The translations under genes and the position numbers were made by a program. A stretch of DNA of 64,000 bases from positions 744,001 to 808,000 of the forward strand of contig OY101119.1 in NCBI GenBank assembly GCA_956465555.1, given 5' to 3'. This DNA is from Nitzschia sp. pyKryTriq1 (lineage: Eukaryota; Bacillariophyta; Bacillariophyceae; Bacillariales; Bacillariaceae). The notes beneath the pieces were generated by a model that saw only the letters and a list, made by a program, of their open reading frames with translations, did not search any database and was not told the DNA's origin. This document shows, one piece after another, positions 1 through 64,000 of the stretch (positions are counted from its first letter, which is position 1; every line of letters begins with the position of its first letter).

Positions 1-3000
1 AAAAGGCGTCGGAGCCTTCGAAGAAAGTGGAGGATAAGATGACGACGAAGTGGGAATTGGTGCTTTAGCTGCGGCTGGCTGCCCAAAAGGGGTAGGCGCC
101 TCGCTAGATAATGGTGGATATGCGCCGCTTGAAGATGGCGTCGCCTTTGATTCAGCAAACGCAGTAGGAGCCCTCGACGACATTGGGGGATAGGACGAGG
201 ATGAAATCTTCTCAGCAGGCTTTGTCGCAGATCCAAAGAGAGTTGGTGCCTTTTGCGCCATTGGAGGGTATGCGCTATCAGTTTGAGGCTTGGCTACCTT
301 TCTGGATTCTTTTGGAGCCGCTGCACCGAAGGGGGTTGGTGCGGTCAATGACATAGGAGGATACGAGGAAGAAGTCGAAGAATCTTTCGATTTGTTTTCT
401 GCTTTTTGGTCTGACTCTTCTTTCTTGGCGGCAGGGGCCGGTGCACGAAAAGAAAATTCACCTCCGGTGCCAGACGCAAACGTAAAACCACCCCCGGGCT
501 TCTCCTTCCCATCACTGGTTGGAGCAGGTGCACCGCCAAAGCTGAAACCGCCACCAGATGACGATGCTCCACCTCCAAAAGTAAAGCCGCTAGCAGCCTT
601 CTCATCAGGCTTGGCTGAAGACGTCGAACCTCCACCAAAGCTGAAACCACCACCTCCAATGCTGCCACTGGGGACTCCTCCAAACGAAAATCCGCCACTG
701 CCGATCGCACCAGAGCCACTCGCTCCAGAAACAGCACCGGTCTTCACCTCAGGATCGTCTTCGAAACCTGGACGGATCGTCTCGCAGGCAGGGCATTTCT
801 TCTTGTCGCCAGTATTACGGACAGAACACACTTCGCATTTCCAGCTGTCCTTGTCCACTTGAAACAAACTACCCAAATCTTGCTTCGGGGCGTCATTGTC
901 AGCCGCACCACTAGAGTTTCCGCCGCGACCCTCGTTATCCTCGTCGTCTTCGAAGTCAGACCCATCATCATCCCCGAACAGCCAGTCCATATACCAAGCG
1001 ATAAAGTCTGTCTCGTGGATCTTGTCGCCGGGTTTCTTCAACTTTTTCACGACTTTTCCAAACTCGTCCTCGCCGTATGTACTTCCCAGATTTGTAATGA
1101 GCTGTTCCATGTCGCACACATTGATGACTCGAACACCTGCTTCGGTCATGCTCAGATCACCGAAACACTTGCGGGCCTTCTTTTCTTCGTCGGCGCGTTC
1201 GGCCTTTTCGTCGCTGTCTAACGAGTCGCTATCCTCGTCGTCGCCACCCTCCGCCAGAGCTGTGTACCAATCAATGAAGGTTACCCTCGTCATTGTACCA
1301 GAGCCAGATGGATCGAGGAGTTGAATTTGAACGTCACGCTCATCCCCATAAAAGCCTTCACCGAGCTCATCGAGGAGGTCTTCAAATTTATCAGTCGGCA
1401 AGGAGCCAGCTTTGTCCTTGTCCATTTCGTCAAAGATTCGAGCGGCCTTCTTGCCCGCAGCTGTCAATTTATCAGCTACTACAGCCTTTGCCGAGGTATC
1501 TTTAGATGGTTCTAAAGGAGTAGATGATTGTGTCTTCTCTTTTTCGGGGACAGAGGTTGAAGCACCAAAGGTGAACCCAGGGGCCCTGCTCGTCGTAGAT
1601 GTTGCGGCAAAGGTAAAGCCACCCCCGGGCTTCTCCTTCCCATCACTGGTTGGAGCAGGTGCACCGCCAAAGCTGAAACCGCCACCAGATGACGATGCTC
1701 CACCTCCAAAAGTAAAGCCGCTAGCAGCCTTCTCATCAGGCTTGGCTGAAGACGTCGAACCTCCACCAAAGCTGAAACCACCACCTCCAATGCTGCCACT
1801 GGGGACTCCTCCAAACGAAAATCCGCCACTGCCGATCGCACCAGAGCCACTCGCTCCAGAAACAGCACCGGTCTTCACCTCAGGATCGTCTTCGAAACCT
1901 GGACGGATCGTCTCGCAGGCAGGGCATTTCTTCTTGTCGCCAGTATTACGGACAGAACACACTTCGCATTTCCAGCTGTCCTTGTCCACTTGAAACAAAC
2001 TACCCAAATCTTGCTTCGGGGCGTCAGCGTCGCCACGTGTGTCTTTAGCACGGGCCTCATCATAGTCCTCACTGTCTTCGAAGTCAGACCCATCATCATC
2101 CCCGAACAGCCAGTCCATATACCAAGCGATAAAGTCTGTCTCGTGGATCTTGTCGCCGGGTTTCTTCAACTTTTTCACGACTTTTCCAAACTCGTCCTCG
2201 CCGTATGTACTTCCCAGATTTGTAATGAGCTGTTCCATGTCGCACACATTGATGACTCGAACACCTGCTTCGGTCATGCTCAGATCACCGAAACACTTGC
2301 GGGCCTTCTTTTCTTCGTCGGCGCGTTCGGCCTTTTCGTCGCTGTCTAACGAGTCGCTATCCTCGTCGTCGCCACCCTCCGCCAGAGCTGTGTACCAATC
2401 AATGAAGGTTACCCTCGCCATTGTACCAGAGCTAGATGGATCGAGGAGTTGAATTTGAACGTCACGCTCATCCCCATAAAAGCCCTCACCGAGCTCATCG
2501 AGGAGGTCTTCAAATTTATCAGTCGGTAAGGAGCCAGCTTTGTCCTTGTCCATTTCGTCAAAGATTCGAGCGGCCTTCTTGCCAGCAGCTGTCAACGACG
2601 TCGCGGCAACCTCTACTATAGAAGGTGGAGGTGCCTCCGTCGATGCGGAGGAATTAGGTTCCTTGGGCGTAGTTGGAGCAGGCGTAGCGGGCGTTCCAAA
2701 GAGTGGCTTAGCCATGGATGCCACACCCGGTGTTGACTTGGCGGGACTGCCAAATGCACCAAAGGGCGACGAAGATGTTCCAGTGGTGGGAATTTCGGAC
2801 CCGAACAAACTAGATTGAGTCGAAGACTTAGATTCTTGTCCTGAGGGCGATGCTCCCGGTTTTGGAATTTGCGATGCTAACTGACTAGTAGGAGTAGTAG
2901 GGCTGACCACTTCTCCCGCAGTTTTCTCAACCTTGGTGGGTGTATTACCAAACAAAGGCTTGACTGGTATGCCACCCATGGGGCTGGTAGCGGGTTTTTC

Positions 3001-4764
3001 AAACGCATTGAATTGATTGGAAGCAAATATTCCTGTTCCCTCGTTGGAGGCTGCAAGGGCGCCAAATCCAGTCGCAGGAGCTGTAGCAGAGGAGCCAAAA
3101 GTGAAGGCACCAAACGTTGGGGCGCTGCTAGAGGCTGAATCAGCTGGTTTTGGCGCTGGTGTAGATGCGGCTGCACCAAGGGGCGATGTGACACCAAATC
3201 CGGATGACCCGGAAGATCCAAACGAAAAGGATGTTTCTGTACCTTTGCCAAAAATGAGGCCGGAAGTTGAGCCAGAACCAAAAGCAGGAGCTGCTCCAGA
3301 ACCAAAAGAAGTGCTCGCTCCAACGCCAAACGGACTTGGTGAGGGGATAGGTGCCCCAAAAGAAAAGCCACTGGACGCAGATGATCCAAACGAGAAGGCT
3401 GAAGCAGGAGCTGAAGTTGCGACAGGCGCAGGGGCGCTAGGATGTGTCTCTGGGATAGGTGTCTCGGCAACGAGGTCAGGTGGACTAGACGATGCCGACT
3501 CTACAATTTTGACTGTAGATTCTGGTAGATCTGAAGAACGTTTGCCCGTTGGGGCAACAAAGCAGCTGGGATCATTTTCGTTTTCGAACGAAAAAAGCGA
3601 GATGGAACCGTCTGTGGCCGCAAGGAGCAGTCGAAAGGCATTCGATGGTAGTTGTACCACCTCTAACCCTACAGGAAAGTAGAATTCGTCATCTTCGTCA
3701 GTGGGTGTGGTTGCAGCAGCACCTTCTTGAAACTCCACCAGTCGCCATTTGGAACCATCAAGGGCTGCGGCTCCGACGTCGGATCCAACATTGGCGGCTA
3801 CAATGACTAGATTCTGTGCCGACTTGAGGACCGACGTAAAGTAGACATGCCGTCCACTTTTCGGGACAGTGAAGAAAGGCACCACATCACCCAACTCGGC
3901 CCAATCTCCAGCCGCATAAGAGGCCGAGTCAATGCTAGTCACAAAGAGTGCTGCTTCGTGTTCGGCAGTATCGTCCTCGTCGTCTTCGTCTGGTTCCTCG
4001 TCCGAGGGTGTGACGCGACACAGACCAGCTACTAGCGTGTCCCCGGTCCAGTCCAAATGAGTACAGGTGAATCCGTCTTCGTCGCTAGGAGAGCCAAGTT
4101 GTGATATGGATTCCAGTGTGTTTGAAAAGTTGAATATTTCAATCGAGCCATCCGTCTTGCCGATAGCGAGGCGAGAGCCGCTGTCTTGAGTAGGAGTCGA
4201 GGACCAAGCAGCGCTCGTAACATTTTCAACCGAAGCTATCACTGTAGGTTTCGAAGCAGCCGCATTGTAAAGTCGAAGTGTAGTGTTGTCGACGAGAAGC
4301 AGATCATAGTCTGATGCGGAAAAGGCCAACGATCGAATGGGGCCGGATGCCGCCGCGGCATTGGATCGGTCCGACGATGGCGAGGCCGAAGTATCTGGAA
4401 CCACATGAGAATGTGCATTCGCCAAGGTCCATCGCAACGTCATTGTCGATGCCGTTGAGTCCCAACATCGAAGTGACCCGTCTATACAAGCAACTGCAAC
4501 TAGGCGACCATCGGGCGAGGCCGCCATTTGAACAGCTGTCGAGTCCAGAGGACACGAGCATACCACAGCCACGCAATCTTCCTCCACTTGCATTCGATCC
4601 AAGCTGGAGGAAGTACATCGATATGCCAGACCCGCCACCGCAGATGGTGCTGTCAACCATTGCAACCCCGACGCCGTGGGACGCACGGCTACTGACAACG
4701 GAGTGCTACCCTCCAACGGGCTTCCCTTCAATTCGATCCGCAAAAAGTCATCAAGATTGGACAT
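1..4764 (-). CDS. NUP214: Nup214/Nup159-like FG nucleoporin with duplicated EF-hand-like and RanBP2 zinc-finger modules (3'-truncated by window edge)
   Basis: One frame stays open from ATG at 4764 to the window edge, 1,588 codons without a stop, so the C-terminus is missing. Residues 1-400 look like a WD/beta-propeller (SPDGRLVAVACIDGSLRCWD, later LLLAATDGSISLFSF), as at the N-terminus of Nup214/Nup159, which docks mRNA export factors at the cytoplasmic face of the nuclear pore. Residues about 430-720 are FG repeats (SFGS, FSFG, GFGV). Two modules follow, about residues 723-1050 and 1099-1427. Each holds two EF-hand-like helix pairs (FDEMDKDKAGSLPTDKF, LLDPSGSGTMTRVTFIDWY), an acidic linker, a RanBP2-type finger (WKCEVC, 10 residues, CPAC) and glycine-rich FG repeats. 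The visible tail repeats YPPxS...APTPFG. EF-loop positions 12 are K or T rather than E, so calcium binding is uncertain. Nucleoporin is firm; orthology to Nup214 rests on the propeller plus FG order. Confidence 0.82.
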   Translation of the reverse strand, partial: MSNLDDFLRIELKGSPLEGSTPLSVAVRPTASGLQWLTAPSAVAGLAYRCTSSSLDRMQVEEDCVAVVCSCPLDSTAVQMAASPDGRLVAVACIDGSLRCWDSTASTMTLRWTLANAHSHVVPDTSASPSSDRSNAAAASGPIRSLAFSASDYDLLLVDNTTLRLYNAAASKPTVIASVENVTSAAWSSTPTQDSGSRLAIGKTDGSIEIFNFSNTLESISQLGSPSDEDGFTCTHLDWTGDTLVAGLCRVTPSDEEPDEDDEDDTAEHEAALFVTSIDSASYAAGDWAELGDVVPFFTVPKSGRHVYFTSVLKSAQNLVIVAANVGSDVGAAALDGSKWRLVEFQEGAAATTPTDEDDEFYFPVGLEVVQLPSNAFRLLLAATDGSISLFSFENENDPSCFVAPTGKRSSDLPESTVKIVESASSSPPDLVAETPIPETHPSAPAPVATSAPASAFSFGSSASSGFSFGAPIPSPSPFGVGASTSFGSGAAPAFGSGSTSGLIFGKGTETSFSFGSSGSSGFGVTSPLGAAASTPAPKPADSASSSAPTFGAFTFGSSATAPATGFGALAASNEGTGIFASNQFNAFEKPATSPMGGIPVKPLFGNTPTKVEKTAGEVVSPTTPTSQLASQIPKPGASPSGQESKSSTQSSLFGSEIPTTGTSSSPFGAFGSPAKSTPGVASMAKPLFGTPATPAPTTPKEPNSSASTEAPPPSIVEVAATSLTAAGKKAARIFDEMDKDKAGSLPTDKFEDLLDELGEGFYGDERDVQIQLLDPSSSGTMARVTFIDWYTALAEGGDDEDSDSLDSDEKAERADEEKKARKCFGDLSMTEAGVRVINVCDMEQLITNLGSTYGEDEFGKVVKKLKKPGDKIHETDFIAWYMDWLFGDDDGSDFEDSEDYDEARAKDTRGDADAPKQDLGSLFQVDKDSWKCEVCSVRNTGDKKKCPACETIRPGFEDDPEVKTGAVSGASGSGAIGSGGFSFGGVPSGSIGGGGFSFGGGSTSSAKPDEKAASGFTFGGGASSSGGGFSFGGAPAPTSDGKEKPGGGFTFAATSTTSRAPGFTFGASTSVPEKEKTQSSTPLEPSKDTSAKAVVADKLTAAGKKAARIFDEMDKDKAGSLPTDKFEDLLDELGEGFYGDERDVQIQLLDPSGSGTMTRVTFIDWYTALAEGGDDEDSDSLDSDEKAERADEEKKARKCFGDLSMTEAGVRVINVCDMEQLITNLGSTYGEDEFGKVVKKLKKPGDKIHETDFIAWYMDWLFGDDDGSDFEDDEDNEGRGGNSSGAADNDAPKQDLGSLFQVDKDSWKCEVCSVRNTGDKKKCPACETIRPGFEDDPEVKTGAVSGASGSGAIGSGGFSFGGVPSGSIGGGGFSFGGGSTSSAKPDEKAASGFTFGGGASSSGGGFSFGGAPAPTSDGKEKPGGGFTFASGTGGEFSFRAPAPAAKKEESDQKAENKSKDSSTSSSYPPMSLTAPTPFGAAAPKESRKVAKPQTDSAYPPMAQKAPTLFGSATKPAEKISSSSYPPMSSRAPTAFAESKATPSSSGAYPPLSSEAPTPFGQPAAAKAPIPTSSSSYPPLSSKAPTPF
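482..1467. repeat. Nucleoporin internal module, copy A
   Basis: In-frame segment of about 986 bp nearly identical to 1613-2595 at an offset of 1,131 then 1,128 bases. It encodes EF-hand-like helices, an acidic linker, a RanBP2-type zinc finger and FG repeats. Outside the linker (about 890-950) only about five substitutions were seen by eye. Confidence 0.9.
1613..2595. repeat. Nucleoporin internal module, copy B
   Basis: Partner of 482-1467. It comes first in protein order because the gene is on the minus strand. The linker between EF-like helices and zinc finger differs in sequence and by one codon, while the flanks are almost identical. This suggests recent duplication or continuing conversion, or a mis-assembled repeat. 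Confidence 0.9.
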
Positions 4765-5558
4765 GCCTAGGGAGATATGGAGAGGTCGCAGGGCACCCAC
4801 TGTAATTGAAATGTCCTCGGGGAATCTTGTCCCACAACGTGCCTCTTGTTTTGTTGCACAGAGAAGGACTGAATGTTGCACGTTGATGATGATGGCAATG
4901 GGATTTTGGTTTGGTATTTTGAAGGGCTCTCGCACGCGGGTTTGCCCCGACCGCAGGCGTTTTGCTCGTGCAGCAAGTTGCTGCGCTGTTCAAATAATAT
5001 CATACAACGGACAGACGCGAGTCCCTTTACATGCGAGATCCGTGAATGAACAAGTGAAGTCTATTCCATCAACGAACACTACAGACACTTATCCATCACC
5101 ACTTGCCACCAACTACTTTCAACAAAGATCCAAGCGTAGACCGCTGTCGAAACTGTACTGGATCAATACATTTGGAGATGCGAACGAGCATCAAAATAGA
5201 GCTAACACACCCTGACACAGGGATTCCCCCCACCGACGAATCTGATTCCGTACAAATGGACGGACCAAAAGGCTGCCTTTCCGCTACGGTGTACGCACGC
5301 CCAGATTGATTCGAATAAAAATTGACTCTTCGACCAATTCGACCAAAAATTCCCAGGACCCATGTACTGAGTACGTCCTCGTACGTTGTAAGGTACCCGT
5401 ACTAATGTGTCACTAGTTGTGCTGTAGCTCTATTAGTAGATGAGAGAGTTTCTGCTTGACATTCACTACAAGTGCACGAGTAGACAACAAAACGGAATTG
5501 TGACTTCTTTGGTATCGTGGCAATCTGTGGCAATCAAGAACTTTCCAGCCTCGTTGAC
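4765..5558. other. Intergenic: nucleoporin upstream region and ATP11 3' flank
   Basis: No gene seen. It holds the likely promoter of the minus-strand nucleoporin and the 3' flank of ATP11. A segment at 5032-5075 is repeated at 23983-24026. The stretch 5330-5410 carries GTAC-rich sequence typical of gene-free DNA in this window. Confidence 0.6.
5032..5075. repeat. Dispersed 44-bp repeat, copy 1
   Basis: Reads tgcgagatcc, then gtgaatgaacaagtgaag, then tctattccatcaacga. The same string with about three changes occurs at 23983-24026, 19 kb away. Both copies are intergenic. No coding potential is apparent. Confidence 0.7.
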
Positions 5559-6358
5559 CTAGCTCTCCACATCCTCCGCTTCCTTCCCATCTCTCCACTT
5601 TTTGTTTTGTCGCGCAATGAAATCGTCCAAATCAAATGTTTCCGGCTTTTTATTAAAGGCATTCACCACCATGTACTCCTCGTCGTTCTTGTATCCATCC
5701 AACATGCTTTGAACAATTTTCAGTCCCTCATCGTCGGCAATACCCTTATTCAAAACGTCGGCTCGGACCAAAGTGATATCCTTAGATTCGGTGTAGTCAT
5801 CAAAGACACTAAAGGTCAATAACGGTTGAGCACGGGAAGGATCCATTTTGAAATCTTCAAGATAGGCCATGAGAAAGTGAGATGGTGCTTGGAATTGAGA
5901 AATTAACATAAAGTATCCGTCATCTCGAAATACAGGCTGCAAAAAGAATGGGCTATTTGACACAAATAATATTGTGAGTGGATAGTTGTACAATCACACT
6001 TTTACTCTCTCCTCGCCGACTCGCTCACCTCGAGGCGGCACGTTTCAGCACATCTTTGGCCTCCGATCCTTTCAAAACTAGCCCATGTACATTCTCCTGC
6101 AAAAAGCCAACGTCAGCATTACATGTTGCGGAAAAATCACATGGTATATTCATATCTACTCACTTTGTTTTCGTGGTACGTGAACCAAATATCTGCAACT
6201 TCCGTCGCAGACTTGTCTTGGACGAGTTCCTTTTTGATAATGTCCTCCAAGGTCTTGGGACCCACAAAGCTGAAGCTAAACAGTCGTTCGGTACCTGCTA
6301 CGATGGGGCGCTGGAGCTGTCGTTTACATGCAAGGCTGACGAATCGATTGGCAAGCAT
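5559..6358 (-). CDS. ATP11: ATP11-type F1-ATPase assembly chaperone, mitochondrial
   Basis: Three exons (6358-6164, 6096-6029, 5952-5559) join in phase to 218 residues. The protein matches the ATP11/ATPAF1 family, which binds F1 beta subunits during assembly of mitochondrial ATP synthase. Visible landmarks are LEDIIKKELVQDKSATEVAD, IWFTYHENK then ENVHGLVLKGSEAKDVLKRA, PVFRDDGYFMLISQFQ, HFLMAYLEDFKMDP and QPLLTFSVFDDY. The basic N-terminus (MLANRFVSLACKRQLQR) suits mitochondrial import. Introns are 67 and 76 bp. The second intron's acceptor is the TAG before CCCATTC; using the nearer CAG would break the frame. Identification rests on many family-typical strings in the right order. Confidence 0.93.
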
Positions 6359-6779
6359 AGTTGTTGGTAGTAGATATGTGTATGTTGTCTGGATGCTTGT
6401 GGGTTGTGGGTCCCGGTGTGACCATGGAAAGTATTGTGGATGGTGAATGAATCATCGTCGCCGCTGGCGACAACGAAGATCGAAGATGAATAAATTTTTT
6501 TTACGTAGAGCGAGGGCGGCATTTTATTGAGATCATGATGTGCATGCTAGCTGTCGTCGTTATTGACTTGATTGACTCGGTCCCATGAATCGGATAAGTC
6601 GGATTAATCAGCACGCCCGTCGGTCGCGCCGAACCCGTGAATGAAGAATCATCAATCGAAGATACATAGATACAACGGCTTTCGCAAAACTAAACCACAA
6701 GAAGATGCACTACTTTTTAAAGTTGAAAAGTGTAGATACTCCAAGCATTTGACGTCTGCTGCTAGTAAAGGTTTGATCA
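6359..6779. other. Intergenic between ATP11 and PCF11
   Basis: About 420 bp with no gene seen. It contains the ATP11 promoter and leader and the PCF11 3' flank, both genes being on the minus strand. Confidence 0.5.
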
Positions 6780-8775
6780 TTACTGAAGAGAGTCCTGTAG
6801 AGTTTGGTCTGCTGTTAAAATCTCCGGAGAACCAAGCGCTCGCCAACAAGTTACATGTACCAACACATCTTCTGTCTCCTTCGCTGCCGCCTCGTCATTA
6901 AGAACCTCAATCTCACGACAGTTACTATACATGTAAATTCCATCATCATTGTCGAAAAACATTTTGAAGTTAATCCCACAGATGACGCAACGATCCCTAG
7001 ATTCGTCTGCTGGCATGGTGAAGGTGGAAGGATCGGCGTCTCCGTCCGATGCGCCAACGCCAGATGCATCGGTTGTTTCGTCGGCCGTATTGGTTTCTTC
7101 ATTTTCCTTCAGCTCTCCACTCCACACTGAATCAGAAACGTACCATCCTCGCTCTTCTGTTCTTGCCATTGTCTTTTCGAGTTGACTAGAAAAGGGAAAG
7201 GAGTGAGCGGAGAATCGAAAACAAGCAAATACACCAAAAGTGCTGTCAATCTTTGACGATGCTGCTGACTTACTTCTTCTTGAACAGTGAATCCAAATGG
7301 TTTGATAGCTCTAGCTGAGAAGCAAAGCGCTTACCATCTGTGGAGCTCACGAAAGGTAAACCAATTTCATAAAGCAGGCCGATAACAGCCATATTTTTCT
7401 TCTTGAGCCCGTCGCTTGTAAATAAACTCTTGTCGATAGCGAAGAAACCTCTAGCCCCTGGACCAGATGTCTTTCTCTTATTTCCAGACGCTCCTGATAA
7501 AGCGGACGAACTTGCTTTCTTTTCGTCGTCTCGTATCCGTTCCAATGCGTTGGTCAAGAGACTTGCCATCGCCCCAGCGGCACCCAACGTATTTGTCATA
7601 TCGATAGCTTCTTTCTGTGTGTACGTCTCGTCTGACTTGGATACATCCATGACTACGTGACGAAGCGCTGCTATCATGTCATGCGACTCTTTCATGTAAT
7701 CAATTTTCACCTTTCCCCATGCCAAACTTCGCTCGATACTTTCCGGTGTTCTCGTGTCTACCAGGAACGCAAGTTTCTCCTCTGTCGAACTTGCCGCCTT
7801 GCTCGGACTACCAATCACTGCAGAGCCCCCGTGTCGCAAAGAATCTTCGGCAGTCCGTTTGATTTTAACCAACAAGTCGGGATCAATACTAGCAACGCGT
7901 TCCAGCGATACCTTTTCTAGCTCATCCTCGACATCGCTTTGTAGGTCGTCCAGTATTGTTTGCATAGCCTGTCGCAGCTTCGGCATGAGCAAGAGCCTGC
8001 CATCCTTCTGTAAAAGTCGCGCACAAGATCATGGGTAAAGAGTTTGAGTCATATCGCACATTATTTGATAATTGAAAGTCTAATATGACGTGACGTACCC
8101 CGTAAACTATGCCGGCCGTTTCTAGCTTCGGATCTGTATGTTGACCAGAAGACTCTGCCACTGCCGTGAAGGAGGCACCCATCTTCTTCCAACTAGCCTC
8201 GGAAAATACCCCTGCATTCTTCCAAAGATTATAGACTTTCTTCAGCTTAGCTCTCTTTTCCTCGGTCAACGACTGGTAGACCACTGGTAACCAGCTGCTA
8301 GCATCTGCCTCAATGACGGGAACGTACATTCCCTTGACATTTTTGAGAATGGAATCGACGACGTAGACGAGTGGTAACTTTCGGTCTCCGGGAACCTTGG
8401 GGGATATCAGAAGCTCCCGGATCACATTGTAAATTGCCGCTGCGTTTTGTCTGGATTCTGCATGGTCGTCTGCAACCATGGATAAACTGTTGATTTTGAC
8501 CTTGTCCTGGTAGAAGAAGAAAGAAAATGAATAGAAGAGGACCCATCAAGTATCTATAAAGTCAGGAGAAAGATCACAACGAGAAAGTGCACCGCATTCT
8601 CTTTTCATGAATGAATGAAAGGTTCTTGCTTACGTACCGGAAACGTCCCTAAGTTTTCTACCATTTCTCGGTATTCGTCTAATTGTTCATCATCAATGAG
8701 GTCATCCTCGTCTTCGTCCATGTCAACGTCGACAGGATCCGCGCGGTCTCCATTTACAGGGCTCTTCGCACTCAT
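6780..8775 (-). CDS. PCF11: PCF11-like pre-mRNA cleavage factor (CID plus C-terminal zinc finger)
   Basis: Four exons (8775-8638, 8506-8099, 8007-7274, 7185-6780) give 561 residues. An acidic start (DMDEDEDDLIDDEQ) is followed by a CTD-interacting domain at about 45-150 (IYNVIRELLISPKVPGDRKL, LPLVYVVDSILKNVKG, YNLWKNAGVFSEASWKKM), which in this family binds phosphorylated RNA polymerase II tail. The last exon carries the GWYVSDSVW motif and a CxxC...C...HxxC finger (RCVICGINFKMFFDNDDGIY, then VLVHVTCWRAL), the C-terminal arrangement of Pcf11 proteins that contact other cleavage factors. The exon 3/4 join (AA + T) avoids an in-frame TAA at 7270 and links the two halves. It acts in mRNA 3' end formation and transcription termination. 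Confidence 0.88.
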
Positions 8776-9589
8776 TGTCGACGTAGATTCTATGGTCGTC
8801 GCAATCGGACACGGCAGAAATATCTAGCTGGTACTTGTGGTGACGGAGGAAGAACAGCATTTGCTGTTGATCTTTTATGACGTTATGGTGGAGCCTACTA
8901 GGTGGGAGCTGAGCGGCGCCGATGATGATTTCCCATCTCGGCGCCATCGTCGCTACTCGTAGCTGCACGAGACACAATTCATCATCGGTCGTCCGATCCA
9001 TCGGATCGCATCCATAAGGAAGGAATCTGGAATTTCAAAGAGGTGCGAACCCGTCGTTGACTTTTCTGAGGACCGCTGACGGGCAGGCGTCGGAGGCAAT
9101 CAATTTTGGCCGCACGATCTGTGCGCCTGCCCGTGGCCGGTGTGGCTGGCACCGACCATTCTTTCAACAACGCTCGACGCGAGCTTGGAGGAGTGAGAAG
9201 ACGAGCATCAACAATCGACCGACCTCAACCAGCATTTTCAAGAGCAGGTGAGCACCATGATGGGACCTTGGGATGTGGAAAATTTTGGCTTTCAGCGTCG
9301 TGTTATGATTCATGGTTGTGTGTTAGTCTGCGGCAAAAACGGATTGAATTGCTTTTTTTGGTGTCGAAGAATTGCTGCCAAGGGCGTCAAGCCGCTCACC
9401 GCTTTACTTGGAACGCGAGATCCGTTTTTTGGCACGCTGTGCGGGGCGCGCGCTTTTTCCTTTCCACACGACGCGAAAATCAAGTCTCACACTCGGTGTC
9501 CTGCTCCTGTCATTTCGTATCTCTTGCTGCAGTCGTCTGTTCTTAGTCTCTTCTTTGTAGTACCTATAGGGTAAAATAGCACATTCAAA
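8776..9589. promoter_or_regulatory. Divergent promoter region of PCF11 and NAC beta
   Basis: 814 bp between two start codons on opposite strands. CAG/GTGAGC at 9247/9248 with acceptors at 9561 or 9570 (TTTGTAG, CTATAG) could be an intron in the NAC beta leader. No other gene is seen. Confidence 0.5.
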
Positions 9590-10087
9590 ATGGGTGATGA
9601 AATGGCAGAAGCGCGAGCGAAAATGATCGCCAAGCGATTTGGAGGGGCTGCTTCAACTTCGACTGGAGGGAAGGGGTCTATGCGCAGAAAGAAAAAGGTT
9701 GCTTCTCGAAGTGCTTCTGCTCAATCAGATGCCAAGCTCAGCACGACGCTGAAGAAGCTTGGAGCCACCAACATTCCTGGAATCGAAGAGGTTAACCTGT
9801 TCAAGGATGACGGAAAGGTGATCCATTTTGTCAACCCCAAGGTTCAAGCTTCGATTGCTGCCAACACGTACATCATTTCGGGCCCATCCGAGACGAAGCC
9901 TCTGCAAGAGCTTCTACCCTCGATTGTGTCGCAGTTGGGCATGGATAACTTGTCGCAACTTCAAAGCATGGCCGCACAAGCCGGTGCCGCTGGAGCCGCT
10001 GCTGCCGCCCCTGCCGATGACGACGATGATGATGATGTCCCAGACCTTGTCGAAGGAAACTTTGAGGAAGTTTCTGAGCAATCCTAA
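9590..10087 (+). CDS. BTF3: Nascent polypeptide-associated complex subunit beta (BTF3 family)
   Basis: Intronless coding frame of 165 residues. The N-terminus is basic ([15 protein letters not shown]), the ribosome-contacting motif of NAC beta. The NAC domain follows at about 45-110 ([48 protein letters not shown]), and the tail is Ala-rich then acidic ([20 protein letters not shown]). NAC beta pairs with NAC alpha at the ribosome exit tunnel and shields nascent chains from mistargeting. Length and order match the family. The ATG sits in a CAAAATGGG context, and an intron is possible in the 5' leader. Confidence 0.96.
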
Positions 10088-10710
10088 GCAAACTATATTA
10101 AATTGAATTACAAACAAAAACTTCGAAACAATAGATAGTCTTCCCGAAATCACTTTTGTTTTTGAATTGTCTGGCACGGACAAGTCAAGGTCGAAGCGTT
10201 GAGCTCTACGAGTACTACGAATTAGACCTTCATGTTCAGTGATAGTAGCCTTCCAAAGTCCTTTCATTTCGAGCTCCAGAGAGCTTGTGAGTGTATCCAT
10301 AGAATTCGAAAAGCTACTGTAACAGCAGCCATGCTGTAATACGAAACATAAAAACTAATAGCAAGATTCCAGGTCGTGAGGTCTAGTGTATAGCTTCCTC
10401 CTTCGATCCTTGGACCTTACTCTCCCTGCACTCTATTGCTGAGAGCAAGTGTACTCGTATCTCGTACCCGTAGGGGTTGAAGCAAGGCAATACTACAGTT
10501 GTTGTTAGAGACGTGGGTAGACACTAGCTAGATTTGGTGCACCCGCTGCCGCTGTGGATTCGCTATCATCAACAACTCCTACAAAAGCGGCCACGAGGTA
10601 TACCATACCAACATGCCTCGATCTTCTTCCCTGCAAATTCTGCCAAGGAATATCGTTCGTTTTTGTACTTCCACCAAAATAACACGCACATATACAGTAC
10701 GAGAACAACA
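10088..10710. other. Convergent intergenic region
   Basis: 623 bp between the 3' ends of NAC beta and the SGNH hydrolase. No gene is seen; it should hold both 3' UTRs. Confidence 0.5.
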
Positions 10711-12690
10711 TTACGTGATGCACTTGCGCACAGACAACGTCACGATTTTGACCTTGTTTCCTTCCCGTCCTGCTAACTTCGGCTTGGTCGTGACGGTAAT
10801 GGAACATTGGCCGGTACAAGCCATCGGTGACGCCGCGTCCTCGGTCAGTGGAATATCCGACGGAACCGATATTCTAGGCTTCCACAAGCCATCGACCTCT
10901 ATGTTCGTTCGTTGTTTCGTGTTTCGATCCAAAACGGTAACCGTGAAGGCGCCCATATTTTCGTACGATTTCAGCACAGATAGATAGGGTACATAGCATT
11001 GGCCATTTTGGACAGGAAAGTCGATATCAAACTGAATCGATTCGCCCCCGACAGGATTTGTGGCAATCCACCCAAAGCGTCCATGAGATTCCGCAAAATA
11101 GGTAAATCCAGCCGAATGGTTCGACGCTTCAAGCATTCGTTTCTTGACAAATATTTCGAATGTATCGTTGACCATGATAAAGTTGTACCGTTGATCGAGC
11201 TTGATGGGATCCGAGACCATCCATCCTGTCGAGGGTAGAATGGCATTGCGGGCGAATGTTTCACTCTTTTGGCAGACATCCCGTGCGGTACTGGCAAGGG
11301 CGTTGATAATCAAATCAGTAGCAATTTTATGTCCAATGCCACTGGGATGGATTTCGTCGTGTGCAAAAAAGCTGATGTAACACGGTTCTCGTCCTTCTTG
11401 CAGCGTCTTACAATCCTCGGTACTGGGAGCGTCTACGGCGCGCGAGAATCGTTGCATCCGGCACAAATCGGCGGTACATCCCTTGACACGAAATTGGTCG
11501 ACCATGTGCTCAGGGACGCACGGATGACATCCATGAGGATAAGGTAGGACGGAATCTCCCTTCCGCGTCGAGTAATTGAATGGTTTGAGTACTTCGAGCA
11601 GAAATTGATAATCTGGAAAGAGAGCTTGCTCGTAGCTCACCACTGGTATCTGATAATGTTGTGCGGCGCCCATGTGCAGGAGGGAGGCGGTTTTACGAAC
11701 AATGATGCCAGTTCTCATTTCCAAAAAGACAATAGCGGCCTGGGGATAATGGTGAAGCAACCTGTGGACCACTGTTTCGGTACACATGGCAATATTATCG
11801 AATCCTTCAAAGAAGACATCCATTTTAAAGTCAATGATGGTTTTGTGATCTTGTCCCTGATAATCATTGACGGCGAATTCCAATAAAAACAAATCAACAT
11901 GCGCCGGCAAATCTTGAATCAACAGTGTCAGGCGTTTGGCCATAGCACAAATCTAGAGTAATCGAGGGAGGGGTGATTTTGAGTATTTGTGAGGACACAG
12001 ACGTAACAGCAACAGCAACAGCAACAACAGCAACATCAAACCGTCGTGTCCTCTTGCAAGGCTTCTTACATCTGCTCCATGACTACCCCTGTTCAAAACT
12101 TGATGCTTTGATTCTCCACGCAATGGAAAGTATTCGTTCAACCACTGTTCTAATCGGTTCGAATAACGCAAGTTGTTCAATACCCCATGTCCCAGCGAAA
12201 TCGATCCTCCAGAAACCACCCCTAAGATTGGCTCCTGTCGCTGCTGGAGTTTTTGCCCCAATTCGGCCAAACGTTTGCGACTACCGACATGCGCCCAACT
12301 GCGTCGTATATTTTCCGGTGTTAATCCTGTCGTTCGATTCGAGGTGACACGTTTGTATTCCAATTCGCAGGCATCCTCAATATTGTTATCTTGTTGTGGT
12401 GGTTGTGGTTGTGGTTGTGCTTTTTCTTGTGCTTGTTGTTCCTGCTGGCTGTTGTCTATTCTTTGTGAAGGTGCTTTTGGCTGTTGCGCAAATTGCTCGA
12501 GACTGCTGGCGATAGCACTGCTCCTAGTAGCATTTTCACATATGGTATTCTCGTGAACCGATCCAATCAAATGAACGGCCACATTCAAAGCGGTCGTAAG
12601 GAATATGAGAAAAACCCAATGAGCTCGCTTGTGTGCTGGTTGAGGACGCGACGATGATGATGAGCGAAGAACGAGGCCCATCGAGCACAA
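10711..12690 (-). CDS. Membrane-anchored SGNH/GDSL-type hydrolase
   Basis: Two exons (12690-12070, 11952-10711) join in phase 0 to 620 residues. A single hydrophobic segment near residues 26-46 (WVFLIFLTTALNVAVHLIGS) predicts a type II anchor, followed by a Gln/Pro-rich stalk. SGNH blocks are recognisable: GGSISLGHG (block I, nucleophile Ser), NRGSHGAD across the splice join (block II Gly), LEFAVNDYQG (block III Asn) and DEIHPSGIGHK (block V Asp and His). Such enzymes remove acyl or acetyl groups from lipids or polysaccharides; a lumenal or cell-surface sugar esterase is inferred, and the substrate cannot be told. The C-terminal 200 residues look beta-rich. The 117-bp intron contains CAACAG-type repeats. 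A start nine bases downstream is also possible. Confidence 0.8.
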
Positions 12691-13003
12691 TATTAGATTT
12701 TTTTTCGACGAATACTCTAATCCTTAGACGAGATGAGTGCGCAGTTATATCTGTGCTGCTGGCTTCTTTTGGATGTGATCACGCACAAAATAGATTCGAT
12801 GGCTGTGGTTGCAATTTACTGACCAACGACCATGGTCCACGGAAGTCATGGCGTTCACGGTCATACTGTACCGGTACTTGTACTCATAGTCTACTACTTG
12901 TAGACAACAAGAGGTACTTTACAGCAACAGGCAGGTCGGTAACCTAAAACTTTAAAAAAAGCCAAAAAGGATGCGAGATCGTTCCACTCTGTAGCCATCG
13001 GCT

Positions 13004-13072
13004 AACGGACAGACCCACTCTAGGGGTCCCTTTTGGGGGATTTTCGTGGGGGACCCAGGCTGTCTGTGCGTT
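13004..13072. other. Nested inverted repeat, possible structured RNA or repeat element
   Basis: The outer arms are aacggacagac (13004-13014) and gtctgtgcgtt (13062-13072), pairing at 10 of 11 positions. The inner arms are gggtccc (13024-13030) and gggaccc (13050-13056), pairing perfectly. The loop is G-rich. It is not part of any coding frame that can be supported. Confidence 0.5.
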
Positions 13073-13165
13073 ATCTACGCGCATGAAAAACTGAGATCGT
13101 AAAAAATTGAGATTCGCGCGACGCGCTGTGATGCACCGCGGTACAGTAAAGAGATTTGAGATTGC

Positions 13166-13191
13166 TGAGATCCTCCGTCTAGCGGATCTCA
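13166..13191. other. Short hairpin
   Basis: tgagatcc (13166-13173) and ggatctca (13184-13191) form a perfect 8-bp stem with a 10-base loop, about 95 bp from the larger inverted repeat. No T-tract follows that would make it a simple terminator. Confidence 0.4.
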
Positions 13192-14378
13192 ATTGGCAAT
13201 GATGGAAATCACTCCTTTGAGAGCCCAGTAGTAACTAACACATCAGTAAAGTGACAATGGAGGTAGGATAGTAAAGGCTAATGGCTTGAAAGGATTTTCA
13301 TGCTTCGAGATCAGTAGCACAATACCAGGAGTACATGGGTGTCATTTTAGCACGAGAAATTCACTAGATAACCAGTCTCATTTTGAAATGGTGTAAGCAA
13401 ATTGCTCTTCTGAAGCGTAAAGTAGTAGCCTAATGCTGGTAACTAAAACATTCAGTCTCGACGACCACCTCATTTCTTTCTACTACTCTGACTGTTTCAA
13501 TGTGTGCGTTTACCTTCTTGTAATCGTTTCATTAGACGAGAGGAGGCGAAGGTTTCCTCTTTTCTACCCATTGTCTCATCAGTAACAAAGGATGATCTTC
13601 AGAGGTCAAGTTCATTGGCATTTTTTAAGCGATTGCGCGTATTGAGCGCTTTTGGCTGGCTTGCTCGAACTGCGACATGAATATTATCATATGTCACGCA
13701 TTCGTGCGCGTTTGCTCATGTTAGTAGTCGTATATCTTACGCTATCATGTGTTTTGGAATGCACGCTAGTTTATTCCTACTATCATGTGCAATCTTGAAT
13801 CTTGCTGTTTAATTCTTCGAATTGAAGATTGTATTTATGAGCATTGGGGTTCTGAAGATAGAGTGAAACTCTATCGAAGTAATGGGCCTTCCCTTCAAAT
13901 CCCTTTAGTCGTTCGGAAGAATCCATCCATTCGGTATTGTCTCACGAGATGGAGGAGCAGTCAGTCGTCAATCCCTACCGGTAATGTACGTACCGGTACC
14001 ATACAGTTAGTACCGGTACTGTACTGTACAAGTATGGTAAGAGTTTGTTAACCGTTCCAGAGATCGGCGGGCGCGCACGATACCGTTAGCGCTCTCTGCG
14101 GGAAAACCGTTCACAAAAAAACTCGTCCACCAGCCGAATGTCAGAAAATACTTGTACCAACCGGAACCGCAAAATGCCGAAGCATCATCATCATCATCAT
14201 CATTCACCATCATCTTCCAACCACTAACACTCCTCCCCGCTCCTCCCTCTCGTCATCAATAGCCATCTCAACTCAATCATATACATCGTCAGTGGCCCCC
14301 TTGAAGGATCAAATCAATTCCGAGTAAAAAGTCGTCGCCATAAACTATATTTCGATATTACTACCGGTTTTTGTAGAG

Positions 14379-17272
14379 ATGTCGACAGCTACACCTACTC
14401 CGCGATACAAAATGAATTTTCTTTCATCCAGCAGCGACAGCGAGGAAGAGAAACCGATGGGCATCAAACGTGAATATGACCTGAAAGATGATGATAGTTC
14501 GTCATCTGATGAAGGATTTTCAAATCCGAAATCGACTCGGGATGATGATAGAATCATAACCGACCTTTCGTATGTTTTGAGTTCTGTCAATCTTGGTGGC
14601 AACAAGAACCAACAGCAAGTGCCTTCCGCCAAACCCATACGTTCTACCAAATTGGACACGAGTCTCCTCGAAGACACCTCAGATGAAGATGCCGTCAGTC
14701 CCAAAAAACCCATCCATTCTACCAAATTGGACACGAGTCGTCTGCTGGAAGACTCCTCTGATGAAGATGACGAGAGTATCCTTCGAAACTACAAATCCCC
14801 ATTCAAGACAAAATACGAGCCTATTACTCTGGATGATAATTCGTCTCTTGAGGGAGACAAAAAGAGCAAGACGAAAAAGTCGAAGGGCCCGTGGCGATTC
14901 AGTATTTCGAAGAAAGAATACGCTGTTTCAGAGATATCAGACTCTTCCATGCCAACTTTTCGAATCCCTGGCACACTCTTCGACAGATTGTACAACCATC
15001 AGAAGGAAGGTGTTGCATGGATGGTTGGTCTGCACGCTGAAGGCGTTGGCGGGCTGTTGGGCGATGACATGGGCATGGGAAAGACATATCAAACTTTGAC
15101 ATTCTTGGGTGGTATGATGCGAGCTAGGACGATCAGAAACGCCATCGTCGTGGCTCCCTTAACCGTGCTCCGATCTTGGGAAAAAGAAGCACACAATGTC
15201 TTGAAAGCATGCGTTTCGAATTTGTTCATCAAAGTTGTATCAAGTGATATTGCAGTAAGTGGCAGACAACATTATTTACGATCTGCTTTAGAATGGTAAG
15301 TAAAGATTTCGTTCAGATTCAAACATGAAAGCACTTTTCTCACAGAATTGCTTTAAGCCCCGCAAATCGTCCACACCTGATCATCACTACCTACGGTCTC
15401 ATTCGTTCTTCAACCAATGATTTCTTGACTGATTCTTATGATTGGGACTATGTCGTTTTAGATGAAGCGCACACAATAAAAAAAGCAACTACTGCAATTT
15501 CAAGAAGTATCCGTTCGGTAGCGTGTGGCGTGGAAACTCGTCGGCTCATTCTTACGGGAACACCGATCATGAACAACCTGGAAGAGCTTTGGGCTCTCTT
15601 TGACTTCGTAACATCTGGGAAGCTTCTTGGATCGTCCTTAAGGTGTGTCACTGTGTCCTGACTTTGAATCGACATACCGACATAACTAACACAAATCTTC
15701 TTGGATAGCTTCAAAAGAAGATTTCAGAAACCAATTGAAGATGCTCGGAGCAAAGATGCGACCAAATTTCAAATCCAAGCAGGCCAGAAAGCGAACGAAG
15801 AACTCCAGAAAATACTGAGACCGTACTTACTGCAGCGCATGAAAGTGGACTACATGGCTGATGACCTCCCTACAAAAAGTGAATTCGTCGTTTGGACGCA
15901 CATATCTCAAACGCAGCGGGACATGTACGAGAAATTTGTCAATGCAAAAGACAGCGCTGTTGCAGATGTCCTTTCAGGACTGAAGACTTCTCCATTGGAG
16001 GCCGTTACATGGCTGAAAAAACTATGTGGACACCCTATTCTGGTATCAGACGATCGTCAAAAGTCAGCTGTTTCCTTTCAACCGTCGGAGTTGAAACGAC
16101 ACTCCTCGAAACTTCAAGTGTTGGACGCTTTGGTGGACGACCTTTGCAAAAAGGGACATCGCATGCTCATTTTTTCTCAAAGCACAAAAATGCTAGACAT
16201 CATTCAGCGAGTCCTCGTAGAAAGAGTACACGGGATAAGTCGGATTGATGGGAAGACTAAGGAAAAGGATCGGCAACGGTTGGTGGACGAGTTTAATGAC
16301 AAAGGAAGCCCCATTCAGGTAATGCTCTTGTCGACAGGCGCTGGCGGTATTGGTCTGACGCTAACGGGTGCCGATCGAGCAATTATTTACGATCCTAGCT
16401 GGAACCCTGCAATGGATTCACAAGCGGTCGATCGATGTTATCGCATCGGGCAGGAAAAGCCAGTCAAGGTATTTCGACTCATTGCAGCTGGTACAGTGGA
16501 AGAGAAGGTAAGTGTGGTGCTGCATTTTATTATCATTTTGACGAAGATCGTCGCTAACTAGAGTTCCATGACCGCATAGATGTATGAGAAGCAAGTGCAC
16601 AAAGATGGCATTCGACGAGCAGTCGTAACAAATATGGGCTCCTTCTTGACCCGATACTTCGACAAACACGATTTGAAGCAGATCTTCAGACTGAATCCTG
16701 CAGGACAGTGTGATTTCCTCGACCGGCTGGGACATAGAGGACGAACAGGCACAGGAAGTGAAAAATTTCATAGAGGCGTTGTGGGAATGTCGTCTCATGA
16801 CATTTTGTACAACGAAGAAACGATCGACGTAGAGGAAGAGGATGGCGCCCAAGCCCTACCAGATTCTCAGGAGAATCCGTTCAGCAGTCCAACAAAAGCT
16901 ACTCAGTTGACGATACACACGCCTACAGAACCCGAATCAAGAGCCAATACGAAAAAGGTCATAGGAAAATCTCAGCGTGCACTCCAAAAGAACACTTCCG
17001 AGACAGGAGACGGCAATACCTCTTTTAAGACGCTCGGCGATAGGACCAACGGGGTGGCAAAGAATGAAAATGCATACGGAAAGTATACATACAAGACGAT
17101 CGACCAATTCTTCGACCAAGCAGATCGTCTTTCGTCTGACGGCCGCCGAGAAGATGCTATGGAAATACTGATGGATGCGATTGATCATTTTTACGACGGT
17201 CTTGAGAAACACCAAAAGATGCAGCTCCACGGCCGCATCTCGTCAATTGCATATGAGCTTCGTTGGCTTTGA
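14379..17272 (+). CDS. ERCC6L: PICH/ERCC6L-like SNF2-family DNA translocase
   Basis: Four exons (14379-15295, 15358-15642, 15709-16507, 16580-17272) give 897 residues. After a Ser/Asp-rich N-terminus with a doubled STKLDTS...LEDxSDED motif comes a SNF2 ATPase: LYNHQKEGVAWM (motif Q/I region), GGLLGDDMGMGKTYQTLTFL (Walker A), DYVVLDEAHTIK (DEAH), LILTGTPIMNNLEELWALFD (III), LIFSQSTKMLDII, LLSTGAGGIGLTLTGADRAI (V) and YDPSWNPAMDSQAVDRCYRI (VI). GSFLTRYFDKHDLKQIF after the motor is typical of ERCC6L/PICH, which resolves ultrafine anaphase bridges; CSB is the nearest alternative. The C-terminus may fold as a TPR-like hairpin. The exon 1-2 join is odd: the strong CAG at 15346 would create TGA, so the AAG acceptor before 15358 was chosen. 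Confidence 0.85.
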
Positions 17273-17365
17273 TCACCTAGGTACAACTTTTAAAATAAAT
17301 AGGCATGCAGCAGAAAGCCGTCTGGAACAAGGACGCGAACGATTCCAGGGAGATACTTGTATCGT

Positions 17366-18048
17366 TTACTCAGATCCGAAGTGACCACCTTTTCCCAAAG
17401 CAAAGTCGGAAAGAACCTTGATGGTTTCTTCCTTCTTCTTGATGGTAGACTTGACAAGATCCTTAATGGAGATCATGCCCTTAAGCTCACCGTTCACGCT
17501 GACAAGTGGCAAGTGACGAATGTCCGAGGCCAACATTTTCTCCATGCAAAGCTCGATGCTATCATCTGGCTTGGCAGTAACGAGCTTGCTGCTAGGTGTA
17601 GCAATCTGCTTGACCAAGGTGTCTTTCGAAGTACGACCGAGCAAAGCAATCTTGGTGATGTAGTCACGCTCAGAGATGACTCCGCTTAGGTTTCCTAAAA
17701 ATAATAAAATGAAAGTAATTGTCGTACAGTAGCATTGGTGAGACTCGCACCGCGATCGTCATCCTGCGAGGAGAAGAATGAATTCCTTCCTCCCCCGATC
17801 TCCTATTACCTACCTTTAGAGTCTGTGGTAACGAGGCAACCGATGTTGTAGGCAGCAAACTTTTGAACGGCATCGAGGACAGTGGCGTCATCCCTGATAG
17901 CATAGTCGATCTCGCTGTAACCCGAAAGAGCGGCGGCGTCGGCGGCAGTGGACAGGTCCTCAACAGGAGCGGAAAACGCACGGAATCCGGCCGGTCGGGC
18001 AACTGATCGGGTGGCAACGCGGGCAAGGGGGGCAGCTCGGCTCAACAT
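17366..18048 (-). CDS. Mitochondrial CBS-domain-pair protein
   Basis: Two exons (18048-17814, 17694-17366) give 187 residues. The N-terminus is an Arg/Ala-rich presequence (MLSRAAPLARVATRSVAR, FRAFSA), predicting mitochondrial import. The rest is a Bateman module of two CBS motifs: ATVLDAVQKFAAYNIGCLVT...GVISERDYITK and DDSIELCMEKMLASDIRHLP...GMISIKDLVK. CBS pairs sense adenosine nucleotides; stand-alone proteins of this size are common and their targets usually unknown. The 119-bp intron splits the first CBS motif (K-G join). It converges with the PICH-like gene with only 93 bp between stop codons, so their 3' UTRs probably overlap. Confidence 0.88.
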
Positions 18049-18834
18049 GGTAAAAGGACTTGGATGCTAAGGTAGTGAGGCAAAAGGGAAATTGTACACT
18101 GACCGACTCTCAACGGAAGTTTGAGGGATGGGATGCGATACTTCGGTGCGTGGACAAGGTCGGTTCTCGGCATCGATCGTCGTACCCTTGTTCTTTTCGT
18201 TCCGTCGAGATCTTGCTTCGCCTCTCATAAAACGACGTTGGCAGCATAACGCCGGTAAATACTGCTTGTAACGTACTCATACTCGTACTACTTGTACTCC
18301 GCCGGATGATGTGCGTGTGCGCGTGCGTGAAATTCACCGAGGCTCTCGTCTACGGCGGGTATTATGTATCTTGAATGACGTGTTCGGTCAGGCCGTATGC
18401 CCAAAGAGTGAGAACGTCACCCAAACGTCAGCTTCTTTTTGGGTCGAGCTAGTCATCTGCTACGAAGTAATAATAATATGTCTTGTACCGGTACCAGGTA
18501 CCATAATACTGGCAGTTTTTCTGCTTCGTACGGTATCTTGTATCTGGTACCAGGTATCGGTACCGCGGTAATATCAGGTGGTACACATCTACCGGAGGGT
18601 CCATCCCCTACTAAAGTACTATCTGTCTGGTAATTATTTTGCGCACCATTGAACTACTACCGTAGTAGCGAAGTGAGGGCCTCGATACTCCGTAGAGAGA
18701 TGGGAAGAGTTTATCGCCAACAAGCATAAACTAACGAGGTACTACAGAGCTAAGGTGCAACGAAGACCTAAACTAAAGGTGATACCGGTATGTGATGTGC
18801 GAGTGTCTACAATCGGAGAACCCTCCAACACTAT
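18049..18834. other. Intergenic with TACCGGTA-type palindromes
   Basis: 786 bp between the CBS gene start and the SF1 stop. Repeated ggtaccaggta/gtaccggtacc strings lie at 18486-18570. No gene is seen. Confidence 0.55.
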
Positions 18835-20807
18835 TTAGCCAGTCTCCCACCAATTGAACCCACCGGCACCTCCAGCATCACCACCGCCTCCACCTTGTCC
18901 ATAGTAGCTTTGATAGTCCCAGCCCTGCTGCTGCTGCTGTTGTTGCTGCTGCTGCCAAAGTTGGGCCGTATCTTGGGCACTGGCAGGACCACCCGAAGGG
19001 GGTACAGCAGGCTGTTGGTGGTTCCCATAGTAGTTGTTGGGGGCATGCGGAGGCGGGTGCTGTGGTGCGGCACCTCCCTGGTAGTGATTGCCATAGTGTT
19101 GTTGATTGCCATAGTAATTTCCAGGCGGTGGCGCGGCATGTGGCGGTGGAGGGCCACCATGTACTGGAGGTGGTGGCAAGTGCGCTGGAGGCGGGGGTCC
19201 TCCCATTGGAGGTGGGGGCAGGGTAGCCCCACCTACAGGAGGCGGCGGAAGACCTGGCGGAGGAGGCAGAGGCAGATCGCCAGGAGGTTTCGGTGGCCCA
19301 CCAGACAAAGGAGCCCCGGGGGGTGCATTTGGCGTGGCTTTGTCTACCTTCTTACCATCCAGTTCTGCCATGAAAGACATGTAGTCCGAATCCATTTCCT
19401 TCTGATTGGCCTGTTGTTCAGCGGGCTTTTGAGTGCAATCTCGAGTTGGGTGGCTAGTGTCTCCACAAATTGCACATCGGACTTGAACGACACTCTTCTT
19501 CATCGAGAATCTTCGAGGGCACTCAAAAGCACGATGTCCCTTTTCGGCACAGATAGAACAGAACTCCTCTTCCTTGAGAGTACCATTCAACAGTGCCAAT
19601 TCCCTTAGTTGTTGTTGCTTGTGAACGTTTTTTTCGTCGTCAATAACGACCAACATTTGGTTTATCATGTCAGTCGCTGCATCGACCGATCTTTGATCGT
19701 CTCCCGTTACGACGACATGAAGCGGTTCATCATCTGAATCCATGACCTTCCCATCCCGGCGACCTCGAGCTCCCTCTTTTACGGATCCTCGGCCTCGAAT
19801 GGCGATCTTACAGCCAGTCTTTGATTCCAGTTCTTTTTGCGTCTTGCCTCGGGGACCGATAATCAAACCGATAAAGTTGTATTGGGGATGCTGTTCAATA
19901 GGAATTCGAATCTTGTTGGTTCGTTTGCGCTTGAACAATCCAGATTGACGAGTCGCAGGATTCAAGTTCATCAACTTTTCGAGAAGATCTTGTCGTTCAG
20001 TTGTATAACGTTGTCTCCAACGGACAGAACGGGTGTTCTTACGCTTTCCGTCCGTTCCGTACACTGTAGAATGCAATCAAAGAAGGGTAAGTGTCGGAGT
20101 GTCCGGGTGAGAAACATAATAAGGCAGTCGTAAAATAATTGTACTGTAGGATCCATTGGCCCGAATTAGTTACCTGGAGGAGGAGAAGGAGATCGCTCAC
20201 GGTGTCCCCTGGGCAGAGCATCGACTCGAGCTGCTTCAGCATCTAGATTGTCCATCTTTGTATTAATCTCCCGCAATCTCGATTGACACCGTCTGAATTC
20301 GTCTTGCTGTTGCGGTGATAGGTTTTGCGGCATTCCCGGCAGTCCGAGACCAGGCAATGGCTTGATCGCAGGAGGGGCACCTGGGAACGGCCGGTTAGGG
20401 ACCGCAGCGGGTGCTGGCGCTGCAGAATCTTGTCCCCAGCGAGACCTACGCTGCCTCTGAGCAGGTGGGTGCCCCCCATCCCCGTTCTGGTCATCTCCAT
20501 TGTCATCAGCAACTCCCCAACGCGACCGACGTTTCCGGGGGATCTCTTCACCGTTGCTGCTGCTTCGAGATGCGGAGGGTTCACTTTCGCCGCCGCCGCC
20601 CTGCGTAAACTTAAGATAGGCCTTGCGAGCTTCCTTCCAACCTGGCCAGTTCAAGACCTCTTTCCAAAGTCCAGGGTATGGACCGTACTTGTCCCTCAAC
20701 TCTTTGGCGTCCCGGGTCGGTCCCATAAACCAGTTCTTCATGACGACATGCTCCCCGCGAATTGTCGCCACCAACTCGGCGGCTTCTTCCGAACTTTGTC
20801 CAGGCAT
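18835..20807 (-). CDS. SF1: Splicing factor 1 / branchpoint-binding protein
   Basis: Two exons (20807-20174, 20063-18835) give 620 residues. The N-terminal part holds RKRRSRWG and RQRRSRWG motifs (SF1 has similar U2AF-binding ligands) and a helical region (LSPQQQDEFRRCQSRLREIN). Next come PPPVYGTDGKRKNTR, the KH-QUA2 RNA-binding domain (HPQYNFIGLIIGPRGKTQKE, KTGCKIAIRGRGSVK), two zinc knuckles (CSICAEKGHRAFEC, CAICGDTSHPTRDC) and a long Pro/Gly/Gln-rich tail with a poly-Gln run. This is the canonical SF1/BBP order; the protein recognises the intron branchpoint in early spliceosome assembly. An in-frame ATG at 20846 exists but lies in TACCGGTA-type promoter-like sequence, so the MPGQSS start was preferred. 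The 5' part also carries an unusual WKEVLNWPGWKEARKAYLK segment. Confidence 0.94.
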
Positions 20808-22043
20808 GGCGATACCCAATATTATGTACTCGTACCGGTAGTGCAATCTGTTCTGTTTTCAACCAAGTGAAGGGATCGTGAACGGAACCAGAATAGATGG
20901 CGTCCAGAGAAAACAGAGAAGTCGTGCTTGCTTGATTGTGCGGGTTTCCCTTTTTACTCTACTACGATCGTACAAGTTGACCAGTGTTGATGGCCATGGG
21001 CCATGGGCAAAAAATCGATCTTGTGTGGTCGGTGCACCGCGAGACACTTCTTCGCCGCTCGCTCGAGCAGGGACGGGAAAGAAGGGTACCCGGAGGTACC
21101 GGACCGACGGACGGACACTGATTATGTGGCTAAATGTTTGTCGTGAATTGGATTCTCGATGTACAGAAACAGTCCCAAATGGAGATCCAATCGGATGAGT
21201 CTGCGATTCAATCGGAAGTCTTGGAAGTGACGTTCCAGCGGAAACTATTGTTTACTATACATGAAGAATGAACAATACAATCCAACGATTGAGATTCCCT
21301 AAACGGAGCGAAAGGCTACCATAACAGGAAAGAATGTGGGATAGAGATATAGACAGTTGGGAGCGAATATTAGTATCTTCATCGCGGAAGATATGATTAA
21401 TTGGATCCGGCAGTTCCAAGACTGATCGGCGAGAGCAAAGATCCAAATCCAACAAGTGGAGTTATCAAAAGTAGAATAACATTGTCATAATCTCGAGTTT
21501 GAGACGAAGGTTTACTTTACTTGAGACAGGTTCGTGCGTCGGAAGATCAGACGAACTACTAGTAATACTACACGACACGGGACTGAGGAAGTAGTCCCAC
21601 GAGTCATCAGTCAGCTGACGAAGTACAGACTACGGAGATTTCAACAAATAATGTTCGCCTCCACAACGGAGGAGAACGCCTGTCGAGGACTTTGCCCGGC
21701 GCTACACGTAGTAGCTACACCGCCTCGTAATAACTGGGATGATTATTTTCTAAATTTGGGCTTCGCCGTCTCATCCTTCATCACTACGAGTACCAGATAC
21801 TTGTACCGTACGAAGCAAACCGGGGTACGGTACCAGGTACCCGGTACATGTAGGAAGTATCTACTGTACCGGTACCGTACAGTAATATCTTTCGCATCAT
21901 CATTCCTCTCCCTCGGCTAAATAGGAGTATCAAGGTACTGCACCAGGTATCACACATTTTCAATCATCCCTCATAACGCTATTGTTTATTAAGGATCAGA
22001 AAAGAGGAGTGGAAGGCCTGATTGAAAAAATCTGGCATCCAAC
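20808..22043. other. Intergenic: SF1 promoter and upstream part of duplicated unit 1
   Basis: 1.24 kb without a supported gene. From about 21140 it is homologous to 24120-24600, the matching region upstream of the second membrane-protein paralogue. TACCGGTA-type palindromes cluster at 21790-21890. Confidence 0.6.
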
Positions 22044-23786
22044 ATGCCACCAAGTCAACAGAATGCCGTCGATGTCACGACAGATGTGTGCGCCCGAAGT
22101 TGCGGGTTATTCATGGTGGCTATGGCTTTAACAGGAGCCGTTCTTGCTTGCGCTTCGCTCGCGAGTTGCAACTTTTTGATTATACGTTTTCCCGATCTGC
22201 CTCCTAATGCAACTGCAGATAACACTGGTGGACGACTTCTCGACGACTGGGAGCATCGTCTTCTCGACCAGCCTAGCTTCAACGAGACCATGTACCCATC
22301 ATCATCATCATCACCATCACTAGCACCCTCTCTCGGGCCTACAGCTACACCTATAACATCAATTTCAGTCGGAATGTTCAAGTATTTGGATGAAGCGGAT
22401 AGCATGTGTTACTACTACAACAGCACTACCATTACCAGGCTTGGGACTGAATACAGAGTGTCTCGCCTTGGTAGTGCTTCCGTCGCCATTGCTTCTCTGG
22501 TGGCCACGGGGATCCTATTGTTGGAGTATTGTTTCTGTCGCTTTTTCTGTGCTCGTACCATGGTAGCCACCATGTGCGTCATTGTTTTATTAGGAGTGCC
22601 AACGGCCTTTGTGATGTTCTTCGACCCCCGATGCAGGACATTCGACAATGTATTTAACATTTGCGAACGAGGGCAGGGTGCCAATGCACTCATCGCGGCC
22701 GCTACCTTGTACCTCGCCACGCTCATTTTGTTGTGCTTTACCCCCAAAGCTGTTCCCATCATTCGGGTGATGGACACAATCGATTGTCAAGCCTTGGATA
22801 GTTCTGGCTGGTGTACATGCTGTATCATTCCCTCACGTCGACGGGACAAAAAGGACGTCATTGTACCAGACGAAGAAGTGGAGTTAATCCAGAATGAGGA
22901 CGGGCATACATTCAAACAATACCATGATGAAATGGCGGGGCTGACATTTCAGAATCAATATACAGCCGCCTACAAAAGATGGCTGGCGTTTGAAGCGGAC
23001 TATGAAACTACACTTGCAAGATTCAAAGAAGACTGCGAGGAGGCGGATGTCAACTGGAGAGTATTTTTGAGAAAGGCCAGAATGCGCGAGCGAGGGGGGA
23101 CCTTTGAGGACGAACCATCAATGGCTACCGACGATGAGGAGCAGCATCTGGACGAGGAGCTGATTCGATTTGTGGGTGTTTTGAATACGCTTCGGCGGAA
23201 CTGCGACTTTGCTAAAGAAGTCATGGAGAGGATACAGAAAGATATCAATGACCAAGCGCAGCACGAAGACGAGATCAAGCGCCGACAGGCAGAGGAAGCA
23301 TTGAAGAAAAATAGCAAAAAAAACACATGGGAGAGCTTAACAAATCCGAAAGGTCATCAAGAGGAGGGGGTTGACGCAACGGAATCTCAATCCAAAGTAG
23401 GCACGATATTCTCGAAGTTATCGCACCAGCTGAAGGGCATATCGAGCCATACTAGTGTAATGAAGGATCAAGATGGCGATATGTTTAAATCGGCTCGAAT
23501 GGGCCCTCGGGATGATGACATTTCGAATCCGGCATCGGCTAGGACGGGCAATCGTGACGGTGATATTTTTGGCGCAACTCGAGTTAATGTTGCACAAGAC
23601 GATCTTTCTATGGGAGTCAATGAATCCTTTGTTCCAAGCCAGCATGATCGCATTGAAGAAGAACCGCCCACGAAAGAGAAAAGGCCAGTCGCCGATTTTG
23701 TACTTGGAGTGACCGGAATTGAATGGGCTCTGAACAAAGTACGAGGCCACGACGTTGGCGCTGCAGAATCCGAGTCGAGCGCCTGA
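22044..23786 (+). CDS. Four-helix membrane protein with long cytoplasmic tail, paralogue 1
   Basis: Single exon of 580 residues; family not recognised. Predicted helices lie near 16-43 (FMVAMALTGAVLACASL), 143-168 (SVAIASLVATGILLLEYCFC), 172-193 (MCVIVLLGVPTAFVMFF) and 212-236 (ALIAAATLYLATLILLCFT). A Ser/Thr-rich loop of about 100 residues with NxS/T sites and a MCYYYNSTT motif joins helices 1 and 2. The roughly 340-residue tail is charged, with a probable coiled coil (about 290-420; FKEDCEEADVNWRVFLRKAR, VMERIQKDINDQAQHEDEIK), then repeated DGDMF/DGDIF...SARxG motifs. The layout resembles tetraspan proteins only in topology. Its neighbour at 24900 is a tandem copy. The role is unknown; a scaffold at a membrane is a guess from the coiled-coil tail. 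Confidence 0.8.
   Translation: MPPSQQNAVDVTTDVCARSCGLFMVAMALTGAVLACASLASCNFLIIRFPDLPPNATADNTGGRLLDDWEHRLLDQPSFNETMYPSSSSSPSLAPSLGPTATPITSISVGMFKYLDEADSMCYYYNSTTITRLGTEYRVSRLGSASVAIASLVATGILLLEYCFCRFFCARTMVATMCVIVLLGVPTAFVMFFDPRCRTFDNVFNICERGQGANALIAAATLYLATLILLCFTPKAVPIIRVMDTIDCQALDSSGWCTCCIIPSRRRDKKDVIVPDEEVELIQNEDGHTFKQYHDEMAGLTFQNQYTAAYKRWLAFEADYETTLARFKEDCEEADVNWRVFLRKARMRERGGTFEDEPSMATDDEEQHLDEELIRFVGVLNTLRRNCDFAKEVMERIQKDINDQAQHEDEIKRRQAEEALKKNSKKNTWESLTNPKGHQEEGVDATESQSKVGTIFSKLSHQLKGISSHTSVMKDQDGDMFKSARMGPRDDDISNPASARTGNRDGDIFGATRVNVAQDDLSMGVNESFVPSQHDRIEEEPPTKEKRPVADFVLGVTGIEWALNKVRGHDVGAAESESSA
22668..23744. repeat. Near-identical conversion-like tract, copy 1
   Basis: 1,077 bp matching 25572-26648 with a single difference seen (A at 23670, G at 26574). 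Sequence on either side is clearly diverged between the two genes. The sharp limits indicate gene conversion or unequal exchange rather than simple duplication age. Confidence 0.85.
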
Positions 23787-23966
23787 CTACCTTGTACGAT
23801 GATGGACAACTAGCGAGAATCTCTTCGAAGGTTTGTGCCTTCTTTGAGGTTTGTTTAAAGATATGATACCAGTACAATTGGTAGAGTAGGAACCAAGTAA
23901 TCTCTCCAGCGAATACGTTGTCATCATAGCTATTGTAATTATTGAGTGAGTGAGCGATTGAGTGAT

Positions 23967-23982
23967 GGGGGGGGGGGGGGGG
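23967..23982 (+). repeat. Homopolymer G16
   Basis: Sixteen consecutive G directly before the dispersed 44-bp repeat. Such runs are slippage-prone, so the exact length is uncertain. Confidence 0.9.
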
Positions 23983-24026
23983 TGCGAGATCCATGACTGA
24001 ACAACTGAAGTCTATTCCATCAACGA
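23983..24026. repeat. Dispersed 44-bp repeat, copy 2
   Basis: Matches 5032-5075 with about three substitutions and follows the G16 run. The reason for its conservation is not visible. Confidence 0.7.
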
Positions 24027-24899
24027 GTTCTACAAAGGCAGCATGGTATATGCCCTATACACCGAGGGCCAGACAAAGAAGAGATCATGCGCACAGTCGA
24101 GCGCATGAAAGCTACAGGACTCGACATATCGAATGAGTCTGCGATGCAATCGGAAAGCTATCTTAGAAGCGATGCTCCGGTGGAAACTATTGTTTCCTAT
24201 ACATGAAGATTCTAGATTGTCATCCAATGAATGAGATTCCCTAACTGTGGCAAACGATGATCATAACAAACAATCTTGTGGGATCAAGATTTAGACGGTT
24301 GAAACAATAACTTCCATCTTCATCGTGGAAGATAGTCATAGTTGGATTCGTCAGTTCCAAGATTGATCAGCGATGGCAAAGATCCGATGCCAACAAGTAA
24401 AGTCATCAAAGATAGAATAACAAGTGTCATAATCTCAAGTTTGAGACGGAAGTTTACTTTACTTGAGATAGGTTCGTGCCTCGGAAGAGCAGACGAAGAA
24501 CTATTCGCTAACATCGACACTACTGTACAGTACAGCCAACGGGCTGAGGAATTGGTCCTACTAGTCACAGCGTCAGCTGACAACGTACATACAGACTAGG
24601 AGATTTCAACAGGCGGCGGCAGGCGGCTTATTATTGGCTTCGCCCTCTCATCGCTCAACTAATATTACAGCGGTAAACTACAGTACTCTTACCGGTACAA
24701 GTATCTTCCATTCTCTCAGTTCTCGGCTAGCCAGATACCATAGCACTTTGCGCTAATCTCATCGCTCTCCGCTTTGAATGTTACTATCTCTTTATAAAGG
24801 ATCAGAAAAGAGGAGTGGAAGGCCTGGTCGAAAATTCGCATGCCCACTCATTTTTGAAAGAAATCCGGTTGAGAAAACGAGAAAAATCTAGCATCAAAC

Positions 24900-26696
24900 A
24901 TGCCACCAAGTCAACAGAATGCCGTCGATGTCACGACAGATGTGTGCGCCCGAAGTTGCGGGTTATTCATGGTGGCTATGGCTTTAACAGGAGCCGTTCT
25001 TGCTTGCGCTTCGTTCACGAGTTGCAACTTTTTGATATTAAACTTTTCCGGTCTGCCTCCTAATATAACTGCAGGTAACACTGGTGGACGACTTCTCGAC
25101 GACTGGGAGCATCGTCTTCTCGACCAGCCTATCTTCAACGAGACCATGTACCCATCATCATCATCATCATCATCATCATCACTAGCACCCTCTCTCGGGC
25201 CTACAGCTACACTAATAACATCAACTACGCGTACGCTCGGAATGTTCAAGTATTTGGATGAAGCGGATAGCATGTGTTACTACTACAACAGCACTACCAT
25301 TGTGCAGACCCCGCTCCAAATCAGAGTGGCTCGCCTTGGCGGTGCTTCCGTCGCTATTGCTTCTCTGGTGGCCACGGGGATCCTATTGTTGGAGTATTGT
25401 TTCTGTCGCTTTTACTGTGCTCGTGCGATTGTTTCCGCCATGTCTGTCTTTGTTTTATTAGGAGCGCCAATGGCCTTTGTGGTGTTCTTCGATCCGCGGT
25501 GCAGGACTTTCACTAATTTTGTGAACATTTGCGCACAGGGGCAGAATGCCGATGCAATTGTCACGGCGGACCGAGGGCAGGGTGCCAATGCACTCATCGC
25601 GGCCGCTACCTTGTACCTCGCCACGCTCATTTTGTTGTGCTTTACCCCCAAAGCTGTTCCCATCATTCGGGTGATGGACACAATCGATTGTCAAGCCTTG
25701 GATAGTTCTGGCTGGTGTACATGCTGTATCATTCCCTCACGTCGACGGGACAAAAAGGACGTCATTGTACCAGACGAAGAAGTGGAGTTAATCCAGAATG
25801 AGGACGGGCATACATTCAAACAATACCATGATGAAATGGCGGGGCTGACATTTCAGAATCAATATACAGCCGCCTACAAAAGATGGCTGGCGTTTGAAGC
25901 GGACTATGAAACTACACTTGCAAGATTCAAAGAAGACTGCGAGGAGGCGGATGTCAACTGGAGAGTATTTTTGAGAAAGGCCAGAATGCGCGAGCGAGGG
26001 GGGACCTTTGAGGACGAACCATCAATGGCTACCGACGATGAGGAGCAGCATCTGGACGAGGAGCTGATTCGATTTGTGGGTGTTTTGAATACGCTTCGGC
26101 GGAACTGCGACTTTGCTAAAGAAGTCATGGAGAGGATACAGAAAGATATCAATGACCAAGCGCAGCACGAAGACGAGATCAAGCGCCGACAGGCAGAGGA
26201 AGCATTGAAGAAAAATAGCAAAAAAAACACATGGGAGAGCTTAACAAATCCGAAAGGTCATCAAGAGGAGGGGGTTGACGCAACGGAATCTCAATCCAAA
26301 GTAGGCACGATATTCTCGAAGTTATCGCACCAGCTGAAGGGCATATCGAGCCATACTAGTGTAATGAAGGATCAAGATGGCGATATGTTTAAATCGGCTC
26401 GAATGGGCCCTCGGGATGATGACATTTCGAATCCGGCATCGGCTAGGACGGGCAATCGTGACGGTGATATTTTTGGCGCAACTCGAGTTAATGTTGCACA
26501 AGACGATCTTTCTATGGGAGTCAATGAATCCTTTGTTCCAAGCCAGCATGATCGCATTGAAGAAGAACCGCCCGCGAAAGAGAAAAGGCCAGTCGCCGAT
26601 TTTGTACTTGGAGTGACCGGAATTGAATGGGCTCTGAACAAAGTACGACACCATGACGATGATGGCGCTACAAAAGTGGAATCGAGCGCCTCATGA
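24900..26696 (+). CDS. Four-helix membrane protein with long cytoplasmic tail, paralogue 2
   Basis: Single exon of 598 residues, tandem paralogue of 22044-23786 with the same four hydrophobic segments and cytoplasmic coiled-coil tail. The first helix and the extracytoplasmic loop differ at many residues, and helices 2-3 moderately (ARAIVSAMSVFVLLGAPMAF). From GQGANALIAA on, the two proteins are identical except T/A once and the last dozen residues. Just before the identical part this copy carries 18 extra residues (QGQNADAIVTADRGQGANAL), in which QGQNADAI and RGQGANAL look like native and imported versions of one motif side by side. A chimaeric origin by recombination at that motif is inferred. 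The family remains unrecognised. Confidence 0.8.
   Translation: MPPSQQNAVDVTTDVCARSCGLFMVAMALTGAVLACASFTSCNFLILNFSGLPPNITAGNTGGRLLDDWEHRLLDQPIFNETMYPSSSSSSSSSLAPSLGPTATLITSTTRTLGMFKYLDEADSMCYYYNSTTIVQTPLQIRVARLGGASVAIASLVATGILLLEYCFCRFYCARAIVSAMSVFVLLGAPMAFVVFFDPRCRTFTNFVNICAQGQNADAIVTADRGQGANALIAAATLYLATLILLCFTPKAVPIIRVMDTIDCQALDSSGWCTCCIIPSRRRDKKDVIVPDEEVELIQNEDGHTFKQYHDEMAGLTFQNQYTAAYKRWLAFEADYETTLARFKEDCEEADVNWRVFLRKARMRERGGTFEDEPSMATDDEEQHLDEELIRFVGVLNTLRRNCDFAKEVMERIQKDINDQAQHEDEIKRRQAEEALKKNSKKNTWESLTNPKGHQEEGVDATESQSKVGTIFSKLSHQLKGISSHTSVMKDQDGDMFKSARMGPRDDDISNPASARTGNRDGDIFGATRVNVAQDDLSMGVNESFVPSQHDRIEEEPPAKEKRPVADFVLGVTGIEWALNKVRHHDDDGATKVESSAS
25572..26648. repeat. Near-identical conversion-like tract, copy 2
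   Basis: Partner of 22668-23744. The left limit coincides with the duplicated gggcag..tgcc.atgca motif (25540-25590), a likely recombination junction. Confidence 0.85.
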
Positions 26697-27075
26697 GTTT
26701 GGACGATGGCTAGTGAGAGTATGTACGAAGTACTTTACCGCATTTTCAATTTTTTTGATGTACTGACTGAAGTAAAGGTACAGAATGATACAAGTACAAT
26801 TGGTAGAGGAGGATCAAAGGAATCTCTCCAGAGAAAAGGTTTTCATCATAGCTATGGTAATTAATGAGTGAGTGAGTGGTCGATGTATGGTGCATGCTGA
26901 ATATGCAGTGTAGGGGTCGGGGATGATACCAAAACGACACTATCCTTGTTGGTATGTCATTAGCATTTATCATGATTCAAACGGCCGGAGGCACTTGATC
27001 GAATAGTATGACAAACAATGATTGCGTTGCATTGTCTCCAAATCGAATACGCCTTGTGAGCTTTTTTTATAGTCA
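26697..27075. other. Convergent intergenic region
   Basis: 379 bp between paralogue 2 (+) and the SET gene (-), including the 3' flank homologous to that of paralogue 1. No gene is seen. Confidence 0.5.
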
Positions 27076-28368
27076 TCATAGATTTTCTCGAACCTTCAGA
27101 AACGTCCGCCTGACAAACTCGTTGTGCTTCCGAATCATTGGGAGGCGTGGGTGCACATTGAGATCCCTGCCATTGGTCTTTTCTGATAATTTGTCCAGCT
27201 GCTTAAGGAAGTTATCCAAGTGGTTTAATAGCGCAGCAGAAGTTTGCAAGTAATACTTGTTATGCAAAGATTGCTTTGAACCCAAGTCTCCAGACATGTG
27301 GGCCTTGTACAGGGCTTGCTGGTCGCTCGGGTTAGATTTCCCAAGCATCTGATAAAGTAACACATCCCAAACCTCTTGCGAAACCTCGCCGGTGTCCTTG
27401 TAGAACAACATTTTGGAATGATCGTATCCCATATTAATAAATTCTTGTGAAGGTTTGGATATCATGATTTTGCAAAATGTAGCTGGGGAGGATTCATCCA
27501 GGAAACCATATCGTGCGAAGAGATGAGATGGGTTTGTCGGGTCCCCGTAGGACATACTCAAAGTCGACCCTGCCGGAACATCATAGGTCGAGTAGGCATA
27601 ACAATTTCCCTCATCATCATAAGATATCTCAACCTCTGCCGGAGTTCCGTGGTTGAACATATCGCCCATGGGGGCAATTCGCATGTCGCCATCGCCCGAC
27701 GGGAAACAACGGGTATAAACGACAGCAAAAGCCCATTTTGCCAAACGTCGATCACCCTTTGTCTTTTGACTTAAATATGGAGCATATTTGAGAGCTCGGA
27801 AGAACTGGATGAATCTAATCAATTCCTGATGTGCGAGTTTACCAACCAAAGGAGGTAGGCATTCGGAACAGCAGAAATGGGTCATGGAGGCTCCATTGGC
27901 AAAGTATCTTGGTAGTGAATTCAACCAGGGATACCACGGGGATTCGTTGCCCTTCTCGTATTCTGAGAGGATCTTTAATACAAGATAAAATTGGGGGAGA
28001 TCACTACTTGCGTCCAGTTCAGCCAACAATTGCTCGGCTTGTTCGACGGCACCATATTCCTGTCGCGTTTGCACAGCAGATAGCACCATAACGCTCGGGA
28101 CAAAGAGGACGGGCTGCCCTGCTGCGAGTGGTACTGAGGTCGTTACACCAACATTGACATCCAGATCACCCTCACCCCTCATAGGCGTCAGCTGGAAACC
28201 TTCACTTCTCTGAACCCCGCACGCGATCGCCCATTCCTCAAATGTTCCAACATCTCTCGGCGCCTTCTCGTCAATGGATATGCAAGCAATTTGATTCTGA
28301 AGGGCAGAAACACGTGTGCCGACGAGCAGGCCTCCCCAAAAAATAGCTTGAAGGCCCAACAACTTCAT
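27076..28368 (-). CDS. SETD3/Rubisco-LSMT-type SET-domain protein lysine/histidine methyltransferase
   Basis: Intronless, 430 residues. An N-terminal signal-like segment (FWGGLLVGTRVSA) suggests entry to the secretory or plastid route. The split SET domain runs from FEEWAIACGVQ to SMSYGDPTNPSHLFARYGF, with the cofactor and active-site motifs MGDMFNHGTPAEVEISY and SYGDPTNPSHLF typical of the Rubisco large-subunit methyltransferase/SETD3 group. A helical C-terminal substrate-binding region follows (QALYKAHMSGDLGSKQSLHN, RKHNEFVRRTFLKVREN). These enzymes methylate non-histone substrates such as Rubisco, aldolase or actin; which one applies here cannot be read from sequence. Confidence 0.85.
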   Translation of the reverse strand: MKLLGLQAIFWGGLLVGTRVSALQNQIACISIDEKAPRDVGTFEEWAIACGVQRSEGFQLTPMRGEGDLDVNVGVTTSVPLAAGQPVLFVPSVMVLSAVQTRQEYGAVEQAEQLLAELDASSDLPQFYLVLKILSEYEKGNESPWYPWLNSLPRYFANGASMTHFCCSECLPPLVGKLAHQELIRFIQFFRALKYAPYLSQKTKGDRRLAKWAFAVVYTRCFPSGDGDMRIAPMGDMFNHGTPAEVEISYDDEGNCYAYSTYDVPAGSTLSMSYGDPTNPSHLFARYGFLDESSPATFCKIMISKPSQEFINMGYDHSKMLFYKDTGEVSQEVWDVLLYQMLGKSNPSDQQALYKAHMSGDLGSKQSLHNKYYLQTSAALLNHLDNFLKQLDKLSEKTNGRDLNVHPRLPMIRKHNEFVRRTFLKVRENL

Positions 28369-29179
28369 TGTGCTTCATTAACAACCTGAATGATGTAATG
28401 AGCGATGCTTCTTCGACCCAAACAGTACCGGTAGTCTACTCCCTTCTCCTTTCGGTTGATCGTTGATCGTCGTTGACATCATCTATCATGTCCATGTCTA
28501 TCATCGTCGGCTGTTGATTTGAGTGTGCGTGGAGTTAGTACTACAGTGTACTGTACTCAAACTGGTAAGTTAAAGTACGGTACCGTACGGTACTAATCGA
28601 GGCAGTCTGTCCACCTGACCTCGAAACTTCAGTCGAACCTGTCCAACAGAGTCGATCGAGTCGAACTGTTTTAGGCCGAAGACAAAAGATTTACCTTCGC
28701 CTCATGCTATGAAACTTCCGTTCACGACTCTGGCGTTTCATACTCCTTCCAAACCTTTCATCTGTGCATCATCAATGTATTAAGTGTAATTATGAAACTG
28801 CAAAAGATCTTTCCAAACTGCTTCCGGCAGTTCCAGATTGATCAAGATCCCATCTTCAGTTTCATCATAAAATAGTCTCACAATTCGCAAAATCACAAAC
28901 TCGTGAACTCGCGTAATTACTAGAATCATGACTTCATTCCGGCTTCTTTCATCCCCCCCCCCCCCCACTGCTAGCTGGATGGGGCGCTCTGCCAGTAGTA
29001 TTCGCCATCATACAGTCCGCCCGGCGCGCAACGGGCAGATACTAATAGGCGGCTGTGAACAAAAAATAATGATCATCAAACCACCATGTTGCAAACAGTA
29101 CTACGCGCGACGATTGCTATGACGACGCCTCACCCCCTCCTCTTCCTAATAATACGCTAGAGTAGAGTCCCTTGCTATT
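28369..29179. other. Intergenic upstream of the SET gene
   Basis: 811 bp with TACCGGTA-type palindromes at 28425-28600 and a C14 run at 28953-28966. A short open frame (28780-28968, minus) is not supported by any recognisable motif. Confidence 0.5.
28953..28966 (+). repeat. Homopolymer C14
   Basis: Fourteen consecutive C in gene-free DNA. Its length is uncertain for the usual slippage reasons. Confidence 0.85.
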
Positions 29180-30850
29180 TTAGTACTTTTCCTGAATGAT
29201 TCGGTCGATCGACACGACCAGTCCAACGAACATAACAAGGGTGGCAAATATCACCACCATTAGGTCAACGAAAGTCTTGAGCCGATGTTTGGGGGCAATA
29301 CCATGCCTTTGAAGGGAGAGATGGCAGAGGCAAGGCATCATCGCTAGTCCTGTCTGGCCTACAGCCCCAAACAACGCCATAAGCAATCCCAGATCGTCCA
29401 CCAACAAGACCACAACGGAGCAGCCAAAGACGATAGCATATCGGGGAACTATCCACTCATGTTTCTTCCACCAAGTGTTGCTGTTTAATTGGTTTTCAAC
29501 CTCGTCGGGTAGCAATGCGTCCTCCCGCTGACCATCTTTACGATCGATTCGTTCGATTTGTGGTGGTGCTTCTTGGGGAGATGCACCGCTCGTCTGGTCA
29601 TTTTCCACAGGAGCAAGATCATTCATTGCAACCGCTGGCGTGAACCATTCCTCCAGAACTTCCAAGGCCGGTGTCAACTGCAGTGGAAACGTGAGAAATA
29701 CGGCCAACATGACCATGGCATTGACAGCCTTGAACCATGGTTGAGCCGGAAACTGTTCTGCAAGAAATGCAGTGATACTTCCATTTTCAATACCAGGAAA
29801 GCCCCAAGACGCGAAAAAGCCAATGATCCAGAACAGAATGCCTACTACAGACATGGCTCCAGGAAGGACACCTGTACGATAAAAGTGGTTCGCTTCCTCC
29901 ACTTCCTCGGGAAATTCTGATACAGTAAATGTATTCTCAACCGGCAGAACAAGCCCAATGCCTTCAAAAGAGAAGAACATGCTCGAAATGAAAGTAGCGA
30001 TGTCCCCCAAGTCCGAAGTTGCTTTATTAGGCAGAGGAATATCATCCTGAACCACCTCTAAAAGACCGGAAACGGCAGCCGTCAGAATAGCAGTTAGCAT
30101 GAATATGTTTGCTGTCGTGGAGAGCCACCGCAAATCCTTCATCGTTCGGATCAAGACGATAAAAAGAAGCGCGCAAGTGACCAGTGCAATGCATCCGATG
30201 TGTGACAACGAAGTTTGTGCGCGCATGTTGGTTGCGATGAGTGACAGAAACACACAGCAGACACCCGCTTGAAGTATGAAGAGAAATATCCGCACAAAGG
30301 CATGTCCCTTCGGGCCCAGAGAAACTCGAGCGACGTCCATGAACGTGTAAACTGGCCGATTGGTCGCGACAATGAGCTGTTTGCATTCCGCCAACAACAC
30401 CATACTATAAATGCCCTGTACTGCGACCAGCAAGAAGAGCCCACTCCCCAGGCACCACCCACTCAAAGTAAACGCATGGGGTAGATTGAGGCAGCCAGGG
30501 CCCAGGTTTCCTTTGATCAAGTGCATGCTGGCATCAAACCACGTAATGCGTGGCTGCCCTTGCAGATGTAGCGGCAATGTGGAATTTGTAGGATGACGAC
30601 TCCCTTCCCTACCACCCGAGGGATTTTCCACCAAATCCATGTGCTCTCCGATTTCGTCCTGGAAAAACTCATCGGATGCCCGGTGCCTAGCGCTATTCCT
30701 CGTCCCCGTAAGAGCAGAGGCAGTGTCATTATCAGAATCATCACGACCCTGATTGCCAGCGTCACTTTGCATTTTATCCTTGCTACTCAGCTCCGCTTGC
30801 TGCTCGGTCCCATTAACTTTCGTGTAGGCACCCATTCTTTCCTTCGTCAA
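29180..30850 (-). CDS. Amino acid/auxin permease-family (AAAP, SLC36/38-like) transporter
   Basis: Intronless, 556 residues with a hydrophilic N-terminus of about 95 residues and about eleven predicted transmembrane helices. The first membrane helix region reads HLIKGNLGPGCLNLPHAFTL, the Gly/Asn/Pro-rich TM1 signature of the AAAP family (PF01490). Further family-like segments are SMFFSFEGIGLVLPVENTF and NAMVMLAVFLTFPLQLTPAL. A hydrophilic loop of about 60 residues lies before the last helices. AAAP proteins move amino acids with H+ or Na+ across plasma or vacuolar/lysosomal membranes; the PAT (SLC36) branch fits best. The substrate is not predictable. Confidence 0.88.
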   Translation of the reverse strand: MTKERMGAYTKVNGTEQQAELSSKDKMQSDAGNQGRDDSDNDTASALTGTRNSARHRASDEFFQDEIGEHMDLVENPSGGREGSRHPTNSTLPLHLQGQPRITWFDASMHLIKGNLGPGCLNLPHAFTLSGWCLGSGLFLLVAVQGIYSMVLLAECKQLIVATNRPVYTFMDVARVSLGPKGHAFVRIFLFILQAGVCCVFLSLIATNMRAQTSLSHIGCIALVTCALLFIVLIRTMKDLRWLSTTANIFMLTAILTAAVSGLLEVVQDDIPLPNKATSDLGDIATFISSMFFSFEGIGLVLPVENTFTVSEFPEEVEEANHFYRTGVLPGAMSVVGILFWIIGFFASWGFPGIENGSITAFLAEQFPAQPWFKAVNAMVMLAVFLTFPLQLTPALEVLEEWFTPAVAMNDLAPVENDQTSGASPQEAPPQIERIDRKDGQREDALLPDEVENQLNSNTWWKKHEWIVPRYAIVFGCSVVVLLVDDLGLLMALFGAVGQTGLAMMPCLCHLSLQRHGIAPKHRLKTFVDLMVVIFATLVMFVGLVVSIDRIIQEKY

Positions 30851-31268
30851 TATGTGTCAGGATTGCTTTTCTACTACGAGTAGAGAGGAACATCAATGAA
30901 AAATGGATAACTTCACTTCGTACCGGTAGGCTCCTTTGACTCGAACCGACTTGACTTTTTTTATGTCATCGGTGATCGTTTTTCACAGTTCGTTGTGCAA
31001 CACACCACAACGTCAACAACGGGTTTTTTTGTCTCGCACTTCATCGTGTTCTTCTTCGCTCGTTCGCTTTTGTGTCCGTTTTTGTTCGTGTACAGTATTC
31101 TGTATCAGCGCGGGCACGTATTTCGACCTGCAGTCGATCCGTTCGTAATGTACCGTAACCTATTATCAAGCGCGAAAGAATCGAAACTATGGTTAATCTA
31201 CACCTCTTGAAAGTAAATGCACCATGTATTGTGTACTGTGTTCTATAAAATGGATATTACAATATTAT
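30851..31268. other. Intergenic: AAAP promoter and TPI-GAPDH 3' flank
   Basis: 418 bp without a supported gene; T-rich stretches at 31010-31100. Confidence 0.5.
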
Positions 31269-33288
<2,020 letters not shown>

Positions 33289-33886
33289 GTCGGCGACTTT
33301 TTCTTGTTGCTGGACTAAAGTTGTGGTTCGGGTGAGTGTTGCGACAAAGGTCTCTTTGATGGGTCGGAAGAAGGATGGATGAAACGACAAAAAAAACGGA
33401 TTGCTGACGACGACCTGTTTTGCAAGAGGCTTGCCGGTGGGCGCAGACGAATGAGTGATGAGAATGAAGGATGAATGACGACTGGGCGAAGGTCGAATTC
33501 TAATTGGGTCATTTCATCTGCGCGCCTACCAAGTTTAACCGCGCCCACCCATTTTGGCCACGTCATAACTTATTGGATCGCCAGAATATGCTGATGTCAC
33601 GAACGGTCATATCTCAGGGTTCACTCCATTCACAACGTTCCATGGTCTTTCTATTGGCTACCCCCAAGATGGGTTGAAATGCCGTTCCATCATTCGAAGT
33701 TCCTACGTCATCGAAGATTCAGATCGTCTTGGATTGGGAAGTTTGTGTTCCCACACGTCGAGAAAGCAAGACAACGACGGCCGCTGACCGCTGTGAAATG
33801 ACAGTTCTCGTCGTTTTCATGGCGGTCGTTGCGTTGCTTCTCCATTCCACTTCTTTCTCCTTTGGAATTGCAATAACACCTTAACA
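33289..33886. promoter_or_regulatory. Bidirectional promoter of TPI-GAPDH and GapC
   Basis: 598 bp between the two divergent start codons, the only regulatory space for both glycolytic genes. It lacks the TACCGGTA palindromes seen in most other gene-free DNA here. Co-expression is inferred, not shown. Confidence 0.6.
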
Positions 33887-35075
<1,189 letters not shown>

Positions 35076-35248
35076 GGATCTTTCGACCTTATTTCGACCG
35101 ACAAATATTAACCACTAGAGCACCGCATATTTATTGCTCTGCCAGGCCCACTTCCTTTTTCACGAGATACCCTTCGTAAAGATGTCTGGTGCTGACTAGG
35201 TCTAGTTTAGATAGATTAAGAAATCCGTGGGGTATTTGGTCCTCGTGA

Positions 35249-38200
35249 TTACTCGCCGTTTTGATGTGTCGTCACTTGGTTCGATTCATCAGGATGCTTG
35301 AAAAGTTGGATGCCCGTCAACGGTATCCCGTGATTATTTTGCCCATCTTGAAGGGAAGAAATCTTCGACGAAAAGCAAGCCTCGTCGTTTGGCTTTCTTG
35401 TTGTCTCTTGATCGCCATTGGCCTTGCCCGCCTGGCTTCCCCGCGAGCGCTTATCTGCTGAACGTACCAATGGACTAGGCGCGACACCATTAATTGCCGG
35501 TACAGGTGCTGGAATTCCTTTGCTTTTCATTGTTGTGATGGGCTCAGCAGGGGTCAGTTTCTGGCTACGCCATACTAGGCCATCAATATTGCGTTCACCA
35601 TCGAGATAATATTCCGTAAAGTTCTTCATTGTTTTCGCTTCAAGGGGCGGGAAAGAGGGAGAGAATACTGCCGCCTGAATCCAATCCTGTAGGGCTGCTT
35701 CAACCGTTTCAAAGCCGACCAACTTCCTCTTGCTTATTAAATCTTCTTTAATCACCGCGCTTTGTGCTAGAAACTTCTTTCCCAGCAATGGCACGTCTTC
35801 TGTTTTTTCTTCGAGAACTTTAAGCTGCTTGTCACCGGGCGCTGGTAGCTGCTCGCTCGGCTTTCCTTGCCCCGGTGGCGCCAATCGACGCCACATCTTT
35901 CCGCCGACGAGTGTCCAGCCACAGCCTGGTTCGAGATTCGAAAGGTGCCGCCGGATTTGCTCCACAGATTGACTCTTATCAAGGAGAGGAAATGATGTCG
36001 CTTCATCCAAGGAGAGGTATGTGAACGTATTGTCCCTATCACGAACTTGAATACCTTCAAATGATGGTTGGTGAAAGGAGACCCTACCAGCTCTCAGATC
36101 TTCCAGCCAGATCCATCGGTACCCAAAAAGAAGAACAGAAGGGTCGGACGCAGCTCTATTTACAACCGTTTTGACCATATCTTGGGTTTGCAGCCACTCG
36201 CAACGATGGCCCAATTCAATCATTGAACTGGCTGCATGGCCTGCACTCTTCATTGATGAGTATATCTTGACGATCCTTCCGGTAGCCGAATCAAAAATGG
36301 CAATGGGTCGATTCACGGTTGGCTTGGCGACCTTGACTGTGATTTTATGTTTCCCCTTCGGCTTTCGAGATCGAAGTGCCTTCTCTTTTTCTTTGGCATT
36401 AGCGGTAGGACTGGCGTCAATAGGAAGTGCACTGCTCAACTGTCCACGCATGACTTCGCAAGACTTCACGTAGTCGCTCACAGCTGATTTCACTTTATCA
36501 CTCAACAGATGATCGAAGCTCTTTTTCTGTATGGCCAAGGCTCGTCTTCGCTGCACAGCTGCCATACGATAAATGGCACTGCCATCAAAATTGAACAGGA
36601 AACAGTTGTGCCAGACTAACTCAATGTCTCGGAGAACAGCAACCAGCACGTCGTCAAATGTACCGCCATTCTTCACAATGTCTGCGTATCCTCCACTGGT
36701 GAGTTTCGTACAGACGGTACCGAGGTCCATGGGGTTTTTTACCGTGTCTTTATAACCCGGAACAGTTTCCACGTCGACGGGGGCCGAAAACATGTATCCA
36801 AAGTCATACGTGAGGAGTTTTGAAAGCATTGCATGGATGCCACTCAATGCTTCCATTTCTTTCGAACCGTTATCATCGCCGACTTTCACGTCTGCAAAAG
36901 ACGCACACATTAAATCGATGAATTGCTTCGTGTCAACAAGATCATCGGGAAGGCCTTCCTTCTCCTTCTTGCAAGTGATACATTCCCAGCGGTCTTGGGA
37001 TGCTGCAATGCCGAGGCAATTCAAGTGAAATGCTCTCGGACAATAATCACAGCACACAAGATTCCCGTGATTTCGGCAGATTTGGCAAAAGTCCACGTTA
37101 CCGTCTTCGACGATTTCCCCGTTGCTAGTAGGAACGGAGTCAGAGTCAACGGTCTTATCCTGTTGTTCCGACCAGACTTCTGGAAAATCGTCAGAAATGT
37201 ATGTTCCAGTCGAGGTGTAAACTCGGAGGTAATCTTCGGGTGTCCCCGGCTCTAATTCGAGGGTGCCATAAATTTCTCTGGGGAATTCGGAGAGGGGAGG
37301 CTTCGACACCAAAAGTCGCGTACGGTTCTCCGCGCGCCCGGTGCTCGCACGTTGTTTTTGACGATGGGCGTGGTGTTTCGCGGTACTTGTACCGGTACCG
37401 TTATTAGACGGCTTGGGCGGCGTAATAATAACTTCATCCAAGTCCACATTGATTTCGGAATGGCGTCGCTTTCCACCCGACAAGTTACTTGTACTACTCG
37501 CAGTAGGCTTGATATTGGTGAGAGTGCGGCACTTTGAAAGCAGATCATCATATCGAGTTTCTTCCAACGTTGTCCCTTGCAACTCCATGGCATGCTTGAG
37601 ACCAGCTGCCACTGTTTTTACCCTTCTAACACATTTCGCACATGTACAGAGGAGAGCACACATCGGGCAAAAGGAAGAAACAGGTTGCTCTGGATTAAAA
37701 GTGTCTCCCAGTCTCGACTATGCGTCGAAAATAATTTTGCAATTTTGAGAGTCTGCATGCATCTGATTGCAACGTTCGAATTGTCAAGAAAATTGTATCT
37801 TACCTTGCAATGGTTCTCACAGTAACAATGAGGCGCTAGTCCACAGGCAAATACAAACGAAATTTCGCATCGTTTGCGGCAAATATGACAAGGACCGTCT
37901 TCGACACGTTCCATGAGGCCCACCAAACCGTTCTGGCACTTTTTTGTAATATCGAGAATCGACTCGGCACGACTTCTTCGTTTGACTTCCTTCGTATACT
38001 CTTCATCAATATCTTCGTCTGCATAGTCGACATCGACCTTGGACGAAATACTTCGTCGTCGTCCACTCGCTGTAGATCCATTTACGGACGATGCTCGCGA
38101 AGCACTTCGTCCTCCTCCTCCTCCTCCTGAAGCAACGCGTTGACGTTCCTTTGGTGCCAATCGCGTCCCCCCCGGTACGGTTTGCAACACGTGACCAAAT

Positions 38201-39677
38201 CGATGCGTCTGGATAGAAGATCCGACATATTGGCGCTCCATTCCTGCGGGATCCATCACCGAAATAGGTGTCCAATAGCTTAAATTTTGTTGTGTGTAAG
38301 CATCGATTTGTGATTGAATGCTCAACGCCAAATCCATCATTTGTCCGTATCGGAGACCAAAATCATTCGCAATATTTGTCGCAACGATCAAGGGAGAGGG
38401 TGTACTTGGGTCCGATAAATCCCAGGTAATTGTTTCGGAATACAGCGGCAAATCCTCGTCGTTAGTTGACCCGTGGTCAACTGGACCATCATGAAGCGGA
38501 AACTCTATCGTCACATTAAAACTTAATCGCGGCGCATCGTAGCTGCAGTTCGTATCAGAAGCCTCCAAGGGACACCGTAATTCTCCACTTTCAGGATCCC
38601 GTGGCTCGTATCCTTCCCGCCCACGATGGTATGAATACATGTCCAGTACACCGTCCTTACTCAGTGCATCCACCCGACATTCATAAGTGGAACGTCCTCT
38701 GCTGCCTCCCTTTTTACCACTCTTCTTGCGTTTATCACTATTTTCCGACCCGTCCACCTTTTTGACATCCATCCCCACCAAACTCCTCTTGACTCCTAGC
38801 AGCTTCCCTGTCGCTAATGGTGGTGGAAGAGTCGGCGGCGTCTTTGGTGGAATGATACTCGCCACCGAAGTCTGTTTTTGTGGAGCCTCGGTAGCAGCTG
38901 TTGAATCTGTTGGAGCGGAAGATGTTTCTGCCTCCTTTTGTGTCTGTTGTTGCGTGGTTGGATGCTCGGAGGAGTCATCTTTTGCGGTTTCGGGTGGCGG
39001 AACCGACGCTGGTGGTGGCATTGGTTGCTGATGTTGCTCCTGGAGCCCCTGACTCAAAACAGAGTCTTCTCCACCGGCCATGCTAAGAGGAGTTTCATCA
39101 TTCACGGCACTGCTGTGAGGATGAGGCGGTGCAGCTTTTACAGTGTCGGCGGTATTAGATGCCGAAGATGACGATGATTCTACATCCTTTGGCTTTACTT
39201 GTACAGGTGCCACAGTTTCCCCGGTGCTGGCCGGCGGCGTTGTCACTTCTGCTGCTGCTGCTGCTGTAGATGATTCTGGGACCGCTTTCAACATGCTCAC
39301 TGGTGGCGTTGGGACATCTCCTTTTACCGATCGAGATGCGGCGGCGGACGATGTTCGTTTTCGTTTCAGTTTGCGATAAGCCATGGCAGTGCTACGTCGG
39401 CGTGATCTCTGTACGAATATGATACAGACCGTAAGAAATATTCACAGTGTAAGAGACCGATACCGCGGCGATGACCATGATCACGACATCCCCAGAACAA
39501 ACTAATGTATGTACGTACCTCATGAGGTGGCAACAGATCGGCAATGGTCCCAGCCGCGGTCCATCCCCATCGGGGAGGATCGGTGAGCGCTAGATTCATT
39601 CCACTTTCGGCATCGGCAACGACCGAGCACTGCTGACGAGGCTTATGCCTCTCTGACTTCTCCTCGGATCCTTCCAT
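35249..39677 (-). CDS. Large chromatin protein: SNF5-like region, Cys-rich zinc module, PHD finger and bromodomain
   Basis: Three exons (39677-39519, 39408-37804, 37717-35249) give 1,410 residues. The N-terminus holds PPRWGWTAAGTIADLLPPHE followed by a basic stretch (RSRRRSTAMAYRKLKRKR) and a low-complexity region. Near 310-410 a stretch resembles an SNF5/SMARCB1 repeat (LSFNVTIEFPLHDGP, ETITWDLSDPSTPSPLIVAT, NDFGLRYGQMMDLALSIQSQ). At about 550-620 a zinc module spans the exon 2/3 join (CHICRKRCE, CYCENHC, FCPMCALLCTCAKCVRR), like zf-4CXXC_R1. A PHD finger (CQICRNHGNLVCCDYCPRAF, WECITC) and a bromodomain (YMFSAPVDVETVPGYKDTVK NPMDLGTVC, HNCFLFN) follow. The 500-residue C-terminus is unrecognised. 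A histone-reading subunit of a remodelling complex is inferred; SNF5 homology is the weakest call. Confidence 0.8.
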
Positions 39678-40564
39678 GGTGTCGTTGTTGTTGTTGCTGC
39701 TGCTGCTGCGTTAGATGGTACAATAGATGATTGCAACGAGAAACATGACAATGATGGTACGGTACGACTCTTTGCTTGATGTAACGCCGCCAGAGCAAGT
39801 ACGGTATTGCAAGACGCAAGACGCCATGGTGTTACTGTATGTTGCGTGTTGCGGGCTTGCGGTTTCAGATCCTCCTTTTGTGTACCGGTACCTGGTACTC
39901 ATACAAGTACTGTACCGGTACCGGTGTACCGGTACGGTACAAGTACCGGTAGCTGGGTGCGGTTCGTACTCGTACCGGTACGGTACAAGTACAGTACAAA
40001 GTAGTGTGCACGAGAGAGTGGTGCAGCGACGCACGTAGCCTGCACTACAATCTCTACGTTGCAAGTCAGTCAGCCTCCCAAACCAGCAAGGGGCTTATTT
40101 GATGAGTGATCTTTGATGTCGTAGACGTTAAGTAATGATAGGTATTTGGTCGAGTCAGTCGATTATAAGTGTGTCTGGCCGTCGCTCCATTGTTGTTGTG
40201 TCCCTACCGGTACGAACACTACCGGTACTGTACGTACCTGGTGGTGCGTACATACCGGTAGGATTTTAGAGTTCTCATTATTTTTCTCACGCCTTGTGCA
40301 CTGGTCTTGTTTTTGTGTTGTTGTCGCCGCTGGCATTGGGGCTTGTCATTGTCTTGATGTCAATTCTTGTACTCCATTATTGTTTTCTCTTTGTCTCCAA
40401 TAATAGAACATCACCACAAGACCTGATGGCTTCTTGGAGTTTCTACGATACGAGAACTGCAAGTCTTGTCGTGCTGCGCTGACACTTCTGCCATAAAAAC
40501 GAAAACAGAATCAATCGGACTAGAAAACTTTCGCATCAACTTTCATCTCATCTCAGAACAAAAA
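39678..40564. other. Divergent intergenic region rich in TACCGGTA-type palindromes
   Basis: 887 bp between the chromatin gene and a small plus-strand gene. Chains of taccggtac-like motifs fill 39885-39995 and recur at 40205-40262. No gene is seen. Confidence 0.6.
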
Positions 40565-40905
40565 ATGATGGAGCCAGATTTGGGACATTCCGTTGTAGGG
40601 CTTGAACGCCTCGTGGAACTTCGTACGAAGGAGCTGGTTCAGTAAGTTGATCGATCATTCCATCCACTCTCGAGACGATACCGACTAGTACTATAGTGTG
40701 AACAATATGCTGGACTAACAATTTAAATTTGCCTGCTCGCAGACTCCTACCCGAAATGGAACATTATCATAAACAAGGAATGCGTGTACCGCAACTAGAG
40801 TATCGTGTCAACGAGCTGAAACATCAAATCAAGTCAGTGATGGACGAATATGAAGTCGACCCTCGGAACGAATGGACAATCAAAGCGCACGAACTCCTTG
40901 CATGA
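40565..40905 (+). CDS. Small conserved-looking helical protein, 79 residues
   Basis: Two exons (40565-40641 and 40743-40905) join in phase 2 across a 101-bp intron with GTAAGT donor and CTCGCAG acceptor. The protein is acidic/amphipathic and probably all-helical: VVGLERLVELRTKELVQ, LLPEMEHYHKQGMRV, LEYRVNELKHQIKSVMDEY. The clean splice signals, preserved phase and heptad-like pattern argue that it is real, although it falls below usual ORF cut-offs. Family not recognised; a small subunit of a larger complex is possible but unsupported. Two adjacent ATG codons start the frame. Confidence 0.55.
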
Positions 40906-41684
40906 ATTCGACTATAGAGTACTCAACTGGGTGACGGCCTTTGCGGAAGACAATGATGTGGATACGCAAGGCCCAGACGTTGCTTGATCGAATTGAATTA
41001 TTCTTACTGTCTGCGCTAGCAGAAGGGAGATCAAACTTGAATATTCTGCATGCATTTCACAAAATATTAAACTACACGTACTCATATTATTTAACATACC
41101 AGTAGTGCTATGGTAGACTGATAGATCAGACAGTGCACTTTTTCGCTGCTTTATGATATACTAGTGATCTAGTCGTCACCATCAACCCAGGCTTGCTGCA
41201 AAAGCTTCCGCAAGCTTCCCATGCACTCTGATACCGACCATACTCACGTTCTCGGCTCAACCCGTTGAGCTCGCCGTGATACTGTTCGTCTGCCGTCTGC
41301 ACGTATGCACCGGGCGCGTGTAAGCTCCGGACTATCCATCCAAACCGAACCTCCCGTGCGTTGGAATCTATTTGTAGACTACTTGTAGCATCAGGTACCG
41401 TCCGGAACCCTACCGGTACCGGCACCGGTTCGTACGGTACAAGCCTCGACTGAGATTGCTCGCCCTCTGGATCGCCCGCCTCGCACAATACGGACATCAT
41501 GAGGTTCTCCCCCCCTGCCTTCCTCTCGCATACTGTACGCCTCCACAACCGAACCACTACAGTACCGGTATGTATCCTCCCCTACATTTTGCTTCATATA
41601 GACCCTCCTGGGGTAGATTAACACGGTTACTATCAGGGCGAGGTGGGCAAGTGATCTTATATGCTCATTAGCTTGAGGAATACA
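40906..41684. other. Convergent intergenic region
   Basis: 779 bp between the 79-residue gene and the giant minus-strand gene. The minus-strand frame 41126-41557 is open but includes TACCGG-derived low complexity and no motif, so it is not called. Confidence 0.5.
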
Positions 41685-44600
41685 TTAAGACGACATGGAC
41701 AGTATCGCTGTCATGTATTCTTTCGCCGATCGTGTCACACCACTCACGGGTTTCCATGGTTTCAGCGCGGCTTCACCTTCAATCCCATCACCCATTGCTG
41801 TGGTGGGCACTGCTTTTGCGTATACATTTAAAACAGGCTTAGCATTTTCAGCTTTGGATCCAAATAACTTTTCTTCAACGCAGATCAGAGTTTTGGTCCA
41901 GATTTCTAATTTGGATGGAGCGTCGTCGTCACTTCGCGACAAAATCAGGTCGGAAAGCACGGATTCGTCAGGATGGTCCAATCTTTCTTTTCCGCACAAC
42001 TGACGGAAAGAGGACAACGAATGCAGCGAATTCGTAGAATCATCTTCCCGTGCAATCTTCGAACCCAACGTGTACATCCATCGGAAGAAAGCACTCAGGT
42101 ACAGCGCACGTAGTTCGATCTGGCACAAGATTGCCAAGTCGCACGTGTCAAGCTGCGAAACCGCATCATCAATGTGGCACAGAACAGTCTCTTCCTCGGA
42201 AGAGGGATTTGGCATCAGCAGTCTAGCCAAATTGGCGGTGCACGCAAAAACAATCGAAACAAGATCGTCGTCGACGGACTTTGACTTCATGCATTGAAAG
42301 AGTGAGAGACGAAGAGGGCGCACAAATGTTGCCACCAACTCGCACATGTCGAATTCAGTATACGCATCCACGAATGCATCCCTGCTGGCAAAAATGTGAT
42401 TGGATACCCGCAGAATCTTCCTTTTGACGTCGAGGGCCGCTTTTCTTTGGGCGAGTTTCGGTATTATGACAGCACGAATTGTCTCGAGTCGCTTTTCTGC
42501 CATGTCAATTTTCAAATTAGCACGAGGCAACACTGACTCGACGAAAAAGAGATACCTGTCGAGCTCTTCTTGCAGTGGGCCTTGAGGCGACAATACCAAA
42601 CCAGTTGGTTCCGTGGGACGAAAGCAAGTGCCGACCAGATTTGCCATCAATATTTCGTTTCCGGCCTCGGCTGAACAAATACCCTCGAACAAATAGTTTT
42701 GTAGCACCGATGATTGAACCGGCGCCACCGTAAGTTGGCGACAACGCCGAAGAGCCATATCGAAGAAGGGATTGAAGTAAGCCACACATCCAGGGATGCC
42801 CGATGCTTGCAAGGACGATACCGAAACAGAGCCCGCTACAGATTGGCATGATTCGATGATAAGTTTCAGATTCAAAGTCATGTCAAAGTTCTGTCGTCGC
42901 AAGAGAGGATAAAAGAGGCTCTCGCAAAGCTGCTTTTGTATTGGTTTCCACTCATGTGTTGTGCTAGCGGGGGTTTCCCTCAAAATCCATGCCGCGGTTG
43001 CCACAAAGATCTCAGAAAAAACATGAAACAATGAAACGAGTTTTGTCCTGCCAGGCGTCGACGCATCACTGTTTCCCGAATTCGTTTGATCGAAATATCT
43101 GAGCCCTTGAACGATTCGCAGCACTTCCGTAGACATGAAGGAAAGGAGATGAGCAGCAATTTTTTCAAATTTAGGCACGTCGCTCCGGGAAAGAGCCGAG
43201 AGAATGTTGCGCAGGAAAGTAAAACATGCAAATGACTCCTTTTCCAGGCAAGCGGCACCAAGAGTCTGTTCGTAGCTCGATGTAAGGTCGCCATCCATAT
43301 CCTTGACCGTCGTAGCTAGTAGCTCGAACTGATTAAGAATGGCTGCCGCAAAACTCCCGATCAATTGCCAGGGACTCTCTACTCTGACCCTCCGTCTATT
43401 CTGGGCACCTAGAATAGATTCGAAGTTCTCAACGCTCATATCCAGAGGTCTGGATGGCATTTCTCCGTTGAAAATATCGAGGGCAGCTAGCGTTTCTCTG
43501 GCAGCACTGTCACCACCAACATTTCTGATCATTTCGAAATGACAAGATGGGAAGACCCCTAGCCGATCCGGATCGAGTAAAGTCTGAATGATACCATTAA
43601 GGAACAATTCCATGTTCTGACCAACAAAAGCTTGGCACCCCTTATATTCAGAGGAAACCAAACAAATCTCAGTAGATAGTCGTTTTGCAATTTTCATCTC
43701 GTATTCAGTGTCTTCGCTATCGCGCTGGGAATAAGGGTACATCCATGGAACTAACTCCTTCAGCAGAGAGTCCGAGCTCCTTTCTGCCACAGCCATGGCT
43801 ACAAGACAGTCACAGACCATATCAATTTCCTTGTTTAGGATGTATTTTCCGTGCGGACTCACGTTCAATGTTTCTTCTCGGTCCAAAGAACTTGAGACCT
43901 TGAACCGTTTCGAGGGCTGGAGCACAGAAGTATGGGAAGTCAGCGATGCCTATAGTCTCGCTCTTCGTGTAGGTATATTATCTGATCGTGACTTACCTTA
44001 AGCAGTATTAATACTTCCTCCATGCACTTCCAATATGGTTCAGCACCAACGGTGGTCACACGCGGGCTTTCGGATTGCCCCACACCATTTTGAATCAAAC
44101 AGAAAATATCATCATCCAAATCATCAAAGAACTCATCCTCGTTTGCCCTTGACATGGCATTCTCTGGACTTTCATTGGCTTTGTTGGTAGAAGCTTTCTT
44201 CTGCCGCTGTGCCCCCAAGAATGTGCTTAGGCTCCGAATTGCACAGAGAATAAGACGAAGCAACGAATGACTTGTGTCATCGTCTCTGGCGTCGACGTGA
44301 CGCCGAAAGCATCCCAGCAAGACGGACATGTAGACCGAAGAAGCTTCTGCAGCAACGCGATTCAAGGATGGATTAATCCCGTTTAATTTCACTAGGAGAG
44401 TAAGCTGATTGCATAGAACGGTCACGATCGAGTAGAGGTGACAGAGCAAGGCTGCATTCTTGTTATTGCGACTGAGATAGTTCACGCAAGTCAACACACA
44501 TGAAATTGGAAAGGAGTAATATTCGATCATCCCATTGTGTTCGTTGACATCAAGAGACAATCGCTTCCGGGGATGCACCGCCGTCAAAAACCAGGGTGAT

Positions 44601-47600
44601 ATGTCCATACATAGAAACGCTGCCGCTGCCATAATTTTCCCAGCAACGAATACCTTCAAAGGATCGTCCAAGCAAAGTTCCTGGCCAGCGCAATTGTCAA
44701 TCAATGATTGTCTGGCTTCTCGCAAGCCATCGCATGCCAGGGACCCCCAAAGCTGCAGGAGCAAAATCGCAATGAGTTTTGGAACAAGTACTTTCCAGGA
44801 CGATTCATAAATAGCGAACTCACCTCTTTTAACGTTTGCAGAGAAAGGCATTTCGTGCGTGGCGCAGTATCCAGGTTCGCACAGCCATCACTGTCCTTCA
44901 GAATCGATTCAAAAAGTCGCAACTGTGCCGAAGCTTCACAGAAAAACAAGGACATTCTTTTGCTCGAATCTCCAATTTCGATGTGTTGCCCGTCAGAAAA
45001 GGCGTCCGCAAAAGCGTCCGTGGTAGATTTACCGAGAAATTGCTTAGCGAGTTCCTTTTCTTGCATTGTTAGGGATTCCCGAAGAGTCTTCAGCTGCTTC
45101 AGGAAGCGTATCTGTCTGACTTTTTTCTTGGGAACACGTTGAGCCCATGCCACCAATAAGGACAGGCATCCCGAGAGTAGCCTTGAGGTAGGCAACAGAA
45201 GATTCGTCAATTTTACAGCCGTTTGGTTCTCTTTCAAAGGTTGAAACTTCACGTCGTAAACAGTTTGCCAGTGCTCCTCAACCGAAGACGAATCGAGCAT
45301 TAGGAGCGACCGCGTGCATTTCCAAAGACGAGCTACGAATTTTGTCGAATTATTCTCAGATTTGAATGCAGGAAAAGCACGGAAGCGGGATTCTTCATTG
45401 CCAAGGTAGTCTTCGGCTTGCAAATTTATTCCTTTTTTGATCAAATTAGCCACTAGTTTGTCCGTCCCTGGAAGGGCGTCGAGTGCCCCTTTGCCGAGAA
45501 GACGAACGAATTTGCTTACGTCGGATTCAAACGCAGAAAGCTGCAACGGGTTCGGTGGTAGATTTGAAGACTCCTCTTCGGCGGGTTTGGCAAGGGCACT
45601 GCTGGAAAAAAGTTTCGTGATCAGTTGCCATCTCGTTTGATTTGTTTGATCCTCTCGAGTTTTTGGAGAGCCGAAAAATATAAGAACATTCCATGCAGTC
45701 TCAACTTCCACACGCGGCCAAACCTTGCCAAGTTTCTGATACCTCGATTCTGGGACAGTTTTTTGTTAGACAACGTAAATGGGAGTTGGCAGGAACCACG
45801 CGACGCAACCACTGCAATCCTACACTTACCAACTTGCGGAACATAGTACTTTCCTGAATTGATGAATTGATTCCACATGCTCGAATCGAGGGAAGAGACG
45901 TAGATGAAGTCGCCACTTGTACCAACTCTCCATTCTTGACAACCAAGTTGTTCCACGATGCAGCGCGACACCGCCTCGTTGATAGGGATCGCTTCTGCAA
46001 GAGCATCACGAATAGGCTCCAAGAGTTCGAGGGCGCGGATTCTGTTCGGGATTTTTACCGACCAGCCAGTTGGATGGATCAGAGCGTAAACGGCATCGAC
46101 CAGCTGAAGGAGCAATAGGGCAATGAACTGTTCTCGTCTCCCCTGCAAGACTGTGTCGCCTCCGTTTCGCACAAGAATCGAGAGAAGCTGTACGTGAGCC
46201 CCCAATTGGGGACTATGACACGCAATTAGTTCAATTAAAGTCCGAGTGCCATGTGCCTGCAGTAGATCGGACGCGGTATTCCGGATTTGCACGGTGGCAT
46301 CTGCGTCGGCTTCAACTGGTAGGACTGACTGGGCTTGATGCAACAATCGGTTTGTTCTGACTGGGTCGTCGGGATAGCTCTGCCGAATCTGTGACAACAG
46401 CGACTGAGCACTGACACCCGGGTTCGGAACCAGACGAAGATGGCTCGCGGTGCAAGTACTGGTACTGGCTGCCGAATCAAACTTTGATAGCAAATAGTCA
46501 GTAGAGATTGGACCTGAAGATGGATGGGCGATCGCACGACCTTGTGCTCGACCGCTACCCCCTGAAGTCGATGGTAATCTCGGCCTAGATGTTTCATTTG
46601 AACGTTTGCTCGAATTTCGTTCTGATTGACTGCCACGATTCCCTCCGACATGTTGATGAGTAGTGATCCCATTTCTGCGTTGAGCGAGGCGTTCCCGCAT
46701 GTCGACCCGTGACAATGACGGATTCCTCACCGTCCCCGCGTCGTCAGCATCATCCCAATTGAGCTCATTGTTCTTGTCCAGGAACTCTTGCATGCGACGA
46801 GCTATCGGGACTCTATCCCGTTGAGTCGATGCTTCTTCGTGATAGTCCAGAAGCGACACCGAAGGATTCCGTGCAGGCCGTCTTTGTCGGACTGCAGCCC
46901 GCTGAGGTCGTCGACCAGATGTCGTGGGAACAGCAGAGCTGGGACCGATATCCTGGCTTGCCTCGGTGTCAAACATATCAAACAAAGGTGCGTCGTCGGT
47001 CTCTTCATCGTCGTCACGCGAGCTGACCTCGTCCGCACCATCATCGTGATACATCATCGCTGGAACCTGATTGGATCCACTGGCACTTGAATCCTTTGTT
47101 CGGATTGCTGTCGAGGATCGCGCCCCACCTACAACAGACGATCGAGAAATGTGTGTGGCTTGGGTGCTTGGCCTCCTTTTACTAGACCCATCGGCGACAA
47201 TAAAATCATTCAAGTCATCCTTGCGAGTGCTAGACGTTTTGACTCTCTTCTGTGCCTTTTCACCGGGCCTCGTAGACTTATCGTGCCTAGACCCTGCCTT
47301 TCGCATTGTATCTTCACGGCCTCGCTTGTTCGTTCGTCTTCTCGTCGCGTGTTGATGAGGATCGAATTCACCCAGCGGCCGTTCACTTGGGTCTAGAGTA
47401 CCCGATCCGGAATCATCTTTTTGGGCCCGATTGAGTGGTATCAGATCCTGTGTTTCGTAGTCTTCGTCCGAGCTAGCTAAAAGCCCAGTCGGGCTGCCGT
47501 CGTCATCATCATCATCATAATCGTCTACAAAATCCAAATTTTCTTCCGATTGAAGGGCGTCCAGTGCAATGGTGACATTTTTCAAGTTCTGCACTAATGT

Positions 47601-49832
47601 CTCGACAGAATCTTCCAAGGCATCTAAACGCAGGTTGCGTGCATCCATGATGGTCGCTCCCCGAATTTGTTTTCGTTCTTGCGTTGTCAAGTTCTTGCGA
47701 TGCTTTCGAAAGATTCGATCGTCCGACAAACGTCTCAATGCGGCTCGACACTGATCTGTACCGTTTCGAATGACAAGTCGAGTGATTTCTGCCCAACATT
47801 GGTTGCATTGCTGAGACAATTCGCTGGCCGAGGACTGGTTGTTGTCAGTCGATCCGAGACGACGAGGACAGCTGAGTCGCCGGTATTGGCGTTGAATCTC
47901 CGCGAGGCGTAGACAGAAATCCGGCACCACCCGATCTTCGAGCTCCTTGGCTGTAGTATTGAAAAAGGATGGCAGCTCGACGTAGGGAATGGATTTGGTG
48001 CGATCTACCATGTCGTCTGGTAGATTTTCTGCGGCCTCTCGACCTTCTGGCTGAATAAATATATTGTCAGGATCATCGTCCGGCATACCTGGAAAGTTGT
48101 CATCCATGGAAAACTCAGCATTTACATCGTCAGAGTAGGACGAAACACGTCTTTGTTGAAAGTCCATTGTAGCATCCATAGAAGAATCATCGTCGTCGAC
48201 TTCATCCAATGGAAAGCTAGGCCCGCGATCCTCGACAGATGGTTCCGGTGAAGAAGACTCCGCTACGCCAATCGGACTCTCGTCCACGTGGATTTCATGG
48301 CTGGGTCGGTTGGAACGTCCTACCCTCTGTGGCGTATGTACTGGTACGGTGGTATCAATATCGCCTTGGTCGCTTTCTTCCTCCGTCGACCGCATGGCTT
48401 GTGCTTCATCCATAGTGACACGTCGACTTCTTTGATCCTGTGACTGCTTCTTCTTCTTCTTCTTCTTCTTCTTGGCATGCCGATGCGTTGTTTTTGGTCC
48501 TTCTTGTTGCTCTTGCTGCGTTTCATTAGGATCCAAGGTTTCCAACACGGATCGGCGATTGCCTCTGCCTCTATGTCTCTTGTTTGACGAGGAGGAGGAA
48601 GATTGTTGTTCCTCGGGATGTTGTTGTTGTTGTTGTTTTCCTGGATACTGTTCCACCAGTACCGTTTCAAGTCGTCTTTGCCACTTGGCTCGTTGTCGGA
48701 CATGGCGTCGATATTTTTGTTGCCAAAGTTCTTCCAAATCTTCATCATCATCGTCGTCGTCTGCTTCCTCCTGGCTTTTCGGAGTAGTACTTTGACTTTT
48801 GCCCTGCATCGTATCCTCAGGATGGTTCTTCTCTTCTACATCATCATCATGATCAGCATTGTTCATAGTATTCGTTTCATTGATTACTGATAATGATGAT
48901 GGTTCGTACAAGCTGTTCCACTTTCTCCGATTCCGCAAATGTCGTCGGTATTGCTTCCGACTTGTCCGAAGTAAATCTTGCAATGCAACATCATCATCGT
49001 CATCATCGTCCGAGCTCTCACCCCAAGAAGAAGAAGAATCATAAAGACCATGATAATCATCATTATCGTCATGATCATTGTCTGTGGCTGGTTTGGAAGA
49101 ACGTCGCCGCCTATGATGATGTTGATGATGATGAGCTGTCTTGCTGGAATGACGAGAAGCTACAGTTGTAGTTGTAGACTGTTGTTGTTGTTGTTGTTGT
49201 TGCTGCTGCTCTTCTTCTTCGGTGGCCCAATCACACGATCCACAATCCGTACGAAGGGAACCACACCGACGACATCGCCCCAGCAACAGGCTTCGATCCC
49301 GTAGCCCCGTACCTTTTCGGGTCATCGTCGGTAGATTTTCACTTGTCGTCGTCGCGGTGCTGGTTGTCATCAATGCAACATTGTTGTTGTTGTTGTTGTT
49401 TGGGGGTGCCGCCACCACCATGTTGGTTTCGTATTGCGGTGCCAATGTGACATATTCCACGGGAACTCGTTTTTCGCGAGAGCGTCCGACCATGTACGAC
49501 ACGTCGACATGGGTCGGTTGTTGTTCAGTATCAGCGTGAGAATTCGTAGTATTCGTAGCAGCCTCTCCTTCTGAATGATGATCATAGTAGACGCGAGTGA
49601 CTCGTGCCACTCCACCTGGTCGATTAATGCCGGGCCAGGTACGACTAGCGACCTCGACGAGACGACCAACAGTGATAATCATCATTGGTGGTGGTGATGA
49701 TGATGATGATTCATCATTTTCGGTGGTCGAGGTGGTATCTGCAGGCTGACCCCTGTTGTTCTGTGATAGTTCTTTATGAAGGTCTGGTGGAGTTTGCGAT
49801 ATCCCTGTTGTCGCCATGGTGATGTGTTGCAT
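41685..49832 (-). CDS. Giant protein with Tudor-like N-terminus, disordered middle and helical C-terminus; possible Mms22/Mus7-like genome-stability factor
   Basis: Four exons (49832-45830, 45749-44824, 44752-43997, 43916-41685) join in phase to 2,638 residues. Near 50-135 lies a Tudor/PWWP-like fold candidate (VGRLVEVASRTWPGINRPGG, VARVTRVY, VDVSYMVGRSREKRVPVEYV). A Cys-rich knuckle (CRRCGSLRTDCGSCDW) follows. About 1,000 residues of acidic, Gln-, Lys- and Ser-rich sequence come next, including poly-Q and poly-K runs. From about 1,150 on it is folded and helical, with YQKLGKVWPRVEVETAWNVL at the first splice join and long HEAT-like stretches to the end. That layout and WPRVE...AWNVL-type sequence recall the Mms22/Mus7 family of replication-repair proteins, but this is a memory-based suggestion. 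The divergent neighbour is an AlkB-type repair enzyme. A start at 49817 is equally possible. Confidence 0.6.
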
Positions 49833-50384
49833 AAACTACCAGTACTGTAACTCTCAAGAGAACAAGTGTAGTAAATGGACACTTCTGACGACCACATGTT
49901 CGTACTCGTAGCAATGACAACAATAGATGAAACAGGCGGGTTCTTGGGCGGGCGGCCTGCCGCCGAAAAATAAAGCATTTCCCTACGGTACGGCCGACCC
50001 ATCCGACTTCCGACTGAACAAGTTCTAGTCGAAGTGATCGGCAATGGATGGAACGAAGTTTGTGTGGGTTTCGGATTTCGGGGGGCGCATCGACCTCCAT
50101 CGACCAGATCCCGAACCGCGCCGCGCAAAGCATGGATATGGATACCGGTATATGTCGTGTACCTGGTACAGTACCAGGTAATAGTGGACTGGTACGAGTA
50201 CCGCAGCTACAGTTCGTACCAGGTGCGTACCGGTGACAAAAATGGATCCATCATCGACCATCGACCAGCAACATGCGGCAGAAAGTATCATACCGGTAGA
50301 ACAAACATGCATCACAACATACACCATACTCGTAGACTACCTCCCACTCACCTCCAAAACAAACACTCTCTCTTGTCGAAATAA
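49833..50384. promoter_or_regulatory. Bidirectional promoter of the giant gene and AlkB-like gene
   Basis: 552 bp between divergent starts, with TACCGGTA/GGTACCAGGTA-type palindromes at 50140-50240. It is the likely shared control region. Confidence 0.55.
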
Positions 50385-51470
50385 ATGGCCATCGTCATCA
50401 CTCCCAGCATGAACAACAACTACTACAAGGAAACTTTATTGCAATCACCGATTTGTATCCCCTCGGAATTGCCTCCCATCATTCCCTTGACGACCAATGC
50501 TTCGTCGTGGATCTTGCACCTCCCCAGATTTGCCAAATCACCGAAAGATCGCAGCGTTTTTCGACGGTTCTTTCAGACTCATCCACGTGAACAACATGCC
50601 ATTCAAATATATGGAAAGAGAGTGTTAGAAAATCGATACAGTGAAATGTACATGACGAGGACGACCAACGACGATGATGGTAATGATGATTCTTCGTCCA
50701 ACAACAACGTGGGTACTACTACTACTACTACTACTACTGATACTACTACTAGTACACACACCTATAAATATTCTGGAACCACACGGGCCTGTCGCGTGTG
50801 TCGTCCCGATCGACCCGAAGAACAATTCATCTTGGATTTGTGTCATGGCTCCAATGCCATTTACTCGAAACTTTTACAGTCAGGAATCATAACATTGAAC
50901 ACGAAAAAGATAGGGGGCGGTCATGCTGAAAACATAACCACCACAATCTTGTCGTCCTCCAACCAAAACCAAAAACAGCAGAACAAGACTACTACTACGA
51001 ATGTCTACAACTGTTGTTTGGTCAATTGGTATGAGCCGCAGCACAGCATTGGACTTCATGCCGACGACGAACAAGAATTGAATGCCACGATACCCATTGT
51101 CAGTCTATCGTGGGGTGGACCACGGCGCTTTCTTATAAGGCCCAAACCACACTTGCTGAATAGTCATCTTCATCCGACCCAGTTTGCCGGCAGCAATCCA
51201 AAAACTTTTGAAATTGTATTAAAGGATGGAGATCTACTCGTCATGGGTGGTAAATGTCAACAAGAATTCAAGCATGAAATTCCAAACGTTCGGAAGATGG
51301 ATGGAATCGTGGGACCACGGATCAGTTGGACAGTCCGAAGTATGCGAATGGAGTCGACGGCAACGATGACAGTCAAGAAATCATTGCTGGGAAAGAGACA
51401 CCAAGCCGAAGACGCCGACGACGAGAAAGGTGGTGGTATCAACAAACGTACAGCATATGCTGATGTGTAG
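50385..51470 (+). CDS. AlkB-family 2-oxoglutarate/Fe(II) dioxygenase (ALKBH2/3-like)
   Basis: Intronless, 361 residues. The catalytic core shows NWYEPQHSIGLHADDEQEL (HxD iron ligands), IPIVSLSWGGPRRFLIRPK, LKDGDLLVMGGKCQQEFKHE (distal His) and GPRISWTVRSM (2-oxoglutarate-binding Arg). This order is diagnostic of AlkB enzymes, which oxidatively remove methyl groups from DNA or RNA bases; the ALKBH2/3 branch, repairing 1meA and 3meC, fits best. A poly-Thr stretch from an ACT microsatellite (about residues 110-125) and a Gln/Asn/Thr-rich insert interrupt the N-terminal half. The C-terminus is basic (KRHQAEDADDEKGGGINKRT), perhaps nuclear. It shares a promoter with the giant minus-strand gene. 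Confidence 0.9.
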   Translation: MAIVITPSMNNNYYKETLLQSPICIPSELPPIIPLTTNASSWILHLPRFAKSPKDRSVFRRFFQTHPREQHAIQIYGKRVLENRYSEMYMTRTTNDDDGNDDSSSNNNVGTTTTTTTTDTTTSTHTYKYSGTTRACRVCRPDRPEEQFILDLCHGSNAIYSKLLQSGIITLNTKKIGGGHAENITTTILSSSNQNQKQQNKTTTTNVYNCCLVNWYEPQHSIGLHADDEQELNATIPIVSLSWGGPRRFLIRPKPHLLNSHLHPTQFAGSNPKTFEIVLKDGDLLVMGGKCQQEFKHEIPNVRKMDGIVGPRISWTVRSMRMESTATMTVKKSLLGKRHQAEDADDEKGGGINKRTAYADV

Positions 51471-52221
51471 AGGACAACAACTATGGACATGCAGTAGATA
51501 GACAGTTGTAGTACTTGTACTTGTTTGTCAGCAGACGACGAGTCGACTCCTCAGGACGAAAAGTGCAGACTCTACTATCGGTACTGGTACCGCTACGGTA
51601 CCGTACCAGTACAGTACGAGTCCCGTACACCTCCCAAAATTTGGAAGTCTAGACTAAGTATATGCTAACTCGATGATGATGATGATGATTCATTCGAGAG
51701 TTATTCCACTGGCGTCCGTCATGTGTCCGTCCAAATCGTACCCAGATCTTTTATTGCAGAGCGCGCGCTCGTGGGTTTTCTCAGGGTTTTGTTCTCTCCA
51801 TTGTCTCTCTTTTGCATCCCATTCATCATTGTGAGAATATAGATGTTGAATCTATACTCTGGGCTAACTATCTCACTACAATAGTAGTAGCAATAGGGAG
51901 AAAGTATGAATTAATAATATCATCTTGATCGACATGTTGCGATCCTGTTGTTGTCTGTTCTTGAAGAGCGTGCGTCAGTCGAAAGTGATGGTTATGACCA
52001 AATGACCGAAAGTGTCCGTACGTCAACCGTAAGCACCGGTCCTAATGTATTTTGTCACAGCACCGGTCCTAATATAGCACCGGTCCTAATGTACTTTGTC
52101 ACACATCATACCTTTCACTTCGGTCCTCTCTTCTCGCTCACTTCCTTGATTTTTTTGTCGTTCACAGTTCTCTTCCACCCCAACCCTTTGCCTCTGTCTG
52201 TGTTTACTACCCCATATCATC
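51471..52221. other. Intergenic upstream of the AlaX-like gene
   Basis: 751 bp without a gene. It contains TACCGGTA-type sequence at 51575-51620 and a triple direct repeat at 52033-52104 within 190 bp of the AlaX-like start. Confidence 0.55.
52033..52104 (+). repeat. Triple gcaccggtcctaat repeat in AlaX-like promoter
   Basis: Three copies of gcaccggtcctaat begin at 52033, 52060 and 52077. The first and third extend to gta(t/c)tttgtcaca. Position and phasing suggest regulatory sites or a recent microduplication. Confidence 0.75.
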
Positions 52222-53135
52222 ATGACGGACATGCTATATTACTCCTACGAAGGCAACTTCTTGATGGAATGTGATGCGGAAATCACTCAATGTGTGTTCA
52301 TTGAAGACAGCAGCAGTAGCAGCACTGCCGCCGACCAGGGCGAGCCTCCCGCGAAGACAAAGACGATCCAAGTGTCACTCGATCGTACCGTCTTGTACGC
52401 TCAAGGTGGAGGTCAACCGACGGATCGTGGGATAATTGAAAGCGGCGATACAAAGATCCAAGTCACCAAAATCTTGTTGGATCGTCAAACCAAAGTGGCC
52501 ACGCACACCGGCACCATCGATGCCAACGCCAGCATTGCTGTCGGCGACAAGGTCAAGGTAATGGTGGACAAAGAGAATCGATTGATTTTATCGGAATGCC
52601 ACACGGCAGGTCATGTCGTGGATGCGGCCATGGCCAAATGTGGCCTATTACCTGGAATGGAGACATCGAAAGCCTATCATTTGTAAGTGAATTATGGAAG
52701 GAACGTGCGTGTGTACCGAATACAAAAGTTGCATCTCTTATAATCGTGTTTTTATGTGGTATTAGTCTGGATGGCCCTTTTGTGGAATACAAAGGAGACA
52801 TTCCTGCGGACGATCGAGGTCCGATTCTAGAAAAATTAAAAGTCGCCTTTCAAGAGCTTTTGGAAGAGGATATCGACACCGAGATTAAAGTGTTGAACAA
52901 AGACGAGGCGCAGCAAATGTGCAATCGAATCAAAGAGGATTATTTCAATCTCAGCGACTTTGGTGACGACCCTGTACGATTAGTCACTGTGGCGGGATGG
53001 ATGTGTCCCTGCGGCGGAACCCACGTCAAGAGTACTGGGTCTTTGCGAGAACGAAAGTGGGGTATCACCAGTCTCAAGTGCAAAAAGGGCATTGTCAAGA
53101 TCAAATACAATCAAAGCTGGGAAACCAGCAAATAG
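52222..53135 (+). CDS. AlaX-type alanyl-tRNA editing protein
   Basis: Two exons (52222-52682, 52766-53135) give 276 residues. It is a free-standing relative of the AlaRS editing domain, which hydrolyses misacylated Ser- or Gly-tRNA(Ala). Visible motifs are VLYAQGGGQPTDRG, the first zinc motif HTAGHVVDAAM (HxxxH) and the second CPCGGTHVKSTG (CxxxH). The intron joins AYHF-LDGPFVEYKG in phase. No N-terminal targeting signal is obvious, so cytosolic action is inferred. A Ser run (DSSSSSTAADQG) interrupts an early loop. Confidence 0.92.
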
Positions 53136-53430
53136 AAATTTGATATTGTTTTAAAGTACGATACTGTAGAGCTTTCAACTTTTGTACCGGTATCGCATCC
53201 GAGTGAGGGAGTCAGTCGAATTGATCGGGAGGCGGCTATGACGACTCCTCCGACCTCTCAGTTTCAACTGCAGCGCAAGACAAAAAAAAACTAAACTTAT
53301 TGTTTGCAAATCGAAAAACCAACGAGCGACAATGGCATTCAAAATGGGTCATCCTGTCACATCTACCCTACTTGCTGGCCCTCGATCTATCCACGTCACA
53401 TCTATTCCGTAGTCCAATGAAGCCCTCGCA
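53136..53430. other. Short intergenic region
   Basis: 295 bp between the AlaX-like stop and the glycosyltransferase start, with one taccggtat motif near 53186. Confidence 0.4.
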
Positions 53431-54689
53431 ATGAAGAGAGGGGGAATCCTCAGACTGGTAGCTCGAACAGTCGCTGGGTTGACGGTGCTCGTTTGGTTGG
53501 GAAGTACCTCGAGTCTTCTTCGGAAAGCAGTGTCGGCGTCGTCGGTCGGTGAAACTTCTATCTCCACACACGCACTAGAGGCACCTTTTATTGCTACGAA
53601 TGATACCAATATTACTAGAGATGTAGATGTTTCTAGCTCCTCATCATGGAAAGATACGGTTCGGATAAACAGCAAAGGCATCGAGGTTTCGCCACCACGG
53701 TTCCTACTGGGTATCATGAGCCATGAACTACCAGATGCAAAAGAGGGAAAGGGAGAGTCCGACCGTCGAGACATGATTCGTGCAACCTATCTAAGCTACT
53801 ACAAAGATCATGGAACACCAGATGAATTGCATCGAATTTGTGGCCTCCACGAAATTGTGAGTGGAAATGTTTCCGTCCAGGACTGTCAAATCGCCTACTC
53901 CTTTGTTATGGGGCAGTCTGTGGATCCACCTGCCAACAATCGAGCTGAATTGCTGAATGCTCCCGCAACGTCAGAAATGTTAAAACCACACAAAGAGGTG
54001 GATGCCTTATCTTTCGACCTTGTCGAAAATGGAAAGTTCGGTAAATCGCCGACGTGGTTTCGGTATGCCACCCTACTCATGACCGAACTCAATCTCCCAT
54101 TCGACTATATTATCAAGACAGACAGTGATACCCTCCTCATCCCAGCCCGATTTTTGAGATGGATTGACAAGCGGGAGGAAAAGGTAGACTACCAGCGCAC
54201 TCATATATACGGCGGCATGCCATTAGACAAAAAAGCCTGCGGCTTTCCCACTCATGACCATTGCCACAACATGACCGCACCTTACTTCCATGGCGGAGGT
54301 TTCTATTTTGCCAGTATTGACGTTTCAGAGTACATTGTTTCGGATAAATGTCCTCGGTCGAAACTGTTCATACCTCATGAAGACGTCACAATGGGAAACT
54401 GTAAGTAAACATGAGCATTCGAAGTTCCTTCTGTTCCTGTCTGCCTTCTGACACGTACTCCTGCACCATTGTTCCATTCGTTTTTTATAATATAGACGTT
54501 CATAGCATGACAGAAATGACTGGCAAACCTATCATTGGCTTCAATAATCTTGATGGCTACTACAGTACATGGAAACACCCAGTCAAAGACCCGAAAAGAA
54601 TGTTGTCGCTGTGGAGAACCTATCAGAGCAAAAAGAAGCAACGTGTCCGAGATAAAAAGAAAGCTGGACTAGTACGACACATGAACTGA
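53431..54689 (+). CDS. Golgi-type glycosyltransferase, GT31-like
   Basis: Two exons (53431-54400, 54496-54689) give 387 residues. A signal anchor (LVARTVAGLTVLVWLGS) predicts a type II Golgi membrane protein. Features match the GT31 galactosyl/N-acetylglucosaminyltransferase fold: FLLGIMSHELPDA, RRDMIRATYLSYY, the metal-binding DSD in YIIKTDSDTLLIPARFLRWI, and HEDVTMGNYVHSM (the EDV/GxC-type acceptor motif, restored by the splice join). It probably builds glycans on secreted or cell-wall proteins; donor and linkage are unknown. The basic C-terminus (KKKQRVRDKKKAGLVRH) is unusual for a lumenal end. Confidence 0.82.
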
Positions 54690-55903
54690 TGGCTGAACGG
54701 AATCGTCTACAAACCTTCCTTGAGAGACAAGTTCTGGGTTGTGAAGCAAATGAATGCACTACCGTATGATGCGATTATGGGGTCATCATCTATTCAAACG
54801 GGGAAAATCTATGAAGCTCCTGCAGATGGGACACGGGGTGATCATATGGTTGAGGTCACCATCATCTTCTATGATGATATGGAGCCCAGGAGGGGGAGAT
54901 ATGGATTTGTGCTTTTGATTGGGAAACTGCTGCTGGCCGTTCTTGTTGTTGCTTCTTCAAGGATGCTGGACGAGAATGTAGATGAATCCAGCATTTACTG
55001 TTTCTTCTGGAAATTACACAATGCGGAAACATTGTCAAAATCCTCAAAATCTTCGATTGTGTCGCAGATCATCAATGCTTGTTCGATAATGGCTAGGACT
55101 TTTCCTTGGTCCAGCCTTTGCCGCTGGCCCTGTCCATGATAACCTTCTTCTCGGCTAATAGTACCATCACACCTGGTGTTCTGGTGGCGGCTTCCTCGTG
55201 TCGCAAGGGATGCTAAACTCGGAGCCCAGCGACTTGCAGAGCGCTCCTCCTGTGAGAAGGAGAGCGATGGTAATGACTTTTCCATCTTTGCAACTGTATT
55301 GTTTTTGTGGCATCCAGCATCAGCTAATTGTACAGTAGGATGAGCACTCTCTATCTAGAGTAGAGAGAGTAGTAGAAGAGTAGATTGCTGGTACCTGGTA
55401 CCAGTACCCGAATCATCAGCATCGGGAAGGCGAATGATGAATGTATGAAATACTGTACAGTATGAGTAATCGTGTGTATTATTTATAGCGTATGGATAAT
55501 GGATACGCGGTTCGGCATGTTGCGAACGTACAGGGGTGCACGCGAAGAAGAATCATAATCGAATCTTCAAGTACCACTGAACTTCTAAAATGGGGCTTAT
55601 AAGTACGAGTAATTGTACCATCGCCTCTAATCATAGAGCCCGTTTCCCGTCACATCTTCGCTCTACTAACTCTCTCTCTCTCTACTAGGGTAGTAGTCTA
55701 CGAGTATGTAGAGTACCGGTATAGGGTGACAGCGCAGCGTTCTTCTTCTTCTTGCAGAACGTCCTCGTTCAGAAAGCGGCAGCAGCGTTCTTCTTCCTGC
55801 ACTGTGCTCTTCTGTCCGAGCTGCTGGGGATATTCTTGCCCTGGCGAACTGGTACGAACAGTCAGTATCTGTAACCTGAAGACAAAGTGGTTGTCCTTCA
55901 TTG
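54690..55903. other. Convergent intergenic region with a possible gene remnant
   Basis: 1.2 kb with TACCGGTA-type motifs at 55390-55410 and 55712-55720 and an enriched CTTCTT tract. Apart from the remnant at 54995-55285 no gene is supported; the plus-strand frame 54720-55139 has no recognisable motif. Confidence 0.45.
54995..55285 (-). pseudogene. Possible decayed minus-strand gene
   Basis: A 96-residue open frame ends in ALMICDTIEDFEDFDNVSAL. More protein-like strings lie in other minus frames of the same stretch (KVITIALLLTGGALCKSLGS, then VMVLLAEKKVIMDRASGKGW), as if frames had shifted around 55170. No family is recognised and no splice model restores one frame convincingly. It may equally be non-coding. 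Confidence 0.22.
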
Positions 55904-57544
55904 CTATTTCTTCTGGAATAAGCCAACGAAAAAGCCCATTGTGTCTGATTCTTCATTGTGTGGGTCAAAACGCCTTACCATATTCCTTTCGTCGTCACTC
56001 AATCCACAGCCGATCAGTCCCGCCTTCCCCCCGATTTCGGCAGTGATTGGCAATAGCTTCATTATAGGGTAGTCTTGTAAGATATGCCGGACTATTTGTT
56101 CGTTTTCTTCTGAATTGATGGTGCAAGTAGAGTAGGTCATGAATCCTCCTCGTTTGAGCAATGCAACTGCTGCTTTGACAAATTTTCGTTGATACGATGC
56201 ATGTTTTCGCAATTCCTCTAGAGTCGTATGTGTCACAAAAAGTTTAGGTCGCAGCCCCAATGCACTACAAGGTGGATCCAGCAATATCCGATCAAAAGAC
56301 TCGGGAGGGAAACGCTTGATCATTTTCAGACTGGTCTTTGCGTCGATTTCGGCGGCATCAAGGACCTAATGGAATGATGTGAGAAAAAAGTGGCTGGTTT
56401 TCTATAGCTTGCTTGCTTCTTGTCCTGTTATCAAACGTACCTGTTGGATGGATGTGCGTCGGGGGCCCTTGTTGTCGTCGGAAACCACGACCGAGTTGTC
56501 GTCGTGGACGCATTTTGTGGCATCCAAGACAAGTGGTGTAATGCAGGTAGCACCCAATCTAGAAAAGAGCTCCTTCGAGGCAAGCACCTTTTTTCGGCTT
56601 TTGTCGCAAGACACTATCGTGGCTTGGTTCTTTACCAAACTTGCCAGATGCGCTGATTTCCCTCCAGGAGCGGCGCACATATCCAAAATCGTATCGTTCG
56701 GCTGCGGGTCAAGGGCGTGTGCTACTAGAATAGAAGGGAGATTTTGTAACATCATTTTGTCTTGTAAAATCCCTGAAAGCGGAGGCAGGCAAGGTCCCAC
56801 TCGTTGCGAGGGATTCTTCGACATGACGATGCCCACTCCGTGTGAGGATCGGAAGAATTCGTTTCGACTACATGCCGAGGTTCCGAGACCCAAAAACACA
56901 CAACGACCTACTAGATACCTGTCCAAAAGCAACCCACGTGATACTGCCGTCTCATTGGGTCCCCGAATATCGGCATAGACAGCGACCGTTTCTCCTGCTT
57001 GAATGTTGGCGTCCGCGGCCAGAATCCCCCGTACAAAAATATCGGAACCACGAAGCACTGCTTCTCCGCAAAAACGATCACACAGTACCACTCGATGAGT
57101 CATCGGCCAACCTTTTTCTTTCCGAGACGGCCACCCAGAGAATAGTGGGTTGTTGTTGACTTCTGAAATGGCTGGAACTGGGACTGAAACTTTTGCGTTG
57201 TAGTTCATTTTTTGTCCGTCTCGGCTTATTCGTGGCAAGATGCACAAGACATCATCAAACACATTGTGCTTGAGAACATGCAAATGTGGATAAGGCTTCA
57301 AGACATCTTCCAACGCAACTTCTACCTCTTCTCGCGTGGTCAAGATTCGGTTGATTCGACAAACCGTACTGGCAGGAGGGCGCTTCATAGCCGCCACGAT
57401 AAGAGACAGCGTTTTGTCATGGGTGGTGCCGTCATGCTGGCCCTGCTGGTGCTGGTACTGGTACCTCAAAAAGCTTCGAATGTCATCTGGCAGCTCGATT
57501 TCCAGTTCGTCGAGGGAACATATTTTAGCAGAGGAAGCTGTCAT
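55904..57544 (-). CDS. NOL1/NOP2/Sun-family RNA m5C methyltransferase with PUA domain (NSUN6-like)
   Basis: Two exons (57544-56441, 56365-55904) give 521 residues. The SAM-binding motif I is LDMCAAPGGKSAHLA. The catalytic motifs are LLDPPCSALG (motif IV Cys) and TYSTCTINSEENE (motif VI Cys), the two-cysteine arrangement of the family. A PUA-like domain sits before the catalytic domain (VLRGSDIFVRGILAADANIQ, GETVAVYADI), as in NSUN6, which methylates C72 of certain tRNAs and some mRNAs. The C-terminal FDPHNEESDTMGFFVGLFQK is also typical. The 75-bp intron splits the catalytic domain in phase 0 (SIQQ-VLDAAE). Confidence 0.9.
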
Positions 57545-58138
57545 TAAAGACTATCTGACATTTCAACCACTACTACCTTGCAGTCTAGAGTTGTAGGACT
57601 CTCTACCGGTAGAGAGGAATGTATAGTAACGAGGGGATCACTGTTCGTGCATCTGCGTTTGGGGTCTGTGATCTGTGATCATGATGATGATTCTTCGCGT
57701 TTTTTGCTGTGTTCTCGCCGCGCGTCGGGTGACGACGTCAAACGGCGGTGAATGAGGGTTTCGTGTGTGTTTCCCGGTTCCCGCCCGTTCAGCGCTCGTC
57801 CTTCGTCCGCTCGCGCGTCTCGAACCAACCATGGACAAAAAATAAACCCTGGAACCAACTGCCAACGCGCCCGTCCGTCGGAGGCAGTTCTGGTTCTGCC
57901 GACGAATACTGTAGAATAAAGAAGTTTCTTCTACTACCGGTACTGTTTGACCCTTGACACGGGGTCACGGACGGTGCTTTGCTTGAATGGCTGATGGCTG
58001 ATGGGGAAGAAGCGACAGATCAATGATCAATGGCTGCCAACAACAGCTTCCACACATCATCACCCGTCCATAGAACTGCTCGTACTCTACGGTCTACAGC
58101 TACTGAAGGACTTGCATTTAAAAACAGTCAACAATACG
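57545..58138. promoter_or_regulatory. Divergent promoter region of NSUN and EngB genes
   Basis: 594 bp if the EngB start at 58139 is used. Single taccggta motifs occur near 57605 and 57936. No other gene is seen. Confidence 0.5.
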
Positions 58139-60253
58139 ATGAGATCAGTGCGGAAGAAATCAGGTCGGCCATCGCTTGTTTACATGGAGCGGTGGCTCAT
58201 TGTTATTCTTGGAGTTGTCATTTTCGTCCCGACGGCACCCGAAGTTCAAGCGTTGTTGGTTCCGTCGGCACTATACACAAACTCAATAACTACGGCCAGA
58301 GGAATTGGTTCCAGAATAACCTCCTCCAGTCTTTTGGAGACGGTTCAGGAAGGTGACAAGGATGTGGAAGAAGCGAGTGACGGAAAATCACCAGCCAAAG
58401 TCGTAGTGGCACTGGTGCCGGGGGAAAGGCAGGAGACAAGGCAACTTTCGCGACCCGAACGGAAGGCCTTGGAACGTCAGAAAAAAGTGGAACAACAAAG
58501 GTCCAAAAATCGAAAATCCAAGCCCAGTCCAGAGTCGTCGTCGTCTTCTAGCGTTGTCTCTCGATTTACGGATAAGTCTACAGCGGATGACGTGACTCGC
58601 GCCATCAAACGAGCACAGAACAATCACAACCATCACGATTTGAAGGCAGTTGCCGATTTTTTGATCGACGAATGTGAGGTTGGATTCGCCTATGGCTATC
58701 GGGGGTCCCTGCTAGCTCGCTTGGCAGTCGCAGCACTGCATTTTTCAAATCACCAAATCGCCAGACGAGCCATTGATATTCGAAGACTAGGTATGTAGGT
58801 TCATTCATGGCCATTATTTCAGCGTAGACTTCTTGCTTTCGCTGGCGTTTTGTTCCATGACGACCTCGATCTCATCCTAAATTTTCCTTGTCACAGAGTA
58901 TCGACCTTCGATGATGCCAATGGAATCTGCGGCGATTATTCGTGGGCTGTTACGAGTACACAATGCCACCGATGCCTTGGAAGTGTTGCATGATGAATTA
59001 TCACTTCCGCTTGAGGTAAGTCAATGACTTGAAGTTCAAGGCGGTGTATGAAAAGACCATCTTCTCAATCCTACGTGCAATGCAATGATCGTATCAGGGA
59101 ACGGCCCTGGACACTCCACCAAGTCAAGATCGTCTGAAACATAGGGCACTTTCGCTAGCATCGATTGCCTCGAGGTATTTCTTCGAAGACGAGCCGGCTT
59201 TGGCGGTCATGGCGTGTAAGATGCTGTCCGAATTGGGCCCGCTGATTCGGCAAGCCAAGCTTTCCAGTGAAGCTTTGAACATGCCCTGGCTTCGCATCAT
59301 TCAGGGCGCGGGGCATTGCGAGACAGCACGACGTGCTGGAAGTCTCAAGCTTCGTGAAGAAGACGCAAATGTGGAGCTCCCTTGTAACGTTGTATATGCC
59401 GTACTCAACGCCATGTCAACATTCCCCTCTGAAAATGATGATCTTGTCTTTGAAGCAATTTCGAATGCGCTTGTTCGGAGAGTGCTTTTTGTGACTGGAG
59501 CAATCGATATGTCGGGATGCCCACCAGCAGATCGAGGCGAAGCTGTCTTCATTGGGAGATCAAATGTCGGCAAAAGCAGTCTAGTGAACATGGTAGGTGC
59601 CTATGATACTCTTATGTGCTAGAGCTTCGCTGACCAGAACCCGGCTACCTTCACTCACCATTGTCACGTTTTGCTCATCTCCATAGATTACCAATCGGAA
59701 ATCACTTGCATTCACCAGTAAACGTCCGGGTAAAACTCAACAATTTAATTTCTTTGCGGTGAACGACAAGCCTGGTCGAGAAAAGGAAATAAGATACGGA
59801 GACGTGGTTCTAGGGGAGCGTGATCTTGACTCATTTAATATTGTCGACTTGCCAGGCTTTGGGTTTGCCAGGGTGCCCGAAAAGCAAAGGCAAGATTGGG
59901 CTCGATTCATGGCCGAATTCCTTTCCAAGCGCAAAACACTTAGAGTTGTGTTCCACTTGGTCGACGGGCGACACGGGCCGATCGACGAAGACGCCACCAT
60001 CATGAAACAAGTGGGGGAAAGTCTGCCGAAAAATGTGGCATATGTGGTGGTACTCACCAAGGCAGATAAAAACGTGAAAGCCGCGTCCAGGAAGCAACCT
60101 GGAAAAGTATCGATCGATGTCATGAACAGTGTGCGTGAAGCAATGCGGGCTAACAAAGTGGGAAATGCTCCGGTCATCGTTACATCAGCAGAAACAAAAC
60201 TCGGTCGTGATGACTTGTGGAGGTATCTGCGACTTGCAGCTGAAGCCTATTAG
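58139..60253 (+). CDS. engB: Organellar EngB/YihA-type GTPase fused to a helical N-terminal region
   Basis: Four exons (58139-58790, 58897-59015, 59098-59592, 59687-60253) give 610 residues. The C-terminal 230 residues are EngB: GEAVFIGRSNVGKSSLVNM (G1), TSKRPGKTQQFNFF (G2), FNIVDLPGFGFARV (G3), VVLTKADK (G4) and VTSAETK (G5). EngB acts in late large-subunit ribosome assembly. An ER-type signal (WLIVILGVVIFVPTAPEVQA) followed by a Ser/Thr-rich stretch suggests plastid import. Between them about 300 residues of helices with PPR/TPR-like spacing (DVTRAIKRAQNNHNHHDLKA, LARLAVAALHFSNHQIARRA, SAAIIRGLLRVHNATDALEV) are not part of bacterial EngB, which has about 200 residues. Starts at 58001 or 58184 are also in frame; 58139 gives a basic n-region. 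Confidence 0.87.
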
Positions 60254-60334
60254 ACACTATGTTGTCTTAAATTGTTGTATACTATTTTTAGTAATTTGAG
60301 TTCTACTAGACTAGCTGGACTTCGCCGCATGCGT

Positions 60335-62155
60335 TTAACTTTTCTCTGCCTTGACAGCTGATCTCTTTAGTGAACGTTCAATCCGTTGTCTTTCTTTGCG
60401 ATCTCGTACCTTTCGCTCCTTGAATTTTTTCACAAGATCATCAAAACCAATCTCCATCAGCTTCATCTTGGCCAATCGTGCGGCCTTGGTGACAGGGCCT
60501 AGCATGCGAATCGCCGCTTCGTCGGTGATATCCGCACACTTTTCCAAAGGTCGTCCAGTAATTTCTTCCGCAGCATGAACCAGGGAGACATCGTTTTCTC
60601 CCACTAAACTAATGGCACGCCCCCGACGACCAGCGCGGGCCGTCCGACCCACGCGGTGGACATAGGAGACTGCATTTCGAGGGAGCTCTGCGTTGATGAC
60701 CAAATCAACACTAGGTATGTCAAGCCCGCGACTGGCAACATCTGTTGCTACGAGCACCCGAGCCTGCTGCGACTTGAATTTACCAAGCGCAGCCAAGCGA
60801 CGATTTTGAGAGAGAAGAGAGTGAAGTGCCACATTATCCACCCCTACTTGGGACAATATTCCCGACACCAGGGCTGCTCGTTCACAGGTGGAAACAAAGA
60901 CAATGGCGGAGCGCGCCTTTCCCACCTCCTCCTCCTCCTCGTTGTCCGAGTCTTGCCGACGACCACTCCAGGCAGCACGCCCCTTATTATCCTTTGCCTT
61001 CCCACCGTTGGACATGAGGGTTCGAATAGTGGTGAGCAAGTAGGCATCGCGTACTCGGGAAGGCATAAAAATGTATTCTTGTTTGAGACCAGATGGAATG
61101 CGAGGTGTCAAAGCCTCTGCCGTCTCTTCGTCGGCTGCTTCGCAATCATTTTGGTTCTCATCGTTGTCGCTAGTCTCGTCATCATCATCGTCAGCAGCAT
61201 CATCAGCATTAGCATCATCGTTTGCGTCAGACTCGTCTTCATCTGCCGAGCTGCTGTCGCTGTTGCTGTTTTCTAATTTTTGCTTTTTGGACAATGGTTC
61301 GCCTAGTCCTTCGTCGTCGGCCCGAACCACAAACTTTCGAAGTGGTAAACGTCCCTTCCCTCCCCCTGCAATTTCTTCCAAGCTCTCTAAACTCCTTGTC
61401 ATGGTAGCACTAAACAATAAAGTCTGGCACTTGGTGCGTTTGTCACGGTTGCAATGTAGTAAGAGTTCAGCAACGTCGCGTTCAAATCCAGAATTGGCCG
61501 CCAGAAGCCGATCGGCCTCGTCCAGCACCAAATAGCGAACATGCTTCAATTGAGGAGGACTCGGTCCTCGCAGCAACTCTGCCAACCGACCCGGTGTCGC
61601 AACTACAAAATGTGGTTTTCGATCCAACTCGCAGGATTGTCGGACCATATCCAAGCCGCCCACGACCAATGCTGCTGTAACGTTGTAACTGGATCCCAGC
61701 GCCAAAATCTGCTGGTGAATTTGTTTCGCCAATTCACGGGTTGGACTCACAACGACCGCATAAATTCCATATGGATCGTTGGATAGTCTTTGTAAGATTG
61801 GTAACGTAAAGGCTGCAGTCTTTCCAGACCCCGTCACGGCCAAGGCAAGAACATGAGTGGATGCTTCGCGAAGCAAAAAGGGAATGATGGTACGTTGGAC
61901 TGGCGTGGGGCGTTTGAAGCCTAAGGCTCTGCATGTCTCTACTAGCGGCTCACTTAGACCTAGATCCCCAAATGAGGCCAAGGGAGAGACTTCTGCCTCC
62001 TCTTTTTCATCGGCCGGAGCGAATTTCGAAGTCCAGTTGTCATCGGCAACGACATGATCATCATTATTTTCGATTTCGATTTCTGCGAGGGATTTCGTCG
62101 CTTCTTCCTTTCTCTTTTGTGTGCGCTTGTGGGACTTGCTGAAAAGGGTAGACAT
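60335..62155 (-). CDS. DDX49: DEAD-box RNA helicase, DDX49/Dbp8-like
   Basis: Intronless, 606 residues from the MSTLFSKSHKRTQKRK start. DEAD-box motifs are complete: FGDLGLSEPLVETCRALGFK and PTPVQRTIIPFLL (Q), AVTGSGKTAAF (I), SPTRELAKQ (Ia), VVATPGRLAELL, VLDEADRLL (II), LLFSATM (III), LVATDVASRGLDIPSVDLVI (V) and YVHRVGRTARAGRRG (VI). The C-terminal KMKLMEIGFDDLVKKFKERK agrees with the Dbp8/DDX49 branch, which works in 18S rRNA maturation. An acidic insert of about 90 residues (DANDDANADDAADDDDDETS) separates the two RecA domains. The frame stays open upstream to an ATG at 62383, adding 76 residues of little character. The gene converges with EngB, with 81 bp between stops. Confidence 0.9.
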   Translation of the reverse strand: MSTLFSKSHKRTQKRKEEATKSLAEIEIENNDDHVVADDNWTSKFAPADEKEEAEVSPLASFGDLGLSEPLVETCRALGFKRPTPVQRTIIPFLLREASTHVLALAVTGSGKTAAFTLPILQRLSNDPYGIYAVVVSPTRELAKQIHQQILALGSSYNVTAALVVGGLDMVRQSCELDRKPHFVVATPGRLAELLRGPSPPQLKHVRYLVLDEADRLLAANSGFERDVAELLLHCNRDKRTKCQTLLFSATMTRSLESLEEIAGGGKGRLPLRKFVVRADDEGLGEPLSKKQKLENSNSDSSSADEDESDANDDANADDAADDDDDETSDNDENQNDCEAADEETAEALTPRIPSGLKQEYIFMPSRVRDAYLLTTIRTLMSNGGKAKDNKGRAAWSGRRQDSDNEEEEEVGKARSAIVFVSTCERAALVSGILSQVGVDNVALHSLLSQNRRLAALGKFKSQQARVLVATDVASRGLDIPSVDLVINAELPRNAVSYVHRVGRTARAGRRGRAISLVGENDVSLVHAAEEITGRPLEKCADITDEAAIRMLGPVTKAARLAKMKLMEIGFDDLVKKFKERKVRDRKERQRIERSLKRSAVKAEKS

Positions 62156-62546
62156 GGCGACCGAGCCACAAAGATTAAACCAAACGGATGTTGTGCCACA
62201 AAAGGGAAGTCTTCTTTCCAAAGACAATAACATGATGGGACGCAAGAGTTGGCGGGGGAGACCTGCGGCCTCTGCTAATATGCATGCAAGTTTCTCTTTT
62301 GCGTGATGGTGAGTTTTGCGCGAAAAGAATGGTTGGTGGCAGCAGTCGACTGGATGGATCGTTACGGTGTTATTTTGATCCATAACCTAATAGTGTTTTG
62401 CTCCAACTGGTCAAACTGCCTCGATCCGCCGCCGCCCGCCACATACCGGTAGCAGAAGATCTATCATCATTATCGGACTGGGAGGAGGTGAGATAAGACA
62501 TTCAATTTTTGCTTCCTTCTAATTTACATTAAAACGTAATGTGTGC
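62156..62546. other. Intergenic: helicase upstream region and HEMB 3' flank
   Basis: 391 bp. The first 228 bp are open in the helicase frame and could be 5' UTR or coding extension. A taccggta motif lies near 62445. Confidence 0.45.
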
Positions 62547-63919
62547 CTAGTAAAGACCATCTTCTTCGATCCATTGAGCTGCTTGCTTGGCGTAGTAAGT
62601 CAAGATGATATCGGCACCCGCTCGCTTGAAGCATGTCAAAGTTTCCATGACGACATCCTTTTCGTTCAACCAACCCCGTTCGCACGCAGCCTTGATCATG
62701 GCGTATTCTCCCGAAACGTGGTAGGCAGCAATGGGGAGGTTTGAAGCATCCTTGAGACGACGAATCACATCCAAATAAGGCATTCCTGGCTTGACCATCA
62801 GCATGTCAGCACCTTCGGCGGCATCCAAAGCAGCCTCGATCAACGCTTCCCGACCGTTGGCAGGATCTTGTTGGTAGGTTTTCTTATCTCCAAAACCAGG
62901 GTGGCTGTCCAAGGCATCACGGAAAGGACCATAGTATGCAGAAGCGTATTTGGCAGTGTAAGAAAGAATGGAAACATCCGTGAAACCCTCCGAATCCAAA
63001 GCATCTCGAATTGCCTTGACGCGTCCGTCCTGAAGGATAAGAAAAAGAGGTAGATGGATAAGAAAGAATATAAGTATTTCCAAATAGAGAAACAAAATGT
63101 CAGCCATCAAAATTCTTACCATCATGTCACTGGGGGCAACGACATCAGATCCAGCACGGGCTTGGCAGACGGCTTGCTTGCAGAGTTGGTTGATAGTGAC
63201 ATCATTCAGAATTTTTCCATCTTCGACAACACCGTCGTGTCCTTGGTCGGAATAGGGGTCCAAAGCAACATCGGTACAGACGATCGAATCGGGGTATGCC
63301 GCCTTGATCAATCGGAGGGCACGGGGAACAATGCCTTCGGGGTTGTACGCCTCGACACCCAAGTTGGTCTTGAGCGCATCGGGCACCTTGGGGAAAAGAA
63401 CAAAGGTCTTGACTCCCACGTCGTAGGCCTCCCCAACTTCTCGAAGCATGGATTGCAAAGAGTGACGCTCACAACCGGGCATGGATTCGATAGCTTGATT
63501 GTAATCTTCTTCGTGGATGAAAAGAGGGTAAATGAAGTTCGAAGGGGTTACAATATTTTCTCGGACCATTCCACGCATGGTAGCACTCTTGCGGTTTCGA
63601 CGAGGTCGAGCTCGCTATTATTATAGCGGGTGCAGAAATTAAAACTGGATTAAAAAGGAGAGAGTCAACGGATCACATGTTCCTCGTTTCTTTTACATAC
63701 CTGAGGAACCCAGACTTGGTCATTGTTGTTGCGGATAAGGGCAGGGCTTTCGCCGGAGGTAGGATCGAAAGTGTCGGGGTCGCTGTCGATTCCAATCAGG
63801 GAGCGATCGACAGGTTCGGGATTTCCAGTGGCCGAGGCAGCAGACGAAGGTGCCACTGCCGAGAAAGCGCAAGCGTTATTGACGAGTGACGCGAGGAAAA
63901 GGGCGGTGTAGAACTTCAT
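62547..63919 (-). CDS. HEMB: Plastid porphobilinogen synthase (delta-aminolevulinate dehydratase)
   Basis: Three exons (63919-63701, 63614-63120, 63029-62547) give 398 residues. The presequence is an ER signal MKFYTALFLASLVNNACA followed by FSAVAPSS, the ASAF-type junction that directs proteins into complex plastids. The enzyme condenses two 5-aminolevulinate molecules to porphobilinogen in haem and chlorophyll synthesis. Landmarks are RARPRRNRKSATMRGMVREN (restored by splicing), the active-site lysines in ILSYTAKYASAYYGPFRDAL and ADMLMVKPGMPYLDV, and the metal-binding region CTDVALDPYSDQGHDGVVED, in which Asp replaces the zinc-site cysteines as in plant Mg-dependent enzymes. The length is normal for a plastid precursor. 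Confidence 0.96.
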
Positions 63920-64000
63920 GGTTAGGTTGTTTTGTTGTTAAAAGGAAGACGACTTTGTGCCTCTCGGTGAGTGGAAATGAGAAGTGAAAGTGGTCGGCAA
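63920..64000. promoter_or_regulatory. HEMB upstream leader (partial)
   Basis: 81 bp to the window edge, presumably 5' UTR/promoter of HEMB. No motif stands out. Confidence 0.35.

Follow-up and report, generated by a model that had tools for sequence, protein, structure and literature searches.

The window, a 64,000-nucleotide stretch of diatom DNA (G000:C5:744001-808000, in an assembly of 40.65 Mb and 20 contigs), carries the 5′ part of a gene for a 2882-residue FG nucleoporin in which a cassette joining EF-hand pairs to a RanBP2-type zinc finger occurs twice, as near-identical tandem copies. This architecture is real and well founded; its function we infer. The reading we favor, with a little better than even confidence, is a Nup214-type nucleoporin of the cytoplasmic face bearing a calcium-free EF-hand adaptor and a Ran-holding finger, both in two copies.

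The gene lies on the minus strand, as do its parts described below. Its frame begins with an ATG at window position 4764, is stop-free to the window edge and, with flanking DNA added, reaches a stop after 2882 codons; a stop-free run of this length has a chance of ~10^-60 under equal codon use. Window 1-4764 holds residues 1-1588 as one continuous frame, and the 3′ part lies outside the window, with the last sense codon at G000:C5:740119-740121. From the N to the C terminus, the protein comprises a propeller-like region (residues ~1-420), a first FG region (residues 459-690, window 2695-3390), cassette 1 (residues 725-1050, window 2592-1615), cassette 2 (residues 1101-1427, window 1464-484), a repeat array (1466-~1917), an FG-poor stretch (1917-2441) and FG-rich C-terminal parts. 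An earlier note, made from the letters of the window, had described a propeller-FG nucleoporin carrying EF-hand pairs, RanBP2-type fingers and FG repeats, each twice. The single frame and the Pfam matches bear this out, and its coordinates were right. Indeed, the profile search that it had called for placed both EF-hand_7 and Zn_ribbon_RanBP above cut-off, in two stretches each. Profile searches of the whole genome also returned 8 silicon-transporter and 72 light-harvesting matches, which point with high probability to a diatom.

The N-terminal region (window 3505-4764) is a putative NUP159/NUP214-like beta-propeller. Pfam PF16755 matched residues 142-332 with 27.8 bits against a cut-off of 29.6 (E 2e-6), a score below cut-off that leaves the propeller less strongly supported than the other parts. 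Further WD40 models matched the region, each under its own cut-off, with EML_2 scoring slightly higher (30.1 bits, cut-off 90). The best 60 of 117 PDB matches were mainly general WD40 chains, and none of these 60 was named as Nup214 or Nup159. A profile search of the same genome gave a Nup88 match (35.8 bits, cut-off 24.4). Because of the propeller match, the FG repeats and the Nup88 match, the gene is called Nup214-type; we infer orthology and do not regard the protein as a proven Nup214. Its likeness to Nup214/Nup159 consists in the propeller-like N terminus, the FG regions and the long stretch poor in FG, together with the Nup88 match elsewhere in the genome; it differs in having two EF/finger cassettes between its FG regions; to our knowledge, animal and yeast Nup214/Nup159 have neither EF hands nor zinc fingers. 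It is decidedly improbable that the gene encodes some other propeller-FG nucleoporin, possibly located at the basket alongside the Nup153-like protein described below. The sub-threshold propeller score and the finger type common to that protein would fit such an identity, but NUP159/214 outscored Nup120/160 (27.8 versus 14.1 bits), the only other nucleoporin propeller model matched, and the genome already has the Nup153-like protein as another gene.

The 2882 residues contain 71 FG dipeptides where 16.1 were expected, and the maximum in 2000 shuffles was 32. Six of the 71 fall within the EF blocks and are not FG repeats; the other 65 lie outside. The long repeat array, of the type YPPLSSKAPTPFG, begins at residue 1466 (window 1-369) and extends to residue ~1917. 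It is followed by the 524-residue FG-poor stretch, defined by residue composition, which may correspond to a coiled coil; residues 1880-2250 matched no Pfam family. The coiled coil of Nup214/Nup159 joins Nup88 and Nup62. The FG-rich C-terminal parts hold two short helical-looking modules (residues ~2484-2522 and 2709-2756), neither of which reached a Pfam cut-off. With the second as a 48-residue query, the genome yielded 11 matches (E up to 1), of which the 2882-codon gene itself accounts for two. This short module, of approximate form FYxxxNPxKxxxVxxxLxKYxG, is common to diatom proteins of otherwise unrelated look (five frames read).

Each cassette opens with two EF-hand pairs, continues through an acidic linker to a RanBP2-type zinc finger and closes with FxFG repeats. 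In cassette 1, these are pair A (residues 725-798, window 2371-2592), the light-chain-like pair B (812-888, window 2101-2331), the linker (888-914, window 2023-2103), the finger with its N-terminal extension (920-958, window 1891-2007) and the FxFG repeats with a tail (959-1070, window 1555-1890). The corresponding parts of cassette 2 are pair A (1101-1174, window 1243-1464), pair B (1188-1264, window 973-1203), an acidic, glycine-containing linker unlike that of cassette 1 (1264-1291, window 892-975), the finger (1297-1335, window 760-876) and the FxFG repeats (1336-1437, window 454-759). Over residues 725-1048, linker excluded, the copies differ in five codons, all among the first 60; three differences are silent and two change the residue (778 Ser/Gly, 783 Ala/Thr). 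No difference was found in the ~248 codons past the first 60, again excluding the linker, a clustering with p 2.4e-4 in a Fisher test whose border at 60 was set post hoc. The linkers diverge, with 12 codon differences at 898-913, nine of them residue-changing, plus gaps, and the sequences flanking the two copies also differ. This mosaic would fit an older duplication whose copies were later homogenized by gene conversion, except in the linker. The long stretches of identical DNA might instead reflect an assembly artefact, which we consider very unlikely because the linkers and surroundings of the copies differ, as do five codons of the first 60.

The Pfam EF-hand_7 profile matched the window part of the protein in two stretches, at pair A of the cassettes, with 43.9 bits (cut-off 30). 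The cut-off was passed by the two copies jointly, since the EF block of one cassette alone scored 29.8 bits (E 7.7e-7). The whole block had 140 PDB matches with E no greater than 1; among the best 60 of these, the top ones were myosin light chains and calmodulin (E 0.004), and a few were by name other than EF-hand proteins. When pair B was searched alone, no Pfam family matched even with E allowed to rise to 10. In the PDB it had 25 matches with E no greater than 5, headed by three chains of myosin regulatory light chain type (E 2.3e-4, the best value, to 0.0011). By their names, 21 of the 25 are calmodulins, myosin regulatory light chains, calcium vector protein or a calcium indicator, the other four bearing uninformative names (dynein light chain 4A, twice; AT15141p; and chain Y of a 'myosin head'). 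The two pairs, A and B, aligned with a score of 50, which was reached in one of 2000 shuffles (scoring 58), and FIxWY and other core positions are common to both. By this profile and sequence likeness the pairs belong to the EF-hand superfamily, and after AlphaFold modeling their EF-hand fold remains a putative one.

The earlier note had observed that loop position 12 is not Glu, which was right, and had suggested that a pore component could sense calcium, which is unsupported because no EF loop fits the canonical calcium pattern. A PROSITE-type EF-hand pattern had no fit in the 2882 residues and at least one in each of five control EF-hand loci of the genome. The pair A loops of cassette 1 (739-750 and 775-786) lack the acid at position 12, which is Lys or Thr, and pair B, in which a relaxed loop pattern also went unmatched, has no calcium-type loop. 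The EF-hand likeness in sequence and the very acidic hinge and linker around the block would suit a domain that senses calcium and couples it to transport; given these loops, we hold that extremely unlikely. We read the block instead as a calcium-free, light-chain-like adaptor, judged by its sequence, which is closest to light chains and calmodulin with the calcium ligands absent. Like calmodulin and the myosin regulatory light chains, it has two EF-hand pairs and a hinge, with pair B nearest to the regulatory light chains, but it is set within a nucleoporin chain and has no canonical calcium loop. Centrin-2 offers another EF-hand protein among pore subunits, according to the passages available from PMC10034585, but as a separate protein rather than a domain of an FG nucleoporin. 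The block could also be a passive folded spacer without a ligand, doubled only through recent duplication, to which the lack of a canonical loop, the acidity of hinge and linker and the almost identical DNA of the copies would all conform. We think this rather unlikely, because FIxWY and the core positions kept in both pairs suggest a maintained groove, although this point is not decisive.

The EF block is followed in each cassette by a finger whose subtype could be narrowed. Pfam Zn_ribbon_RanBP matched the window part of the protein in two stretches with 36.8 bits (cut-off 27). The motif W-x-C-x2-C-x3-N-x6-C-x2-C is kept in both cassette fingers, which are identical in sequence. The finger with its N-terminal extension matched 36 PDB chains with E no greater than 1. 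Those of Nup358 matched at E 2e-28 to 2e-17, with several fingers summed, and Nup153 chains at 1.8e-11 (two fingers) and 2.9e-7 (one finger), as against YAF2 (0.0022), RYBP (0.048), ZRANB1/TRABID (0.08-0.13), RBM10 (0.29) and ZRANB2 (0.57). The YAF2 value overlaps those of the weakest single Nup fingers; ZRANB1, RBM10 and ZRANB2, which are RNA or ubiquitin fingers, lie at 0.08 or weaker. By sequence, the cassette finger is closest in subtype to Nup358/Nup153, above RNA or ubiquitin fingers. For contrast within the genome, 10 Pfam finger matches and the Nup153-like finger were read out: seven distinct fingers read CT[LF]xN and two have N-F, and the start GxLFxxxKxxWKC was found, among these fingers, only in the two cassette fingers and the Nup153-like one. 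The cassette fingers thus share with Nup358/RanBP2 and Nup153 the subtype, including the N-terminal extension, and the adjoining FG repeats, but they sit in a propeller protein, one per EF block and two in total; in a further difference from Nup358/RanBP2, the 2882-codon gene has no RanBP1 domain match.

RNA-type fingers carry an aromatic residue and paired Arg, both absent from the cassette finger sequence C-S-V-R-N-T-G-D-K-K-K-C. This absence, together with the far closer match to Nup358/Nup153 than to ZRANB2 (0.57) or RBM10 (0.29), makes it unlikely that RNA, alone or in rivalry with Ran, is the ligand of the fingers, with the protein catching exported mRNA and not Ran. Likeness to Nup358 is itself compatible with RNA binding, because the fingers of human Nup358 are themselves described in PMC3635865 as binding RNA of signal sequences, in competition with Ran, and Nup214 is part of an mRNA-export assembly in the text available from PMC13242641. 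The alternatives weighed here are not all mutually exclusive.

Ran holding remains our preferred reading of the cassette fingers, and other frames of the genome bear on their setting. The Nup153-like frame, at G000:C5:662969-663163 (near 663,000), lies ~77 kb from the 2882-codon gene on the same contig. It spans 1260 codons from stop to stop, with 38 FG and one Nup-type finger that scored 19.1 bits (Pfam cut-off 27) and was closest to Nup358/Nup153 in the PDB. The finger is followed by GGFSFG repeats, as FxFG repeats follow the cassette fingers; no EF block was found on reading this frame. A six-frame, exon-by-exon search of the genome found four RanBP1 domain matches with E no greater than 0.01, none in the 2882-codon gene. 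Two had equal scores and equal frame lengths (173), and the other two lay, one each, in FG-bearing frames of 571 and 424 codons. Since none of the four is multiple in one frame, no Nup358-like protein with several RanBP1 domains was seen in this search.

Several side observations were made in the same searches. On G000:C10, near 764,531-764,656, a frame of 1004 codons in the stretch read (1021 in the genome search) contains 24 FG dipeptides. A short helical-looking module precedes its clear cyclophilin domain (151.4 bits with Pfam Pro_isomerase, cut-off 21.7), which is followed by further FG repeats and an acidic tail; in combining FG with cyclophilin, this diatom frame resembles Nup358. A RanBP1 match and two light-harvesting matches recur with equal scores on G000:C1 (~4.28-4.32 Mb) and G000:C3 (~3.14-3.19 Mb), in the same order and at similar spacing (2.8 kb on both, and 37.1 versus 39.8 kb), so that either a large segment of the genome is duplicated or the assembly repeats this stretch. 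In the window, two adjoining plus-strand frames (22026-23783 and 24873-26693) begin with almost the same N-terminal sequence, and neither matched a Pfam family with E of 1e-4 or below.

In the mechanism that we propose, a Nup214-type protein of the cytoplasmic face would have taken in an EF/finger cassette that now exists as two near-identical tandem copies. The bilobal EF domain, lacking calcium sites, would serve as a fixed adaptor in the manner of a light chain, and a helix in some partner protein is what it would most likely grip; such gripping without calcium, proposed by analogy with light chains, is the least certain step. The Nup358/Nup153-type finger would hold Ran among FxFG repeats that would bind transport receptors, and the propeller would recruit the mRNA-export helicase. 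Finger, FxFG repeats and propeller together would therefore gather Ran, receptors and helicase in one place, the same job that Nup358 beside Nup214 does in animals. With no multi-RanBP1 protein found in the six-frame search, tethering of Ran at the cytoplasmic face by a Nup214-type protein appears the best mechanism to suit the predicted domains. A broader proposal, possible but doubtful, is that diatoms spread the Nup358 tool kit over other pore proteins, with Ran fingers on the Nup214-type protein and cyclophilin on a separate FG protein, and equipped every Ran finger with a calmodulin-like adaptor free of calcium, the two forming a Ran-dependent docking unit.

In animals, the cytoplasmic face bears numerous Ran-binding domains and zinc fingers, all supplied by Nup358, and there the N-terminal domain of Nup214 modulates the helicase DDX19, according to the available text of PMC13242641. 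Nup358, with its Ran fingers, is marked for opisthokonts only in the table passages of the survey PMC2951903, and a passage of the review PMC8421043 calls it vertebrate-specific. A parallel to the diatom protein is TbNup149 of Trypanosoma, for which passages of PMC4758718 and PMC11825100 report three near-identical repeat domains, putative zinc fingers, 18 FG and a place in the NUP76 complex on the cytoplasmic side. Both proteins combine near-identical finger-bearing repeats with FG; TbNup149 differs in that its fingers have no obvious likeness to those of Nup358/Nup153 (in the passages from PMC11825100), and those of both papers mention neither an EF block nor a propeller. Among the literature matches listed, mostly from outside subscription journals, none described a diatom nucleoporin with EF hands or with Ran fingers, or a Ran-dependent docking unit with a calmodulin-like adaptor at the nuclear pore.

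The duplicated EF/Ran-finger cassette, as predicted from its sequence, hints at a further means by which pores may retain Ran. If this is true, Ran would be concentrated at the cytoplasmic face by a route other than Nup358, a folded domain such as the EF block would be unusual within an FG protein, and why a Ran depot is needed at pores would become testable in a genetically workable alga.
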